DNA from: Algoriphagus boseongensis
Lineage (GTDB): Bacteria; Bacteroidota; Bacteroidia; Cytophagales; Cyclobacteriaceae
DNA length: 64,000 bases
Direction: 5' to 3'
NCBI RefSeq assembly: GCF_004362805.1
Contig: NZ_SNYF01000006.1
Span: 1-64,000, forward strand
A program made the position numbers and the translations under genes. Of this stretch, positions 1 through 64,000 are shown piece after piece. The notes beneath the pieces are model-generated. The model ran no database searches. It had not been told where the DNA came from and worked only from the letters and a program-made list of their open reading frames with translations. Position 1 is the first letter of the stretch. Each line of letters begins with the position of its first letter.

Positions 1-3000
1 GGAAGTACGTGCCAAAGTCGTCGTCATTGGCGATGATCTCGTTCGCTCCAACACCCACTACCTCTTCTGCCTCATCTGAAATGTCCTCTCCGTCAGGGGC
101 TTCCGCAGTAACTGTGGCCACGTTCACCAAGGTCTCTTTTACCAAATCGTCTACTGTAACCGTATAAGAGGTCTCCACGCTGACTGACTGGCCTGCTGAA
201 AGGGTGCCGATGCTCTGCTCAAGTCCGGTCAACGGATCTTTTACAACCACATTGTTCAACACCACGTTGCCCGTGTTGGTCACCGTAATCGTGTATACCA
301 CCACTTCACCTGCTTCTCTGATCACATCCTTGTCCGCACTCTTCTCTACTAAAATACCAGGAAGCTGTAGGATCGGCGTAGTCACCTCATCGGTAGCCGT
401 TGGGTTGTCGTCTCCCTCATTCGGACTCTCTCCGGTCGCAGTCGCCTCGTTCTTCACGCTGCCGGTATCCACGTCCTCCTGGGTAATCGGATACGTCGCC
501 TCGATCGTCTTGCTCTCGCCAGGTGCCAAGGTTCCCACATTCACCACTGTCCCGGTCTTGGTATCCACTACCGTCACGTTGTCCAATGTCACATTACCCG
601 TGTTGGTCACCACTATTGTGTATGGAATCTCATCTCCAGGCTCGTCCAATACCGGATCGTTGTCCGTAATCTCAATATCAATATCCGGATTCTGAACCGC
701 TGTTACTACCGCATCATCCTGAGCGGACACCTCGGCATTGATTGCAGTACCTTTCACTGATGCAATATTTAAGATTTCTCCTTTATCAACATCAGCCTGA
801 GTTACTGTATAAGAGGTCTGTACATTAGTGGACTCACCGCCTGCCAATGAACCAACATTTTGGTTAAGACCTGTCAGTGGGTCTGTGATGGTCACATTAC
901 TTAAAGCTGAATTGCCCGTGTTGGTCACCGTCAGGGTGTAAGTTATTACATCACCTGCGTTGTCCACAGATTCAACATCCGCTGTCTTGGTCAAAGTAAT
1001 TGCGCAAGAATTAAAGGTCAACGTAACCGGGGTTCTTGTCAAGCTTGAACAGCCTGTTCCTGCATTTACTGCCTCTGCATAGTAGGTTACCGATCCCACA
1101 GCACTTAAGCTAGGATTAGCTACTACACTTCCTCCAGTCGGAGCAGTATACCATACCACACTAAACCCTTGTGGAACTGTAGCCGTCGCAGTCAATAGCT
1201 GATTTTCACCATTAAAGCAGGAAACCTTATTTCCGCCGCTTACCGGTGCTACCGGAGCTGGGTTGATGGTCAAACTAACCGCTGTTCTGGTCAAACTCGC
1301 ACAGTTGGTTGTGTTATTTACCGATTGAGCATAGTAGGTTACTGTGCCCACTGTACTCAAGGTAGGGTTAGCCACCACGTTGCCGCCTATGGCTGCACTG
1401 TACCAAACCACACTGAATCCCTGAGGAACACTTGCCGTGGCAGTGATGCTGGATGCATCCCCCTCGCAGATCGTCTGGTTACCGCCGCTTACCGGTGCTA
1501 CTGGAGCTGGATTGATCGTCAAAGTAACCCCTGTTCTGCTCAAACTGGTACAATTAGTCTCATTATTCACCGCTTCGGCATAGAAGGTTACCGTACCCAC
1601 TGAACTCAAGGTAGGGTTAGCCACCACGTTGCCGCCAATGGCTGCACTGTACCACACCACACTGAATCCCTGAGGAACACTTGCTGTGGCAGTGATGCTA
1701 GATGCATCGCCCTCGCAGATCGTCTGGTTACCGCCGCTTACCGGTGATACCGGAGCTGGGTTGATAGTCAAAGTAACCGCTGTTCTGGTCAAGCTAGAGC
1801 AAGACGTTCCAATAGATTGCGCATAGTAAGTAACTGAACCTACACTGCTCAAGCTTGGATCTGCAACTACATTACCACCTTCTGCAGCATCATACCAAAC
1901 AATAGTGCCTGGACCCGATGCTGAAGCAGTAATCTTCTCTTGATCTCCTTCACATATTGTTATATCTCCATCACTTACCGGTGGCGCTGGTGCATCCAAT
2001 ATGGTAAGCAATACCGCTGTTCTTGTTAGGCTAACGCAGTTGGTCGTATTATTTACTGCCTCAGCATAATAAGTGACCGAGCCAACTGTATTCAAAATAG
2101 GATTGGCTACCACATTGCCGCCAATTGATTGATCATACCATACCACGCTGAATCCCTGTAGTACTGTAGCCGTTGCTGTCAATGTCTGGATTGGATTCTC
2201 AAGACATACTACCTGATTGCCGCCGCTTACCGGAGCTACTGGGGCTGCCTGAATGGTCAAGCTAACCGCTGTTCTAGTCAAGCTGATACAGTTGGTCTCA
2301 TTGTTTACTGCCTCGGCATAGTAGGTTATTGTCCCCACAGAGTTCAAAGTAGGATTGGCTACCACATTACCTCCAACTGCTGCATCGTACCATACCACAC
2401 CGAATCCTTGAGGTACAGTCGCTGTCGCAGTCAAGGTCTGGATCGGACCTTCCTCACATTCTACCTGGTCGCCTCCTGATATAGGAGCAACTGGTGCGGC
2501 TAGGATCGTTAGACTAACTGCCGTTCTGCTCAGGCTTACACAGTTTGTCGATGAATTTACTGACTGGGCATAGTAGGTAATACTTCCTACAGAATTAAGC
2601 GTAGGATTATTTACCACATTACCTCCAACTGCCGCATCGTACCAAACTACGTTAAAACCTTGCGGAACCGTAGCTGTCGCGGTCAACGTCTGAATCGGAC
2701 CTTCCTCGCATTCCACCTGGTCACCGCCACTTACTGGGGCAACTGGCGCTGCCTGAATGGTCAGGCTAACCGCTGTTCTGCTCAAGCTGATACAGTCGGT
2801 CTCATTGTTTACCGCCTCGGCATAGTAGGTTATTGTACCAACAGTGTTCAAGGTAGGACTAGCAACAACATTACCTCCAACTGCTGCATCATACCATACC
2901 ACACTGAATCCTTGTGGAACCGTAGCTGTCGCGGTCAAAGTCTGGATCGGACCTTCCTCGCATTCCACCTGATCGCCTCCAGATACAGGAGCAACAGGTG

Positions 3001-6000
3001 CAGGATTGATCGTCAAGCTAACTGCCGTTCTGGTCAAACTGACACAATTCGTAGCGCTGTTTACTGCCTCGGCATAATATATTACAGTACCGACCGAGTT
3101 TTTAACCGGATTGGTTACCACATTACCTCCAACTGCTGCATCATACCATACCACACTGAATCCTTGTGGTACCGTCGCTGTCGCAGTCAAGGTCTGGATC
3201 GGACTTCCCTCGCATTCTACTTGGTCACCTCCTGATACAGGAGCAACTGGAGCTGTATTGATTGTCAGGCTAACCGCTGTTCTGGTCAAGCTTTCGCAAT
3301 TGGTCGTATTATTCTTAGAGGCGGCATAGTAGGTCACTGTGCCGGTTGTGTTCTTGGTTGGGCTGGCTACCACATTTCCTCCAACAGATGCATCATACCA
3401 TACCACACTGAATCCTTGTGGTACTGTAGCTGTTGCTGTCAACGTCTGGATCGGACCTTCCTCGCATTCTACCTGATCACCTCCAGATACAGGAGCAACT
3501 GGTGCTGCATTGATTGTCAGGCTAACCGCTGTTCTGGTCAAACTCTCACAATTGGTTGTATTGTTCTTAGATGCGGCATAGTAGGTCACCGTACCGGTTG
3601 TATTTTTGGTTGGGCTGGCTACCACATTGCCTCCAACTGCTGCATCATACCATACCACACTGAATCCTTGTGGAACCGTAGCTGTCGCAGTCAACGTCTG
3701 GATCGGACCTTCCTCGCATTCTACCTGGTCGCCTCCAGATACAGGGGCAACCGGTGCAGCGTTGATAGTCAATTTAACTGGAGTTCTGATTAAGCTGGAA
3801 CAAGATCCACCTTCAGATTGGGCATAGTAGGTTACTGTTCCCACTGTACTTAGACTTGGGTCAGGAACAATGTTTCCTCCTGTAGCTGCATCATACCAAA
3901 CAATTGTTCCTGGGCCAGAAGCGCTAGCGGTGATTTTTTCAGCATCTCCCTCACATATAGTAATATCTCCATCACTTACAGGTGGTTGCGGAGCATCCAA
4001 AATTGAAAGTACTACCGCAGTTCTGGTCAGACTTTTACAATTGGTGGCATTATTAATTGCTTCTGCATAATAAGTAACAGAACCAACAGTGTTTCTTGTT
4101 GGATTGGCAACCACATTGCCTCCAACTGCTGCATCATACCAAACCAAGGTAAAGCCCTGTGGTACGGTCGCAGTTGCAGTCAAGGTCTGAATTGGATCTT
4201 TTAAACACTCAATTTGATTCCCACCGCTAACGGGAGCTGCAGGAGCTGCCTGAATGGTCAAGCTCACAGCGGTTCTGGTCAAACTCTTACAATTTGTGGT
4301 AGTGTTTACACTCTCTGCATAATAGGTAACTGCACCTACTGAGTTTTTCACTGGGTTAGCTACCACATTGCCTCCAACTGCAGCATCGTACCATACCACA
4401 CTTGAGCCTGCCGGAGCTGTTGCCGTGGCAGTCAAAGTCTGAATCGGGCTTGCCTCGCATTGAACCTGATCTCCTCCAGATACAGGAGCTGTTGGTGCAG
4501 CGTCGATTGTCAGGCTAACCGCTGTTCTAGTCAAACTCTCGCAATTAGTGGTATTGTTCTTTGAAGCAGCATAGTAGGTAACTGTGCCGGTTGTGTTCTT
4601 GGTTGGGTTGGCAACTACATTGCCTCCAACGGCTGCATCATACCATACCACGCTAGAACCTGCAGGAGCTGATGCTGTCGCGGTCAAGGTCTGAATAGGG
4701 TTCACCTCGCATACTACTTGGTCGCCTCCAGATACCGGAGCGGTTGGTGCTGCGTTGATTGTAAGGCTAACTGCAGTTCTGGTCAAACTCTCGCAATTAG
4801 TGGTATTGTTCTTTGAAGCAGCATAGTATGTCACTGTGCCAGTTGTGTTCTTGGTTGGGTTAGCAACCACATTACCTCCAACGGCTGCATCATACCATAC
4901 CACGCTAGAACCTGCAGGAGCGGTTGCCGTTGCAGTCAAAGTCTGAATTGGGTTAGCCTGGCATACTACTTGGTCGCCTCCAGATACCGGAGCAGTTGGA
5001 GCGGGATTGATCGTCAAGCTGACTGCAGTTCTGGTCAAGCTTACACAATTAGTCGTATTGTTCTTGGCTTCGGCATAGTAGGTCACTGTGCCGGTCGTGT
5101 TCTTGGTTGGATTGGCGACCAAATTGCCCCCAACTGCTGCGTCGTACCATACCACACTGAATCCAGCAGGAACAGTGGCGGTGGCCGTCAAGGTCTGAAT
5201 CGGACTTGCCTCGCATACAACTTGGTCACCGCCGGTTAGTGGGGCAACTGGGGCTTGATTTATTGTAACAATTACTGGTTTAATTAAAAAACATCCATTA
5301 GTTCCATTTGATCCTTTTATGTAATAAGTCCCTGAATTTGCTACCGCGCTTGGGTTTGCAAGAGTCTGAGTTGCATTGGCATCAAGCCAGTAGGTAAAAG
5401 TTAAGCCGGGAGATGATCCACTTGTAATGGACCCTGCTGTTAAATCCACAGTTCCTGGAGCGCAAGCACTAGGAGGCGCATTTATTGTTAGAGAAGTAGG
5501 ATCATATACAGTTATATTTTTTGTTTCATCATCAGATTCAAGTCCCTTTGTTGATATTAATTTAACAGTATATGTGCCGGCAGAAGTATAGGTGTGAGTC
5601 GGATTAATTGCGGTGGAAGTACTACCATCGCCAAAATCCCAAACATAGCTGAATGCTATATTATCCGCACCACCAGTTGAAAGGTTAGTAAACGAAACAT
5701 TTCGATTGTCACAAAAGGTTTGATAGGAAAAATTTGCAACTACAGGAGTCTCTATTACAAAACCTTGAGGTCTATAATCACACTGAGAATTACCTGCAGT
5801 TGATGGGCAGGATTTATCATTAGGTTTTGCATTACCAGTAACCCAAGTTTGATAGACATTTTTTATTTCTAATTTGTCTCCATAATTCCAAGTGAAATTA
5901 GTAACCTTAATTTCTAACCCATTAGTGATATTGATGGTGTTTCCATTTCCGTCTTCAACAACAATACAGAGAGCCCGACGACTGCCTTGAACTACCCCAT

Positions 6001-6385
6001 TAATTAAAAAGTCGTACTGAACATGAAAATTGTACCCATTTCCACTGACTGCAAAAGTCACGTAAATATCCCCATTGATAGGCGTCCCAATAGGAGTTCC
6101 ATAAAGATCTTCCGGTTTAAATGATTCACCTGTATTAGGATCCCTAAAATCGACGCTCGTTATTCGAAGATTATTCTGAGGGCAATTAGGTGTACCAATT
6201 TCGAAAGGAGTAGTAGGAGTTATTATTGCCGTTTGGCTGAAAACATTCTCACTACTTAAAAATCCAAACAAAAAGACTAGTGGAAGAATCAAAAAAGTTG
6301 GAGAAAATAACTTTTTGAAATTCTTCAATAAAAATCCATCATGTATCATTTGATGGCTGATTTTACAATTGGATAACTTGTCCAT
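1..6385 (-). CDS. Giant repetitive surface protein (PKD, Ig_7 and DUF7507 modules), C-terminus outside window
   Basis: A single open frame of 2128 codons runs from 6385 to the window edge without a stop; I checked the frame at about 5149, 1153, 994, 688 and 127. The N-terminus has a hydrophobic export segment ending near FLSSENVFSQ. ATG at 6349 is in frame and gives a more usual signal peptide than 6385, which has AAGGAT before it. Next come a unique region, a PKD domain (WDFGDGSTS, about 5735-5490), one Ig-like module, 17 Ig_7 (CHU_C-associated) modules of about 84 residues with a WYDAA/GG core and one conserved Cys, and at least three DUF7507/DUF11-type modules (VTNTGN, ITDPLTG) from about 1000 to 30. 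By family this is an exported adhesin or gliding/surface-layer protein; such proteins usually end in a type IX sorting domain, which would lie outside the window. The ligand is unknown. Confidence 0.9.
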   Translation of the reverse strand, partial: MDKLSNCKISHQMIHDGFLLKNFKKLFSPTFLILPLVFLFGFLSSENVFSQTAIITPTTPFEIGTPNCPQNNLRITSVDFRDPNTGESFKPEDLYGTPIGTPINGDIYVTFAVSGNGYNFHVQYDFLINGVVQGSRRALCIVVEDGNGNTINITNGLEIKVTNFTWNYGDKLEIKNVYQTWVTGNAKPNDKSCPSTAGNSQCDYRPQGFVIETPVVANFSYQTFCDNRNVSFTNLSTGGADNIAFSYVWDFGDGSTSTAINPTHTYTSAGTYTVKLISTKGLESDDETKNITVYDPTSLTINAPPSACAPGTVDLTAGSITSGSSPGLTFTYWLDANATQTLANPSAVANSGTYYIKGSNGTNGCFLIKPVIVTINQAPVAPLTGGDQVVCEASPIQTLTATATVPAGFSVVWYDAAVGGNLVANPTKNTTGTVTYYAEAKNNTTNCVSLTRTAVSLTINPAPTAPVSGGDQVVCQANPIQTLTATATAPAGSSVVWYDAAVGGNVVANPTKNTTGTVTYYAASKNNTTNCESLTRTAVSLTINAAPTAPVSGGDQVVCEVNPIQTLTATASAPAGSSVVWYDAAVGGNVVANPTKNTTGTVTYYAASKNNTTNCESLTRTAVSLTIDAAPTAPVSGGDQVQCEASPIQTLTATATAPAGSSVVWYDAAVGGNVVANPVKNSVGAVTYYAESVNTTTNCKSLTRTAVSLTIQAAPAAPVSGGNQIECLKDPIQTLTATATVPQGFTLVWYDAAVGGNVVANPTRNTVGSVTYYAEAINNATNCKSLTRTAVVLSILDAPQPPVSDGDITICEGDAEKITASASGPGTIVWYDAATGGNIVPDPSLSTVGTVTYYAQSEGGSCSSLIRTPVKLTINAAPVAPVSGGDQVECEEGPIQTLTATATVPQGFSVVWYDAAVGGNVVASPTKNTTGTVTYYAASKNNTTNCESLTRTAVSLTINAAPVAPVSGGDQVECEEGPIQTLTATATVPQGFSVVWYDASVGGNVVASPTKNTTGTVTYYAASKNNTTNCESLTRTAVSLTINTAPVAPVSGGDQVECEGSPIQTLTATATVPQGFSVVWYDAAVGGNVVTNPVKNSVGTVIYYAEAVNSATNCVSLTRTAVSLTINPAPVAPVSGGDQVECEEGPIQTLTATATVPQGFSVVWYDAAVGGNVVASPTLNTVGTITYYAEAVNNETDCISLSRTAVSLTIQAAPVAPVSGGDQVECEEGPIQTLTATATVPQGFNVVWYDAAVGGNVVNNPTLNSVGSITYYAQSVNSSTNCVSLSRTAVSLTILAAPVAPISGGDQVECEEGPIQTLTATATVPQGFGVVWYDAAVGGNVVANPTLNSVGTITYYAEAVNNETNCISLTRTAVSLTIQAAPVAPVSGGNQVVCLENPIQTLTATATVLQGFSVVWYDQSIGGNVVANPILNTVGSVTYYAEAVNNTTNCVSLTRTAVLLTILDAPAPPVSDGDITICEGDQEKITASASGPGTIVWYDAAEGGNVVADPSLSSVGSVTYYAQSIGTSCSSLTRTAVTLTINPAPVSPVSGGNQTICEGDASSITATASVPQGFSVVWYSAAIGGNVVANPTLSSVGTVTFYAEAVNNETNCTSLSRTGVTLTINPAPVAPVSGGNQTICEGDASSITATASVPQGFSVVWYSAAIGGNVVANPTLSTVGTVTYYAQSVNNTTNCASLTRTAVSLTINPAPVAPVSGGNKVSCFNGENQLLTATATVPQGFSVVWYTAPTGGSVVANPSLSAVGSVTYYAEAVNAGTGCSSLTRTPVTLTFNSCAITLTKTADVESVDNAGDVITYTLTVTNTGNSALSNVTITDPLTGLNQNVGSLAGGESTNVQTSYTVTQADVDKGEILNIASVKGTAINAEVSAQDDAVVTAVQNPDIDIEITDNDPVLDEPGDEIPYTIVVTNTGNVTLDNVTVVDTKTGTVVNVGTLAPGESKTIEATYPITQEDVDTGSVKNEATATGESPNEGDDNPTATDEVTTPILQLPGILVEKSADKDVIREAGEVVVYTITVTNTGNVVLNNVVVKDPLTGLEQSIGTLSAGQSVSVETSYTVTVDDLVKETLVNVATVTAEAPDGEDISDEAEEVVGVGANEIIANDDDFGTYF
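1020..5270 (-). repeat. 17 tandem Ig_7 modules (about 252 bp each) with a higher-order repeat
   Basis: In-frame coding repeats. The WYDAA-encoding core recurs near 1150, 1405, 1654, 1890, 2140, 2385, 2636, 2888, 3141, 3391, 3643, 3888, 4132, 4387, 4637, 4888 and 5141. Two shorter modules (about 1780-2015 and 3781-4020) resemble each other more than their neighbours (ICEGD...ITASASGPGTIVWYDA). Each is followed on its higher-coordinate side by a module carrying GGNQ..CL. The spacing of about 2.0 kb suggests duplication of a block of eight modules. Confidence 0.85.
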
Positions 6386-6442
6386 ATCCTTAGATTTTAA
6401 AATTTCGAGTTCAATTTTTGTCTCTCTTTTCCTCTTCTTTGG

Positions 6443-6459
6443 ACCCTAAAAATCAGGGT
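6443..6459. promoter_or_regulatory. Short inverted repeat upstream of the giant surface gene
   Basis: ACCCT at 6443-6447 and AGGGT at 6455-6459, with a 7-nt spacer, lie about 60 bp upstream of the 6385 start. They could be an operator or an mRNA leader hairpin. No known binding site is recognised, and a 5-bp arm can arise by chance. Confidence 0.25.
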
Positions 6460-6630
6460 TTCCTTAACAGTTGAAGACCACATTACTTGTAAAACCCAAA
6501 TCGATTTTACATTCATTCCTTAAAATTCGTTATAAAAATACACTTATTTGCTTTTCATATCAAAGCTATTTGCAAAAAATATTATTTGAAATGCATTTTT
6601 TTCAATCTGAAATTGATTTTCTGTGCCTGG

Positions 6631-6660
6631 AAAACAAAAAATGCCTCTACTTGAAGAGGC
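6631..6660 (-). terminator. Orphan rho-independent terminator, leftward
   Basis: GCCTCT (6643-6648) and AGAGGC (6655-6660) form a perfect 6-bp stem with a 6-nt loop. Read on the minus strand it is followed by a T-rich run. The nearest upstream sequence on that strand (6661-7050) has no recognisable gene, so the terminated transcript is unknown. Confidence 0.5.
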
Positions 6661-7050
6661 ACATAAAACTTAACAGATTAAAGATTTACTAAGGAACCCA
6701 GATAAAATCTTAGGAAAAAGTTTAATTACTTATCGTCCTAAAAGTTGAAACAGGCAAATTTCAACTCTTTCTCATAATCAGAACCATCTTTGGTTTTTCA
6801 TTGTCGCCTTAAAATTGGTTGGGTAAAAAGGTGAAAAAAACTTGACTGATTCAAAACCTACGAACAGAATCCAGTATTGAAAAGGATGAAAAAGAAATTT
6901 CCAGATAGCGTACGTTTCATTTTCTGTGTTTGATCGGCCTAAAATAGACAAAAGAATTTTTTGTGCATTTAGGTAACAGGTTTGCCGTACAAGGAGTTTT
7001 TTTAACCACTCTGCCTCCTTTGTAGTATTTTCAGCAAAAACCTTAGAAAT

Positions 7051-9465
7051 ATGAACCCACTTTTAAAGAAAATTACCTTGCTCTGCCTGGTGTTAGGGGT
7101 TTCCCTCAGCCTTGCAGCACAGACCACCTACCAAACCCCTCCCCAATCCATTGCCGATTTATTCAATGCTCCTGCGACTCCTTCAGTTTCATTTAATAAG
7201 GATGGCAGCATGATGCTGATTTTGGAGCGCTCCGAGGCTCCATCCATTGAGGACTTGGCCCAGCCAGAACTCAGAATTGCAGGCATCCGAATCAATCCTG
7301 CCACCTCAGGTCCCAGCAGATCGGGAAGCTTTTACAACCTGAAGATTAAAAAAACCAGAAGTGGTGAGGAAATTCAAATTACCGGTTTGCCCCAAAATCC
7401 AAAGATGAGCGGGTTTTCTTTTTCTCTGGATGAAAAATATCTTGCCTTCACCCAAACAGAAGCCAATGGAATCAGCCTTTGGGTTGTGGATATGGCTACT
7501 TATCAGGCGAAAAAATTGACTGAAGCTATCGTAAACCAAGTTTTTGGAAACTCAGTGGCTTGGATGCCGGACAATTCCATCTTGATCAAAGCGGTAAATC
7601 CCCAAAGAGGCTCCATGCCCAAAGCTCCTGCCGCGCCTGCCGGTCCGGTCATTCAGGAAACCTCCGGAAATGCCGCTCCAAGCCGTACCTATCAGGATTT
7701 ATTGAGCAATCCATACGATGAAGCCTTGTTTGCCTATTTTATGGATTCTCAATTGATGAGAGTTTCTTTAGATGGAAGTAAAACACCTGTCGGACAGCCT
7801 GCACTCATCAAATCAATGGACATCAGCCCAGATGGGAGTTATTTATTAATAGAGGCGATCCAAAAGCCATTCTCTTATTTAGTTCCTGGGGATAGATTCC
7901 CTTATTCCGTTGAGATCTGGAAATCAAGCGGGGAAAAAGTGAAGACTTTGGCACAAATTCCTTTGGATGAAGTGAGACCAACCGGTTTTGATGCTACAGT
8001 CACCGGCCCAAGAAATATCAATTGGAGAGCAGATCAACCCGCCACTTTGTATTGGGTAGAAGCCATGGATGGAGGAAATCCTAGAACTCAGGTCGCTGAG
8101 CGGGATGTAGTTTATACTTTGACCGCTCCCTTTTCAGGAGAGAAGCAAAAACTTGCCTCCACTTCCTTGCGATTTGGAGGAATCAGCTGGTCTGATGATT
8201 CCTTTGCTATTTTGAATGAAAGATGGTTTGCCAGCAGAACAGAAAAGCGTTCAGTAATCAATCCATCCAATCCAAGCCAGGCTCCAAGAGTAATCATCGA
8301 GCGCTCCTCTGATGATTTATACAACGATCCGGGAGATCCTATTTTCACAGATAATCAATACGGAAGAAATGTATTGATGCGGAAAGGAGACTTGCTTTTC
8401 ATGCGTTCTGAAGGTGGAGGTCCGGAGGGAAGCATGCCTTTCCTTTCTACCTTCAACACAAGCACCAAAGAGCAAAAAATCCTATGGAGATCACAAGCTC
8501 CTTATTATGAGCGAGTGGTAAAAGTCCTGAATGCTGATGCCAATGAGTTTGTGACGCTAAAAGAAAGCACAGATATCCAACCTAATTACTGGCTGGTCAA
8601 TACCCGCAAGCGTATCGCTCCTATGCAGGTGACCAATTTTGCCCACCCTTATGAATCCATCAAAGGAATCAAAAAGCAGTTGGTGACCTATCCTAGGAAA
8701 GATGGTTTGAATCTTTCAGCTGTGGTTTACACTCCAGAAGGATATGATCCGGCAAAAGATGGAAGACTTCCGGTTTTGATGTGGGCTTATCCTCGTGAAT
8801 ACAAATCTGCCGCAGACGCAGCCCAAGTACGTGGATCTAAATACACCTTTACCCGATTGAGCTGGGGATCTCCGATCTATTGGGTGACGAGAGGATATGC
8901 TATCATGGACCAAACAGAAATGCCGATCGTCGGTGAGGGTGATCAGGAACCCAATGATTTCTTTATTGAGCAGCTAGTAGCCAATGCCGAAGCCGCAATT
9001 GACCATATCGTGGAGATGGGAATTGGTGACAGAAACAGAATTGCGGTGGGAGGTCACTCTTACGGGGCGTTTATGACTGCCAACTTGCTTTCGCATTCGA
9101 ATCTATTTGCGGCAGGTATTGCTAGAAGCGGGGCCTATAACAGAACTTTGACTCCATTTGGCTTCCAATATGAGCAAAGAACCTACTGGGAAGCACCAGA
9201 AGTTTACTTCAACATGTCCCCCTTCTCTTTTGCCAATCAGGTAAAAACTCCAATTCTCCTCATCCATGGAGAAGCGGATAATAATTCAGGAACATTCCCT
9301 ATCCAATCCGAACGCTACTACAATGCCTTAAAAGGACATGGAGCTACAGCTCGATTGGTTTTCCTTCCTCATGAAAGTCATGGCTATGCAGGCAAAGAAT
9401 CCGTATTGCATACCCTTTGGGAAATGGATTCCTGGCTGGAAAAATATGTGAAGAATCGAAAATAA
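7051..9465 (+). CDS. Secreted S9 family serine peptidase, S9D glutamyl-endopeptidase type
   Basis: 804 residues. The signal peptide (MNPLLKKITLLCLVLGVSLS) points to export. An N-terminal propeller-like region (about 30-540) precedes an alpha/beta-hydrolase domain. The nucleophile is Ser670 in GGHSYGAFMT; the other triad residues are Asp743 (HGEADNN) and His777 (HESHGYAG). The stretch IARSGAYNRTLTPFGFQ and the HESHGY motif are, from memory, very close to the plant chloroplast glutamyl peptidase (CGEP), so family S9D fits better than prolyl oligopeptidase or DPP IV. By family it would cleave peptides after Glu, probably in the periplasm. It is monocistronic and ends at a strong palindromic terminator. 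Confidence 0.88.
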   Translation: MNPLLKKITLLCLVLGVSLSLAAQTTYQTPPQSIADLFNAPATPSVSFNKDGSMMLILERSEAPSIEDLAQPELRIAGIRINPATSGPSRSGSFYNLKIKKTRSGEEIQITGLPQNPKMSGFSFSLDEKYLAFTQTEANGISLWVVDMATYQAKKLTEAIVNQVFGNSVAWMPDNSILIKAVNPQRGSMPKAPAAPAGPVIQETSGNAAPSRTYQDLLSNPYDEALFAYFMDSQLMRVSLDGSKTPVGQPALIKSMDISPDGSYLLIEAIQKPFSYLVPGDRFPYSVEIWKSSGEKVKTLAQIPLDEVRPTGFDATVTGPRNINWRADQPATLYWVEAMDGGNPRTQVAERDVVYTLTAPFSGEKQKLASTSLRFGGISWSDDSFAILNERWFASRTEKRSVINPSNPSQAPRVIIERSSDDLYNDPGDPIFTDNQYGRNVLMRKGDLLFMRSEGGGPEGSMPFLSTFNTSTKEQKILWRSQAPYYERVVKVLNADANEFVTLKESTDIQPNYWLVNTRKRIAPMQVTNFAHPYESIKGIKKQLVTYPRKDGLNLSAVVYTPEGYDPAKDGRLPVLMWAYPREYKSAADAAQVRGSKYTFTRLSWGSPIYWVTRGYAIMDQTEMPIVGEGDQEPNDFFIEQLVANAEAAIDHIVEMGIGDRNRIAVGGHSYGAFMTANLLSHSNLFAAGIARSGAYNRTLTPFGFQYEQRTYWEAPEVYFNMSPFSFANQVKTPILLIHGEADNNSGTFPIQSERYYNALKGHGATARLVFLPHESHGYAGKESVLHTLWEMDSWLEKYVKNRK

Positions 9466-9483
9466 ATTTCATTCCCAAAAATC

Positions 9484-9517
9484 AAAAAGGCCTTCCAGAA
9501 TTCTGGAAGGCCTTTTT
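9484..9517. terminator. Bidirectional terminator
   Basis: A perfect palindrome with 17-nt arms centred between 9500 and 9501 (core GGCCTTCCAGAATTCTGG). It has A-tracts on the left and T-tracts on the right, so it can terminate both converging transcripts: the S9D peptidase and the PIN-gene operon. Confidence 0.92.
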
Positions 9518-10107
9518 TATGATTGTGAGTTCTTTAGTGACCAGTGGTTTTCCGTTAGAATTTCAATACCACTGAAATTAAAATCTCCATCATCGGTCAC
9601 AATTGTTAACCCTAGATCTAACGCCATTTCGTAGTAGAGGTAGTCATTAAAATCAGAACTTGCCGTAAGGCTTTTAGAAATATATTCAAAATCAAGGTCA
9701 TAGGACTTATCCAGAAATTCTAGACTTGGAATGTATGCCTGAACGTCAGATTTTATTCTTTCTAAGGCAGTTTGGTATTCTGTAGTTCCCCTAAAATGTT
9801 TTTTAAGACTATATCCCTCAATCTTTTTTCTTGCGGCCTCATCTAAGGCATTCGCTTTAAGTTGACTCTTGAAATCATCAAAAGCATTTCTCAACAAAGC
9901 GTTAAAAACTTCTGAGAAGACTAGTGTGTGGGTCTGGATCTTAATCTCATGTTGAAGTAGGTTTTCAGCAAAACTCAAATATGCAGTTTCCCTAGGATTT
10001 GGATTAACAATGGCTCCTAAAGTGAAAATCCAAACATTTGAATCCAAAAAATACTTCCTGCTACCATCCAATTTGTGGTTGGACAGCCTTGAAATGCGAA
10101 GAGACAT
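9517..10107 (-). CDS. PIN-domain protein, candidate RNase effector
   Basis: 196 residues. Acidic residues sit where PIN nucleases place their metal ligands: Asp22 in YFLDSNVWI, Glu66 in VFSEVFNALL, Asp155 in SDFNDYLYY, and Asp172/173/175 in VTDDGDF. By family this is a metal-dependent ribonuclease of VapC-like fold, although it is longer than typical VapC (about 130). It is the last gene of the operon, 5 bp after the DUF4325 gene. No VapB-like antitoxin is adjacent; the DUF4325 and STAS-GHKL proteins may take that role (inference). The substrate is unknown. Confidence 0.75.
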   Translation of the reverse strand: MSLRISRLSNHKLDGSRKYFLDSNVWIFTLGAIVNPNPRETAYLSFAENLLQHEIKIQTHTLVFSEVFNALLRNAFDDFKSQLKANALDEAARKKIEGYSLKKHFRGTTEYQTALERIKSDVQAYIPSLEFLDKSYDLDFEYISKSLTASSDFNDYLYYEMALDLGLTIVTDDGDFNFSGIEILTENHWSLKNSQS

Positions 10108-10112
10108 TGAAA

Positions 10113-10442
10113 TTAGGCGTTTTCGAGGTATTCTCTCAGAGATTCTTCCCTTGCTTCTCTTCTAGCCTGATCAAGCGCATTTTGCTTCACCCATTGGATT
10201 TTTTCTAAAGTGGAATTGTCCGCATTTAGAATTTGAATAAGGTCAGTTGATTTTGGCGAATTGATCAAGACTTTTCCCAAAGAGGCATTCAAAAAGGCAG
10301 TTGTACAGGTGGAAACCCCTTCAAAATTTAATTCTACTGTACCATTTGTAACCAACTCTTCCATTATCGCATCATAAACCTTCAACCCATCAGAGTGAAG
10401 AATAGCGATTGGTTTTCCTAAAATTTCTGTTAACTGAATCAT
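10113..10442 (-). CDS. STAS-like protein (DUF4325)
   Basis: 109 residues. VELNFEGVSTCTTAFLNASLGKVL matches the beta-strand/helix core typical of DUF4325 STAS-like proteins, which resemble anti-sigma-factor antagonists. A charged helical tail (about 85-109) follows. STAS proteins act by binding and are often phosphorylated on Ser/Thr by GHKL kinases; TCTT at 45-48 is a possible site (inference). It sits between the STAS-GHKL ATPase gene and the PIN gene, and 51 bp separate it from the former, the widest gap in the operon. Confidence 0.7.
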   Translation of the reverse strand: MIQLTEILGKPIAILHSDGLKVYDAIMEELVTNGTVELNFEGVSTCTTAFLNASLGKVLINSPKSTDLIQILNADNSTLEKIQWVKQNALDQARREAREESLREYLENA

Positions 10443-10449
10443 GGGAGTG

Positions 10450-10457
10450 CAAAAGTA
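10450..10457 (-). promoter_or_regulatory. Possible internal -7 promoter element
   Basis: On the minus strand TACTTTTG matches the Bacteroidetes -7 consensus TAnnTTTG. It lies in the 51-bp gap before the DUF4325 gene and only 7 nt from its ATG, so a transcript from it would be almost leaderless. No good -33 TTG is seen at the expected spacing. Confidence 0.25.
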
Positions 10458-10493
10458 ATGTAATTGAATATACTATAAAATATTGATAATGTT

Positions 10494-11342
10494 TTATTTG
10501 CAGTTAAATGTCAGATTAATAGTGGTGCCTGGAAACTTTTCTACTTCCCAAAAATTAAGAAAAGATTTTTCATTTGTCCAACAGATCCCATCTGTTACAA
10601 TCTGAAAACCATGACCATTTTCCTCACAATATTTTTTGAGGAAAGTTAACCCCATTCCTCCCGGAGCATCCAACTTAGTTGTGTGCTTTTCTTCTAAAGC
10701 CCACAGAATTGCTTGATTTATCGAGACTATTTTTCCTTTAGTAAAGTCTGAAATTGGTTGAAGAAACCCAATTCCAATGTCAACCAGTGTGAACTTAAGA
10801 ATATTTTGAATTGGATAAAATTGACCACATGCAAATATTGGCCCGTTGGTTCTTGCATGAAGCTGAATGTTAGTAAAGACCTCCAGAAAGTGATCAAGAA
10901 GCTCCACTTTAATCTCAGGCATTTCTTCGAAAGCTTTATGTCCGAGTAAAGATTCTCCAATGTATTCGACAAATTCTAGATCACTTTCAGTTTTGAACCT
11001 AGTCATCTTTATCGATGTGTCTCGATTGTCAATTCTCATTCTTCCGGCTGAATGAGATGATTGGATAAACCCATTTCTCTCAAAAATTTCAAATTTTCCT
11101 TCAACGTGCTTCTTGTCAATAAAAAATTGATGGCCAAAGTCTCGATTTAGAACGAAAATTATGGAATCCAAGACTGCGCAGAGATTTGCATCCATCCACT
11201 CTAACTCATCTACATTCAATAAGATTTCAGTAGCATTCTTACCTTGAAAATACCCATATAATGCATAAAGTTTCCGAAATGCAGATGGGCCAGATACTAG
11301 TCTGCCTGAAAAGGAATAGGAATCTGAAAAAATTTTATCCAT
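10494..11342 (-). CDS. STAS-like / GHKL ATPase fusion protein
   Basis: 282 residues. The N-terminal half (about 35-95: EILLNVDELEWMDANL, then IIFVLNRDFGHQFF) has a STAS-like strand/helix pattern. The C-terminal half is a GHKL ATP-binding domain: N-box Glu154-Asn158 (EVFTN), G1 box DIGIGF (188-193), G2 box APGGMGL (226-232) and a final PGTTINL. There is no HisKA dimerisation domain or transmembrane segment, so it resembles an SpoIIAB/RsbW-type anti-sigma kinase rather than a sensor kinase. It starts 3 bp after res and is followed by DUF4325 and PIN genes. The role is inferred as the switch of the module; the STAS assignment is by eye. Confidence 0.72.
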   Translation of the reverse strand: MDKIFSDSYSFSGRLVSGPSAFRKLYALYGYFQGKNATEILLNVDELEWMDANLCAVLDSIIFVLNRDFGHQFFIDKKHVEGKFEIFERNGFIQSSHSAGRMRIDNRDTSIKMTRFKTESDLEFVEYIGESLLGHKAFEEMPEIKVELLDHFLEVFTNIQLHARTNGPIFACGQFYPIQNILKFTLVDIGIGFLQPISDFTKGKIVSINQAILWALEEKHTTKLDAPGGMGLTFLKKYCEENGHGFQIVTDGICWTNEKSFLNFWEVEKFPGTTINLTFNCK

Positions 11343-11345
11343 TCT

Positions 11346-13991
11346 TTACATCTCCCTTATCAACCCCTTAGCTTGATCAAATGAATAGGCACCAGCCACT
11401 TCTCGTTGATCAAAGACCATCATATAGATAAACTTTTTTCCAGCCAATTCAGCCCATTTTTTACCCAATCTACATTTAGCTTCACTATCGCTATTGTCCC
11501 GATCATCTCCTTTGGTCTCCAAGACAATAACCTTTCCCGATTCCGTGTAGATAATGAAATCTGGATAATGATTTGACTTAAATCCATTGATCGAAAACCC
11601 TCGACCTTTGACTTGGTTACGGTGCCAAAATCGAACATTAGGCATTCCTGCAATTTCTGAAATCACCCGAATTTCAAATCCATTCATTGCGCCTTCGGTA
11701 TCATAAAGGGATTTGGCTATGGAAGGACCTGGCTTGCCTGGGATAAGTCTTTCAGGAAACTTCCAAGAGGGTAAAGTCTCAATTTTTCCAACAGTCACCT
11801 GCTTTTCAAACTGCTCCTCGGCATATTTATCAGCGTGCAACTTGATCTTAGCTTTGATCCGATCCGAATAGGACAGTCTCCTCACCAAAATATCCCGGAG
11901 TTGCTCCTGGGTCATTCCCTCCAAGATTCGCTGGAGATACAGCTTGATTTCTTGTTCGGGAATCGGATACAAATTCCCGATCGTGCCCATCAATTGATAC
12001 GCGATTTCTTGGATTTGCTTCTCCTTTGGTCTGGCTAGAATGTAATCGACTAATGGATCCTTGATTTGCAAATCCTCGATTTTCATGAAGCTGGGAGTGT
12101 ATTCATTTTTCTTGGCTTCCTGGATATCGACTTTATAGAGGTCAGATTGAATCTGCTCAAAATCAATCAGCGTGTCGTATTTGCTCAGCTTGAAATCCTT
12201 CAACAAGGATTCCTGATTGAGTAAAACCTGCTCTCCAAATCCAAAGAGCGCATTAGCTGTCACTTTTAAATGAAATTGAGGAAGCTGAAGCGTGGATACA
12301 TTTTCTAAAAATGCTTCTCTTATCTGGGCGGTTTTGATTTTTTCTCCCATATCTGCCAATAAAGGAAGGTCTGAATAGTCTTCTTTAAGTTTTTGAATTT
12401 CTTGATCTAAAAGTATTGTTTCCTCCGTTGCCATTTTCTCAATCTCGTGTACTGAATGAAGACCGGGAGATGTACTATCATGAACTTCATCTGGAGCAAA
12501 CTGAATTCGATTAGAATCGATCTCCTCCTCATAAGGCTCTGCTTCTGTTTGCTCCGGAAATAGAAAGTTTTCCAAAGGTTTTTGGATCACCTGCGTTTTC
12601 ACTGACTCAGGCATCACATCCTGCTTACGATAATCTTTGTCACTGAAGCCAGAAGCTTGTAACCCTTTGACGATGTTTTGAAGGGTGTCGTGAAACTTAG
12701 CCGAAGCGGTTAAAACATAGGAAATGTTGAGCAAAGCATGGGCATGCTTCATCACGTAAGGCTGTCGAAGGACTCGGCCCAGAATCTGCTCTACATCCAC
12801 CGCCGAAGACTTGTCTGCGAGAGAAGCCAAAATGTAGGCAAAGGGACAATCCCAGCCCTCCTTAAGCGCATTGATCGTGATGATGTACCGAACAGGGCAA
12901 GTCTCTGACATCAGGTCGATTCCTTTCAATTCGTCCTTTTCTGCTGTTTTGATTTTGATCTGCTCTTCGGGAATTCCCAGACTGACCAGTTGTGCTTTGA
13001 GCTTATCAAAAGTGGTATTGTCTTCCGAGGTTCGGGGCTGCGCCTGAAAGAGCACAATCGGACGGATGTATTTTCCCCCAGCTTTTCGCTGCTCGATGGC
13101 TAAGGCTTCCAGCTTCTGCCGGAGATGCAACGCCGAACTGATCACCTCCGTCTTGTCGGGATGGTTATAGACGATGACAGGAAGCTTGACCATGTGTTCC
13201 TTTTTCAGGGAAATGGCCGGTACCAGACTGACAATATTGGAATTGTTTTTTGGCGTAGCCGTCAAATCAAGAACAAAGCTTGGATTGAGATTTTTCAGCA
13301 TGTCCACGCTCAGTTCGGACTCGGCATTATGGCTTTCATCCACCACCACTACCGGATTGAGGCTGCGGATCACATTGATGAGGGCGGTCTCATCTGTATC
13401 TGGCAAAAGGTGAGAATCGTCTTTGTATTGCGCTGCAAACGTGGCCAACTGACCGTTTTCCTGATAGACTTTTCTGTCTTCCTTCTTTTTGGAACGAAGC
13501 GAGGAGAAGCTCATTACCACGATTGTCAACTGCTCGGAAACTACCGTAGGATTGAAATTGGAGCCCTGAAGCAAGTCTTTCTTTTCATAGACCTGCACCC
13601 GATGATTGAAAAGGGCATTGAGCTTTTGTCGGTAGGGATGGTCGGGATTGCTGAGGTTGTTGACTGTCTGATCGAGAAGGTTACTCCAAGGAACCAGCCA
13701 CACCACCGCTTTGGGATGCAAGGTATCGAAGGCATCAAAGATCGTCCGAAGTGCATTGACGGCAATAAAGGTCTTTCCTCCCGCCGTCGGCACTTTGATG
13801 CAAACGTTGGCGGCATGGGGAATGGTATGCTTGTAGGAGGGCATTCCTGTCCCGTCCAGCGGATTGTACAGTCCCCATTTTTCCTCTGTGTAGGTATCAA
13901 ATGCCTTTCGGATATCCTTGTGCACTTGGATGGAGTCCAAAAAAGACCGAAGATCGGCGATGACTTGCTGTTGGTAGGGCTTGAGTTCCAT
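11346..13991 (-). CDS. res: Type III restriction endonuclease subunit Res
   Basis: 881 residues. SF2 translocase: Walker A PTAGGKT (68-74), motif II DESH (218-221), LTATPK, and a helicase C-terminal part with GRVLRQPY. The nuclease domain is at the C-terminus, with a PD-(D/E)xK signature Asp811 (YPDFII), Glu825 and Lys827 (ETKG). In type III systems Res needs Mod for target recognition and cuts 25-27 bp from one of two inversely oriented sites after ATP-driven movement. Its start is 2 bp past the mod stop, so the two are surely co-transcribed. All key motifs are present and it looks functional. Confidence 0.93.
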   Translation of the reverse strand: MELKPYQQQVIADLRSFLDSIQVHKDIRKAFDTYTEEKWGLYNPLDGTGMPSYKHTIPHAANVCIKVPTAGGKTFIAVNALRTIFDAFDTLHPKAVVWLVPWSNLLDQTVNNLSNPDHPYRQKLNALFNHRVQVYEKKDLLQGSNFNPTVVSEQLTIVVMSFSSLRSKKKEDRKVYQENGQLATFAAQYKDDSHLLPDTDETALINVIRSLNPVVVVDESHNAESELSVDMLKNLNPSFVLDLTATPKNNSNIVSLVPAISLKKEHMVKLPVIVYNHPDKTEVISSALHLRQKLEALAIEQRKAGGKYIRPIVLFQAQPRTSEDNTTFDKLKAQLVSLGIPEEQIKIKTAEKDELKGIDLMSETCPVRYIITINALKEGWDCPFAYILASLADKSSAVDVEQILGRVLRQPYVMKHAHALLNISYVLTASAKFHDTLQNIVKGLQASGFSDKDYRKQDVMPESVKTQVIQKPLENFLFPEQTEAEPYEEEIDSNRIQFAPDEVHDSTSPGLHSVHEIEKMATEETILLDQEIQKLKEDYSDLPLLADMGEKIKTAQIREAFLENVSTLQLPQFHLKVTANALFGFGEQVLLNQESLLKDFKLSKYDTLIDFEQIQSDLYKVDIQEAKKNEYTPSFMKIEDLQIKDPLVDYILARPKEKQIQEIAYQLMGTIGNLYPIPEQEIKLYLQRILEGMTQEQLRDILVRRLSYSDRIKAKIKLHADKYAEEQFEKQVTVGKIETLPSWKFPERLIPGKPGPSIAKSLYDTEGAMNGFEIRVISEIAGMPNVRFWHRNQVKGRGFSINGFKSNHYPDFIIYTESGKVIVLETKGDDRDNSDSEAKCRLGKKWAELAGKKFIYMMVFDQREVAGAYSFDQAKGLIREM

Positions 13992-13993
13992 GC

Positions 13994-15583
13994 TTAAAAA
14001 CGGGTAATGTCTCGTGGGATTTTCTTAAAAATGATGCGGTGCTTCTGCATCAGCGCCTCGGGCAGGAGGCAATTGTCCGCATAGCAGATGTACTGCTCGG
14101 CAGGCTGCGTGACCCAGGCGGAGAGTGACTCAAAGTCCAGCGTAGTCAGCCTATCCGGATCGTAGATAAAGTAGTAAGCCGTATCTTCCAAACTACCGAG
14201 GTAGTAGCGATCTGCATGATCGACAGGCGGAGTCCACTTCGTCCGGGTCTCGGAGTACCAGATGTAGGAGAGGATATCGGAGATTGCGACGGCCTCGTTC
14301 AGATTTCCTTCGATATCGAAGAGGGCCGGACCGAGGGCATAAAAGCCAAAATCCCCTCCGGTCCCTTCCACCGCCTTGCTGCCACTCCCATAGCCCTGGA
14401 TGACTCGCCGAACTCGCTCCGCAGTGATGGAGTCCGCATAGTCCTCCATCTCGATTAGGATAAACTTTCGATCACCTCCGTCTTCCTTGTTCAGATTCAG
14501 AACAGCATGGGCAGTGGTTCCTGAACCGGCGAAGGAGTCTAGGATAATGGAATTGGGACTTGTTATGCTTTGGAATAATAGCTGAACCAATTCTACAGGC
14601 TTTGGAAAATTGAAAATTTTCTTCCCGAATATTTCATTTAACCTATTGGTTCCGATTTGAGTGTAAATGCCTTCAAGAAGGGAATACATTTTTTTTCCTC
14701 GGACATTACCTTCCTCATCCTTTAAATACTGCTTGTAATTTACTGTCCATGAGGACTTTTTTGCATTAAATTCGATCGAAAGGTCATTATCGACGAGGGC
14801 TTTTTCCACTCGATCTTTACTCCACTGCCATTGTTTGTTTGGCCAAATTTCATTTCCATCATGAAAAATCGGATAGACTAAATTTGGTCTATCATCCATA
14901 CTTGTTGTTGCAAGAGGTTGAAGACGATATGGGCCTCTTTTTTGAAACTTCTCATCTTGATATTTGTAGTACTTCAACACTGATTCATCCGGAGGAAGAT
15001 CTATTTTTCCTATTCTTTCAATGTCTTTTGCATAAAAAAGTATGTATTCATGAAGATTAACCACGTGTTTACTTTTTGCTCCTCCTCCGTAGGTCTTCTT
15101 CCAAACGAATGTTTCAATTCGATTTGATCTTCCAAAAATCTCATCCATTATCAAATGGAGATAGTCGTGCTCAAATTCATCGATCGATATAAATATTACT
15201 CCATTTTCATTTAATAGCTTATGAAGTAGCTTAAGCCTAGGATACATCATGCAAAGCCACTTGTCGTGGCGGCTGAGGTCTTCCCCTTCCTTGCCCACGG
15301 TCTCGCCCAGCCATTTTTTGATTTTGGGATGGTTGACGTTGTCGTTGTAGACCCAGTTTTCATTGCCGGTGTTGTAGGGCGGATCAATGTAGATGCAGTT
15401 GATGCGGCCTTCGTATTCGGGCAGGAGGCTTTTGAGGGCTTCGAGGTTGTCGCCTTGGATGATTTTGTTTTCGGATGAGCCGGATTCCGTGTTGAACTCG
15501 TATTGCTTCTCGAGTACTCGGTAGGGTACTTCCTGATGGTGATTGACAACTTTTTCCTTGCCTATCCAATGCAGCGTGGGCAT
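13994..15583 (-). CDS. mod: Type III DNA-methyltransferase subunit Mod (adenine-N6)
   Basis: 529 residues. Beta-class adenine methyltransferase order: catalytic DPPYNTG at 67-73 comes before the SAM-binding FAGSGTT at 351-357. The segment between holds the target-recognition region. The gene is clearly mosaic: about 15240-14550 is AT-rich (sample 60-mers 23-36% GC), while sampled flanks reach 45-57%, as expected if the recognition domain was exchanged. It is somewhat shorter than many Mod proteins (600-650). First gene of the five-gene operon; it starts 81 bp from a divergent HTH gene. The recognition sequence cannot be read from sequence alone. Confidence 0.92.
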   Translation of the reverse strand: MPTLHWIGKEKVVNHHQEVPYRVLEKQYEFNTESGSSENKIIQGDNLEALKSLLPEYEGRINCIYIDPPYNTGNENWVYNDNVNHPKIKKWLGETVGKEGEDLSRHDKWLCMMYPRLKLLHKLLNENGVIFISIDEFEHDYLHLIMDEIFGRSNRIETFVWKKTYGGGAKSKHVVNLHEYILFYAKDIERIGKIDLPPDESVLKYYKYQDEKFQKRGPYRLQPLATTSMDDRPNLVYPIFHDGNEIWPNKQWQWSKDRVEKALVDNDLSIEFNAKKSSWTVNYKQYLKDEEGNVRGKKMYSLLEGIYTQIGTNRLNEIFGKKIFNFPKPVELVQLLFQSITSPNSIILDSFAGSGTTAHAVLNLNKEDGGDRKFILIEMEDYADSITAERVRRVIQGYGSGSKAVEGTGGDFGFYALGPALFDIEGNLNEAVAISDILSYIWYSETRTKWTPPVDHADRYYLGSLEDTAYYFIYDPDRLTTLDFESLSAWVTQPAEQYICYADNCLLPEALMQKHRIIFKKIPRDITRF

Positions 15584-15618
15584 AAATCTTGAAAAATGGT
15601 TTTGGGTAAAAATAGGGG

Positions 15619-15632
15619 AAAAATTAATTTTT
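15619..15632. promoter_or_regulatory. AT palindrome in the mod/HTH divergent promoter region
   Basis: AAAAATTAATTTTT is a perfect 14-bp palindrome near the middle of the 81-bp gap between mod (leftward) and the HTH gene (rightward). It is a candidate operator for the HTH protein, but such an AT-only palindrome may be chance. Confidence 0.3.
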
Positions 15633-15664
15633 AGTAGTAGATTTCTTTTTTTAAACGCAGGAGT

Positions 15665-16138
15665 ATGAACCGAGATATTTTTGTAAAAATCGGGAAAATC
15701 GAATCAGCTCTACATTGGGTTGAAAAATCCCAACTGATTGACTTTGCCCATGAGGTGAATGTTCTATTTCTAGAGGAGAAAATTCTGTTTCGGATTTTAG
15801 AAGCTAATTCATTCGAACTTACCGTTCGAATCACGCAAGGCAAACCTGAAAATCTTCCAACCAAATCTACCAAGGAGCTATCGCTTGTCGCAAAAAATCT
15901 ATTTGGGAAGTACTTCCCCTACCATCAAATCCAAACCAGAGCAATACCCTACCGGGAAATTCCCGCCAAAGAGATCAGGCCAGTGACGATCAAAACAAGG
16001 CTAAAAGAACAAGGCATTTCATTGAATCAAATAGCCCGGGAAACTGGGATTCCCAGAGCTCAGATTTATGATTGGGTTCAAGGGGTGGAACCTTTGAATG
16101 CGGTGACACGGGCGATGTTCTATTACATGCTGAAATAG
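15665..16138 (+). CDS. HTH DNA-binding protein divergent from the type III R-M operon
   Basis: 157 residues, start preceded by AGGAG. The C-terminal part (about 118-149: LKEQGISLNQIARETGIPRA, then QIYDWVQG) is a classic helix-turn-helix. The N-terminal 110 residues match no family I recognise. The position suggests control of the mod-res operon, like C proteins or XRE regulators of R-M systems (inference from position). Confidence 0.6.
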   Translation: MNRDIFVKIGKIESALHWVEKSQLIDFAHEVNVLFLEEKILFRILEANSFELTVRITQGKPENLPTKSTKELSLVAKNLFGKYFPYHQIQTRAIPYREIPAKEIRPVTIKTRLKEQGISLNQIARETGIPRAQIYDWVQGVEPLNAVTRAMFYYMLK

Positions 16139-16141
16139 GTG

Positions 16142-16363
16142 CTAGGAAGGTGGTTTTCTTTTTAGAATAGTTTTCTGTTCAATTTCTTTCTCGCTCAATT
16201 CCTTTACATCTTCCTGCTTTTTCCATTCCAATTTATGATCCAGATATTTTTGATAGAATAGAAAAAGGCTTTTCAATATCTCTGGAATATACTTGAGAAT
16301 GAAAACCACCAGAACTGCATAGGATCCCAATTCCCCAATTTTTAATAACGAATAACTCATCAT
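16142..16363 (-). CDS. Small hypothetical membrane protein
   Basis: About 73 residues. One hydrophobic segment (ELGSYAVLVVFILKYIPEIL) is followed by a Lys/Glu-rich tail (KKQEDVKELSEKEIEQK). The frame stays open up to 16456, but the two adjacent ATGs at 16363 and 16360 are preceded by AAAAGAG and the upstream residues do not look protein-like, so I place the start here. Not recognised. It converges with the HTH gene. Confidence 0.4.
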   Translation of the reverse strand: MMSYSLLKIGELGSYAVLVVFILKYIPEILKSLFLFYQKYLDHKLEWKKQEDVKELSEKEIEQKTILKRKPPS

Positions 16364-16659
16364 CTCTTTTGAATTTTGAATCCAACATAAGCCAAGCGGC
16401 TGAGTAAAAATTGGACGTGTTTTTTTCAAGTCAGAGGACAATGGAAAACGGTCCAAATCGCTCAGAATCGCGGTTTTACTTTTGGGTTCAAAAGAAGAAG
16501 ATTAGTCGAATTACGAAAGGACAAAAATGAAGTGGGCCTATATAAGGTAGTTTGAAACCTTTTAAGAAAATCTTATCTGAAGTCATACCTATACAAAATG
16601 AAGGAATCAGGACATATTTCCCCCTCAAAAAAACAGGGCCTTCCAGGTATTCGAACTTA

Positions 16660-17294
16660 GAAGGTCATTTTTCATCTGTGGAAATCTGTGTGATCTGTGA
16701 GCAATTCAAAAAAACAATAAGGGTTACAACGTATTTCTATTTCTCACAGATTTCTCAGATGAACACAGATAAGTTATTACCAGGTCATCTGGGCAATCTT
16801 TTAACCTTTTTAAAGCAAAACTTAGGATTAAAAGTCTCTTGTTTTCTCCTGTCTTCCATAAAAAAAATCATCTGTGGATATCTGTGCAATCTGTGAGCCT
16901 GAATAGGACAAGCCTAAGATTCTATAATTCATTCTATTTCTCACAGATATCTCAGATGAACACAGATAAGGTATTACCAGGTCATCTGGGCAATCTTTTA
17001 ACCTTTTTAAAGCAAAACTTAGGATTAAAAGTCTCTTGTTTTCTCCTGTCTTCCATAAAAAAAATCATCTGTGGATATCTGTGCAATCTGTGAGCCTGAA
17101 TAGGACAAGCCTAAGATTTTAAAATTCATTTTTTTTCTCACAGATATCTCAGATGAACACAGATAAGGTATTATGAGGTTATCTGGGTAATCATTGAACC
17201 TCTTTAAAGCAAAACTTAGGATTAAAAGTCTCTTGTTTTCTCCTATCTCACATGAAAAAAAATCATCTGTGGATATCTGTGCAATCTGCGAGAT
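16660..17294. repeat. Three tandem copies of a 197-bp intergenic repeat with inverted ends
   Basis: Copies begin at 16740, 16937 and 17134 (exact 197-bp steps); the third stops near 17294, and a partial right end lies at about 16660-16703. Copies 1 and 2 are nearly identical; copy 3 has diverged. Each unit opens with CTCACAGAT...AACACAGAT and has ATCTGTGG...CAATCTGTGAG before a short spacer, so the ends are inverted repeats of the CACAGAT type (outer 9 bp, CTCACAGAT/ATCTGTGAG, perfect). This is typical of a MITE-like or palindromic intergenic repeat. Open frames across it only reflect the repetition. The rest of 16457-16660 shows nothing clear. Confidence 0.85.
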
Positions 17295-17297
17295 AAA

Positions 17298-18080
17298 TCA
17301 ACCCAAATCCGTCCCCCACATAAAGATCAAGAACAGGATTCCCAAGACAATCCGATACCAGCCAAAGGCAGTAAATCCATGGTTGGAGACGTATTTCAAA
17401 AAGAGTTTGACAGCAATCCAAGCGGAGATAAAAGCGACTACAAATCCTACTGCCAGCATGATCACCTGCGCCTGGTCAAAGGCCAAATCCGATTTCAAAA
17501 GGTCATATCCTCCGGCGGCCATCATAGTCGGTACGGCTAGTAGGAAAGAAAATTCCGTTGCCTGCTTTTTATCCAGCCCATTAAACACACCTCCAATAAT
17601 GGTGGCAGCAGCCCTAGAGGTACCAGGAACCATGGAGAGGCACTGACATAGCCCAATAAAAAAGGCGTTTTTGTAAGAGATATCCTCCACCTCTTGAAGA
17701 GTGGAAGTCTGATTAACGACTTTCTTGTCAATAAAAATCAGGATTATCCCACCTAGAATCAAAGAAACCGAAACCACGATAGGATTAAACAAATAGCCCT
17801 TGATGAAATCATAGGCCAAAAGTCCAATCACAGCAGTTGGTAGAAAAGCAGCAAAAAGCTTGAAATAAATAGTTAATCCTCGAAAGAATCGCTTGATATA
17901 CATCAGGGCAATCGCCAAAATGGCTCCCAATTGGATAAATACCTCGAAGGTTTTTACAAATTCATCCTCGTGAATGCCCATGGCAGCGGAAGCCAAAATC
18001 ATGTGTCCCGTGGATGAAATGGGTAAAAATTCCGTCAGGCCTTCGATAATTGCGATGATGATGCTTTGAAAAAGAGTCAT
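17298..18080 (-). CDS. uppP: Undecaprenyl-diphosphatase
   Basis: 260 residues, all membrane. Signatures EGLTEFLPISSTGHMIL near the N-terminus and PGTSRAAATIIGG in the middle are those of the UppP/BacA family. It dephosphorylates undecaprenyl diphosphate to recycle the lipid carrier for peptidoglycan and other surface polymers, and confers bacitracin resistance. The length is usual for the family. The stop lies directly next to the 197-bp repeat array, so no separate terminator is visible. Confidence 0.95.
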   Translation of the reverse strand: MTLFQSIIIAIIEGLTEFLPISSTGHMILASAAMGIHEDEFVKTFEVFIQLGAILAIALMYIKRFFRGLTIYFKLFAAFLPTAVIGLLAYDFIKGYLFNPIVVSVSLILGGIILIFIDKKVVNQTSTLQEVEDISYKNAFFIGLCQCLSMVPGTSRAAATIIGGVFNGLDKKQATEFSFLLAVPTMMAAGGYDLLKSDLAFDQAQVIMLAVGFVVAFISAWIAVKLFLKYVSNHGFTAFGWYRIVLGILFLIFMWGTDLG

Positions 18081-18222
18081 GAATGGGGATTTTTTTGATC
18101 CGGCAAAACTAACATTCTACTGCGAAATCAGGGACAGTATTATCCAGAATTCCAATTTTTAACTTTTCTACTGTTGCCTTTTGATGAAATAATTCGTTCT
18201 TTTTAAACTAAACAGACTTATT

Positions 18223-20109
18223 ATGAAACGATCCATTTTTGCCGTCTTTTTATTCCTCTTGACTCTCTCCTCATTGGCTCAAGAACTGAAAGAAACCCCC
18301 TTTTCCAGCCAAATCCAGGAAGTCACTTTGTTTCTTTCCGGAGCACAGATTTTTGAACAAGCTTCGGGTCAGATTTCCTCAGGTGAATCCATCATTGTGC
18401 TAAAGGGTTTGTCTCCCTACCTGGATGAAAAAAGCATTCAGGTCAAAGCTCAGGGCAATTTTAGCATTCAGGCCGTCAACAAACGCCTGGATTTTCTAAC
18501 TGAAAAAGAACTCGGAGAAAAAGTCAAAGAACTTGAAAATCAGATCGAAAGTATTGAGAAGGCTCAAACTTTGGCACAAAACCGCCTCCAAATCCTTTCC
18601 AACAAAGCAGGGCTGCTTTCTGCAAACAAAGACTTGGGAGGAAGTCAAAGCGGACCGACCATGAGTGAATTGAAGGCAGCTTTGGAGTTTTATGATGCCG
18701 AACTCACCAAAATCACCAATGAGGAACTTCAGGTAAAGTCCAAGATTGCAGAAAATGACCGGGAACTGGAACGGCTCCGGAATCAGGTGAAGTCCATGCG
18801 TGAAAGCCAAAACAAATCCACTGCAGAAATCCGCATTCGCGTGAAGGCTCCTGTGGCTGGATCGGGCAACTTCCAAATCAACTACTTGGTTGCCAATGCA
18901 GGATGGTACCCGAAGTACGATGTGCGCGTCAAGACCATCCAAGACCCCCTCAAGATCAACTACAAAGCGGAAGTGTACCAAAATACCGGGGTGGACTGGA
19001 AAAATGTCAAGCTTCGATTTTCCAATGCCAATCCCAACCAAAGCGGACAGGCTCCCTTCCTCGAAAAGTGGGAACTGAACTATGCCCGCTTTACCACAGT
19101 GAATAAGTTTGCCTTGCCACCTGTACCGGGGCAGGTCAGCGGATTGGTGCTGGATTCCAATGGAGAGCCCATCCCCGGAGCCACTGTCTTGGTCAAAGGA
19201 ACCACCATCGGAACAGCTACAGATCTCAATGGAAGATATTCGATCACAATCCCTCCTACAGCCCAAAATCTTGTATTTTCATTTGTGGGATTTTCAACAC
19301 AAGAGATAGCTATCCAAGGTCGGTCTACTGTCAGTGTAAGTCTGAAAGAGGATGTTCAAATGTTAGAGGAAGTAGTAGTATCAGGGTTTAGTTCTGAATC
19401 AAAAAGAAGCCTTCAAGGAAGAGTAGCTGGAGTGGCAGTTACAGGAAGTAATACCAGGGATAGAGAATCTGCTCCTTTGATGACCAATTTTGTCGAAAAC
19501 CAAACTACCGTCGAAATCGAAGTAGCCGAACCCTATTCGATCAAAACCAACGGGGAGCGGACTTTGGTAGATTTGAAAACCTACGAAATACCGGCAAATT
19601 ATCGCTACACCGCTATCCCCAAACTGGACAAAGATGCCTTTCTCTTGGCGGAAATCACCGATTGGAGTCAATACAGCCTGCTCGAGGGAGAAAGCAATCT
19701 GTACTTTGAGGAGGGTTTTGTCGGTCGGTCTATTCTCAATGCTGCCGCACTTCAGGATACGCTTCAAATCTCCATGGGACGGGATCGCTCGATCGTAATG
19801 CAACGGGAAAAAGTGGATCAATTCTCCAAAAAACGAACCATCGGATCCAATATCACCGAAAGCCGGGGCTATGAGATCACCCTGAAAAACAATAAATCCC
19901 AACCCGTCACTTTGCTGGTGAAGGATCAGATTCCTGTATCAGTCAATTCCAACATTACAGTGACCCCTGGGGAACTCAGCGGTGGAAAACTCGATCCACA
20001 AACGGGAATAATCAATTGGGAAATAAGCTTGGCTCCAGGAGCACAACAAAAGGTTTCTTTCCAATATGAAGTCAAGTATCCAAAAAGTGAACGGATAATT
20101 TTAGACTAA
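18223..20109 (+). CDS. MuiA-family protein (DUF4140/DUF4139) with inserted CarboxypepD/plug-like segment
   Basis: 628 residues with signal peptide (MKRSIFAVFLFLLTLSSLAQ). A DUF4140 domain (about 28-90) is followed by a coiled coil (about 93-200) and DUF4139 (from about 210: WYPKYDVRV, GVDWKNVKL). Around residue 303 DUF4139 is interrupted by a carboxypeptidase-regulatory-like domain (VSGLVLDSNGEPIPGATVLV) and then a short stretch like the start of a SusC plug (EEVVVSGF...LQGRVAGVAV). DUF4139 resumes near 425 (TTVEIEVAEPYSI, ITDWSQYSLLEGESNLYFEE). The function is unknown; the mucoidy inhibitor A name is by homology only. Exported, monocistronic, with its own terminator. Confidence 0.85.
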   Translation: MKRSIFAVFLFLLTLSSLAQELKETPFSSQIQEVTLFLSGAQIFEQASGQISSGESIIVLKGLSPYLDEKSIQVKAQGNFSIQAVNKRLDFLTEKELGEKVKELENQIESIEKAQTLAQNRLQILSNKAGLLSANKDLGGSQSGPTMSELKAALEFYDAELTKITNEELQVKSKIAENDRELERLRNQVKSMRESQNKSTAEIRIRVKAPVAGSGNFQINYLVANAGWYPKYDVRVKTIQDPLKINYKAEVYQNTGVDWKNVKLRFSNANPNQSGQAPFLEKWELNYARFTTVNKFALPPVPGQVSGLVLDSNGEPIPGATVLVKGTTIGTATDLNGRYSITIPPTAQNLVFSFVGFSTQEIAIQGRSTVSVSLKEDVQMLEEVVVSGFSSESKRSLQGRVAGVAVTGSNTRDRESAPLMTNFVENQTTVEIEVAEPYSIKTNGERTLVDLKTYEIPANYRYTAIPKLDKDAFLLAEITDWSQYSLLEGESNLYFEEGFVGRSILNAAALQDTLQISMGRDRSIVMQREKVDQFSKKRTIGSNITESRGYEITLKNNKSQPVTLLVKDQIPVSVNSNITVTPGELSGGKLDPQTGIINWEISLAPGAQQKVSFQYEVKYPKSERIILD

Positions 20110-20113
20110 AAAG

Positions 20114-20147
20114 AAAAAAGCAGCGACTACCGACCGCTGCTTTTTTA
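20114..20147 (+). terminator. Rho-independent terminator
   Basis: GCAGCG (20120-20125) pairs with CGCTGC (20135-20140), flanked by an A-run and a T-run. It lies between converging genes and can serve both directions. Confidence 0.88.
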
Positions 20148-20164
20148 ATATATCAACCTCTAAT

Positions 20165-20890
20165 TCAATTTAAATCCGCCAGGAGCCCTTTGGAAACCCA
20201 ATGAAAGTTGGGCTCTAATTTCACAGCCTGTATCCAGATTTCTTTGGCTTTGGCTTCATTGCCTTTTTCAAGATAGATCATTCCCATCCAGGCCATATTG
20301 TCCAAATACATCCAATTCTGCTCTTTTCCCGATTTTTCAAAAGCCTGATTTGATTTCTGGAAAAGAAGAAGTGCTTCATCCTTGTCCCCACCCCAAGTCT
20401 CAGGGGTGAAATACTTATTTCCGGCCATCATTTTCAGCACAATCGGTGAATGAGGTGCCTTTGCGAAGGCCTCTTCCAGCAAACTTGAGCTTTTTGGACC
20501 TAAAAACATGCCTTTCATCGGGCTGAAAGCAATCTTGTATCCATAAAGAGAGGACAAAAGTGCTTTGGCTTCCGCAGCATAGGTCTTGGATTGGGTTAGG
20601 GTTTTAAGTCTTTTCTCCAATCCATCTGCATAGGCATCAAAAAGTCGCTCGTCCTGATCGACCATAGTGGCATTGAGAAGACCATATTCCATCAAGGCAA
20701 GGTTGAATAGATTTTTCTCCTCAGGTTCAGCCTGATAAGTTTGCGTAGCCAAAGCCACGTTTTGTTTCCAGGCTTTCTTATCCTGAGTGAGATAGGCTTG
20801 ATAGCTGAGCTTTTTCAGGTCTTGGGGAAAACCCATAGCCATCAGTGTTACCATCAATAAAAGGGCGAAAATTCTAGCGTTCGTTTTCAT
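20165..20890 (-). CDS. Exported TPR-type protein
   Basis: 241 residues. N-terminal signal sequence (MKTNARIFALLLMVTLMAMG), then helical repeats; the last unit (YLEKGNEAKAKEIWIQAVKLEPN) is a clear TPR. The family has no known reaction. It lies downstream of the winged-helix regulator and has a copy of the shared 24-bp motif immediately before its start, so it is likely a target of that regulator. Confidence 0.7.
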   Translation of the reverse strand: MKTNARIFALLLMVTLMAMGFPQDLKKLSYQAYLTQDKKAWKQNVALATQTYQAEPEEKNLFNLALMEYGLLNATMVDQDERLFDAYADGLEKRLKTLTQSKTYAAEAKALLSSLYGYKIAFSPMKGMFLGPKSSSLLEEAFAKAPHSPIVLKMMAGNKYFTPETWGGDKDEALLLFQKSNQAFEKSGKEQNWMYLDNMAWMGMIYLEKGNEAKAKEIWIQAVKLEPNFHWVSKGLLADLN

Positions 20891-20892
20891 GT

Positions 20893-20916
20893 TATAAACT
20901 GGTTTATTATATAAAC
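20893..20916 (-). promoter_or_regulatory. Operator-like 24-bp motif, copy A
   Basis: TATAAAC-T-GGTTTA followed by a spacer and ATAAAC. It matches 20 of 24 positions with the motif at 21818-21841. It contains TAAAC/GTTTA arms separated by 2 bp. It ends 3 bp from the start codon of the TPR gene, so a protein bound here would block the transcript start or leader. Confidence 0.6.
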
Positions 20917-20933
20917 TAATAATTCAAATTTTT

Positions 20934-21215
20934 TTACTGAATGTAATTTTTCAAGTTATCCACATACTCTTCAAAGGCCTTGATCCCTTCTGAAGTGATT
21001 TTACAGGTCGTAAGAGGACGTTTTCCCTTGAATGACTTTTCAATAGAGATATAGCCCGCCTTCTCCAGTTTGTCCAGTTGCACACTGAGGTTGCCTGCTG
21101 TGGATTCGGTTTTTTCTTTGAGAAAAGTAAATTCCGCCTCCTCCAAGCTGATCAGCAAAGACATGATTGCTAGTCGCAATTGGGAATGTAAAAGTGGATC
21201 TAATGGTTTAAACAC
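20934..21215 (-). CDS. Winged-helix transcriptional regulator (HTH_34-like)
   Basis: 93 residues, one winged-helix domain: LRLAIMSLLISLEEAEFTFL, recognition part STAGNLSVQLDKLEKAGYI and wing KGKRPLTTCKITSEG. Resembles small MarR/ArsR-like stand-alone regulators that are paired with membrane proteins in Bacteroidetes and Firmicutes. No metal-binding Cys cluster is visible. It overlaps the preceding membrane-protein gene by 8 bp, so the two are translationally coupled. The shared motif at 20893 and 21818 is its most likely binding site. Confidence 0.82.
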   Translation of the reverse strand: MFKPLDPLLHSQLRLAIMSLLISLEEAEFTFLKEKTESTAGNLSVQLDKLEKAGYISIEKSFKGKRPLTTCKITSEGIKAFEEYVDNLKNYIQ

Positions 21216-21783
21216 GGCTTTTGAATTTGTTTTTCAATAAATATCCAGGAACCAAATAGCCTAAAATCATGGCTACGCCTCCAACCAAATATTGCTCGCT
21301 TACGGGGACCAAAAATCCAATAATCGCCCCGACAAACAAAACCACTCCTCCAAGTTTGATAAAGTTGACCTTGAAAATGGCTCCTGTGGAAAACACTCCT
21401 ATTGCAGCAAGGATCAAAATGACTGGGTTGTGGTTGAATTCTAACACTGGCATAAATGCAATCACAGTAATCATCCCCACAAAAACTGCCAGCCAAAGTT
21501 GGGAGATAAAGTCATCCAAATGCGTTTTGACTTTTGCATTTTTCCGCTCCTGATATCCTTTCACTCCACTGATTATTGCTGCTGGTAAAACCAATACCCA
21601 AACTATGTAAGGGTACATATACCCCTGCCAGGCTAAAACATAGTGTCCAAAATTGCATAGTGCAATTACCCAGCCCCATAACAATAGCTGAAAGCTACCA
21701 TCACCGGCGGCCTCTCTCTTGGCCCTACTGATCATCTCCGTGATCAGACTTAGGGACTCTTTACTTGTCAATTCTTTTTCCAT
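21208..21783 (-). CDS. Multi-pass membrane protein paired with the winged-helix regulator
   Basis: 191 residues. A soluble N-terminal helix (about 1-28) is followed by about six membrane segments (near 32-50, 56-73, 94-110, 118-134, 139-158, 160-180). The function is not recognised. It overlaps the regulator gene and has the second copy of the shared motif upstream, overlapping a TATATTTG -7 element. By analogy with such pairs it could be a sensor or effector of the regulator (inference). Confidence 0.75.
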   Translation of the reverse strand: MEKELTSKESLSLITEMISRAKREAAGDGSFQLLLWGWVIALCNFGHYVLAWQGYMYPYIVWVLVLPAAIISGVKGYQERKNAKVKTHLDDFISQLWLAVFVGMITVIAFMPVLEFNHNPVILILAAIGVFSTGAIFKVNFIKLGGVVLFVGAIIGFLVPVSEQYLVGGVAMILGYLVPGYLLKNKFKSRV

Positions 21784-21813
21784 TTCTAGAGTTTTTTAAG
21801 ATCTGTAACGGGA

Positions 21814-21841
21814 CAAATATAAACAGGTTTACATTATAAAC
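21814..21841 (-). promoter_or_regulatory. -7 element plus operator-like 24-bp motif, copy B
   Basis: On the minus strand TATATTTG (21821-21814) matches TAnnTTTG exactly. The 24-bp motif at 21818-21841 overlaps it, as expected for a repressor site. It lies 35-58 bp upstream of the membrane-protein start and also in front of the divergent DUF1569 gene. Confidence 0.6.
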
Positions 21842-21909
21842 TATTTTATTTTAAATATTTTTTTCAAATGATTTCATTGTAACTTTAAGTCAACCCTAAC
21901 CCAAGCGCT

Positions 21910-22362
21910 ATGAAAGATATCTTTGATCCTAAAGTAACTCAGGAGTTGATCGACCGAATCAACCAACTTAAGCCTGAGTCTCCTGCCCTCTGGGGCAAAA
22001 TGAGTGTTGACCAAATGCTCGCCCATTGCTCTGTAGCCTATGAAATGGCCTTTACCAACAAGCATCCCAAACCAAATGGGTTTATGAGGCTTTTGCTGAA
22101 GCTATTTGTAAAAGATGGCGTAGTCAATGAAAAGCCCTATGCTAAAAATCTAAGAACTGCTCCTGCTTTTATTATCCCGGATCGCAAAAATTTTGAAGAG
22201 GAAAAAGACCGATTGATCAAGTATTTGGAACACACCTTGAATCTCGGAAGAGATCATTTTGAGGGAAAAGAATCCCTTTCCTTTGGGAAAATGACTTCCA
22301 AAGAATGGAACAATCAGTTTTATAAGCATCTGGATCACCATTTGACTCAATTTGGTGTCTAA
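21910..22362 (+). CDS. DUF1569 / DinB-like protein
   Basis: 150 residues. LWGKMSVDQMLAHCSVAYEM and the C-terminal FYKHLDHHLTQFG are typical of DUF1569, a DinB-superfamily four-helix bundle with His residues that may bind a metal. No reaction is established for this family. It is divergent from the membrane-protein/regulator genes and shares their upstream region. Confidence 0.8.
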   Translation: MKDIFDPKVTQELIDRINQLKPESPALWGKMSVDQMLAHCSVAYEMAFTNKHPKPNGFMRLLLKLFVKDGVVNEKPYAKNLRTAPAFIIPDRKNFEEEKDRLIKYLEHTLNLGRDHFEGKESLSFGKMTSKEWNNQFYKHLDHHLTQFGV

Positions 22363-22404
22363 GCTTAGGTTATTAAATTTGAAGACAATACAATTTTAGA
22401 ATTC

Positions 22405-22902
22405 ATGAGATTTCAGCCTTTTTCCTTTCTTAGCCTTTTCTTTTTGTTAGTCTTTTCTTGTTCAGCTCCTTCGAATAAAACCGAATTAGTCGAAGTGGAA
22501 GAAGAAAAGGTTTTAGAAAAACCGGCAGCGGATTCCACTGATTCGAAATCAGGTGCTACTTATTCTGGTGATAACTCCCAAACTTCTTTAGACTGGAACG
22601 GAACCTATTTTGGGGTTCTGCCTTGTGCGAGCTGTGAAGGAATCGAAACTTGGGTTACATTGAATTCTGACGGAACTTTTGATCTTAAGACACATTATCT
22701 GGGCCTCAATGATGCCCGGGAGGAAATCTTTACCGGCAACTTCAGCTGGGATAAAACAGGCTCAATGGTCAGTTTGGAAGGCTTAATTGGCAATTATCCG
22801 GGAAAGTACAAAGTGGGCGAGAACCAAATTTGGCACCTAGACCGAGATGGAAACCGAATAAGCGGAGACTTGGCCGATCGGTACATTCTAAAGAAGAAAT
22901 AA
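22405..22902 (+). CDS. NlpE-like lipoprotein
   Basis: 165 residues. Lipobox LVFSC (Cys near 19) marks it as lipoprotein, followed by a low-complexity acidic linker (about 25-60). The NlpE N-terminal domain carries the CxxC motif PCASC and GIETWVTLNSDGTF, and ends KYKVGENQIWHLDRDGNRI. In enterobacteria NlpE senses envelope and copper stress; here only the first domain is present, so the role is probably that of a small envelope lipoprotein. Confidence 0.85.
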   Translation: MRFQPFSFLSLFFLLVFSCSAPSNKTELVEVEEEKVLEKPAADSTDSKSGATYSGDNSQTSLDWNGTYFGVLPCASCEGIETWVTLNSDGTFDLKTHYLGLNDAREEIFTGNFSWDKTGSMVSLEGLIGNYPGKYKVGENQIWHLDRDGNRISGDLADRYILKKK

Positions 22903-22934
22903 CAAAAACCCCTCAGAAATTAGAAGAACCGGAT

Positions 22935-23867
22935 TTATTTAAACCGTACAATCTTCCCATGCGCTTTGGAAGTCATTTCCTGAGGAATGGAATCAGTGAT
23001 CTCTTTGTAGAGTAACTCCACCAATTTTTGCTTCAAAAAGCTTCTGTTGAGGATAATGCTGACTTCCCGAACTGGAGGTTTACCTTGGAATGGTCGCAAT
23101 CTTGATTTTTCTTCCTCCGAAAGTTCCTTGGTCGCCAATTCCGGAAGCAGGGTAACTCCTTTGTATCGATTGACCATATTTTTCAAGCCTTCCAAAGAAC
23201 CACTTTCGTAATGGAAATTCTTATGACCAGCCATGGTCTGATCACAATAGCTCACCACTTGGTCTCGGAAGCAGTGTCCTTGCTGAAGGATCCAGAGCTC
23301 ATCTGATTTAATCTGATCCGGCCTGATCTCCTTTTCTCTAAGCAATTCATGGCCTTTTGAAAAGTAAGCGTAAAAATTCTCATAAAACATGGGCTTCTCT
23401 ACTATCCCGGGTTCGTCCAGCGGAGTTACGATTATCCCCAGATCCAACTCATCATTCTTAAGTCTTTTGACCACCTCTTCAGTGACCATTTCCTGAACCT
23501 CCAACTTGACATTGGGATATTTTTCTAAAAATCTCCGGATAAATAAATGAAGCAGATAGGGAGCTAGGGTAGGAATGATTCCCAATTTAATTGTACCCGA
23601 AATATCTCCTTTGAGTTGGGCGACTAACTCATAAATCCCCTTGCTTTCAGAAACAACTTTTTTGGCTTGAGTGATGATTTGAACTCCAATCTCAGTTGGA
23701 ATCACAGGCATTTTGCTCCTGTCAAAAAGAATGACTCCAAGTTCCTTCTCCAATTTGCTCAATTGCGCACTCAAAGTGGGCTGAGTCACAAAACAGGATT
23801 CTGCCGCATGTCCAAAATGTCGGTGTTTATCCACCGCTATCAAGTACTCCAGTTGTTGAATGGTCAT
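22935..23867 (-). CDS. oxyR: Hydrogen-peroxide-sensing LysR-type regulator OxyR
   Basis: 310 residues. N-terminal LysR HTH (MTIQQLEYLIAVDKHRHFGH, FVTQPTLSAQLSKLE). The effector domain has the redox cysteines Cys199 and Cys208 in GHCFRDQVVSYC, the same numbers as in E. coli OxyR, so this is a peroxide sensor rather than a generic LysR protein. Peroxide forms a disulfide that changes promoter contacts. A matching ATAG-N7-CTAT box lies 4 bp upstream of its start, which argues for autoregulation. It is convergent with the NlpE-like gene. Confidence 0.93.
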   Translation of the reverse strand: MTIQQLEYLIAVDKHRHFGHAAESCFVTQPTLSAQLSKLEKELGVILFDRSKMPVIPTEIGVQIITQAKKVVSESKGIYELVAQLKGDISGTIKLGIIPTLAPYLLHLFIRRFLEKYPNVKLEVQEMVTEEVVKRLKNDELDLGIIVTPLDEPGIVEKPMFYENFYAYFSKGHELLREKEIRPDQIKSDELWILQQGHCFRDQVVSYCDQTMAGHKNFHYESGSLEGLKNMVNRYKGVTLLPELATKELSEEEKSRLRPFQGKPPVREVSIILNRSFLKQKLVELLYKEITDSIPQEMTSKAHGKIVRFK

Positions 23868-23871
23868 AATG

Positions 23872-23886
23872 ATAGATAAATTCTAT
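23872..23886. promoter_or_regulatory. OxyR box
   Basis: ATAG-ATAAATT-CTAT fits the OxyR half-operator ATAGnTnnnAnCTAT at 9 of 10 defined positions. It lies 4 bp upstream of the oxyR ATG, in the divergent region with the Gfo/Idh gene. No second copy is seen at the usual 7-bp spacing. Confidence 0.6.
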
Positions 23887-24062
23887 GGCAAGAAAGGAAA
23901 TATCCCCGAAAAGAGTTCCTTTCAAAGACATGAATAAAGTCAGCTTATTTCCATTTAAATCAGAGTACAGGATACTTATCAAAATAGCAGGATGTAATTT
24001 TCCTTAGATCCAGAAAAACAGTAATTTATTTCCCATTCAATTAACAGCACAAAACCCTACTT

Positions 24063-25370
24063 ATGAATAACTCATCCTTTTCTCGTAGAAAATTTCTTAG
24101 TGCAGGCCTTTTGACCACTGCTGGGGCCGCATTGATTCCAGGACTATCATTTGGAGCAGCCACTCCACTTTTTCAAACAGCCCATGAAAGGGTACGCCTA
24201 GGTTTTATAGGATTGGGAAGACAATCCATGGGTTTATTGAACAATTTCATGCGAATCCCAGGAGTGGAGGTCGTCGCAGGATCAGATGTCTATGCAATAA
24301 AAAGAGAGCGATTTGCCCTGAGAGTGCAGAAAAATATATCTGAAGCAGGCAAAACCTATATCGCTCCAAAACTATACGAGGATTACAGAGAATTATTGGA
24401 GAATTCTGAAGTGGATGCAGTTGTGATCGCCTCTCCTGATCACTGGCATGCCTTGATGGCAATTGATGCATGCAAAGCCAAAAAGGATATTTACCTCGAA
24501 AAGCCTTTAACTTTTACTATCAAAGAGGGACAGGAATTGGTGAAAGCTGTTCGCTCTAACGGAGTTGTTTTGGCAGTTGGATCTATGCAAAGGGCAGCTG
24601 TGAATTTTCAAACTGCTGCGATGCATGCACAAAGAGGGAAATTGGGAAAGATTTCACAGGTGTTGGTTCACGTTGGAGACAATCCATTTCCTAAACCCTA
24701 TGATCAACCCGCCCAGGCTATCCCTTCAGGTTTAAATTGGGAAAAATGGTTAGGCCCGATTCCAAGCCTGGATTACAATGAGGAACTAGCTCCAGGCATT
24801 TCTTTAAATCCCGAACAAAATGAAAAAGCATGGGCAGGCTGGAGATGGTACAAAGAAACTGGAGGAGGTTTGATGACAGACTGGGGAGCTCATATGATTG
24901 ATGTGGCTCAATGGGGTTTGAGCATGGATAGAAATGGACCAGTAAAAGTGATTCCACCTTCGGGAGACCAGCCTCTGAAGTACCGTTATGCCAACGGAAT
25001 AGAAATGTGGATAACTAAGTTTGATGAAGGCAGACAGGCCGTAAAATTCATCGGAGAGAAAGGCTGGATTAAGGTTTCCCGTGGAAATTACGACACCTCT
25101 ATTCCAGAGCTTGGACTAGGTAAAGAACCTGAAAATTTCACTTTTGGGGCACATCATGTAGACTTCATTGACTGCATTAGAAAAAGAAAAGACCCCATAG
25201 TTCCTGTAGAAATTGGGCATAGTACCTGTTCAGCTTGTACAATCGGAAATATTACCAATGAATTGGGAAGAACCCTTCATTGGGATCCGATTGCTCAAGT
25301 TTTCCACAATGACTGGGAGGCTAATTCTAAACTGCATTATATCTACCAAAGAGGACATAAATTGGGTTGA
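24063..25370 (+). CDS. Gfo/Idh/MocA-family oxidoreductase, Tat-exported
   Basis: 435 residues. A twin-arginine signal (SRRKFLSAGLLTTAGAALIPG) directs the folded enzyme to the periplasm. Rossmann fold with GFIGLGRQS, then VIASPDHWHALMAIDAC and the catalytic-type EKPLTF. The C-terminal part has GGGLMTDWGAHMIDVAQW, common in the secreted Bacteroidetes group. By family it is an NAD(P)-dependent sugar or sugar-acid oxidoreductase, or a glycoside-modifying enzyme of the Gfo type; the substrate is unknown. The next gene starts 34 bp later. Confidence 0.88.
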   Translation: MNNSSFSRRKFLSAGLLTTAGAALIPGLSFGAATPLFQTAHERVRLGFIGLGRQSMGLLNNFMRIPGVEVVAGSDVYAIKRERFALRVQKNISEAGKTYIAPKLYEDYRELLENSEVDAVVIASPDHWHALMAIDACKAKKDIYLEKPLTFTIKEGQELVKAVRSNGVVLAVGSMQRAAVNFQTAAMHAQRGKLGKISQVLVHVGDNPFPKPYDQPAQAIPSGLNWEKWLGPIPSLDYNEELAPGISLNPEQNEKAWAGWRWYKETGGGLMTDWGAHMIDVAQWGLSMDRNGPVKVIPPSGDQPLKYRYANGIEMWITKFDEGRQAVKFIGEKGWIKVSRGNYDTSIPELGLGKEPENFTFGAHHVDFIDCIRKRKDPIVPVEIGHSTCSACTIGNITNELGRTLHWDPIAQVFHNDWEANSKLHYIYQRGHKLG

Positions 25371-25404
25371 GTTAGAACTTATCCACAAAGAAATGAAGGA
25401 GAAA

Positions 25405-26604
25405 ATGAAGAAAATAGTGTTGGGAATTCTTTACTTATCCACAATTGGACTGGTAATTTCCTGCGGAAAAAGTGAAGAAAGTTCTGAAGGGATAAAAACC
25501 AATGAGGTAGAAGGCTTTGTGCCAAATCCTCAGGTAGTTTCGGAAAAACCTATTGCCAAATTGGCTATTGGAGACCCTGCACCTCCCTTCAATTTACCAG
25601 ATATCAATGGTCAATTTCACGAATTGGAAGATTACGCCGAAAATGAAGTCTTGGTCGTAAATTTCACTTGCAACCATTGTCCAACAGCTCAAGCCTATGA
25701 GGATCGTTTCATCAATTTGGTTAATGATTACAAAGGAAAATCAGTTGCCTTCATTGCCATTTCTCCAAACAGTCCGATTGCCATTTTACCGGAGGAATTG
25801 GGCTACACGGATCTTAGTGACTTTTATGAAGACATGAAATTGAGAGCTTCGGACAAAGGATATAATTTCCCTTATCTCTATGATGGAGATACGCATGAAT
25901 TTTCCACAGCCTATGGCCCAACAGCCACCCCTCATGTTTTTGTCTTTGACAAAGAGCGAAAACTGACTTATTCAGGAAGAATCGATTCCTCAGAAAAACC
26001 CGGAACTGCCAATGCAGAGGATGTAAGGATGGCGATCGAGGCCACACTTAAAGGAGAAAAAATTCCCGATGAGCAGGCCCAAACTCCTGCCTTTGGATGC
26101 TCAATCAAATGGGCTTGGAAAAATGAGTACACTATCAAGATGAATGAGGAGTGGGCTAAAAAGGAAGTTACCCTCGAAAAACTCTCCCCTTCAGGATTGG
26201 CTGATTTGTTAAAAAACAATTCGGATCAATTACTTCTAGTCAACTTTTGGGCAACTTGGTGTGGCCCATGCATCATAGAATATCCGGAATTCATCACCAT
26301 GCAACGAATGTATGGAGCTAGAGATTTTAGATTCGTATCAGTCAGCATGGACAATCCAGACTCCTTCGACAAAGCTTTAAAGTACTTAAAAAGCAAAGCC
26401 TCTGCTGTGCCAAATTACCTCATGGATACGAATGATAAATATGAAGTAATAAAGGTAGTGGGCGAGGATTGGGATGGAAGTTTACCGATCACACTTTTGA
26501 TAGAACCAGGAGGAAAAATTGCCTACAAAGTCCCGGGAACTATAGAGCCTTTAGCATTGAAAAAAGCGATTGTAGATCATCCCATGATCGGAAGATATTA
26601 TTAA
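25405..26604 (+). CDS. Lipoprotein with two thioredoxin-like domains
   Basis: About 399 residues. The frame is open from 25213, inside the previous gene; the start at 25405 (or 25393) is preferred because AAGGAG precedes it and it gives a lipoprotein signal (lipobox LVISC). Domain 1 (about 50-230) is redoxin-like with CNHCP; domain 2 (about 265-399) is TlpA-like with WATWCGPC. Both are extracytoplasmic disulfide/peroxide-handling folds. The double arrangement suggests electron transfer between sites or a periplasmic reductase for the neighbouring oxidoreductase (inference). Confidence 0.82.
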   Translation: MKKIVLGILYLSTIGLVISCGKSEESSEGIKTNEVEGFVPNPQVVSEKPIAKLAIGDPAPPFNLPDINGQFHELEDYAENEVLVVNFTCNHCPTAQAYEDRFINLVNDYKGKSVAFIAISPNSPIAILPEELGYTDLSDFYEDMKLRASDKGYNFPYLYDGDTHEFSTAYGPTATPHVFVFDKERKLTYSGRIDSSEKPGTANAEDVRMAIEATLKGEKIPDEQAQTPAFGCSIKWAWKNEYTIKMNEEWAKKEVTLEKLSPSGLADLLKNNSDQLLLVNFWATWCGPCIIEYPEFITMQRMYGARDFRFVSVSMDNPDSFDKALKYLKSKASAVPNYLMDTNDKYEVIKVVGEDWDGSLPITLLIEPGGKIAYKVPGTIEPLALKKAIVDHPMIGRYY

Positions 26605-26645
26605 TTTGAACTGATTTACTTTTAAATTAGGATTTAAAACCATTA

Positions 26646-26659
26646 GATTGTATTCAATC
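26646..26659. promoter_or_regulatory. Inverted repeat before the OhrR-like gene
   Basis: GATTG-TATT-CAATC (perfect 5-bp arms) ends 13 bp before the ATG of the MarR/OhrR-like gene. It is placed like an autoregulatory operator of this family and resembles the ATTG/CAAT half-sites of MarR regulators. Confidence 0.45.
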
Positions 26660-26672
26660 CTATTTTCTTTTT

Positions 26673-27113
26673 ATGGCAAATTCAGAATTTTCATTTATCC
26701 AGTTTTCCCAAGGCCTTTATAGTACCTCAAGGCTTCTAATACAGCAAATTCAATCCAGTTTGAATGAATTTGGTCTGACTTATCCACAATTTTTGGTCTT
26801 ATCTATCCTTTGGGAAGAAGATGGGCTTTTAGTTCACCAATTAGGCCATAAGCTTGAGCTAGATTCTGGAACACTGACCCCTTTGCTTAAAAAGCTTGAA
26901 TCTCAAAATCTTGTCAAGAGAAAACGAGGTGAAACAGACGAACGTACAGTGGAAGTCCACCTGACCTATCCCGGAAAATCACTTCAATCCCGAACAAAGG
27001 ACGCACTATTGAAGTTGGAAGAGGAATTGAATCCGCTTTGGGAAAAGAAAAACGTAGCACTATTGCCCTTGGTGGATGATCTTTTGAAAAACCTAAAAAC
27101 ACTAAAAGAGTAA
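26673..27113 (+). CDS. MarR-family regulator, OhrR-like but lacking cysteine
   Basis: 146 residues. MarR winged helix: GLTYPQFLVLSILWEEDGLLV, LELDSGTLTPLLKKLESQNLV and wing KRGETDERTVEVHLT. The layout and the adjacent ohr gene identify the OhrR branch. OhrR proteins sense organic peroxides through one N-terminal Cys (FALYSA region); here the corresponding part reads FIQFSQGLYSTS, and the whole protein has no Cys. It either senses another way or no longer senses peroxide. The stop is directly followed by the ohr ATG. Confidence 0.85.
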   Translation: MANSEFSFIQFSQGLYSTSRLLIQQIQSSLNEFGLTYPQFLVLSILWEEDGLLVHQLGHKLELDSGTLTPLLKKLESQNLVKRKRGETDERTVEVHLTYPGKSLQSRTKDALLKLEEELNPLWEKKNVALLPLVDDLLKNLKTLKE

Positions 27114-27536
27114 ATGGAAAAGTTAATTGTAGACTACACTGCTGTAGCTTTTAACACAGGAGGAAGAAAAGGCCATGTCAGAACTGACGATGGAAAAATA
27201 GACATTGAAGTCTCTATGCCCAAAGAAATTGGAGGAGATGGTGAAAAGACCAATCCTGAGCAGCTTTTTGCAGCAGCCTATGCTTCATGTTTTGGAGGAG
27301 CTTTGGGAGCAGTTGCCAAAAAAACCAGCTTGAGAGATTCAGAAATCAAAGCACTTGTTCATCTTGGACACTATGGTCCAGATAGCTACGGACTTGAAGT
27401 TGATATCGAGGTAAAAATCCCACATGCCGAATCTCTTGAAGAAGCACAAAAATTAGTCGAAGCGGCGCACCAAGTTTGTCCTTATTCCAAGGCTACTAAA
27501 GGAAGTATGGTGGTGAGAGTGAAAGCAGTGGAATAG
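27114..27536 (+). CDS. ohr: Organic hydroperoxide resistance protein
   Basis: 140 residues. Ohr/OsmC fold with both catalytic cysteines: Cys59 (YASCFGG) and Cys122 (HQVCPYSKATKG), plus the conserved TNPEQLFAAAYASC. It reduces organic and lipid hydroperoxides using dihydrolipoamide-type reductants. It begins immediately after the stop of the OhrR-like gene, so both come from one mRNA. A terminator follows. Confidence 0.95.
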   Translation: MEKLIVDYTAVAFNTGGRKGHVRTDDGKIDIEVSMPKEIGGDGEKTNPEQLFAAAYASCFGGALGAVAKKTSLRDSEIKALVHLGHYGPDSYGLEVDIEVKIPHAESLEEAQKLVEAAHQVCPYSKATKGSMVVRVKAVE

Positions 27537-27556
27537 CTTCAATTCGGAACAACATC

Positions 27557-27585
27557 AAGGCATCCCAAAAGGATGCCTTTTTTTA
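27557..27585 (+). terminator. Rho-independent terminator after ohr
   Basis: AAGGCATCC (27557-27565) and GGATGCCTT (27571-27579) pair perfectly around a 5-nt loop and run into a T-tract. Confidence 0.9.
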
Positions 27586-27674
27586 TTCACTAGCGATTGT
27601 AATAACTTTTCCCTGTTCGGTATCAGTCAAAAAAACAAAACCAATTAACTTCCCGCCGAAACCAATCTTACCCT

Positions 27675-30209
27675 ATGAAAAAGATTTTACTTTCGATTGC
27701 CTTTTCTATAGTATCTGTCTTTGCTTCTTTGGCGCAGCTCCAAACTCCAGAACAGTTTTTGGGCTATAAACCCGGGGACCGATTTACTCCTCACCATCGG
27801 ATGGTGGACTACTTTGAATATGTAGCTTCCCAAAATCCGAATATCAAACTCATCCAATACGGAGAGACCAACGAAAAAAGACCTTTGATCATGGCCATTC
27901 TGTCCAGCCCGGAAAATATGGCCAAGTTGGAGCAAATCCGAACCGATAATCTCAAGAGAGCAGGTCTGATGGAAGGCAATCCAAGTACTGAAATCCCAAT
28001 CAACTGGATGTCTTTCAATGTCCATGGCAATGAATCTGTGGGTATGGAAGCTGCGATTTCTACTTTTTATACACTAGGCAATCCAGCCAATGCTAAATCT
28101 CAGGAATGGCTGAAAAACCAAGTGATCATCATCGACCCTTGTATCAACCCTGACGGTCGGGATCGATATGCCATGTGGTACAATCAGAAAATGAATACCA
28201 CGCTCCAGCCGGACCTTCAGTCTATGGAACACAATGAACCATGGCCAGGTGGAAGAGCGAACCATTATCTTTTTGACCTCAATCGGGATTGGGCTTGGCA
28301 AGTACAGGTGGAATCTCAGCAACGTCTGAAAATGTATCAACAGTGGATGCCTCAACTTCACTTGGATTTCCATGAGCAGGGAATCAACCAACCATTTTAT
28401 ATGGCACCAGCTGCAGAGCCTTTGCATGAGCAACTTTCTCCTTGGCAGCATGAGTTCCAGGATATTTTTGGAAGAAATACAGCCAAGTATTTCGATCAAA
28501 TGGGTCGATTCTACTTCACTAAAGAGCGTTTCGATTTGCTTTATCCTTCTTATGGTGATACCTATCCAATGTATAATGGTGCAATTGGTATGACTATCGA
28601 ACAAGGTGGGGGAGGCCAAGCTGGTCGTGGCGGATTCAATGCAGTTGGCGATACAGTAACCCTAAGCTACCGAATACAGGGTCATTACACTGCGGCCATG
28701 TCAGCGGCGGAAGTTACCAGCCAAAATGCCAAAAAACTTTTAGAAGAATACAGCAAATACTACCAGACCAACACCTCTAATCCCAAAGGCAAATACAAAA
28801 GCTTTGTAATCAAAGGAGAAAGCAATCCCGCTCAAGTAGCAAAGCTCCTTGAACTTTTGGACAAAAATGGAATCCGATATGGAAAAGCCGGAGCAAAATC
28901 AGGCCTGAAAGGATATGAATATCAGAGCGGAAAATCTGGAGTAGCCTTTACTACTTCGGATAAAGACATTGTGGTCAGCGCCTACCAGCCAAAATCTGTT
29001 TTGGCTCAAGTGCTTTTCGAGCCTAATCCTGTATTGAATGACTCAATCACCTATGACATAACCAGCTGGTCAATGCCTTATGCCTATGGACTTCAAGCTT
29101 ATGCTTTAGAAACCCGACTTGACCCATCTTCCTCTTACGAAAAACCAACTTTCACTCCAAATGTAGCAGGAACAACTCCTGTGGCTTATTTGGTCAATTG
29201 GCAGGGAACAAGAGATGCTGCATTTTTGGCCTCTCTTCTCAACCAAAAGATCCGAGTAAAATATGCTGAATTTCCATTTGAAGTCGAGGGAAAAAGCTTT
29301 CCCGCCGGATCATTGATCATTACCAAAGGAGGGAATGAGTATGTGGGTGATTTTGATAAAAAGGTAACCGAAACCGCTAATAAGTTTGGTGTTACTTTGG
29401 CAACCACCCAGACCGGTTACATGGACAAAGGGAAGGATTTTGGTTCTCCAAATATCCGCACAATCAAAGCTCCAAGAGTTGGATTGATTGGAGGTACAGG
29501 TACCTCTTCTTTGAGTTTTGGAGAAATTTGGCATTTCTTCGAAAAGGAGCTCAACTATCCTTTGAGCACTTTGGAGGCTGGTTCGATTGGAAATTATGAC
29601 CTAAGCAGATACGATGTAATTCTTCTTCCTTCCACTTTTGGATCAGGCCTAAATGCAAATGGACAGTCCAAACTTATGGATTGGGTAAAAGCAGGTGGAA
29701 AACTGATTGCCATGGATGGGGCTTTGAACTTTTTTGCCAACAAGGAAGGATTCGGTTTAAAGACCTTCGATACAGAGGAGGAGAAAAAAGCTGCAGAAAA
29801 AGCTTCTCAGGAATTGGCTAAAAAAGAACGGTTGGAACCCTATACTGAAGGTGAGCGGATAAACATTTCTTCAGGAGTAGAAGGCGCTATCTATGAAGTC
29901 AAAATGGATCCAACCCATCCTCTAGGCTATGGAACTGGGGGAAAATTCTATACCCTAAAAAATAACTCTAATCGATTTGCCTTTCTCACAGATGGAGTAA
30001 ATGCAGGAATTATCGAATCCAATGATGCCTATAGAACTGGGTACATTGGCTACAAAATCAAATCCAAAATGGGTCAATCCTTAGCCATCGGCGCTGAAAG
30101 TCAGGGAAGAGGGCAGCTGGTTTATTTCGTGGACAATCCAATTTTCAGAGGATTCTGGGAATCTGGAAAGCTTGTTTTAAGCAACGCCATCTTTTTGGTA
30201 GGCCAATAA
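27675..30209 (+). CDS. Secreted M14 zinc carboxypeptidase
   Basis: 844 residues with a signal peptide (MKKILLSIAFSIVSVFASLA). Zinc ligands His117 and Glu120 (HGNES) and His233 (LDFHEQG); the probable catalytic Glu is Glu309 (MTIEQGGGG). A second region (about 390-840) includes a GATase-like stretch (PRVGLIGGTGTSSLSF, DVILLPSTFGSG, WVKAGGKLIAMDGA). This M14 subgroup is common in Bacteroidetes and secreted. By family it removes C-terminal residues or processes unusual peptides; the real substrate is unknown. Own terminator. Confidence 0.88.
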   Translation: MKKILLSIAFSIVSVFASLAQLQTPEQFLGYKPGDRFTPHHRMVDYFEYVASQNPNIKLIQYGETNEKRPLIMAILSSPENMAKLEQIRTDNLKRAGLMEGNPSTEIPINWMSFNVHGNESVGMEAAISTFYTLGNPANAKSQEWLKNQVIIIDPCINPDGRDRYAMWYNQKMNTTLQPDLQSMEHNEPWPGGRANHYLFDLNRDWAWQVQVESQQRLKMYQQWMPQLHLDFHEQGINQPFYMAPAAEPLHEQLSPWQHEFQDIFGRNTAKYFDQMGRFYFTKERFDLLYPSYGDTYPMYNGAIGMTIEQGGGGQAGRGGFNAVGDTVTLSYRIQGHYTAAMSAAEVTSQNAKKLLEEYSKYYQTNTSNPKGKYKSFVIKGESNPAQVAKLLELLDKNGIRYGKAGAKSGLKGYEYQSGKSGVAFTTSDKDIVVSAYQPKSVLAQVLFEPNPVLNDSITYDITSWSMPYAYGLQAYALETRLDPSSSYEKPTFTPNVAGTTPVAYLVNWQGTRDAAFLASLLNQKIRVKYAEFPFEVEGKSFPAGSLIITKGGNEYVGDFDKKVTETANKFGVTLATTQTGYMDKGKDFGSPNIRTIKAPRVGLIGGTGTSSLSFGEIWHFFEKELNYPLSTLEAGSIGNYDLSRYDVILLPSTFGSGLNANGQSKLMDWVKAGGKLIAMDGALNFFANKEGFGLKTFDTEEEKKAAEKASQELAKKERLEPYTEGERINISSGVEGAIYEVKMDPTHPLGYGTGGKFYTLKNNSNRFAFLTDGVNAGIIESNDAYRTGYIGYKIKSKMGQSLAIGAESQGRGQLVYFVDNPIFRGFWESGKLVLSNAIFLVGQ

Positions 30210-30238
30210 GACCCCTAGAAACCAATTTAATTCTATTG

Positions 30239-30276
30239 AGCCGGTTACAAATGCAAAGTAACCGGCTTACTTTTTT
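30239..30276 (+). terminator. Rho-independent terminator
   Basis: AGCCGGTTAC (30239-30248) pairs with GTAACCGGCT (30258-30267) and is followed by a T-rich run. Confidence 0.9.
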
Positions 30277-30395
30277 CAAAAATGTTGAATATCAAAAGCA
30301 TTTTTTATCCTATATAAAATGGCTATCTTTTTAAAAAATTGTGAAAGGGCCCAACTAGGTGGTGTTTTTTCAAAGCAATTGTTTGAAGCCATTCC

Positions 30396-33300
30396 ATGAA
30401 ACAACTTCTCCGATATTTCGGGATTTCTTTAGTTATTTTTTCATGTCAACAGGGAGAAAAAGCCCCTGAAAGCAGCTCTGGGGCCTTTCTTGAAGCTTCC
30501 AAGGTTACTTATTTATCTGATCTTCCAGATTCCTTAAAGCCTTTTTCTGTAGAACTAGCTAATGCTCGTTCCCCTAGAATAGTACCAATTCCAGTGGGCA
30601 ACGTGGGAAGATTAAGTTACTTTGATTCAAATGGGGATCAGGTTGTTTTGGATCTTTTGGCCCCAAAAAAACAGGAACTTTTGGTTTTGGAAGACCAAAA
30701 TGGAAGCCGAATAAAAGATGCCCAGGGCAATTCATTTTTATTGGGTGAAGGCGGTGTATCCCAATTCAAAACCTTTACCACAGATGATGGCCTGGCCCTG
30801 GACGGGGTCAATTGTGCCATTTTAGATCGCAGGGGCCATTTATGGTTTGGAACAAATGGTGGCGGGGTCAGCCGATATGACGGCACAGGTTTTACCAACT
30901 TTACCACCTCTCAGGGGTTGGCAGGCAATACCGTCAGAAGTATTTGGGAAGATAGTAATGGCCTGATTTGGTTTGGTACACTTTCCGGAATAAGCAGTTT
31001 TGACGGCTTTAGCTTTACAAAATACACCTTGGAGGATGGCTTACCGAATGACTTGATATTTGGAGTAACTGAGGATAATTCAGGGAATATCTGGATGGCC
31101 ACTGGAGGCGGGGGAGCTATAAAATTTGACGGAAAAGAATTTAAGTCCTATACCAAATCCATGGGTTTGGCTGATGACTTTGTTGTGGCTATCGGAAAAG
31201 ATTCCCAAGGAAATCTTTATTTCGGAACCAACGGAGGAGGCATGAGTAAATTTGATGGCTCCACGTTTACCACTTTTACTGAGGCTGATGGATTGTCCGG
31301 AAACCGGGTTAGAAGTTTTGGATTCTCCTCGGATGGGGCTGTTTGGATCGGCACCATTGGCAATGGAATCAGCCGTTTTGATGGAAAATCATTTCAAAAT
31401 TTTTCCGTCCAGGACGGGCTTGCTGATAACATTGTTTTTACGATTCAAGAAGATCGAAATAAGCACCTTTGGTTTGGTACAGAGCATGGCATCAGTAGGT
31501 ATGATGGAAAAAAATTCACCAGCTATACTAGAGATCAAGGTCTATCTGCCAATGGAGTTTTTGATATTGTGATGGACGAGAGTGGAAAGCTCTGGTTTTG
31601 TACTGACGGAGGAGGAATCAGCCGCTTTGACGGCAGTGCTTTCACGAGCTTTACCGTCAACCAGGGACTTGGAGCCAATATCATCTTGAGTTCCATGGAG
31701 GATAAGGAAGGAAATATCTGGTTTGGAACTTCCGGAGGAGGGGCTAGCAAATTTGACGGAACTGGGTTTACGACCTATTCACTATCCCAAGGCATGGCTG
31801 GTGATGCAGTCTATGCCATGATCCAAGACAGCAAGGGGTTCATTTGGTTTGGTACGGGAGGAGGACTTAGTCAATTTGATGGGAAAACCATTACCTCCTA
31901 CACAGAAGAACAGGGGCTTCATTTCAATGAAATCTATGCGATTGAAGAAGACCCTTCCGGAAACCTTTGGCTCGGTACAGATAATGGTCTGGCCAAATTT
32001 GATGGGAAAACTTTCACCCATTATACACCTGACCAGGGTCTCGCCGGATATGTAATTCTGAGCATTCAGGCAGAAAAGAATGGGGGACTTTGGATTGGAG
32101 CGGTGGACGGTGGACTCACCTATTTTGATGGGGAAAAATTCACGCAAATCACCACCCTTCAAGGCTTAGCTGACAATTCAATTATTCAAGTAAAACTTGA
32201 TCAATACGAAAACCTCTGGATCGGAACTGCCGAGAGAGGGATCAGTTTTCTCCCGCAAAAAGTAAAATCCCTTGCCACAGATGGTAATACCAATGTAATT
32301 GAGCTATTCAGGAATTTTTCAGCGGAGGACGGACTACCCGATGAGGTCATCTTACAAATTGTCCCTATGGATAATGGAAAAGTAGCGGTGGGAACCAACC
32401 TCGGTATAGCGTTTTTTGATGGCCCTAAATCTGAAAATCAGGATTTCAATACTCTGGAAAACATTGAGGTTTTCAATTCTGATACCGGTTATCCAGTCAA
32501 AGACCTTACAGACGGACAAAATGGAATGTTTCAGGATCAAAACGGGATTCTTTGGGCTGGAACCGGGAGTAACAAGACCGCCTTGGTTCGTTTCGACTAT
32601 GGAGCATTGGTAAGAAATCAAAACAAGCCCAAGGTATTTCTCAGACAATTAAGGCTCAATGAAGAAGTGATTTCTTGGAATTCACTAATACCAGATGCCG
32701 ATCCAAAAAAAGTTGAATTTGAAGAAATTTCTTCCCTGGGAAAAGTCCTAAACCAAGAGGACCGAAAACGAATCAATGATCGCTTTAAAGGAGTTCAGTT
32801 TGATGGAGTCAAAGGGTTTTTCCCCATCCCAGAAGGACTGGTTCTACCCTACCGACATAATCATATCAATATTGATTTTGGCTCCAGTGAATTGGCCAAA
32901 CCCTTTTTGGTAGAATACCAATATTTTCTGGAAGGGTATGATCAGGATTGGAGTCCTGTTTTGAGAAAAACTAGTGCCACCTTTGGTAATATTCATGAAG
33001 GAGATTACACCTTTTGGGTAAAGGCTAGGTTTACTGGCCCAAGCGAAGGGGATGCTGGGGAGTGGACGGAACCCATTAGTTTTTCCTTCACCGTCTTACC
33101 TCCTTGGTATAGGACTTGGTGGGCTTATCTGGTTTACACTTTATTGTTCTTGTCTCTGATTTATCCCTTCTATAGATATCAGAGAAATAAAGCCATCAAA
33201 GCTGAACAGGAAAAAGCACGTGAGCGAGAACTGGAACAGGCAAAGGAAATCGAAAAAGCCTATACCAAATTGGAGGCTGCCCATGAAAACCTAAAATCAA

Positions 33301-34085
33301 CCCAAGCCCAATTGATCCAGCAGGAAAAATTAGCCTCTTTGGGTCAATTGACAGCTGGAATTGCACATGAAATCAAAAACCCTTTGAATTTCGTCAACAA
33401 TTTCTCCGGTCTTAGCTTAGAGTTTTTGGGTGAAATTGAGGAAGAACTCGAAAAATTGGAGCCTTCGGATGAGGTGGAAAATATTCAGGACCTTTTGGGA
33501 GATATCCGAATCAATTTGGAAAAAATCCGACACCATGGGGGAAGGGCAGACAATATCGTCAAGTCTATGCTTATGCATTCCCGAGGGGGCACTGGCACTA
33601 TGGAGCCAGCAGACCTAAATGAAGTTATTCGGGAATATGTGAATCTGTCTTTCCATGGCATGAGGGCAAATAAGAATCCAATAAATGTGGATATTGTTCT
33701 TGATCTCGATGACCAACTGCCTAAGATCCCTCTTAATTCGGAGGACTTTAGCCGGGTAATCTTGAATCTGACCAAAAACGCCTTTGATGCCATGCGCGAC
33801 AAACTGGATAAAGTCGGTCAGGATTATAAGCCCAAACTAACCGTCCGGACCAAAAACTTTGAAAACTCCATTCTCTTAGAAGTGGAGGACAACGGACCGG
33901 GGGTACCAGATGAAATCATGGATAAGCTTCTGATGCCATTCTTTACCACTAAGAAGGGAACAGAAGGAACAGGTCTGGGCTTGAGTATTACCCATGACAT
34001 TATTAAAGCGCATAATGGAGCACTGGAAATCACCACGAAAGTAGGAGAATGGACCAAATTCAGTATTTCGATTGCCAAGTCTTAA
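30396..34085 (+). CDS. Reg_prop / Y_Y_Y sensor histidine kinase
   Basis: 1229 residues. Export signal with lipobox-like VIFSC, then 14 Reg_prop repeats (LWFGT..GGGxSRFDG), enough for two 7-bladed propellers (about 125-720). A Y_Y_Y domain (about 820-900), a membrane segment (WWAYLVYTLLFLSLIYPFY) and a coiled coil precede the kinase: phosphoacceptor His991 in GIAHEIKNPL, HATPase with NLTKNAFDAM, DNGPGVP and GTGLGLSI. There is no receiver or AraC domain, unlike the classic hybrid systems of this sensor type; the partner is probably the receiver gene 18 bp downstream. The ligand is unknown. The kinase core is closely similar to that of the gene at 34527. Confidence 0.9.
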   Translation: MKQLLRYFGISLVIFSCQQGEKAPESSSGAFLEASKVTYLSDLPDSLKPFSVELANARSPRIVPIPVGNVGRLSYFDSNGDQVVLDLLAPKKQELLVLEDQNGSRIKDAQGNSFLLGEGGVSQFKTFTTDDGLALDGVNCAILDRRGHLWFGTNGGGVSRYDGTGFTNFTTSQGLAGNTVRSIWEDSNGLIWFGTLSGISSFDGFSFTKYTLEDGLPNDLIFGVTEDNSGNIWMATGGGGAIKFDGKEFKSYTKSMGLADDFVVAIGKDSQGNLYFGTNGGGMSKFDGSTFTTFTEADGLSGNRVRSFGFSSDGAVWIGTIGNGISRFDGKSFQNFSVQDGLADNIVFTIQEDRNKHLWFGTEHGISRYDGKKFTSYTRDQGLSANGVFDIVMDESGKLWFCTDGGGISRFDGSAFTSFTVNQGLGANIILSSMEDKEGNIWFGTSGGGASKFDGTGFTTYSLSQGMAGDAVYAMIQDSKGFIWFGTGGGLSQFDGKTITSYTEEQGLHFNEIYAIEEDPSGNLWLGTDNGLAKFDGKTFTHYTPDQGLAGYVILSIQAEKNGGLWIGAVDGGLTYFDGEKFTQITTLQGLADNSIIQVKLDQYENLWIGTAERGISFLPQKVKSLATDGNTNVIELFRNFSAEDGLPDEVILQIVPMDNGKVAVGTNLGIAFFDGPKSENQDFNTLENIEVFNSDTGYPVKDLTDGQNGMFQDQNGILWAGTGSNKTALVRFDYGALVRNQNKPKVFLRQLRLNEEVISWNSLIPDADPKKVEFEEISSLGKVLNQEDRKRINDRFKGVQFDGVKGFFPIPEGLVLPYRHNHINIDFGSSELAKPFLVEYQYFLEGYDQDWSPVLRKTSATFGNIHEGDYTFWVKARFTGPSEGDAGEWTEPISFSFTVLPPWYRTWWAYLVYTLLFLSLIYPFYRYQRNKAIKAEQEKARERELEQAKEIEKAYTKLEAAHENLKSTQAQLIQQEKLASLGQLTAGIAHEIKNPLNFVNNFSGLSLEFLGEIEEELEKLEPSDEVENIQDLLGDIRINLEKIRHHGGRADNIVKSMLMHSRGGTGTMEPADLNEVIREYVNLSFHGMRANKNPINVDIVLDLDDQLPKIPLNSEDFSRVILNLTKNAFDAMRDKLDKVGQDYKPKLTVRTKNFENSILLEVEDNGPGVPDEIMDKLLMPFFTTKKGTEGTGLGLSITHDIIKAHNGALEITTKVGEWTKFSISIAKS

Positions 34086-34103
34086 CACAAAACCTTTTAA
34101 ACT

Positions 34104-34481
34104 ATGAAAATTTTATTCGTAGATGATGAGCGGGATATTGAGGATTTATTCCGCCAAAAATTTAGAAAAGAGATAAGAAATGAAGGATTGGAATTGGTTT
34201 TTGCCTTTTCAGGCCAAGAAGCACTTGATGTTTTAGGAAGTGAAAATCCTCCCAAAGTCATGTATGTTTTTTCGGATATCAATATGCCTGGTATGAGTGG
34301 ACTGGAAATGCTGGCCAAGGCAAAGGAGCGATTCCCACAGATCACCATCAGCATGATTTCAGCTTATGGAGATTCAGAAAACTACAACAAGGCGATGGAG
34401 TCAGGAGCAAGCGGTTTTTTTACAAAACCCGTTGATTTTGAGGCCTTAAGAAAGGAAATTCACCAAATTCTTTCTCAATAA
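34104..34481 (+). CDS. Single-domain response regulator
   Basis: 125 residues, receiver domain only. Acidic pocket DDE near residues 7-9, phosphoacceptor Asp58 (FSDINMPGMSG) and Lys in TKPVDF. There is no output domain, so it works by protein contact or as a phosphorelay link. It follows the Reg_prop kinase by 18 bp and closely resembles the receiver at 35897. Confidence 0.92.
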   Translation: MKILFVDDERDIEDLFRQKFRKEIRNEGLELVFAFSGQEALDVLGSENPPKVMYVFSDINMPGMSGLEMLAKAKERFPQITISMISAYGDSENYNKAMESGASGFFTKPVDFEALRKEIHQILSQ

Positions 34482-34526
34482 ATTCTTATTAAACAGTTAT
34501 TATTCAGGTTTAAATTCTAACCCAAA

Positions 34527-35885
34527 ATGATTCTGGTTAACATTATTTCATTTTTTCTTCTCTACTACCTAAAGAAATTCTTTGGGGGGGAATCATTTTC
34601 CCCAGAGTTGAAAAGATATTTCAAATGGGGGATGATTGCCTCTGGCGCCCTGTTTGTAACCGGTGTGTCGGAACTTCCTCCAAAATTACTTTTTGATTTT
34701 CTGTCCCTTCTTTTAGTCGGAGGAATTATCTTTTTGATAATCAATTCTCCAGAATTAGAGAAACAGAAAAATTTGGCAGTTACGCCGCTGCCCATAGTCG
34801 TAGTCTATGTGGTCAGATTTTTATTGGAGACTTTCCTGCCCCAATATTTTGACAAGTTTGAAAACTACCTTACTGCCGCAGGATTTTTTGCAATTATCTG
34901 GGCGGTAACCATGTGGCTTAACCATCGAAAGGAGATGAAATCCCTTCAGATTGAACGGTTAATTTCAAAGGAAAAAGAACGACAACTCTTTCTAGCACAA
35001 GAAAGAAAACAAGAACTTGAGAGGCTAGTTCAAGAGAGAACTTCAGAGATTCTAAGTCAAAAGGAGGAACTTCAAGAAGCACTGAATCATCTGAAATCAA
35101 CCCAAGATCAGCTAGTCCAACAGGAAAAGCTAGCTTCCCTTGGACAATTGACCGCTGGAATTGCCCATGAAATCAAAAACCCTCTCAACTTCATCAACAA
35201 TTTCTCCGAGCTCAGCGAGGATTTTTTGGTTGAAATAGAAAGTGAACTGAAGAAAGATCCTGAAAAATTGGATATGGAAAACATGCTGGATCTTTTGGAA
35301 GATGTGAAGTCCAACATGAAGAAAATTAGGCATCATGGAACTCGTGCGGATAAAATCGTGAAGTCCATGCTGCTTCACTCAAGAGGAGAAAAAGGAGAAT
35401 ACAAAGAGACCGATTTAAACTCCCTGATTGGTGAATATTCAAACTTGGCCTTCCACGGTATGAGAGCTAATCCCAACCCGATCAATGTGGAAATTGTGCT
35501 GAATTTGGACCAGAAAATTCCACCAATAAATCTTAACGCTGAGGACTTTAGCCGAGTCATTCTGAATTTGACCAAAAACGCTTTTGATGCTATGCGCGAC
35601 AAAATAAATGCGGTAAGTTCAGAATATAAAGCTAAATTAGAGTTCAGAACCAAGGACTTGAAGGACAAAGTTTTATTGGAGATCGAAGACAATGGACCCG
35701 GAGTACCTGAAGAAATTCGAGATAAGCTATTGATGCCTTTTTTTACCACCAAAAAAGGGACTGACGGGACTGGATTGGGATTGAGTATCACTCATGATAT
35801 CGTAAAATCCCACGGAGGCACCTTAGAAATAGAATCGAAAGTCGGTGAATTCACGAGATTCAAAATTTTATTACCCAAAGCTTAA
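34527..35885 (+). CDS. Membrane sensor histidine kinase
   Basis: 452 residues. The N-terminal 130 residues hold about five membrane segments with no large extracellular domain, then a coiled coil (about 140-200). Kinase core: His214 in GIAHEIKNPLNF, HATPase with NLTKNAFDAM, DNGPGVP and GTGLGLSI. The core is nearly the same as in the 30396 kinase, including QEKLASLGQLTAG and EDFSRVILNLTKN. This points to duplication with a different input module. Same transcription unit as the neighbours. Confidence 0.92.
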   Translation: MILVNIISFFLLYYLKKFFGGESFSPELKRYFKWGMIASGALFVTGVSELPPKLLFDFLSLLLVGGIIFLIINSPELEKQKNLAVTPLPIVVVYVVRFLLETFLPQYFDKFENYLTAAGFFAIIWAVTMWLNHRKEMKSLQIERLISKEKERQLFLAQERKQELERLVQERTSEILSQKEELQEALNHLKSTQDQLVQQEKLASLGQLTAGIAHEIKNPLNFINNFSELSEDFLVEIESELKKDPEKLDMENMLDLLEDVKSNMKKIRHHGTRADKIVKSMLLHSRGEKGEYKETDLNSLIGEYSNLAFHGMRANPNPINVEIVLNLDQKIPPINLNAEDFSRVILNLTKNAFDAMRDKINAVSSEYKAKLEFRTKDLKDKVLLEIEDNGPGVPEEIRDKLLMPFFTTKKGTDGTGLGLSITHDIVKSHGGTLEIESKVGEFTRFKILLPKA

Positions 35886-35896
35886 ATTTTTATGCT

Positions 35897-36283
35897 ATGA
35901 AAATCATGATTGTAGATGACGAGCAGGATGTCGAGATCCTTTTTGTTCAAAAATTCCGGAAAGAAATCAAGAGCAAATTACTTGAGGTAGAATTTGCCTT
36001 TTCTGGGGAAGAGGCTTTGAGAAAGTTAGGGGAAGCTGGTTCTCCGGACGTGGTTTATGTTTTTTCTGACATCAATATGCCCGGCATGAGCGGACTGGAA
36101 CTTTTGGAAAATATCAAAGCCAGATATCCTAAAATTGAAGTCAGTATGATTTCTGCCTACGGGGATAAAGAAAATTACAACAAAGCAATCAAGTCGGGAG
36201 CCAAGGGATTTTTTACCAAACCTGTGGATTTTGACTCTCTAAAGCATGAGATTGCAGAACTGCTTACCAAAAAATTAAACTGA
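35897..36283 (+). CDS. Single-domain response regulator
   Basis: 128 residues, receiver only, phosphoacceptor Asp58 (FSDINMPGMSG), Lys in FFTKPVDF. It follows its likely kinase by 11 bp. It has the same size and features as the receiver at 34104, as expected for a duplicated kinase-receiver pair. Confidence 0.92.
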   Translation: MKIMIVDDEQDVEILFVQKFRKEIKSKLLEVEFAFSGEEALRKLGEAGSPDVVYVFSDINMPGMSGLELLENIKARYPKIEVSMISAYGDKENYNKAIKSGAKGFFTKPVDFDSLKHEIAELLTKKLN

Positions 36284-36287
36284 TTTT

Positions 36288-37328
36288 ATGGCAAAGATCC
36301 TGGTGGTAGACGACGAGGAAGATTTAGAAATCCTTTTTAGACAAAAATACAGGCAGAAAATCCGATCAGGTGAGTATGAGATGATTTTTGCACTCAATGG
36401 TCAGCAGGCCCTTGACTTACTCAAGGATCATCCTGATGTGGATATGATCTTGAGTGATATCAATATGCCGGTCATGGATGGTTTGACTTTGCTTTCTAAT
36501 ACCAAAGAAAAAAATCCACTTCTAAAGACTATCATAATTTCTGCCTACGGGGATATGGAGAATATCCGAAAGGCAATGAACCTTGGCGCATTTGACTTTG
36601 TCACTAAGCCTGTTGATTTCCAAGATTTGGAAATCACGATGGAAAAGACCTTGGGTTACATCACCCAACTGAAATCTACCCTTCAGGCAATGCGGGAAAA
36701 TAATATCCTCAGAATGTATGTGGATGAAACAGTCCTCAATTTCATGGGGGGAAAAGAAATCGAAAGTGCTTTAATGGAAAATGAAACCATTGAGGCGACG
36801 GTGGCTTTTATCGATTTGGTTGGATTCACCAAGATTTCGGAAAATGAAGACCCGAATACTGTTGTTGGGCTCTTGAATGAATATTTTGACTTAATGGTGA
36901 AGGAAATCATTGAGGAAAAAGGAAGTGTGGATAAGTTTATCGGAGATGCGGTAATGGCGGTTTTCCAAGGGCCAAGACATTTGGAGCGAGCCGTAAAAAC
37001 TGGTTTGGCGATTCGGGATAAAATGGAAGCTATTCCGGAATATTCCGAAAAGACCCATTTTAAACCTCAAGTCTCAATTGGTATAAATTCAGGAGAAATG
37101 GTTTCCGGAAATATCGGTTCAAAATCCCTCAAGCGCTTGGATTATACAGTAATTGGGGACGTAGTGAACGTAGCCTCCAGACTTCAAAATGCCGCTAATG
37201 CATCCCAAATCCTATTATTAGAAAAGTGTGCCTCAATTTTAGATTCTGAATTCAATGTAAAGGTGGTGGGAGAGATGAATTTTAAAAACAAAGCACAACC
37301 GGTTAAGGTGATTGAAATTCTTTCCTAA
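36288..37328 (+). CDS. Receiver-class III adenylate cyclase
   Basis: 346 residues. N-terminal receiver (Asp57 in LSDINMPVMDG), a connecting helix (about 120-140), then a class III cyclase domain with metal-binding Asp176 (FIDLVGFTK) and Asp220 (KFIGDAVMAVF) and the ending DYTVIGDVVNVASRLQ. It would make cAMP under phosphorylation control; guanylate activity cannot be excluded. It starts 4 bp after the previous receiver gene, so it likely is the output of this signalling block. Confidence 0.9.
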   Translation: MAKILVVDDEEDLEILFRQKYRQKIRSGEYEMIFALNGQQALDLLKDHPDVDMILSDINMPVMDGLTLLSNTKEKNPLLKTIIISAYGDMENIRKAMNLGAFDFVTKPVDFQDLEITMEKTLGYITQLKSTLQAMRENNILRMYVDETVLNFMGGKEIESALMENETIEATVAFIDLVGFTKISENEDPNTVVGLLNEYFDLMVKEIIEEKGSVDKFIGDAVMAVFQGPRHLERAVKTGLAIRDKMEAIPEYSEKTHFKPQVSIGINSGEMVSGNIGSKSLKRLDYTVIGDVVNVASRLQNAANASQILLLEKCASILDSEFNVKVVGEMNFKNKAQPVKVIEILS

Positions 37329-37333
37329 ACTTC

Positions 37334-38071
37334 ATGCTATCCTTATTAAGGAAATTGAGAAGAAATTTTTTGGGGAATGGAAGATTCTCCCAATATCTGA
37401 TTTATGCAATTGGTGAGATTTTTTTGGTCGTGATTGGGATATTGATAGCCTTGCAAATCAATAATTGGAACGAAAACAAAAAGCAAAAGCGATATGAGCT
37501 TAAAATGCTCAACGAGCTCTCGAATACCCTGAAAAAGGATAAAAAGTATTTAGGCTCTTTGATCTCCAGGTTGGATCAAAAAGAAAATTCTGTGAACCTT
37601 CTATTGGAAATGCGTGAGACGGGATCAGAAAATCTGGATTCGCTAAGCAGACATTTCCAAAACATGCGGTATGAAATCCTATTTCAATACAATGCAGGAG
37701 CCTATGGATCAATCAAATCAGGTGGATTAGACAAAATTTCTAATGATTCCATTCGAAACAAAATGGAAGATCTTTATGAGTTTTTAATTCCTAGGACTGA
37801 GAAAATCCTAGATAAGCTTGAAGAGTCCAATTCCCTTGAAGAGGAATTAATTGAAAAATTAACCCAGAGGACCATCGTCACAAGAAATAGGAATAAGATA
37901 ATCCAGAGAGTTGCAGTGGATCCCAAGATCATTTATTCGCCAGATTTTTTACAACTACTCCAGGTAAACAAAAGCAATACCTTCGTTTCTAAATCCAGGA
38001 TAGAATCCATCCTACCCGCCATGGCAGAATTGGACTCTTTAATTCAAGTAGAAATAGGGAACCAAGAATGA
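37334..38071 (+). CDS. DUF6090 family membrane protein
   Basis: 245 residues. The N-terminus FSQYLIYAIGEIFLVVIGIL plus ALQINNWNE is the hallmark of DUF6090, with one membrane segment and a mostly helical remainder. The function is unknown. It begins 5 bp after the cyclase gene; co-transcription with the signalling genes is likely, though these proteins also occur in unrelated contexts. Confidence 0.85.
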   Translation: MLSLLRKLRRNFLGNGRFSQYLIYAIGEIFLVVIGILIALQINNWNENKKQKRYELKMLNELSNTLKKDKKYLGSLISRLDQKENSVNLLLEMRETGSENLDSLSRHFQNMRYEILFQYNAGAYGSIKSGGLDKISNDSIRNKMEDLYEFLIPRTEKILDKLEESNSLEEELIEKLTQRTIVTRNRNKIIQRVAVDPKIIYSPDFLQLLQVNKSNTFVSKSRIESILPAMAELDSLIQVEIGNQE

Positions 38072-38175
38072 ACTTCAATGTCCGATAACGATCTATTTTA
38101 CCAACTCACCTTCATTTATTTTTGAATAAAGCCGCGAAATAGTAGATTCATTCCCCTAAATAAAATTGAGTATCA

Positions 38176-38194
38176 CTAAAGGTCAGGCCTTTAG
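38176..38194. promoter_or_regulatory. Short inverted repeat upstream of the amidohydrolase gene
   Basis: CTAAAGG-TCAGG-CCTTTAG, perfect 7-bp arms, 56 bp before the ATG. There is no T-tract, so it is unlikely to be a terminator; it may be an operator or a leader hairpin. Confidence 0.3.
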
Positions 38195-38250
38195 AAAAGC
38201 TAATCACCGATTCCAGAATTCTTTTGCCCTTTTACAGAAAAAAGTAACCT

Positions 38251-41200
38251 ATGAAAAAACTAACCCAACCGGCCTTACTGGTAGCCTTGGGAGCTTCAGT
38301 AAGTATGGCTGCCTTAGTGCCAAAATCTTCCTTTTTGCCTCTCGAAACCAATAAGGAAATCCACATTCAGGACAGCGTCAAAAAAGACTCCCTAGACTAT
38401 CCAAAATTCAAAGATCTTCCATTGAAGCCTGAGAGGGAGGTGAAATTCACAACTTCTGAGGGAACCTGGATGAGTGTGGACGTTAGTCCAGATGGAAAAA
38501 CCATCGCCTTTGATTTGATGGGTGATATTTATACGATTCCTATGGAAGGGGGAAAAGCTACTCCAATCACTACAGGGATAGCTTATGAAACCCATCCTAG
38601 ATTTTCTCCTGATGGGGAAAAAATCCTCTTCACCTCAGACAGAGCTGGGAATGACAATCTTTGGTACATAGATCTGGTCAAAAAAGACACTGTTCAAATT
38701 ACCAAAGACAAAAACGGGGACGTCCCCGGAGCTCATTGGACGCCGGATGGAGATTATATCGTGGTAGCAAAAGGAAGAAGAATCACTAAACTTTGGATGT
38801 ATCACAAAGATGGCGGCGGAGGTATTCAGCTTAATGAAAACCCTGCTACCATGAAAACTATTGACCCATTTGTCAGTCCGGATGGCAAGCAGGTATATTT
38901 TTCTTGGAGAACTGGTTCTTGGAATTACAACGCCATGCTTCCTCAGTACCAAATCGGAACCTATGATTTTGATAAAGGAGAAATCACGAGCATAACATCA
39001 AGATACGGTTCGGCCTTTACTCCAACTTTAAGTAAAGATGGCAACTGGATGGTTTATGGCTCCAGATGGGAAGATAAGACTGGTTTGGTAATCAGAAATC
39101 TAAAAACTGGAGATGAAAAATGGCTAGCCTATCCAGTTCAGCGAGATGAGCAGGAATCCATCGCTCCTCAGGGAGTTTTACCTGCCATGGCATTTACTCC
39201 TGACAGCAAGTTTGTCATTGCATCCTATGGTGGTAAACTTTGGAAATTGCCTGTAGACGGCAGTGCTGCTACTGAAATCCCATTTGAAGCAGATGTCAAA
39301 TTGGCAATGGGACCACGCTTGTACTTCAATTACGAAATCAAGGATACTACCCACAAAGCCGCCACTCAAATCAGAGATGCAGTTCCTTCTCCTGATGGAA
39401 AAAAATTGGCTTTCACAGCTTTGAATAGACTTTATGTGATGGATTATCCAAATGGAAATCCAAGAAGAGTGACCAAAAACGAGTTTACTGAAGCCATGCC
39501 TTCCTGGAGTCCAGACGGAACCCAGTTGGTATTTGTGACTTGGGAAGAGAAAAATGGAGGTAGCATTTTCAAAGCTAACCTTTCAGGAAATGGCGCGATT
39601 ACCAAAATATCTTCTGAATCCGCTTTGTATTCGGGACCAGTTTGGGGACCAAATAATAGAATTGTAGTCTTCAAAGGGCCAAATCGAGTAATGTTTGAAT
39701 CGGAAGGACCGGGTGTGGATGGCTCAGAGGCGGAATTGATTTGGATTCCTGCAAATGGAGGTCCTGCAAGAAAAATCCTTAAGGCCGGAAATTATGGAAA
39801 TGCGCATTTCACTAAAGATACTGCCAGAATTTACCTCAATAGTCCTGGTGGAACTTTGATGAGTGTAAAATGGGATGGAACTGATCCTAAGGAATTGGCC
39901 AAAATCTCCGGAATTACTCCATTTGGTTCCGCTGCAGATCCGCACGATGATCACGAACATAGCGGTTCTGATGTTCGGTATGTTATGGGCAAGCCGATTT
40001 CAAATGCAGATGCGGTAAACTATTGCATGCTTCCTGAGGGATCCAATGCACGTGAACCTCAAATGCGACCAGCGAGTGCCAGCACAATTCTTATGGCTCC
40101 TGAAGGAAATAAGGCTTTGGCACAAGTCAATAATAACGTTTATGTAATCACAATTCCAACAGCCGGGAAAACACCAAGCATCAATGTGGCTGATCCTAAT
40201 TCCAGCGCTTTCCCTTCCAGACAACTTACTGAAATTGGTGGAGAGTGGCCAGCTTGGGAAGCTAATGGGAAAAAAGTTCATTGGTCTTTGGGAAATGGAC
40301 ATTGGGTATATGACATAGAAAGAGCGGAATTTATTGAAGACTCCGTAAAAACCGCTAAAAAGAGCAAAACCTTGGCGGATGCAGATAGTGTTGCTGCTTT
40401 GAAGGCAAGAGGCGAAGATGCAGTTAAGCTAGCGGACTCCCTTGCTAAAGCGGATAAGAAACGAATTGATTCTCTTTTCAAAACCGATAAGGAAAAATTC
40501 AAAGCGGATAGTACTTATAAAGCACAGCTCAAAGAAAAAGAAACCTACAAGCCTGCTGAACACCAGGTGAAAGTATTCTTTGCCAAGGATACGCCTAAAG
40601 GAAGTATTCTTTTGAAGAATGCCAGAATCGTAACCATGAAAGGGGCTGAAGTAATAGAGAATGGAGACATTCTGATTGAGAATAACCGAATCAAAGCCGT
40701 AGGAAAAACCGGAACTCTGGATGCGGGATCAGCAAAAGTCATTGATGCCTCTGGTAAAACGATTACTCCTGGATTCATTGATACCCATGCGCACATGTGG
40801 CCAACCTGGGGATTGCACAAAAACTCTGTCTGGATCTATGCGGCAAACCTAGCTTATGGAGTTACCACTACCAGAGATCCACAGACAGCAACGACAGATG
40901 TGTTGACTTATGGAGACATGGTTGAAGCGGGAATGGTCCCTGGACCTCGGGTCTATTCTACAGGACCTGGTGTGGGCTATTGGATGTATAATCTGAAATC
41001 TCTCGAACAGACCAAAAATGTACTGAAGCAATACAGCAAGTATTTCAATACCCAATACATCAAGATGTATTTGGTGGGCAACCGTCAGCATCGTCAATGG
41101 GTAATCATGGCTGCCAAAGAGCAGCAATTGATGCCTACTACAGAAGGTGGTTTGGATTTCAAACTTAATATGACCCAACTATTTGACGGATATCCAGGAC

Positions 41201-41865
41201 ATGAGCATTCTATTCCGATCTTCCCATTGTACAGTGACGTGACCAAAACAGTTGCACAAAGTAAAATGGCTTATACGCCTACCCTATTGGTGGCTTATGG
41301 CGGTCCTTGGGCTGAAAACTTTTATTACACTACCGAAAGCCCATTGCACGATCCAAAATTGAACCGATTCACCCCTTACGAAGAAATGAATTCAAAGGCC
41401 AGAAGAAGAGTTGGAGGATTGGGTGGATGGTTTGCTCCTGAAGATCATGTCTTCCAAAAGCATGCACAGGGAGTAAATGCCGTTGTGAAGCAAGGTGGAT
41501 TGGCAGGAGTGGGTTCTCACGGACAGCTTCAGGGTCTTGGTTACCATTGGGAACTTTGGTCTGTGGCAAGTGGTGGCATGGAAAATTTAGATGCCCTAAA
41601 AGTGGCTACCATTCTTGGAGCTGAAGCCCTTGGTTTGGATAAAGAACTTGGAAGCATTGAACCTGGGAAGTTGGCTGATTTGGTAATCATGGATAAAAAC
41701 CCATTGGAAAACATCAGAAATACAAATACTATCACCCATGTGGTAAAAGATGGTAGAGTGTATGATGGAAATACCTTGGATGAAGTCCTTCCTAATCCAA
41801 GAAAATTGGATGTAAGCCCCTGGACCAAGCCAGCACCAAAGGTGACAACTTCTGTAAAAGAATAA
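38251..41865 (+). CDS. TolB-type propeller / amidohydrolase fusion, exported
   Basis: 1204 residues with N-terminal signal sequence. Residues about 60-690 are WD40-like PD40 repeats (SVDVSPDGKTIAFD, HPRFSPDGEKILFTSDRAG). A Lys/Ala/Asp-rich linker (about 695-770) leads to an amidohydrolase domain with the metal motif His846-Ala-His848 (FIDTHAHMW) and ending KLADLVIMDKNPL. By family a metal-dependent hydrolase of cyclic amides, peptides or prolidase-like substrates; the propeller may gate access. Substrate unknown. The two-domain architecture recurs in many Bacteroidetes. Confidence 0.88.
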   Translation: MKKLTQPALLVALGASVSMAALVPKSSFLPLETNKEIHIQDSVKKDSLDYPKFKDLPLKPEREVKFTTSEGTWMSVDVSPDGKTIAFDLMGDIYTIPMEGGKATPITTGIAYETHPRFSPDGEKILFTSDRAGNDNLWYIDLVKKDTVQITKDKNGDVPGAHWTPDGDYIVVAKGRRITKLWMYHKDGGGGIQLNENPATMKTIDPFVSPDGKQVYFSWRTGSWNYNAMLPQYQIGTYDFDKGEITSITSRYGSAFTPTLSKDGNWMVYGSRWEDKTGLVIRNLKTGDEKWLAYPVQRDEQESIAPQGVLPAMAFTPDSKFVIASYGGKLWKLPVDGSAATEIPFEADVKLAMGPRLYFNYEIKDTTHKAATQIRDAVPSPDGKKLAFTALNRLYVMDYPNGNPRRVTKNEFTEAMPSWSPDGTQLVFVTWEEKNGGSIFKANLSGNGAITKISSESALYSGPVWGPNNRIVVFKGPNRVMFESEGPGVDGSEAELIWIPANGGPARKILKAGNYGNAHFTKDTARIYLNSPGGTLMSVKWDGTDPKELAKISGITPFGSAADPHDDHEHSGSDVRYVMGKPISNADAVNYCMLPEGSNAREPQMRPASASTILMAPEGNKALAQVNNNVYVITIPTAGKTPSINVADPNSSAFPSRQLTEIGGEWPAWEANGKKVHWSLGNGHWVYDIERAEFIEDSVKTAKKSKTLADADSVAALKARGEDAVKLADSLAKADKKRIDSLFKTDKEKFKADSTYKAQLKEKETYKPAEHQVKVFFAKDTPKGSILLKNARIVTMKGAEVIENGDILIENNRIKAVGKTGTLDAGSAKVIDASGKTITPGFIDTHAHMWPTWGLHKNSVWIYAANLAYGVTTTRDPQTATTDVLTYGDMVEAGMVPGPRVYSTGPGVGYWMYNLKSLEQTKNVLKQYSKYFNTQYIKMYLVGNRQHRQWVIMAAKEQQLMPTTEGGLDFKLNMTQLFDGYPGHEHSIPIFPLYSDVTKTVAQSKMAYTPTLLVAYGGPWAENFYYTTESPLHDPKLNRFTPYEEMNSKARRRVGGLGGWFAPEDHVFQKHAQGVNAVVKQGGLAGVGSHGQLQGLGYHWELWSVASGGMENLDALKVATILGAEALGLDKELGSIEPGKLADLVIMDKNPLENIRNTNTITHVVKDGRVYDGNTLDEVLPNPRKLDVSPWTKPAPKVTTSVKE

Positions 41866-41882
41866 TCTTGATTCAATAAAAG

Positions 41883-41917
41883 AAAAGCCAGCTCAAGAAA
41901 TTGGGCTGGCTTTTTTT
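41883..41917. terminator. Terminator between converging genes
   Basis: AGCCAGC (41886-41892) pairs with GCTGGCT (41905-41911), with an A-run before and T7 after. It serves the amidohydrolase gene and possibly also the tspO transcript. Confidence 0.88.
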
Positions 41918-42380
41918 AGTTCAAATACCAAATGGCAAAATTCAATGCCGTGGCAAAAGAGACCCAGAATAGGTAGGGAACCATCAGGATTGACGCCCAT
42001 TTATTGACTTTCCTGAATTGGAAAATGCAAAGTAAAATCATCACCCAAAGGGGAATGATGACTACCAATCCCAAAATTGGACTCTCCATTCCAAAAAAAG
42101 CTGGAGACCAAAGTGCATTTAAAACTAACTGGATAAAATAAAGTGTCAACAACTGCTTTTTCTGAGGATGCTCACTTTTCCAAATCAAATAGCAGGCAAT
42201 CCCCATTAAAATATAAAGGAGAGTCCAAACGGGTCCGAAAAGCCAATTAGGAGGATTCCAGCTCGGACGATTGATGGTTAAATACCAAGATTGAACTGAA
42301 GTAATGGTAAAAATTGCTCCTAATCCTCCAGCAAGTTGAGGAAGTGCCAGGCTGATTAGTAATTTGACAATTTTAGACAT
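41916..42380 (-). CDS. tspO: TspO/MBR family protein
   Basis: 154 residues, five membrane segments, Trp-rich as in the family: SWYLTINRPSWNPPNWLFGP, VLNALWSPAFF and ATALNFAIWYLN. TspO binds porphyrins and affects tetrapyrrole and oxidative stress handling; in photosynthetic bacteria it links to pigment control. It sits beside the carotenoid genes, but on the other strand. It forms a pair with the DUF4286 gene (1 bp apart). Confidence 0.93.
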   Translation of the reverse strand: MSKIVKLLISLALPQLAGGLGAIFTITSVQSWYLTINRPSWNPPNWLFGPVWTLLYILMGIACYLIWKSEHPQKKQLLTLYFIQLVLNALWSPAFFGMESPILGLVVIIPLWVMILLCIFQFRKVNKWASILMVPYLFWVSFATALNFAIWYLN

Positions 42381-42381
42381 A

Positions 42382-42684
42382 TCAAATGGTCTCTAAAAGT
42401 GTCCGAAAAGCTACTGCTTTATCCTTATACCTTTCTTGAGTTTTTGACCTTAGCAGTACTGCATGTCTTTTCTCATATTCCATCATTTTTTCGATACTCT
42501 CAGTAAAGTATTGAATACAATAATTGGTAGACCCATCTTCTGAATCATGAAGGAGTCTAAAAAATTTATGGTCATGGAATATTCCAGTCTCCAAAACTTC
42601 AGGAATATGGATGCTTTTCATCCAGGAAATAAAATCCTCCTCAATATCAGGAGTAACGTTTATGGTAATATTATATAGAATCAT
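42382..42684 (-). CDS. DUF4286 family protein
   Basis: 100 residues. MILYNITINVTPDIEEDFISW and QYFTESIEKMMEYE fit DUF4286, a ferredoxin-like (dimeric alpha-beta barrel) small protein of unknown role common in Bacteroidetes. First gene of a two-gene unit with tspO. Confidence 0.85.
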   Translation of the reverse strand: MILYNITINVTPDIEEDFISWMKSIHIPEVLETGIFHDHKFFRLLHDSEDGSTNYCIQYFTESIEKMMEYEKRHAVLLRSKTQERYKDKAVAFRTLLETI

Positions 42685-42781
42685 GGGAAGTGAATTGGGT
42701 TTTATTTACTTTTTTTGCCAACAATACTAAGTGAGACAAAGTTAGAAATCCCTAAATGAATCTCCTTCTATTCCTTTAAAT

Positions 42782-43447
42782 ATGCATAAAGTAGTTCCTA
42801 GCAATGGAGAACCTAAATTTTCGAGGGCTTTAATCGGCAAAATAATTATCGTTGCTATTCATTTGGTGGGCTTGTTTGGACTGAGTTTCGAAGAATTTAG
42901 ACCCCTTTTCCAGGATCTCACACCCGCTCAACTTTTACTTTCTCTATTTCTTATTTTGTTTTTTCATAAAGGATGGAATGATGCATTTCCAATTTTTGCT
43001 GCAGCGGCCTTTTGGCTCGGATTCGGAAGCGAGTTAATTGGAATTCATACCGGATACCTTTATGGTGATTATGTCTACGGACCTGTTTTAGGACCAAAAC
43101 TCTGGGAAGTCCCAATTGTAATTGGGGTCAATTGGTTTATCCTTAGCTATTTGACCGGATCAGTTTTTCATAAAGTTCCGAACGATTGGTATGCGGCTTT
43201 CTTGGGTGCTTCAGCCATGACTGCCCTGGACTATATTTTAGAGCCCGTGGCTGTTTATCTTGATTTCTGGGCTTGGAAATGGGACGAAATCCCATGGAGT
43301 AATTACATCAGTTGGTTTGGAGTAGCTTTCTTAATTCATTTGATCTGGAGAAAAGCCAACTTTGAAAAGTCCAACCCCATAGCTTTGTTTTTATTGATTA
43401 CTTGGATCATTTTCTTCACCTTGCTCAACTTTACCTTGGATATCTAG
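42782..43447 (+). CDS. cruF: CruF-like carotenoid 1',2'-hydratase (DUF422)
   Basis: 221 residues with about seven membrane segments. GSELIGIHTGYLYGDYVYGP, then DYILEPVA and a carotenoid biosynthesis protein layout match the CruF/DUF422 family, which adds water to the acyclic psi end of carotenoids to form a 1'-hydroxy group. This fits monocyclic pigments (flexixanthin, myxol type). Its place at the head of the carotenoid genes supports the call. The reaction is assigned by family, not proven. Confidence 0.82.
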   Translation: MHKVVPSNGEPKFSRALIGKIIIVAIHLVGLFGLSFEEFRPLFQDLTPAQLLLSLFLILFFHKGWNDAFPIFAAAAFWLGFGSELIGIHTGYLYGDYVYGPVLGPKLWEVPIVIGVNWFILSYLTGSVFHKVPNDWYAAFLGASAMTALDYILEPVAVYLDFWAWKWDEIPWSNYISWFGVAFLIHLIWRKANFEKSNPIALFLLITWIIFFTLLNFTLDI

Positions 43448-43539
43448 CAAGGCTTTTGATAGAAATATTCCAATTTTGATAACAAAATAGTCTTAAAAAC
43501 ACTTATCACTTCAATTCACCTATTCTGCTTATTGGAACA

Positions 43540-43986
43540 ATGGTAAAGGCAATTGGATTTACAATTCTCGGTTTTGCACTTATGGAATTTTCCGGTTGGT
43601 TTATTCATAAATACCTCATGCACGGCCCGCTGTGGATGATCCACAAAACCCATCACCAGCCTTCCAAATCCTTTTTTGAACTGAACGACCTTTTTTCAGT
43701 TCTATTTGGTGGAATCGCAGTAACCTTATTATTTCTGGGAATAGAAGGATTAGATTACAGGTTTTGGATAGGAACAGGGATTAGCATTTACGGCATGTTG
43801 TACTTTTTTCTTCATGATGTTTTGGTGCATAGAAGATTAAAATGGTTTGACAGGCCGAAAAGCTTTTTCTTAAAAGGAATATTTAAAGCCCATCAGGCAC
43901 ATCATAAAACCAATCAGAAGGACGATGCTGTATCCTTCGGCTTGTTTGTAGTACCAAGGAGATATTTTAAAGACGGAGAAAAGTGA
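43540..43986 (+). CDS. crtZ: Beta-carotene 3-hydroxylase
   Basis: 148 residues. Di-iron membrane hydroxylase with His motifs HKYLMH, HKTHH, HDVLVHRR and HQAHH. CrtZ introduces the 3-hydroxyl on beta rings (zeaxanthin, astaxanthin or the cyclic end of flexixanthin). Its stop overlaps the GTG start of the next gene by 3 bp, so translation is coupled to the photoregulator gene. Confidence 0.9.
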   Translation: MVKAIGFTILGFALMEFSGWFIHKYLMHGPLWMIHKTHHQPSKSFFELNDLFSVLFGGIAVTLLFLGIEGLDYRFWIGTGISIYGMLYFFLHDVLVHRRLKWFDRPKSFFLKGIFKAHQAHHKTNQKDDAVSFGLFVVPRRYFKDGEK

Positions 43987-44879
43987 GCAACTACTCGATT
44001 AAAGATTTAGAGCAACTGTCAGGAATCAAGGCCCATACCCTTAGGATATGGGAACAGCGGTATAATCTGCTGTCTCCTAAAAGGACAGATACCAACATCC
44101 GCTACTACGATGACAGTGACTTAAGGCTGATTCTCAATGTCGCATTGTTGAATGACAATGGATATAAAATAAGTAAGATAGCTTCCATGGATGATGTCAC
44201 ACTTCGTGAGGAAGTGATGAAGCTGTCTGAAAGATCTTTTGCCTACAATGATCAGATTCATGCACTTACCTTGAGCATGATCGAAATGGACGAGGAGAGA
44301 TTTGAAAAAATTCTCAATTCCAACATCAAAAAACTTGGCTTTGAGCAAACGATGCTCAATATTATTTATCCATTCATGGGAAAGATTGGCGTTTTGTGGC
44401 AAACTGGCGCGATCAATCCAGGCCAAGAGCATTTCATTTCCAATTTGGTCAGACAAAAAATGATCGTTGCAATTGATAGCCAAACGACAAAATCGACCGG
44501 GAAGAAGTTTTTGCTATACCTTCCAGATGGAGAATTGCACGAAATTTCTCTTCTGTTTGCCTATTATCTGATCAAGTCCAAAGGTCACAAGGTTCTCTAC
44601 TTGGGACAAAGCACCCCTACTGAAGATTTGAATTACGTATGTCAGGTGCACAAGCCTGACTACATTTTGACTGTTCTTACCACAGCTCCTATTTTGGAGG
44701 AGGTAGAATCTTATGTCAATTCCATTGCAGATCGTTTTTCCTATTCAAAAATCTTGGTAACTGGTCACCAGGTGCTGAGCCAAGAATTTTCTTTTGCCTC
44801 TAATGTTCAGCAGCTGAACTACATCCGAGACATTCATGGCCTCTTGGAGGAAATCGAATCGGTTCCTCAGGAAAAATAG
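43983..44879 (+). CDS. MerR/B12 photoreceptor regulator, CarH/LitR type
   Basis: 298 residues from GTG. N-terminal MerR HTH (YSIKDLEQLSGIKAHTLRIW). The adenosylcobalamin-binding part has the diagnostic W-x9-EH motif (Trp139, Glu149, His150) and His186 in GELHEIS as the likely lower cobalt ligand. CarH/LitR proteins bind DNA as tetramers in the dark with AdoB12 and are released by light. The start overlaps crtZ, and the ECF sigma plus carotenoid genes follow. The probable operator is at 45026-45059. Confidence 0.9.
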   Translation: MSNYSIKDLEQLSGIKAHTLRIWEQRYNLLSPKRTDTNIRYYDDSDLRLILNVALLNDNGYKISKIASMDDVTLREEVMKLSERSFAYNDQIHALTLSMIEMDEERFEKILNSNIKKLGFEQTMLNIIYPFMGKIGVLWQTGAINPGQEHFISNLVRQKMIVAIDSQTTKSTGKKFLLYLPDGELHEISLLFAYYLIKSKGHKVLYLGQSTPTEDLNYVCQVHKPDYILTVLTTAPILEEVESYVNSIADRFSYSKILVTGHQVLSQEFSFASNVQQLNYIRDIHGLLEEIESVPQEK

Positions 44880-44915
44880 AATTCCCAATACTTAGTTGTT
44901 CCAGCCTTATTGGCT

Positions 44916-44967
44916 AAGCCCCTTTTTCCACTCTTCCATTTATTGGAGTTGAAAAAGGGGCTTTTTT
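44916..44967 (+). terminator. Terminator after the photoregulator gene
   Basis: AAGCCCCTTTTTC (44916-44928) pairs with GAAAAAGGGGCTT (44951-44963), with extended T-tract. It separates the crtZ/regulator transcript from the sigma/crt transcript. Confidence 0.88.
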
Positions 44968-45013
44968 GACCTTTGATAATTTTTGTTTAAGAAAAGGAAA
45001 AAAAAATTCAACA

Positions 45014-45059
45014 AAACTCTTTGAGTTTGTTTAATCTTTCCTAATTTTGATTAAACAAA
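45014..45059 (+). promoter_or_regulatory. Promoter with 11-bp inverted repeat before the ECF sigma gene
   Basis: TTG (45021-45023), an 18-bp spacer and TAATTTTG (45042-45049) match the Bacteroidetes TTG/TAnnTTTG promoter. An inverted repeat with 11-bp arms (TTTGTTTAATC at 45026-45036, GATTAAACAAA at 45049-45059) and a 12-bp spacer brackets the -7 element. A second repeat, AAACTC-TTT-GAGTTT (45014-45028), covers the -33. It is the obvious candidate site of the CarH/LitR-type repressor encoded upstream. Confidence 0.7.
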
Positions 45060-45072
45060 AATCAGGGCTACC

Positions 45073-45585
45073 ATGACAACTCTAGAATTCAGCTATTCGC
45101 TTAATAAGCTCTCCAGCTCCCTGAAGCCTTTTGCATTGAAGCTCACTCGTGACATCGACGATGCAAATGACCTGATTCAGGACACAATGGTTAAAGCTTT
45201 TACCAACAAAGACAAATTCACAGAAGGAACCAACCTAAAAGCTTGGCTCTATACTATCATGAAAAATACTTTTATCACCAACTACCAAAGAATGGTGAGA
45301 AGAGGAACTTTCGTAGATACTACTGATAATCTACATTATATCAACTCTAGCTCAGTGCAGATTGAAAATGGTGTATTTGAAAACTTCACCATGGACGATG
45401 CTCATGAGGCTATCGAAAAATTGGATGATGCCTATAAAACACCTTTTATGATGCATTACCGAGGATTCAAATACCACGAAATTGCAGATAGACTACAAAT
45501 CCCGATTGGAACTGTGAAAAATAGAATTCATATTGCTAGAAAGCTTCTCAAAGAAGCCTTGATGGTCTATCAACATAAAAATTAA
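45073..45585 (+). CDS. ECF-type RNA polymerase sigma factor
   Basis: 170 residues. Sigma2 region (RDIDDANDLIQDTMVKAF, NLKAWLYTIMKN) and sigma4 HTH (FKYHEIADRLQIPIGTVKNR). No anti-sigma gene is adjacent. In Streptomyces LitR represses the ECF gene litS, which switches on the crt genes; the order regulator-sigma-crtI here is the same, so it is likely the light-induced activator of carotenogenesis (inference by analogy). It is followed by crtI after only 4 bp. Confidence 0.9.
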   Translation: MTTLEFSYSLNKLSSSLKPFALKLTRDIDDANDLIQDTMVKAFTNKDKFTEGTNLKAWLYTIMKNTFITNYQRMVRRGTFVDTTDNLHYINSSSVQIENGVFENFTMDDAHEAIEKLDDAYKTPFMMHYRGFKYHEIADRLQIPIGTVKNRIHIARKLLKEALMVYQHKN

Positions 45586-45589
45586 TTCC

Positions 45590-47086
45590 ATGTCCAAAAA
45601 GAATGTGGTTGTAATCGGATCCGGTTTTGCCGGATTGTCCGCAGCCACCCATTTGGCTCAAGATACTAGTTGTTCAGTCACCCTTTTAGAGAAAAATGAT
45701 TCCCCTGGTGGAAGAGCGAGAAAGTTCGAACATCAGGGTTTCATTTTTGATATGGGTCCAAGCTGGTATTGGATGCCTGATGTTTTTGAGGAGTATTTTG
45801 CCCATTTCGGCAAAAAACCAAGTGATTATTACGATTTAATCCGATTGGATCCTTCCTATGCGGTTATCTATGGGGAAAAGGAAAAATTGGATATTCCGGC
45901 CGATTTGAATGCTTTCAAAGCAATGCTGGATGAAATAGAGCCTGGTGCCGGGAAAAACCTTGATGAATTTTTAGCACAGGCAAAATATAAATACGAAGTC
46001 GGCATTCATGATTTAGTAAAGAAGCCTAGCCGCTCTATTTTTGAGTTTACTTCCCCAGGATTATTGGTGGATATGGTACGCATGGATATTTTCCAATCCA
46101 TGTCCAAACACGTCAAGAAATATTTCTCGGACGAAAAAATCGTCCGTCTGATGGAATTTCCTGTTCTTTTTCTGGGAGAAACTGCTGAAAATATCCCTGC
46201 TCTTTACAGCCTGATGAATTATGCAGATATCGCCTTGGGTACTTGGTACCCAATGAACGGAATGCATGAAATCATCAAAGGAATGGTTCAACTGGCAGAA
46301 GAAAAAGGGGTGAAAATTCAGTATTCGGCTGAAGTGGAAGAAATTGAGGTAGAAAACGGACAAGCGAAGACAATCCGCCTTGTATCAGGTGAGAGAATCT
46401 CAGCAGATATTGTTGTTACGGGGGCAGATTATCATCATGTAGATAAACATTTGCTGAATCCTAAATACAGTAATTATTCTGATGAATACTGGGATTCACG
46501 AGTTATGGCTCCTTCCAGCCTTTTGTTTTACCTGGGGGTTGACAAAAAACTCAAAAATTTGAGGCACCATAATTTGTTCTTTGATGAACCTCTTGGTCCA
46601 CATGCAGACGCCATTTATAGAAATCCAAGATGGCCGGAAAAACCTCTCTTCTATGCCTCTGTACCTTCATTGACTGATCCGACGGTGGCGCCGGAAGGAA
46701 TGGAAAATGTATTCCTTCTCGTTCCTTTAGCTCCAGATTTGGAAGATTCTGAAGAAATGAGAGAGAAATACTACCACATCATCATGGACAGGCTAGAGAA
46801 AATAACCGGGCAGGAAATCCGATCCCATGTCATTTTCAAAAGATCTTATGCGCATAGTGATTTCAAAAGTGATTACCATGCTTTCAAAGGAAATGCCTAT
46901 GGTTTGGCTAATACCCTGATGCAAACTGCCATTCTCAAACCTAGTTTGAAAAACAAAAAGGTGAAAAACCTGTATTATACTGGTCAGCTCACTGTTCCAG
47001 GTCCAGGAGTACCTCCTTCACTTATTTCTGGGGGTGTGGTGGCTAACGAAATTATAAAGGATTATAATTTGCCAAGATTAAACTAA
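45590..47086 (+). CDS. crtI: Phytoene desaturase
   Basis: 498 residues. N-terminal FAD fold VVVIGSGFAGLSAATHLAQ and C-terminal GQLTVPGPGVPPSLISGG, both typical of CrtI. It converts phytoene to lycopene through repeated desaturations. There is no second desaturase (CrtD) in this window. Directly after the sigma gene and 9 bp before crtB. Confidence 0.94.
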   Translation: MSKKNVVVIGSGFAGLSAATHLAQDTSCSVTLLEKNDSPGGRARKFEHQGFIFDMGPSWYWMPDVFEEYFAHFGKKPSDYYDLIRLDPSYAVIYGEKEKLDIPADLNAFKAMLDEIEPGAGKNLDEFLAQAKYKYEVGIHDLVKKPSRSIFEFTSPGLLVDMVRMDIFQSMSKHVKKYFSDEKIVRLMEFPVLFLGETAENIPALYSLMNYADIALGTWYPMNGMHEIIKGMVQLAEEKGVKIQYSAEVEEIEVENGQAKTIRLVSGERISADIVVTGADYHHVDKHLLNPKYSNYSDEYWDSRVMAPSSLLFYLGVDKKLKNLRHHNLFFDEPLGPHADAIYRNPRWPEKPLFYASVPSLTDPTVAPEGMENVFLLVPLAPDLEDSEEMREKYYHIIMDRLEKITGQEIRSHVIFKRSYAHSDFKSDYHAFKGNAYGLANTLMQTAILKPSLKNKKVKNLYYTGQLTVPGPGVPPSLISGGVVANEIIKDYNLPRLN

Positions 47087-47095
47087 CTTAATAGC

Positions 47096-47938
47096 ATGGA
47101 TGCAATCGAATTATTCGACCAAACCACCTTTGAGTGTAGCAAGTTGATTACACATCGATACAGCACTAGCTTTACGTTGGGGATCAAAACTTTGGACAAA
47201 AAATTCCATTTGCCCATCTACGCGATTTATGGTTTTGTGAGATATGCCGACGAAATAGTTGACACCTTTCACGACAAGGATAAAAAAACGCTATTGGAGC
47301 GTTTTAAGGCAGAAACTTATCAGGCGATAGAGGAAAAAATTTCTTTGAATCCTGTCCTGCATGCATTCCAGCTCATTGTTAATAAATACAATATTTCGAA
47401 AGATCTGATCGAAGCCTTTCTTCATAGCATGGAGATGGACCTCGATTTCAAGATTTACAATGATTCCAAGTATCACGAATACATTTATGGCTCTGCCGAA
47501 GTAGTAGGACTGATGTGTTTGAAGGTTTTTTGTGAAGGGAATGAGGCTCAATATGAAAGCCTGAGAGAACCAGCTTGTAAGCTAGGGGCTGCTTTCCAGA
47601 AAGTTAATTTCCTGAGAGACTTGAAAAGTGACTTTGAAGAACGAGGAAGAGTTTATTTCCCGGGAGTAGATTTCAACCAATTTGACAAGTCTGCTAAATT
47701 GCTCATTGAGGAAGATATCCAGAAAGACTTTGATGATTCTTTAATTGGGATTGAAAGATTGCCTTCAGGAGCAAAACTAGGAGTAAAAGTCGCCTATCTC
47801 TACTATCAAAAGTTGTTTGATAAAATCAAGGGTCTATCCCCTGAAACCATTACCCAAAAAAGGGTGAGAATTCCGAATACCCAAAAAATTTCCCTTTTGG
47901 TGGGAACCTATTTTGAAAACAAATTAGGGCTTCTTTGA
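47096..47938 (+). CDS. crtB: Phytoene synthase
   Basis: 280 residues. Squalene/phytoene synthase fold with two Asp-rich motifs: DEIVDTFHD and NFLRDLKSDFEERGRVYFP. It condenses two geranylgeranyl diphosphates to phytoene. The stop overlaps the lycopene cyclase start by 1 nt (TGATG), so the two are translationally coupled. Confidence 0.94.
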   Translation: MDAIELFDQTTFECSKLITHRYSTSFTLGIKTLDKKFHLPIYAIYGFVRYADEIVDTFHDKDKKTLLERFKAETYQAIEEKISLNPVLHAFQLIVNKYNISKDLIEAFLHSMEMDLDFKIYNDSKYHEYIYGSAEVVGLMCLKVFCEGNEAQYESLREPACKLGAAFQKVNFLRDLKSDFEERGRVYFPGVDFNQFDKSAKLLIEEDIQKDFDDSLIGIERLPSGAKLGVKVAYLYYQKLFDKIKGLSPETITQKRVRIPNTQKISLLVGTYFENKLGLL

Positions 47939-48648
47939 TGGAAAAATACCTCTATCTGGCGGTTAATCTATTTGCTTTGTCTTATCCCTTGGCTCAGTCG
48001 TTTGAGCATAGGATTAGGTTTGCTTCCAATTGGTATGCTCTTTTTCCGGCCATTCTACTAACAGGGACTTTCTTTGTGGTGTGGGATATATGGTTCACTT
48101 ACCTTGGAGTTTGGGAATTTAATCCCCGATATATTCTTGGGATTTACCTCTTCAACCTACCATTGGAAGAATTGCTGTTTTTTGTATTTATCCCTTTTGC
48201 CTGCGTCTTTATTTATGAAGTTCTGATTTACTTTTTCCCAAAAGACCATTTCAAACCTTTAGGAAAGCCCGTGGTTTTTGTCTTGGTTCCATTCTTATTG
48301 ATTTTTGGATTGATGAACCTGGACAAATGGTACACCTCCGTAAATTTTATATTAGGAGGATTGACTTTATTGGTTCATTACTTGATTTTCAAGGACAAAT
48401 ATTTGGGAAGATTCATATTTGCTTACCTGGTTCATTTGATTCCCCTTTTCTTGTGCAATGGAATTTTAACAGGAGGAGTTACCGATGAACCGGTAGTCAT
48501 TTATAACAATACCGAAAACCTCGGAATCCGAATCTGGACTGTTCCTATCGAAGACACAGTCTATTCATTGATCCTTTTCTTAATGAATGTCAGTATCTTC
48601 GAAAAGATCCGAAGCAAAAAAACAATTGACACACTAGTCAGTTATTAG
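47938..48648 (+). CDS. crtY: Lycopene cyclase, CrtYcd-type fused
   Basis: 236 residues, about seven membrane segments. It carries the PLEELLFF and PIEDTVYS motifs of the heterodimeric-type cyclases, one from each half, so it is a CrtYc-CrtYd fusion. TTG at 47935 would add one residue, but the ATG overlapping the crtB stop is the better start. It may act on one or both ends of lycopene; the CruF-like gene suggests that one end stays acyclic. Confidence 0.85.
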   Translation: MEKYLYLAVNLFALSYPLAQSFEHRIRFASNWYALFPAILLTGTFFVVWDIWFTYLGVWEFNPRYILGIYLFNLPLEELLFFVFIPFACVFIYEVLIYFFPKDHFKPLGKPVVFVLVPFLLIFGLMNLDKWYTSVNFILGGLTLLVHYLIFKDKYLGRFIFAYLVHLIPLFLCNGILTGGVTDEPVVIYNNTENLGIRIWTVPIEDTVYSLILFLMNVSIFEKIRSKKTIDTLVSY

Positions 48649-48652
48649 AAAA

Positions 48653-49498
48653 ATGAAAAATCTCCAAGTACATATAGACAATCATTCCGGATTTTGCTTT
48701 GGGGTAGTCTATGCCATCGAAATGGCTGAAGAAATACTCGATCAGCAAGGATATCTGTATTGCTTAGGAGATATTGTCCATAACGATGAAGAAGTCAATA
48801 GACTGACTAAAAAAGGACTTAAAATCATTGACCATGCGGAGCTGCATAATCTTCGCGATGAAAAAGTCCTCATTCGTGCTCATGGAGAACCACCTTCTAC
48901 CTACGAGCTGTCAATCAAGAACAACCTTACGTTGATTGATGCATCTTGCCCAGTAGTGCTAAAGCTTCAAAACCGAATCAAAAATTCTTTTGACAAGGAC
49001 GAGAGCATCTACATCTATGGCAAGCATGGACATGCAGAGGTTATAGGCCTCTTGGGTCAAACAAACAACAAAGCAGTTGTTTTTCAGGACATTTCAGAAT
49101 TAGACTTAGAAACCTTGCCAAAAAACCTGACCCTATACAGTCAGACTACCAAAAGCACGGATAAATTCTATGAAATCAATTCTATTCTTACAGAAAATGG
49201 AATTACAGTAAATACAAATGACACGATTTGCAGGCAAGTGTCAAACCGCGATAAGGAACTTAGAGAGTTTGCAGATAAGTTTGACAAAATCGTCTTTGTG
49301 AGCGGAACAAAGTCGTCCAATGGCAAGGTCCTTTACAATGTCTGCAAAGAAAGAAACCCAAACACCTTCTTCGTTTCTAATCCAGATCAAATCGAACAAG
49401 GCTGGTTTTTGGAAAATGAAACTGTAGGAATCTGTGGAGCTACCTCCACTCCGATGTGGCTCATGGAGCAAGTCAGAGAAAGAATTCTTACCTTTTAA
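48653..49498 (+). CDS. ispH: 4-hydroxy-3-methylbut-2-enyl diphosphate reductase
   Basis: 281 residues. The three cysteine ligands of the [4Fe-4S] cluster are at 15, 99 and 193 (GFCFGV, DASCPVV, TICRQV); KHGHAEV holds the active-site region. It makes IPP and DMAPP in the last step of the MEP pathway and so supplies precursors for carotenoids. Placing it between crtY and crtW ties isoprenoid flux to pigment synthesis. Confidence 0.95.
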   Translation: MKNLQVHIDNHSGFCFGVVYAIEMAEEILDQQGYLYCLGDIVHNDEEVNRLTKKGLKIIDHAELHNLRDEKVLIRAHGEPPSTYELSIKNNLTLIDASCPVVLKLQNRIKNSFDKDESIYIYGKHGHAEVIGLLGQTNNKAVVFQDISELDLETLPKNLTLYSQTTKSTDKFYEINSILTENGITVNTNDTICRQVSNRDKELREFADKFDKIVFVSGTKSSNGKVLYNVCKERNPNTFFVSNPDQIEQGWFLENETVGICGATSTPMWLMEQVRERILTF

Positions 49499-49499
49499 C

Positions 49500-50213
49500 A
49501 TGCCTAAAATTTCTCAAGTGAAATCTATTGATCCGAAAGGGTTAATTGTCGGTTGGACTATTATTCTGACTTGGGCAATTCTATTGATTTCACTTTTAAA
49601 CTGGGAATTCAGCTGGTCAAATCCCTTGGTGTATTTAGCCATTCTCGCCCAAACACACCTCTACACCGGTCTATTTATTACCGCGCATGATGCCATGCAT
49701 GGGGTGGTATCCTCCAATAAAAAAATCAACCATCTCACAGGTTGGATCGCTGCCATTTTATTTTCATACAACTTCTATTGGAAGCTTTTTCCTAAGCACC
49801 ACGAGCATCATCGATATGTAGCCACGGATAAGGATCCTGACTATCACCCTTCAGGAAAGTTCTGGATTTGGTATTTGAGTTTCATCCGCCAATACGTCAA
49901 TCTTTGGCAGATCTTGCTTATGGCTATCACTTTCAACCTATTGAAACTGATTATTCCAACAGAAAACCTCATCATTTTCTGGATGCTGCCGGCAGTATTA
50001 TCCACATTCCAACTCTTCTATTTCGGAACTTATCTTCCTCACATGGGAGAAATTCAAAACGAGCATCATTCCCATACTCAATCTGAAAATCACCTTTGGG
50101 CATTCATTTCCTGCTATTTTTTCGGTTATCACTTTGAGCACCACGATTCACCAGGCACACCTTGGTGGAGATTGTGGCAGGTCAAAGAAGAAAAGAGATC
50201 AATTCTTTCTTGA
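49500..50213 (+). CDS. crtW: Beta-carotene ketolase
   Basis: 237 residues. The frame is open from 49434 inside ispH; the ATG at 49500, 1 nt after the ispH stop, is the sensible start. Di-iron membrane oxygenase: TAHDAMHG, HHEHHR, GTYLPHMG and HFEHHDSPGTPWWRLW are CrtW motifs. It adds the 4-keto group on beta rings; with CrtZ it gives 3-hydroxy-4-keto ends, as in astaxanthin or flexixanthin. Last gene of the cluster. Confidence 0.92.
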   Translation: MPKISQVKSIDPKGLIVGWTIILTWAILLISLLNWEFSWSNPLVYLAILAQTHLYTGLFITAHDAMHGVVSSNKKINHLTGWIAAILFSYNFYWKLFPKHHEHHRYVATDKDPDYHPSGKFWIWYLSFIRQYVNLWQILLMAITFNLLKLIIPTENLIIFWMLPAVLSTFQLFYFGTYLPHMGEIQNEHHSHTQSENHLWAFISCYFFGYHFEHHDSPGTPWWRLWQVKEEKRSILS

Positions 50214-50285
50214 TTTTTCGCAAAAAATAAAAGTTTGAAAACTTTTTAGATGCTTTCTGCCTTTTAACCTCTAAAACCCGGTTAA

Positions 50286-52688
50286 ATGAAATCTTATTTA
50301 CTTACTCTTTCTTTTTTGATGTTTACTCTATTGGCTTTTGGCCAAGGAATCATTAGAGGTAAAATCATCAATCCCGTAAATAACCAGCCTGTTCCTTTTG
50401 CAAATGTTTTAATTCTAGGAACTGACCTTGGCGGTATTAGCGACGAAAATGGAGCCTATGAGATCCTAAACATTCCTCCAGGGTTATACAATGTCCGAGC
50501 AAGTTTTGTAGGCTATAAAGTCTCAACTGCCTACGAAGTCCAAGTGACTTTGGCTCGTCCTGTTCAATTAGATTTTTCATTAGAAGAAGAAGCTTCTGAG
50601 CTTACAGAAGTGGTCGTCAGCTCTGAATTTTCACGCTCTGAAGAAACACCAATTTCTGTAAGAAAACTGAATAGTAACGAAATTGAACGATATCCAGGAG
50701 GAAACCGGGATATTTCCAGAGTAATTCAATCTCTTCCTGGTGTAGCTTCTACGGCAAGTTTCAGAAATGATATTCTGATTCGAGGAGGAGCTCCAAATGA
50801 AAATAAATTCTTCATCGATGAAATCGAGGTTCCGGTAATCAATCACTTTGCAACTCAAGGGTCTTCAGGTGGCCCAGTTGGAATTCTTAATGTGAATCTG
50901 ATCAAGAATGTGGATGTGATTACGGGGGGCTTTCCTGCTAACCGTATGGATGCCTTGAGTTCTTTTTTTGAGTTTCAATTGAAAGAGGGAAGACGGGACA
51001 AAATGTTCACCCAAATGACCTTGGGAGCATCTGAACTGACAATTTCCAATGAAGGTCCATTGAGTGAAAAAACCACTTATTCACTTTCTGCAAGAAGATC
51101 CTACCTCCAAGGTTTATTTAGGCTTTTAGGATTGCCTTTTTTGCCAACCTTCAATGACTTCCAGCTTAAAACGACTACCAAGCTCAATGAAAAAACCGAA
51201 TTGACATTTATCGGAGTCGGAGCAATTGATCAGTTTGTACTCAATGAAGATATTCCTGAGGATGAGACTGAAGAGGAAAGAGAAAACAGGCTTTATCTCT
51301 TGGATGTCCTACCTATTCAAAATCAATGGAATTACGCAACAGGCTTGAAGCTAAAGCGATTCAGAGAAAATGGTTTTTGGACATTTATACTTAGCCGAAA
51401 TATGCTGAACAACCGGGCCTACAAATATGCCAATAACGACGAGAGTTCAGAAGCCAATCTTTTGTCTGATTACCTTTCTCAGGAATCTGAAAACAAGTTC
51501 CGGGCTGAGAATTCAATCTTTGGAAAAGGATACACCTTGAAATATGGTGTAAATTACACCTACTCCAGATATTTCATTGACAACTTCGACCGAAGCACTT
51601 TGGCCGGAACGGGGCAAATTATTGACTTTACCTCTACCTCCAATTTCAACCAATACGGTGCATTTTTCTCAGCAAGTAAAAATCTTTCCGACGACCGTCT
51701 ATTGCTGACTGGAGGAATCCGAATGGATGGAGCTGATTTCGGCAAGACTGCACAAAATCCCCTAAACCAAATCAGCCCCAGATTTTCGGTTTCCTATCAA
51801 TTGAAGCCAAACCTTTATGCCACTGCAAATGCTGGGATTTATTACCAAAAACCTCCCTACACTGTGTTGGGCTATCAAAACAATGAGGGTGATTTGGTCA
51901 ATCAGTTAAATGATGTTCGCTTCATCCGGAATTCACAATTGATTGGTGGGATAGAATTTGTTGTGCCTGAAAAAAACAGAAGGTTTACCGCTGAGGCATT
52001 TTATAAAAAGTACAGCAACTATCCATCTTCTATCCGAAATGGAATTTCATTGGCCAATTTGGGAGCTGACTTTGGTGTCATCGGAAATGAACCAGTGGAG
52101 TCTAATTCTGAAGGAAGAGCATATGGTTTGGAATTTCTTGCTCAGCAGCGACTATTCAATAATTTTTATGGAATAGCGGCTCTAACCTTGGTAAGAAGTG
52201 AATTTACCAATCCTAATACTGATGGATTTATCCCTTCTTCCTGGGACAACAGGTTTATTGTCAGTTTGACTGCCGGAAAACGCTTTGGTAAAAACTGGGA
52301 ACTTGGAGCGAGATGGAGATTCCTTGGCGGAACCCCTTATACCCCTTATGATTTGGAAGAATCTGCCTTGATCGAGAATTGGGATCTAAGAAATTCCGGA
52401 GTCTTGGACTATGACCAAATTAATGCCATCAGACTTCCTGCTTTTCATCAGCTTGACTTGCGATTGGATAAAAAATACTATTTCCAAAAGTGGAATCTGA
52501 ATTGGTATGTAGACATCCAAAACGCATACAACTTCCAGGCCGAGCAAGCTCCTATTCTAATTCCGGTTCGAGACAATTCTGGAAATATCTTAGTTGATCC
52601 TAATAATCCAAGCAGCTACCAGCTCAAGCTGATCGGAAATACCGCAGGAAACATTCTGCCAACGGTTGGAATAATTGTGGAGTTTTAA
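50286..52688 (+). CDS. TonB-dependent outer-membrane receptor
   Basis: 800 residues with signal peptide. A carboxypeptidase-regulatory-like domain (about 22-105: IIRGKIINPVNNQPVPFANV) is followed by the plug (about 125-230: NEIERYPGGNRDISRVIQ, ILIRGGAPNENKFFID) and a 22-strand-type barrel ending in GIIVEF. No SusD partner follows, so it is a stand-alone transporter rather than a SusC. The substrate is unknown. The end overlaps the converging gene by 4 bp. Confidence 0.9.
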   Translation: MKSYLLTLSFLMFTLLAFGQGIIRGKIINPVNNQPVPFANVLILGTDLGGISDENGAYEILNIPPGLYNVRASFVGYKVSTAYEVQVTLARPVQLDFSLEEEASELTEVVVSSEFSRSEETPISVRKLNSNEIERYPGGNRDISRVIQSLPGVASTASFRNDILIRGGAPNENKFFIDEIEVPVINHFATQGSSGGPVGILNVNLIKNVDVITGGFPANRMDALSSFFEFQLKEGRRDKMFTQMTLGASELTISNEGPLSEKTTYSLSARRSYLQGLFRLLGLPFLPTFNDFQLKTTTKLNEKTELTFIGVGAIDQFVLNEDIPEDETEEERENRLYLLDVLPIQNQWNYATGLKLKRFRENGFWTFILSRNMLNNRAYKYANNDESSEANLLSDYLSQESENKFRAENSIFGKGYTLKYGVNYTYSRYFIDNFDRSTLAGTGQIIDFTSTSNFNQYGAFFSASKNLSDDRLLLTGGIRMDGADFGKTAQNPLNQISPRFSVSYQLKPNLYATANAGIYYQKPPYTVLGYQNNEGDLVNQLNDVRFIRNSQLIGGIEFVVPEKNRRFTAEAFYKKYSNYPSSIRNGISLANLGADFGVIGNEPVESNSEGRAYGLEFLAQQRLFNNFYGIAALTLVRSEFTNPNTDGFIPSSWDNRFIVSLTAGKRFGKNWELGARWRFLGGTPYTPYDLEESALIENWDLRNSGVLDYDQINAIRLPAFHQLDLRLDKKYYFQKWNLNWYVDIQNAYNFQAEQAPILIPVRDNSGNILVDPNNPSSYQLKLIGNTAGNILPTVGIIVEF

Positions 52689-53137
52689 GCTAGGGAATTA
52701 AGTAGCCGAAGAATCTGCTTAACTCTTAGGTCCTCATTTGAGGAGGAATAGACCGTTTGAACCCATTCCTTTTGCTCGGAATCTGGAAGATTTAAAAAGG
52801 CTTCCAGTTTTCCTGGATCGTCTTTAAGACAAGCTAAAAGTTCATCTGGGATTCCATCGGGAGCTTCCTTTCGGTAAATTTTCAGAAAAACGGGATCGCC
52901 GGCTTCTTTTTGAATGGCTTTTCGGATGTCATTGGAAATTGGAATAAAGACAGTTCCATCGCCTGTGGGCACCAAGTGTTTTTTCTCAAAGGAAAACTCA
53001 TCGATACTTCCAAAAACCTCTACCATTCCAAAGTACTTTCCTTTGGGATTATACTCTTTGGGAATCCTTGCAAAGGTCCATCCTCCTTTCCCAGGAAACT
53101 TTTCCAAATAAATCTGTCCTTCAAAAATTATTTCCAT
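52685..53137 (-). CDS. DUF1905/YdeI-like protein
   Basis: 150 residues. N-terminal DUF1905 barrel (FPGKGGWTFARIP, VEVFGSIDEFSFEKK, FIPISNDIRKAIQKEAGD) and C-terminal YdeI/OmpD-associated helical part (FLNLPDSEQKEWV). Cytosolic; no reaction known. A terminator lies directly before it, so it has its own promoter or depends on read-through. Confidence 0.8.
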   Translation of the reverse strand: MEIIFEGQIYLEKFPGKGGWTFARIPKEYNPKGKYFGMVEVFGSIDEFSFEKKHLVPTGDGTVFIPISNDIRKAIQKEAGDPVFLKIYRKEAPDGIPDELLACLKDDPGKLEAFLNLPDSEQKEWVQTVYSSSNEDLRVKQILRLLNSLA

Positions 53138-53164
53138 AAAAAAAGCGGGGAATTCCCCGCTTTA
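53138..53164 (-). terminator. Terminator of the small outer-membrane protein gene
   Basis: AAAGCGGGGAATTCCCCGC plus TTT is a perfect palindrome (53142-53163). On the minus strand it runs into a T7 tract. It lies between the 53172 gene and the next gene in the same direction. Confidence 0.9.
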
Positions 53165-53171
53165 AATTCAT

Positions 53172-53627
53172 TTAGTCATTTGGTCCAAATCTCCAGCGGA
53201 TGTTTAATCCAAATCCTCCGGCGTCAAATTTGGTTTCCTCCACCAAAATAAAATAAGGTCTCCAATCCAGGCCTAAGGAAATCGGAACATCCGTAAATAA
53301 ATATTCAACACCGATTTCGCCAGCAGCGCCAAATCTGAAATCATCGGCTAGAAAAATAGAAGGTCCGAAACCAGCATACCATTTAAAATCTGAATCAGAA
53401 ATATTGTCGTAAACTGGATTCCAAAGGGCATCGATGCCTACTCCGCCATCTCCAAAGCTCACATCAGCGTGGATCCGGCTGAAATCCCCAAGAGCAAAAA
53501 CTCCGTCAACTGCAACGTTATTTCCGTTGACATTTCCGAATCTCAAACCCAATTCTTGGGCATTTGCTTGAAGGGAAACCATAACTCCCAAAAACATGAC
53601 CAGGGAGGCTAATTTTAAGAATTTCAT
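53172..53627 (-). CDS. Small outer-membrane beta-barrel-like protein
   Basis: 151 residues. Signal peptide (MKFLKLASLVMFLGVMVSLQANA), then alternating strands (LGLRFGNVNGNNVAVDGVF, FKWYAGFGPSIF, PISLGLDWRPYFIL) and a C-terminal strand ending in aromatic Phe near GLNIRWRF. Resembles small 8-strand outer-membrane proteins of Bacteroidetes. The function is unknown. Confidence 0.7.
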   Translation of the reverse strand: MKFLKLASLVMFLGVMVSLQANAQELGLRFGNVNGNNVAVDGVFALGDFSRIHADVSFGDGGVGIDALWNPVYDNISDSDFKWYAGFGPSIFLADDFRFGAAGEIGVEYLFTDVPISLGLDWRPYFILVEETKFDAGGFGLNIRWRFGPND

Positions 53628-53667
53628 AAATAAGGATAGAATTAAAATTGTTGGTTAAAATTGACAT

Positions 53668-54354
53668 TTATCCCTCATTTGGGGAGAGGTATTTATAAAA
53701 TACCCCTGCCAAAATTGCGCCAAGAATTGGTGCTATCCAAAAAAGCCAAAGTTGTTGAAGATAAATTCCACCGGCAAAAATCGCCTGAGAAGTACTTCTG
53801 GCTGGGTTCACGGAAGTATTGGTAACAGGGATACTGATTAAATGAATCAACACCAATGCTAAGCCAATCGCCAAACCAGCAAAACCGGCTGGTGCTTTTG
53901 GATGAGTTGAACCCAGAATTACAATAAGAAAGAAAAAGGTCATTACCACCTCGGTAACAAAAGCCGAAGCCATGCCATATCCACCCGGCGAAGCTTCTCC
54001 AAAACCATTGGAGGCAAATCCTCCTAAATCTACCCCAGCCTTGCCCGTTGCAATCACATACAAAATTGCTGCACCAGCTAGGCCACCTAAAACTTGGGCT
54101 ACGATGTATGGAACCAATTCTTTGGAATCAAATCTTCCGCCCATCCAGAGCCCGATGGAAACAGCCGGGTTCAGGTGGCAACCTGAAATATGACCTATCC
54201 CATAAGCCATTGTCACGACAGTCAATCCAAAAGCAAAAGAAACGCCTACGAAGCCGATTCCTAACTCTGGGAATCCAGCTGCCAAAACCGCACTACCGCA
54301 ACCTCCAAGGACCAACCAAAGGGTCCCAATAAACTCTGCAATCAATTTTTTCAT
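53668..54354 (-). CDS. aqpZ: Aquaporin Z-type water channel
   Basis: 228 residues, six membrane segments with the two NPA boxes HLNPAVS and VNPARS. The [18 protein letters not shown] and [12 protein letters not shown] parts are AqpZ-like. It conducts water; the Asp that marks glycerol facilitators after the second NPA is absent (NPARS followed by TSQAIF). Confidence 0.93.
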
Positions 54355-54448
54355 GTGAATTGGAATTTTGGGTTAATGTTAAAAGAGTAAGAATATACAT
54401 GATTCAAACTAAATAATTGAAAATGAATAGTTTGGATTCAAGAAATCT

Positions 54449-55414
54449 TTACAATTTCTTTCTTAAAAAAACAGGAGCAAGCTGAGTCTTTACCAAGGTG
54501 TCTGTCAAAATTCTAGTCTTCTTTGTCCTCCATTCCATTAATACAATATGATATTGCTTTGATATGGTATCTTGGAATTGATCAAAAGCAAACCATTTCC
54601 CGTCTGGACTCCAATCATGGTAGACTTCATCTTTTCCACTCTCACTGATTTTCCAGTTTTTATTCCCATCTGGAGTTATAGCAAAAATTGAGGTAATGTC
54701 ACCTCTCGTGGTAGCATAAGAAATAAAATTTTCAGTCGGATGCCATCTCAGAGCTCCTGCTTTATATCCGTATGAATTTGCGGCCGGATCATCCTTTGGA
54801 AAATGCGTAAGTTGCCTTTGATTTGTCCCCTCACGATTCATAAGAAATACTTCTGGGAATACCCCTTCTATTTGAGCTACTGGTCTTTTGACAAAGGCAA
54901 TTTGACTGCCATCTGGGGAAAATACCGGATCTTGAAATCTAAAGCTAGTATCATTTGCCAAAGGAGAAAATGATCCATCCTGCAAATTGATCAAATAGAG
55001 TTGATAGCGGATTGACTGTTCTGGGCGAGCCGAAACAAGCATTTCATTCCTCACCGTATCGATATCCATCCAACTATCTTCCAACCTTAAATCAGACAAC
55101 TTTTTAACCTGATTTCCTTCAGCATCCATTTGATAAAGGAAAAAATGTCTGTAGGCAGTATCCCTGTCGGAAATGAAATAAATCTTATCCTCAAATGCTA
55201 AATAGGTCCATGCAACATCTGGATGATGTGTAAGATTTTTGGAACCTAAGCTATCCTTAGGATCTAAAATTCTTATTTCCCAATTATCCTCAGCAGAGGA
55301 GTCTGGTTCGAAAGTATTGTATGCTATTAGGTACTCTTCATTAGAAATGTCTTTTTCTGTTTGATTACAGCCAAAAAATAAAAGAGCTAGGATCAGATAT
55401 TGGTATGACTTCAT
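54449..55414 (-). CDS. TolB-like PD40 lipoprotein
   Basis: 321 residues. Lipobox LLFFGC (Cys near 16) and PD40 propeller repeats (PVFSPDGSQIAFVKRP, YHDWSPDGKWFAFDQF). Related to TolB C-terminal and WD40-like surface proteins. No enzyme domain. It follows the decarboxylase gene by 32 bp on the same strand; a link between them is not known. Confidence 0.78.
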   Translation of the reverse strand: MKSYQYLILALLFFGCNQTEKDISNEEYLIAYNTFEPDSSAEDNWEIRILDPKDSLGSKNLTHHPDVAWTYLAFEDKIYFISDRDTAYRHFFLYQMDAEGNQVKKLSDLRLEDSWMDIDTVRNEMLVSARPEQSIRYQLYLINLQDGSFSPLANDTSFRFQDPVFSPDGSQIAFVKRPVAQIEGVFPEVFLMNREGTNQRQLTHFPKDDPAANSYGYKAGALRWHPTENFISYATTRGDITSIFAITPDGNKNWKISESGKDEVYHDWSPDGKWFAFDQFQDTISKQYHIVLMEWRTKKTRILTDTLVKTQLAPVFLRKKL

Positions 55415-55446
55415 GGGGCTAGGGGTTTATGGAATTTACCCAAATC

Positions 55447-56910
55447 CTATGAAACCCCAATACCCTCCCCAATTCTGATTACTTCTCTTACCAAAAGATC
55501 CATATCCCCCATTCGAGTCCGTTGATTGACATTGGCCACACGCAAGGTGTATTTTCCATTTAAAATGGTACTACTTGGAGAAGCAATTCCCTCCTCCTGC
55601 AAACGAAGAAGGATTTCTCGATTAAGATCCCTCAGTTGATTTTCAGAAAGACCGGGTTTTACCATTCGGAAACAAGTGATGCTCATTGAGACCGGAGCCA
55701 TTAATTCAAGATTGGGATGGCTTTCCACCAAACTTGCCAAATATTCCGCCTGCCGACTGTTCTGGGCTATCATCTGGGCATATTTTTCCCGACCGTGTTC
55801 CTTGAGCGACATCCAGATTTTTAGGGCTTTAAATCCCCGGGAAAGCTCAAAACCATAATTGTTGATCGATTCCAAACCTCCTGACAATCCTCTGGATTCT
55901 TGGAGTAGATAATTAGGAGTAATGGCGAATGCCTCTCGGTGCTTTTTGGCATCCCGAATCAAGGTACAACCCACTTCATAAGGTACATAAAGCCATTTAT
56001 GAAGGTCAAAGGCCAAGGAATCAGCTTCCTCAATTGCCTTTAAACGCTCGGAATAAACAGGGTCTAATTTGGCCAAGGCCCCATAAGCTCCATCCACATG
56101 AAACCAAAGTCCATATTTCCTGGATATCTCAAGCAAATCATCCAAAGGATCGATTGCTCCTGTATTGACCGTTCCTGAAGTACCTACCACCGCAAATGGC
56201 AATAAACCCGAAGCTTTATCTTTTTGAATCTGGATTTCCAGGTCCTCCACATTCATTTCATAGAATTCATTTACGCCGATTTTTCTCACGGCATCGGTAC
56301 CCAAACCTATAATTTCGGCAGCTTTCTGGATACAGGAATGGGTTTCTACAGAGCAATACAAAACCAACTGAGCTGAGGCGGCTTTGAGACCTCGGCTTCT
56401 GATTTTCTCCTCCCCAAAGGAATTTCTAGCCACGGTCAATGCTGTAATATTAGCCATAGAACCTCCACTGACTAAAATCCCCGATGCTTCAGCTGGGAAA
56501 TTCATCATTTCCTTGCACCAATTAACCACCTGTCGATCCACGTACATGGCTGAATGCTCTCCAATTGTTGTGTTTGGATTCATTCCAGAAGCTAATAGGT
56601 CAGCCAAAACCCCCATGGGCGTGCCCGTCCCCTGAATCCAGGCAAAAAATCGGGGATGTACATTCCCTTTATTGTATTGGAAAATATTCTTTTTGAACTC
56701 TTCGTAAACCTCCTGAGGATCTTGTCCCTTTTCAGGAATCGGTTGATTTAAAAACTCTTTAACCTCATCTGGCATAGGTTTCCAGATTTTCTGATCTCGA
56801 ATAGACTGCCAATAATCAAAGAGATCATCAATCATCTGATGGCCTAAGGCTCTCATCTGATCCCAGTTTTCAGGATCAAGTGTGAGGTCTTTTTGGGGTG
56901 TATTATTCAT
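55447..56910 (-). CDS. PLP-dependent group II (aromatic-type) amino acid decarboxylase
   Basis: 487 residues. Fold type I: VSGGSMANITALTVARN, HVDGAYGALA and Lys305 in LAFDLHKWLYVPYEVG, where PLP is bound. The N-terminus NVHPRFFAWIQGTGTPMGVLADLL is that of aromatic L-amino acid or tyrosine decarboxylases. The substrate (Trp, Tyr, Phe or related) cannot be fixed from sequence. It starts 5 bp after the sulfatase stop. Confidence 0.87.
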   Translation of the reverse strand: MNNTPQKDLTLDPENWDQMRALGHQMIDDLFDYWQSIRDQKIWKPMPDEVKEFLNQPIPEKGQDPQEVYEEFKKNIFQYNKGNVHPRFFAWIQGTGTPMGVLADLLASGMNPNTTIGEHSAMYVDRQVVNWCKEMMNFPAEASGILVSGGSMANITALTVARNSFGEEKIRSRGLKAASAQLVLYCSVETHSCIQKAAEIIGLGTDAVRKIGVNEFYEMNVEDLEIQIQKDKASGLLPFAVVGTSGTVNTGAIDPLDDLLEISRKYGLWFHVDGAYGALAKLDPVYSERLKAIEEADSLAFDLHKWLYVPYEVGCTLIRDAKKHREAFAITPNYLLQESRGLSGGLESINNYGFELSRGFKALKIWMSLKEHGREKYAQMIAQNSRQAEYLASLVESHPNLELMAPVSMSITCFRMVKPGLSENQLRDLNREILLRLQEEGIASPSSTILNGKYTLRVANVNQRTRMGDMDLLVREVIRIGEGIGVS

Positions 56911-56915
56911 ACTAT

Positions 56916-58661
56916 TTATTTATTCTTTGGCAAAAGACGGACACTAAATACATCTCCCAAGCCCTCAGAAGGGATCTTTTTTGCCGAGAGGGTTAATTTT
57001 TCTTTGCCAACTGCAAGTTGGATCTGACCCAAAAGAATTCTATTCCAGGTTTGCTCTGGGGCTTCTTTACGGGGAACTCGGTCAGGACTTGGGATTTGAA
57101 TAGGTTCAAAGCTTAGATCCAAAGTTTGGGTCAATGTTGTTGAAGAGGTAGAAAGGCTCAATTCAGCACCTAGCTGATTTGGAGCTGCTGAATACTCCAA
57201 CCAAACCTCAAATTCTCCCGAATCGATCACATTCAAATTCCAAACAAGGCTGTCGGATTCATTTTTCCAGTTAGTCACCCAATCTTGGGCCCATCCATGC
57301 CCTTCAAAGAATTTCAAATCGCCCTTGAGCTCTGCTTCATAAGTAGGAAGGACAATTTCTGGTGTCAAATTACTGATTGGAATCTGTCGATCCATTTCGA
57401 TTTCTACAGTTACCTCTTGCCACCAATCCTGGTATTCTTTCTCCAAAGCATTTACTAATTCCACCTTACTAGGCGCCAAATTGACCAATTGCTTGGGATC
57501 ATTTTTCAAATCATAAAGTTCGGATCCATTGGGTAAAAGAGTCAAAAGCAGGGAATCCTTTCGTATTGCACCCGGTCTTTCTTTTAGTTCTTTATCCAGC
57601 TGGGCGACATGCGAAAAGATACTTCGTTGCGGTATTTCTTCTCCCTCAAAAAGCGGAGCTAAAGAAACTCCGTCTTTAGGTTTTCCAGGAATTTCCCTTA
57701 CTCCAATCAAATCCGCAAGGGTTGGCAAAACGTCAATATGGGCTGCAGGAGTTGAAATTAGCTGTGAGGTAATCTTCCCTTTCCACCTCCAAAAACTTGG
57801 CACTCGCACTCCGCCTTCGTGTACGGAGCCCTTGATTCCTTTCATTTCCCCGTTGAATCGCTGACCATTTGGCCCATTGTCTGTCAGGAAAATGACCAGC
57901 GTATTTTCATCTAAGCCCAGCTCTTCAAGCAAGTTTAAAACTCTTCCGATATTCCAATCGAGATTACTCACCATCCCATAAATCGCCGCTAATTCATCAT
58001 CAAGTCCCGCGTTTTTATAAGGTAAAAAATACTCATCCGGAACTTGGTTAGGGCTATGGGGAGTATTGATCGATAGATATGTGAAGAATGGCTGATCCTT
58101 ATTTTTTCGGATAAAATCTAGAGCTTCCTCTGTCAGTACATCAGGCAGATAGCCTTCAAAGGATTTTTCCTTTCCATTTTTCTCCAAATGTGTATTGAAA
58201 TAATTCGACCAATGCCCTGCCGAAAATCCCGTGAATTTATCAAATCCCTGAGCCAAAGGATGGTTGGGATAATGCTGCCCATTGTGCCATTTTCCAAAAA
58301 TTCCCGTGGCATACCCTTGATCTCTGAGCATTTCAGCCAAGGTGTACTCCTCAGCATTCATAGTTTCCAGACCTTTAGAAACCGAAACCACCCCTGTGCG
58401 AAGATGATATCGACCTGTCAATAAACTGGCCCGTGTAGGCGCACAAAGTGGACTGACATAAAACCTGTCAAATCGAGCTGATTCCCCTGCCAAGCGATCC
58501 AAATTGGGAGTTTTGACTACTTCATTTCCATGGACTCCAAGATCCCCATATCCCTGATCATCCGTCAAAATCAAGACAATATTCGGAGGAATTGCTTTTT
58601 CTTCTTTACAGGAAGAAAAAACAAACATGGCAATCAGGAAAACAAAAATTGAAGACCTCAT
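56916..58661 (-). CDS. Sulfatase, lipoprotein
   Basis: 581 residues. Lipobox VFSSC at Cys18. Sulfatase motif CAPTRASLLTG with Cys73 as the formylglycine precursor (C-x-P-x-R), metal site Asp34-Asp35 (LTDDQGYGDLG), and NGPNGQRFNGEMKGIKGSVH. About 460-581 is a further beta domain (carbohydrate-binding-like). It needs a maturase (anaerobic sulfatase-maturating enzyme or FGE), not seen here. Substrate probably sulfated glycan or small ester. Confidence 0.9.
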   Translation of the reverse strand: MRSSIFVFLIAMFVFSSCKEEKAIPPNIVLILTDDQGYGDLGVHGNEVVKTPNLDRLAGESARFDRFYVSPLCAPTRASLLTGRYHLRTGVVSVSKGLETMNAEEYTLAEMLRDQGYATGIFGKWHNGQHYPNHPLAQGFDKFTGFSAGHWSNYFNTHLEKNGKEKSFEGYLPDVLTEEALDFIRKNKDQPFFTYLSINTPHSPNQVPDEYFLPYKNAGLDDELAAIYGMVSNLDWNIGRVLNLLEELGLDENTLVIFLTDNGPNGQRFNGEMKGIKGSVHEGGVRVPSFWRWKGKITSQLISTPAAHIDVLPTLADLIGVREIPGKPKDGVSLAPLFEGEEIPQRSIFSHVAQLDKELKERPGAIRKDSLLLTLLPNGSELYDLKNDPKQLVNLAPSKVELVNALEKEYQDWWQEVTVEIEMDRQIPISNLTPEIVLPTYEAELKGDLKFFEGHGWAQDWVTNWKNESDSLVWNLNVIDSGEFEVWLEYSAAPNQLGAELSLSTSSTTLTQTLDLSFEPIQIPSPDRVPRKEAPEQTWNRILLGQIQLAVGKEKLTLSAKKIPSEGLGDVFSVRLLPKNK

Positions 58662-58671
58662 GGGCTGCTGG

Positions 58672-59040
58672 CTACTTTTTGAAAATAAAATAGACAGCCA
58701 AAATAAGAAAAATAGCTCCGATGAGGTGGTTTAGCCTTAAGGTTTCATTTTTAAACGCAATCAAGGTGAAAATCATAAACACCACGAGAGTAATTACTTC
58801 TTGAAGAACTTTCAACTGCACTAAGGAAAAAGGACCTCCATTGCCGGAAAAACCAATTTTATTGGCAGGTACCTGAAAGCAGTATTCGAATAGGGCTATT
58901 CCCCAACTGATCAGAATGACCGAAACCAGACCGAGCTTACTAAACCATTTCCATTCGGCAAATTTCAAATGACCATACCAGGCAAGTGTCATAAATGTGT
59001 TAGAAAGAACTAGAAGTCCGATGGTGAGGAGGGCTTTCAT
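58672..59040 (-). CDS. DUF486 small membrane protein (DMT-like)
   Basis: 122 residues, four membrane segments, MTLAWYGHLKF and YCFQVPANKIGFSGNGGPFS are DUF486 signatures. Related by fold to the small multidrug-resistance and DMT carriers; the substrate is unknown. It starts the run with sulfatase (10 bp), decarboxylase and TolB-like genes. Confidence 0.85.
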   Translation of the reverse strand: MKALLTIGLLVLSNTFMTLAWYGHLKFAEWKWFSKLGLVSVILISWGIALFEYCFQVPANKIGFSGNGGPFSLVQLKVLQEVITLVVFMIFTLIAFKNETLRLNHLIGAIFLILAVYFIFKK

Positions 59041-59100
59041 GGGCTTAATTTTTATTCCAAAAATGAGAAAGAAAAATCAAGAATTCACATGAACAGTAAG

Positions 59101-60036
59101 CTAGTCTAAACCGGTATCCTTTCTAACTTTTTGGATTAAATTTCCTTTCGCCCCCCAAACCATTCGAAAGCGAAGTGAGGTGGGATGAATTTTGAATTTT
59201 TTTAGTACCCAGTCTAAGGGCAAACCCATTACTCTTTTGACTAATACTTTGGGCTGAAAGAAAAACTGATCTTGGACAAATTTATATGCAAAAACTGCAG
59301 CTTGTTCTAAAAGCTTTGCTTTCAACTCCGGGTCATTCATCCTTTTTGAAAAAAAATCATGCTCAAAACTGTGTTTATTGACATAAGAGTTTCTACGCTC
59401 CCCACTCAAAATTACCATTACCCCCACCCTTGATGGAAAGTGAAATCGAACTCCTTTTTGGTTAGCCCTGAAGATCCATTCTTGGGACGGAGTTACATAA
59501 AGATCTTTTTCCACATTCCATGCCCCAATCCTTTTGGCAATTTCAGATTTAAAAAACCAGGTGGAAGCTACGCTGAATATATTGGTAGAAAACTTTCCAT
59601 CAGGATGAACGCTGCATAGATCTGCCCTATACTTCCCTTTTTCAAAATCCTCCTTTTTGGTCGTAATAATTTTAAGGCCGGGAACTATTATAAAATCCGC
59701 TTCAGTATCCTCCATTTCCTTAACGCATTTCGACAAATGGTCAGGATAAAATAAATCGTCCTGATTTAAAAAAGCGATATACTCTCCCTGGGCTTTTGAT
59801 AAGCCAAAATTATTGGGTGTAGCTTGTTGACCGCTATTTTGAGGAAGATTAAAATAGAGGATTCGATCATCTCTAAAAGAACCCACTACCTCCTCGGTAT
59901 CGTCGGTACAGCAATCTCCAACTACAATTAATTCCCAATTCTGAAAATCAGAGTTGATTACAGATTGGACAGCATGCCTTAAAAGATGGCTGCAATTATA
60001 GGTTGCTATGATAATGGATACCAGTGGACTTTTCAT
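59101..60036 (-). CDS. Family 2 glycosyltransferase
   Basis: 311 residues. GT-A fold with VSIIIATYNCSHLLRHAVQS, ELIVVGDCCTDDTEE and the metal-binding FLNQDDLFYPDHL. It transfers a sugar from a nucleotide donor, donor and acceptor unknown. The start lies 41 bp inside the end of the FAD-oxidoreductase gene, which suggests coupled expression. Confidence 0.87.
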   Translation of the reverse strand: MKSPLVSIIIATYNCSHLLRHAVQSVINSDFQNWELIVVGDCCTDDTEEVVGSFRDDRILYFNLPQNSGQQATPNNFGLSKAQGEYIAFLNQDDLFYPDHLSKCVKEMEDTEADFIIVPGLKIITTKKEDFEKGKYRADLCSVHPDGKFSTNIFSVASTWFFKSEIAKRIGAWNVEKDLYVTPSQEWIFRANQKGVRFHFPSRVGVMVILSGERRNSYVNKHSFEHDFFSKRMNDPELKAKLLEQAAVFAYKFVQDQFFFQPKVLVKRVMGLPLDWVLKKFKIHPTSLRFRMVWGAKGNLIQKVRKDTGLD

Positions 60037-61264
60037 TCATTTCAGGTCTTCCATCAATTCGATTGGCTAGTTGAAGCGCCAAAAGGGGAATCAAGGTATA
60101 TTTTCCAGTATTTACAGAGTGATATCCATCAAAGGATCGAATACCTACCTCATGCCGGGTATGAAGCTTGCTACTGGAGTTATCCACATCTGTATTACCC
60201 AAGGCGAAAATTATTCCTCCAGCAGGATCGACTTTTTCGCTAGGATAGTGTAATTCCCTCAAAGCCGGAACTCTCTTTTTCAACTCCTCAAAGCTTCTTT
60301 TGAAAATGTCAAAACGTTCTTCTTGGGAATACATCTGATCCCAGTCAGGTGGGTTTTTCCCTTCAGACCAACCCGTTCGGCCAATTGGATACCAGGAAAA
60401 AAATCCTCCCCTATCCCTAAAATTGACACAATCTCCATAAGGACCCTGAACCATGGTGCAGGAAGGAAAATCCTCATTCCCAAAGGGAATCAAAATCTTA
60501 TTCCCATACTTATATCGGAAGGACCAATTGTATAGCGGTTCAATTCCCATGGTTTGATCAATCCTCAGCAGACTATTCCAAGTACAGTTTATAACCTCAT
60601 CGTATTCCTCCTGCCTCAACGATTCTCCTTCTTCAAAATGGACTCTAATACTGGTGCCGTTTCTTTCTACTTTTTGGACGGTAGTATGGACATGAAGACG
60701 AATTTTAGGTTCTTCTAAAAGGGCTTCTGTCAAGAGTGAGGCAACTATCCTTGGTTCTACAGAATACTCATTGGTCTGGAATACATCCTGAAAATATTCG
60801 GGATTGACCATCCCCTCCATTTCAGATTGTGAAAGTCTTTTTGAAAAGATAGTTTCTTCGAAATCCAGGTATTTCTTGTCATAATGCTGGCTGACTTCAT
60901 CAAAAATTTCCGCACACTTTTGATAATGCGCTCCTAACTCATCCCCTTTGGAAAGAGAACCCCTATGGTTGCAATAATAAAATGGTGTGGAAATAACCTC
61001 TTCCGGTTTAATGGAAATCCATCTTTTCAAATTGGAAATAAAATGGACGGCCCCAATGATCATTTGCCTTGCGGTATATAAATCCTTGTCCAAGGCATAA
61101 ATAAATCCTAAATGGATTTTTCCTTCATTTACAAAACTAGCTTTGCGGATAGGCTCAGAATGTTTCTCATACAAATCAATGGAATACCCCCTTTGAGCCA
61201 ATTCTAGTGCTGTACAAGCTCCCAATCCTCCTGCACCGAGAATGGCGATTCTTTTATTTTTCAA
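59996..61264 (-). CDS. FAD-dependent oxidoreductase (DAO family)
   Basis: 422 residues. N-terminal dinucleotide motif IAILGAGGLGACTALELAQ and DLYEKHSEPI; C-terminal GIRSFDGYHSVNTGKYTLIPL fits DAO-like flavoenzymes. Substrate unknown; it may modify a sugar or amine that the following glycosyltransferase uses. The two open reading frames overlap by 41 bp. Confidence 0.82.
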   Translation of the reverse strand: MKNKRIAILGAGGLGACTALELAQRGYSIDLYEKHSEPIRKASFVNEGKIHLGFIYALDKDLYTARQMIIGAVHFISNLKRWISIKPEEVISTPFYYCNHRGSLSKGDELGAHYQKCAEIFDEVSQHYDKKYLDFEETIFSKRLSQSEMEGMVNPEYFQDVFQTNEYSVEPRIVASLLTEALLEEPKIRLHVHTTVQKVERNGTSIRVHFEEGESLRQEEYDEVINCTWNSLLRIDQTMGIEPLYNWSFRYKYGNKILIPFGNEDFPSCTMVQGPYGDCVNFRDRGGFFSWYPIGRTGWSEGKNPPDWDQMYSQEERFDIFKRSFEELKKRVPALRELHYPSEKVDPAGGIIFALGNTDVDNSSSKLHTRHEVGIRSFDGYHSVNTGKYTLIPLLALQLANRIDGRPEMNEKSTGIHYHSNL

Positions 61265-61349
61265 AATTTAAATTCTAAAGTTAAAATAGTTGGTTAAAAT
61301 TAATCCTGAAGTTCAGTTTATCAATTCTGAAGCAATGATTCAAATAAAG

Positions 61350-62723
61350 TCAAAATATCAACTTATACATCTCCTCAAGCTTGCTTACCTGTAAGATTTG
61401 AATTTTGAATTTCTTTAAATCCAATCCTTTGACTGCATACTTAGAAACGACAATCTTTTTGAATCCAAGTTTCTCTGCTTCTGCAATTCGGTTTTCGATG
61501 CGGGAGACGGCTCGGATCTCTCCTCCAAGACCCACCTCGCCTGCAAAGCAAATTTCCTCTGCAACCGGAGTGTCCTCATAACTCGAAATCAAGGAAGCGC
61601 AAACCGCCAAATCCAAGCCCGGATCATCTACTCTTAAACCTCCAGCTACATTCAAAAACACGTCATGCTGGCCCAGCCTCATTCCCCCACGCTTTTCTAA
61701 AACCGCCAAAAGCATATTTAAGCGCTTTGCATCGTGACCTGTACTACTTCGCTGGGGTGTCCCATAGGTAGCTGGGCTGACTAGAGATTGAATTTCGATC
61801 AAGAGTGGGCGATTGCCCTCCATCATTGCTCCAATAGCTACTCCATTTAAAACCTCTTCCCGCTGAGTCAATAAAATTTCTGAAGGATTTGCGACGGTTC
61901 GAAGTCCCTCGGCTCTCATTTCATAAATGCCCAATTCATGGGTAGAACCGAAGCGGTTTTTAGAAGTCCGCAAAATCCTATAGGTCAAATGCCGATCTCC
62001 TTCAAATTGCAAGACCGTATCCACCATGTGCTCCAATACCTTGGGACCAGCAATCGAACCATCCTTGGTAATATGTCCAATCAGGAAAACTGGAGTTCCT
62101 GTTTCCTTGGCAAACTTCATCAGCTCTGCCGTACATTCCCGAACCTGGGAAACAGATCCTGCAGCGGACTCCACATATTGACTGGAAAGGGTTTGGATGG
62201 AATCAATGATTAGAAAATCAGGCTTGAGGAGTTCAATCTGCTGGAAAATCTGTTGGGTATTCGTTTCAGAAAGAACATAACAACCCGGATTCTTCGAACT
62301 CATCCGGTCAGCTCTCATTTTGATCTGGGATTCACTTTCTTCACCGGAGACGTAAAGCACCGTCTTTCCATTCAGAATCAAAGCAATCTGAAGCATCAGG
62401 GTGGACTTCCCAATTCCCGGCTCCCCTCCGATCAAAACCAAAGAACCGGGAACAATTCCTCCTCCAAGTACCCGATCTAACTCAGCATCTCCAGTGACCC
62501 ATCGTGGCTGTTCTTCATAGTTTACCTCAGAAATTTTCTTAGGCGTACTTGCTTTTTTGGTGGATCCAGAGCTCTGCTTCCATGTTCCTTTCCCGGTATC
62601 TTCCTTTTGGATGACTTCCTCTACATAGGTATTCCACTCTCCACAAGCTGGACATTTGCCTAGCCATTTGGGGCTTTGGGCTCCACAGTTTTGACAGAAA
62701 AAAGAAGTTTTGATTTTAACCAT
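61350..62723 (-). CDS. radA: DNA repair protein RadA
   Basis: 457 residues. Zinc finger Cys10/13/24/27 (FFCQNCG...GKCPACG), Walker A GGEPGIGKST (99-108), the RadA-specific KNRFG motif and a C-terminal Lon-like domain (FLNVAGGLRVDDPGLDLAV). It promotes branch migration in recombinational repair. Confidence 0.96.
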   Translation of the reverse strand: MVKIKTSFFCQNCGAQSPKWLGKCPACGEWNTYVEEVIQKEDTGKGTWKQSSGSTKKASTPKKISEVNYEEQPRWVTGDAELDRVLGGGIVPGSLVLIGGEPGIGKSTLMLQIALILNGKTVLYVSGEESESQIKMRADRMSSKNPGCYVLSETNTQQIFQQIELLKPDFLIIDSIQTLSSQYVESAAGSVSQVRECTAELMKFAKETGTPVFLIGHITKDGSIAGPKVLEHMVDTVLQFEGDRHLTYRILRTSKNRFGSTHELGIYEMRAEGLRTVANPSEILLTQREEVLNGVAIGAMMEGNRPLLIEIQSLVSPATYGTPQRSSTGHDAKRLNMLLAVLEKRGGMRLGQHDVFLNVAGGLRVDDPGLDLAVCASLISSYEDTPVAEEICFAGEVGLGGEIRAVSRIENRIAEAEKLGFKKIVVSKYAVKGLDLKKFKIQILQVSKLEEMYKLIF

Positions 62724-62820
62724 TCCTAAAGTATCAAGTAAATGGTATCAAGTAGCTAGATCTAAGACCTGAATTAATACCGGTAATTTTTCAATTTTAA
62801 AATCTTACAATTCTTTAATC

Positions 62821-64000
62821 TTAGTGGGCTTCCAGCCAATCCGACCCTACTCCAACCTCAACTTCAATCGGGACTGGGAGTTTGATAGCATTTGACATTA
62901 GGCCAGGGATATTTTTCTTCAAAAGTTCAACTTCGTCTTTGTGCGCGTCAAAGACCAATTCATCGTGTACTTGAAGGATCATTTTGGACTTTAGCTTTTC
63001 CTTTTTCATCCAATCGTACACGTGGATCATGGCTACCTTGATCAAATCTGCTGCGGAACCCTGCAAGGGTGCATTGATGGCATTTCGCTCTGCAAATCCC
63101 CGCATAGTCATATTCCGGCTGTTGATGTCCCGGAGATATCGTCTCCTGCCAAGGATGGTTTCCACGTACTCGTCTTTTCTGGCCTTTTCTATGGCTCCGT
63201 CCATGTATTCTTTTACCGCAGGGAATTCCGTGAAATAGGCATCAATGATTTCCTTTGCCTCAGTCCGAGGGATAGAAAGTCTCTGAGCCAAGCCAAAAGC
63301 CGAAATCCCGTAGATAATCCCAAAATTGGCGGTTTTGGCTTTTCTCCTCATATCAGAGGTAACTTCCTCCAAAGGCACTTTGAAGATTTTGGCTGCCGTA
63401 GTGGCGTGAATATCTCTACCATTTTTGAAGGCCTCCAGCATGGATTCATCCTGAGAAAAAGCAGCCATTAGCCTCAATTCGATCTGTGAATAATCCGCAG
63501 AAAGCAGAATATGATTTTCATCCCTTGGCACAAAAGCCTTTCGGATTTCCCGACCTCTGGCAGTTCGAATAGGAATATTCTGAAGGTTGGGATTGATGGA
63601 AGACAATCGACCTGTGGCTGCGACAAACTGGTTGTAAGTCGTATGGATTCTTCCAGTCTTGGGATTGATCATGGTAGGCAAGGCATCTACATAAGTGGAT
63701 TTCAATTTGACCATTTGACGGAATTCCAAAATAGCCGAGGCAATTTCATGCTCATCCGCCAATTTGCTCAAAACTTCCTCTCCGGTTGCATATTGCCCTG
63801 TTTTGGTCTTCTTCGCTTTGGGATCCAGTTTGAGTTTTTCAAAAAGTACATCTCCCAGCTGCTTTGGTGATGCCAAATTGAACCGAACACCGGCAAGTTC
63901 ATAAACGCGTTTTTCGATTTCCTTACTTTCTTCGTCCAAGGCCACAGAAAGCTCCGCCAAGCTATCGGTATCGATTTTTACCCCCTCGAATTCCATAGAA
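62821..64000 (-). CDS. polA: DNA polymerase I, C-terminal part (gene continues beyond window)
   Basis: The last 393 or so residues are in the window: thumb region, then motif A (DYSQIELRLMA), O-helix with RRKAKTANFGIIYG and motif C (ILQVHDELVFDAH). The frame stays open past 63996, where an internal Met lies, so the 5'-3' and 3'-5' exonuclease domains are outside the window. It fills gaps and removes RNA primers in repair and replication. Confidence 0.95.
   Translation of the reverse strand, partial: SMEFEGVKIDTDSLAELSVALDEESKEIEKRVYELAGVRFNLASPKQLGDVLFEKLKLDPKAKKTKTGQYATGEEVLSKLADEHEIASAILEFRQMVKLKSTYVDALPTMINPKTGRIHTTYNQFVAATGRLSSINPNLQNIPIRTARGREIRKAFVPRDENHILLSADYSQIELRLMAAFSQDESMLEAFKNGRDIHATTAAKIFKVPLEEVTSDMRRKAKTANFGIIYGISAFGLAQRLSIPRTEAKEIIDAYFTEFPAVKEYMDGAIEKARKDEYVETILGRRRYLRDINSRNMTMRGFAERNAINAPLQGSAADLIKVAMIHVYDWMKKEKLKSKMILQVHDELVFDAHKDEVELLKKNIPGLMSNAIKLPVPIEVEVGVGSDWLEAH

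Follow-up and report, generated by a model that had tools for sequence, protein, structure and literature searches.

LitR, a MerR-type regulator encoded within the carotenoid gene cluster of Algoriphagus boseongensis, is probably the photoreceptor-repressor of the adjacent sigma-crt operon. LitR would act here through an operator of four half-sites, the ECF sigma factor would feed back on litR, and a wider light programme would be placed under the same control in relatives. We infer LitR-operator binding, its dependence on B12 and light, repression and the target of the sigma factor from sequence comparison.

RESULTS

Organization of the litR-sigma-crt locus

The features identified in the window (the whole stretch of 64,000 nucleotides that was analyzed) are collected in Table 1. 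An Algoriphagus carotenoid cluster was reportedly published by Tao in 2006. The ECF sigma gene that the initial annotation had placed behind litR was substantiated by its domain matches and is the first of six genes, sigma-crtI-crtB-lycopene cyclase-ispH-crtW (45073-50213), separated by intergenic gaps of at most 9 bp; the sigma and crt genes are predicted to be a single operon. CrtZ is a putative designation, drawn from protein family and cluster context, for a product with no NCBIfam match. The intrinsic terminator that separates cruF-crtZ-litR from sigma-crt had been overlooked previously.

Table 1. Coordinates of features at the litR-sigma-crt locus
Feature	Position	Strand	Evidence or composition
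Candidate ECF-sigma promoter of cruF-crtZ-litR, AACA-N17-GTTA	42720..42744	+	Conservation only
CruF-like carotenoid biosynthesis gene	42782..43447	+	PF04240 8.5e-25; TIGR03460 below cut-off
CrtZ-like hydroxylase gene (putative)	43540..43986	+	PF04116 1.8e-12; 4 bp overlap with litR start
litR, MerR-type LitR/CarH-family regulator, 298 aa	43983..44879	+	Pfam domains, Thermus CarH match
Intrinsic terminator	44916..44963	+	-26.4 kcal/mol, z -4.2
Operator pair 1	44984..45013		TGTTTA 44984-44989, N18, TCAACA 45008-45013
Primary-sigma-type promoter	45021..45049	+	TTG 45021-45023, N18, TAATTTTG (-7 box) 45042-45049
Operator pair 2	45028..45057		TGTTTA 45028-45033, N18, TAAACA 45052-45057; within 11-bp inverted repeat 45026-45059
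ECF sigma factor gene, first of crt operon	45073..45585	+	PF04542, PF08281, TIGR02937
crtI phytoene desaturase (NCBIfam CrtID)	45590..47086	+	NF058655 748 bits, cut-off 640
crtB phytoene synthase	47096..47938	+	PF00494 8.2e-45; NCBIfam CrtB models below cut-off
CrtYcd-type lycopene cyclase	47935..48648	+	PF18916, TIGR03462
ispH (LytB)	48653..49498	+	PF02401 5.8e-84
CrtW-like ketolase	49500..50213	+	PF00487; NF045690 227 bits, below cut-off 350; start codon is the analysts' choice

The operator and its conservation

A TTG/TAnnTTTG promoter with an 11-bp inverted repeat at its -7 box had been proposed for the sigma gene, and both were confirmed at 45021-45059. The promoter follows what we take to be the Bacteroidetes consensus, and the repeat, TTTGTTTAATC / GATTAAACAAA (45026-45036 / 45049-45059), is perfect and encloses a loop of 12 bp. 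The operator as a whole consists of two inverted TGTnnA-N18-TnnACA pairs placed 44 bp apart; the upstream pair had been missed by the initial annotation. Shuffling the AT-rich 108-bp promoter stretch 1000 times gave 25 sequences that contained a perfect repeat of at least 11 bp with a loop of 3-30 bp. On its own the 11-bp repeat is weak evidence, and it is conservation in relatives that makes the case strong.

Conservation was assessed in a non-random set of 75 loci (L004-L078), of which 50 came from the genus search (56 matching genomes) and 25 were the best family-search matches. The sigma gene follows litR in 74 of these loci (the exception being L078), and crtI was seen in 72. With the -7 box as anchor, the last half-site could be located at all but two of the 74 sigma loci (L049 and L053), which left 72. 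Within the anchored set, half-site B lies at 24 bp in 70 loci, half-site A at 43-45 bp in 71 (at 44 bp in 62) and half-site D at 67-69 bp in 69, and TTG is found 18-20 bp from TAnnTTTG in 69, with a spacer of 19 in 57 of the 72. Motif conservation in relatives had been suggested as a check on the operator, and the half-sites proved to be near-fixed across the 72 loci. A second repeat said to overlie the -33 element, the 6-bp AAACTC/GAGTTT, is indeed present (45014-45019 / 45023-45028), but no matching conservation was seen when the relatives' promoters were judged by eye, uncounted.

At the level of the phylum, 60 loci representing part of the match list (L129-L188) provided 90 intergenic regions. 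Inverted pairs were present with a gap of N18 in 28 regions and of N19 in 13; every other gap from 6 to 30 gave at most one pair, and shuffle means were at most 0.1. In a per-locus count, made with a slightly looser pattern and excluding 11 loci of another LitR class, the pair lay close to litR or to the gene after it at 33 of 34 crt-linked loci (missing only from L130). At litR loci not linked to crt genes the pair was present in 5 of 15 and absent from 10, L139 and L185 being outside the class of the window's LitR. The inverted pair was absent from all 11 loci of the other-class families (f17, f33 and f35), and TnnACA direct repeats with an 11-bp period were observed upstream of litR in nine of these. 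Such repeats occurred in 12 of the 90 phylum regions, compared with 1.4 in shuffles, and coexisted with the inverted pair in 3 of 33 crt-linked loci (L152, L155 and L167). Given that the other class carries CarH-type direct repeats and that the TnnACA half-site is common to both, the half-site appears to have been kept and its arrangement changed.

The site also follows litR and crt genes through changes of gene order. In family f7, crt-linked loci have no sigma gene between litR and crtI, and the pair precedes litR in 17 of the 18 loci and additionally crtI in seven. In genome G230 (L205), litR lies apart from sigma and crtI, and the exact site is still with sigma. Seven further sigma homologues are not adjacent to litR; the site was present at four (L215, L216, L219 and L220) and absent from the other three (L217, L221 and L222). 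Retention of the site at litR-crt loci without sigma and, in some lineages, at sigma genes with litR unlinked implies that the operator belongs to LitR.

Family and cofactor signature of LitR

LitR had been described as a CarH/LitR protein with W-x9-EH and His186, an assignment upheld by its domains, its alignment with CarH and its motifs. The N-terminal MerR helix-turn-helix (HTH; PF13411, MerR_1) was matched at 3.7e-16 and the four-helix B12-binding_2 domain (PF02607) at 1e-11. The Rossmann B12-binding domain (PF02310) scored 0.078 and 13.3 bits against a cut-off of 32.1, and the NCBIfam CarH equivalog NF052513 gave 96 bits, under its cut-off of 400. Residues 4-236 align with Thermus CarH (PDB), into the Rossmann region, at 5.9e-19, or at 1.2e-27 with a 29-sequence profile.

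The published light signature for adenosylcobalamin comprises GxxW, EH, GxxH and GxxxP, and His132 is not among the residues named in the excerpted text of that source (PMC11796333). LitR has all four motifs, as GVLW, EH, GELH and GQSTP, the first two within W139-x9-E149-H150 and the third ending in H186. Residues G136, W139, E149, H150, E184, H186 and P212 are invariant in 29 aligned relatives, a hand-chosen set that includes none of the six proteins without W-x9-EH. By strict regular expression, 99 of 135 LitR-like proteins match the whole signature and 30 miss GxxH-GxxxP only, mostly, among those printed, through an ENExH-type replacement of GxxH. GxxW-x9-EH is present in 129 of the 135; three of the six proteins that do not have it are crt-linked (L136, L138 with EQ and L141 with ER).

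His132 of Thermus CarH, the upper ligand of the light state, is replaced by Gln in the window LitR. Of the 124 proteins that remain when the 11 other-class loci are set aside, 93 combine Gln at this position with EH, and the sole His there among 129 proteins belongs to an other-class protein. The H132A variant of CarH is described as still largely tetrameric in light, with an earlier report cited there as differing (PMC10442372). Given that LitR has no His132 and that H132A stays tetrameric in light, either the light output of LitR must differ or LitR is not a CarH-like switch. The HTH and cobalamin motifs lie 116 residues apart in 113 of the 124 proteins (one of the 124 distances, 38, being an obvious mis-hit). 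The corresponding distance is 117-130 residues for the 11 proteins of the other class and 105 for Thermus CarH. A single-sequence AlphaFold model of LitR was uninformative (mean pLDDT 43, pTM 0.37).

Searches for LitR gave a match in 56 of the 59 genomes of the genus (E 1e-3), in 214 of the 245 of the family (1e-20) and in 90 of the 392 of the phylum (1e-15). The A. boseongensis genome encodes a cobalamin adenosyltransferase (1.5e-61) and three further proteins with a B12-binding domain. B12 dependence of LitR is plausible.

A candidate target of the sigma factor

The sigma factor may drive cruF-crtZ-litR through AACA-N16/17-GTTA. In the window AACA-N17-GTTA has one match, against 1.78 expected by chance. 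Among 72 cruF upstream regions (contig-cut loci L032 and L060 having been dropped), AACA-N16-GTTA was found in 61 and the N17 form in 4, with a shuffle mean of ∼0.3 per gap; there was none at N15, one at N18 and none of 72 in the reverse orientation. TTG-N17-23-TAnnTTTG was present on the cruF strand in 5 of 72, compared with 70 of 74 sigma promoters (where TTTG or TTTC was allowed), and a lone TAnnTTTG on that strand in 35 of 72 (shuffle 8.4). The LitR pair was found upstream of cruF in none of the 72, so the litR operon may in this family be fed by sigma instead. A divergent DUF4286 gene shares the upstream region and has TTG-N17-23-TAnnTTTG on its own strand in 22 of 72; part of the conservation may thus serve that gene. 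In other families AACA-N16/17-GTT was found in three of five regions, a sample too small to carry weight.

A predicted wider regulon in relatives

In the A. boseongensis genome, 57 operator matches with up to three mismatches compared with 94 for a reversed control, and 3 compared with 0 at zero or one mismatch. Because the more degenerate sites fell below the control, only sites with zero or one mismatch were used. Across 25 family genomes, 96 forward sites and 12 reversed-control sites were obtained at up to one mismatch, sigma sites counted in. Loci were returned for part of the 96, and 15 away from sigma or litR were opened: six lay upstream of PTPS-folE-SDR genes, four upstream of rhodopsin plus lycopene cyclase, one upstream of a photolyase gene (L203) and two upstream of fasciclin genes, and no evident light gene stood beside the other two (L197 and L208).

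Of the 245 family genomes, 78 had a rhodopsin match. LitR was present in all 78 of these, compared with 136 of the 167 genomes in which rhodopsin was not matched (Fisher 4e-6, without correction for phylogeny, with lists compared by hand). In 70 upstream regions, from 84 rhodopsin matches, the pair was found in 53 (51 N18, 3 N19); other gaps from 12 to 25 gave at most two each, with shuffle means of 0.1-0.35, and two of the 17 misses (L281 and L290) were at a contig edge. Another set, which shared some loci with the first, was made up of the 80 best among 546 relatives in named genomes (79 usable) and gave 31 N18 and 9 N19 pairs and at most one at other gaps. All three Hymenobacter-titled rhodopsin loci have N19. 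For PTPS-folE, a start was found in 26 of the best 30 loci, and 18 of the 26 carried the site (17 N18, 1 N19) with none at other gaps. The A. boseongensis genome has no site at its own PTPS-folE promoter (L297) and no rhodopsin match. Among 27 fasciclin loci the site was at -45/-46 in three (L405, from A. boseongensis, L406 and L412) and at -140 in one (L429); control gaps 13 and 17 gave one match each, so fasciclin is at best a minor target. Pseudomonas LitR acts experimentally on phrB, folE, a short-chain dehydrogenase gene and others (PMC9758184). Taken across relatives, an entire sunlight programme is probably switched on by one LitR sensor.

DISCUSSION

Proposed mechanism

In the dark, LitR with adenosyl-B12 bound would sit on the four TnnACA half-sites at the sigma promoter, across its -33 and -7 elements, and would silence sigma-crtI-crtB-lycopene cyclase-ispH-crtW. 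Light would release LitR, the ECF sigma factor and the pigment enzymes would be co-produced, and sigma would then raise cruF-crtZ-litR and so close the loop. In relatives, rhodopsin, pterin/folE, photolyase and fasciclin genes would join the programme through the same site. The position of the -7 box favors steric repression in the dark, given that TAnnTTTG runs into the first half-site in 12 of 18 f7 litR promoters, 3 of 3 f2 sigma promoters and 14 of 53 paired rhodopsin promoters (the other 39 have no exact -7 box there) and abuts the last half-site in the family f1 sigma promoter.

The initial annotation had suggested that pigments are controlled through repression of the sigma gene, a view that the data do not favor. 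Given that the crt genes are packed behind sigma in one predicted operon, LitR should control pigments directly, with no need of a sigma relay, and retention of the pair in f7 with no sigma gene between litR and crtI also counts against sigma-mediated control. The location of crtI, crtB, the cyclase gene and crtW behind a primary-type promoter speaks against sigma-dependent crt transcription; the sigma promoter of cruF-crtZ is a putative one.

Alternative explanations

Several observations count against the photoreceptor-repressor reading: Gln at the His132 position, the low PF02310 and NF052513 scores, the inverted operator, the six proteins without W-x9-EH and the site-less loci. Some of these would be accommodated if LitR bound the operator without reading light through B12, responding to a partner protein or another signal in the manner of class II LitR with its LOV protein or of CarA-CarS. 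The prevalence of Gln with EH and the weak PF02310 match fit such a scheme, and B12-independent LitR and CarA proteins exist (PMC9758184, PMC9304148). Nevertheless, W139, E149, H150, E184 and H186 are invariant in the chosen 29, the published light signature as excerpted omits His132 (PMC11796333) and the genome encodes an adenosyltransferase, so that we consider B12-independent signaling unlikely. That LitR is a MerR-type activator in light, instead of or besides a dark repressor, is a rather improbable alternative; Streptomyces LitR has been described as a dark repressor and light activator (PMC12705666), but extension of the site downstream of the -7 box in f7, f2 and rhodopsin promoters is the arrangement expected of steric repression, and the sigma promoters mostly have a spacer of 19.

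The repeat might instead be the site of another regulator that lies near litR by coincidence; in favor of this reading, LitR was not matched at 1e-20 in 31 of the 245 family genomes. Such a coincidence is very unlikely given that the half-site is the TnnACA of CarH, that the site follows litR-crt with or without sigma, that CarH-type direct repeats precede litR in most other-class relatives and that every rhodopsin-bearing family genome is in the LitR list by hand comparison. A chance palindrome in AT-rich DNA, for which the shuffled promoter stretches offer some precedent, is contradicted by conservation specific to both position and spacing and can be given almost no credence. LitR as photoreceptor-repressor is the reading that we prefer.

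Significance

A marine flavobacterium is said to respond to light with induced transcription tied to growth on proteorhodopsin (attributed to Kimura, 2011), and another strain reportedly expresses proteorhodopsin constitutively (attributed to Riedel, 2010). In a literature search whose scope took in few subscription papers, no named regulator of proteorhodopsin light induction was found, nor any LitR/CarH-rhodopsin link or description of this Bacteroidota operator. The operator is a concrete candidate for the element through which a single B12-type sensor would govern rhodopsin, pigments, pterin synthesis and DNA repair, and is a case of one regulator family retaining its half-site but altering operator geometry. 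The apparent absence of the presumed trigger histidine of the Thermus switch bears on the workings of CarH-type optogenetic tools. The broadest proposal, for and against which we see the balance as even, is that across Bacteroidota the B12 photoreceptor-repressor LitR governs carotenoids, photolyase and pterin synthesis as well as phototrophy by rhodopsin via a new inverted operator replacing the CarH tandem repeats, signaling light without the Thermus bis-histidine switch. If true, vitamin B12 supply would help to gate light-driven energy capture.

Comparison with known systems

Within the same phylum, Chryseobacterium lacus has light-induced carotenoids, and its authors speculate that a crtB-adjacent gene acts like CarA/LitR; the excerpted text describes neither an operator nor a tested regulator (PMC7064467). 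The window LitR resembles CarH (class I LitR) of Thermus thermophilus and Bacillus megaterium in its MerR HTH and four-helix B12-binding_2 domain, probably also in a B12 domain, in the GxxW, EH, GxxH and GxxxP motifs, in the TnnACA half-site and in its predicted guarding of carotenoid genes. The CarH operator, however, consists of tandem 11-bp TnnACA direct repeats (PMC9304148), whereas the pairs here are inverted with N18 or N19. LitR further differs from Thermus CarH in having Gln for His132 and an HTH 11 residues farther from the cobalamin domain (116 versus 105), and from known CarH proteins in a predicted regulon that is broader in relatives.

The grouping of litR, an ECF sigma gene and crt genes is shared with the LitR-LitS system of Streptomyces coelicolor, in which LitR is an activator of litS in the light and crtE is under the control of sigma-LitS (PMC12705666). 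The parallel that had been drawn with litR-litS-crt therefore holds for gene order but not for regulatory logic, given that the crt genes here share the operator-bearing operon of sigma. With the class II LitR proteins of Pseudomonas (PplR1/PmlR2), the system has in common paired sites and, as predicted from relatives, photolyase, folE operon and short-chain dehydrogenase targets. Those proteins are judged incompetent for B12 binding, are controlled by a LOV protein and recognize T(G/A)TACA-N12-TGTA(C/T)A (PMC9758184), by contrast with the TGTnnA-N18-TnnACA site described here.

Sigma Factor Homologues and Predicted LitR Sites at Other Loci

In f8 genomes (loci L219 and L220), a LitR pair, the inverted TGTnnA-N18(/N19)-TnnACA element to which LitR is predicted to bind, lies immediately 5' of a homologue of the ECF sigma factor gene. 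No crt genes adjoin this homologue within the stretch retrieved at either locus. Given that the pair precedes a sigma factor homologue that stands apart from crt genes, the arrangement hints at a different role for this sigma factor.

At five loci (L190, L192, L198, L202 and L204), a LitR site is situated between the PTPS-folE pterin operon and a divergent L,D-transpeptidase-like gene, the product of which matched PF13645 at L192 (2e-68). A single genome, G154, carries three rhodopsin genes (L225, L255 and L267), only one of which has a strict LitR pair 5' of it.

Genes Flanking the Carotenoid Cluster

In the window, the carotenoid cluster is adjoined by a TspO/MBR gene on the far side of a DUF4286 gene. 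The DUF4286 frame was also present 5' of cruF, on the minus strand, at the nine loci inspected.

Genes flanking the carotenoid cluster in the window
Feature	Position	Strand	Remarks
TspO/MBR gene	41916-42380	-	PF03073, 7.7e-54
DUF4286 gene	42382-42684	minus-strand frame	between TspO/MBR gene and cruF

LitR Paralogues and Homologues

The LitR paralogues of L160, L161 and L164 lack the cobalamin signature residues. No operator was found at these loci, and no crt genes were observed around the paralogues within the stretch retrieved. Among the 11 loci with LitR homologues outside the class of the window protein (L168-L178), three (L175, L176 and L178) have a sigma factor homologue close by on the opposite strand. 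CarH-type 11-bp direct repeats, consisting of tandem TnnACA motifs, were present at 9 of the 11.
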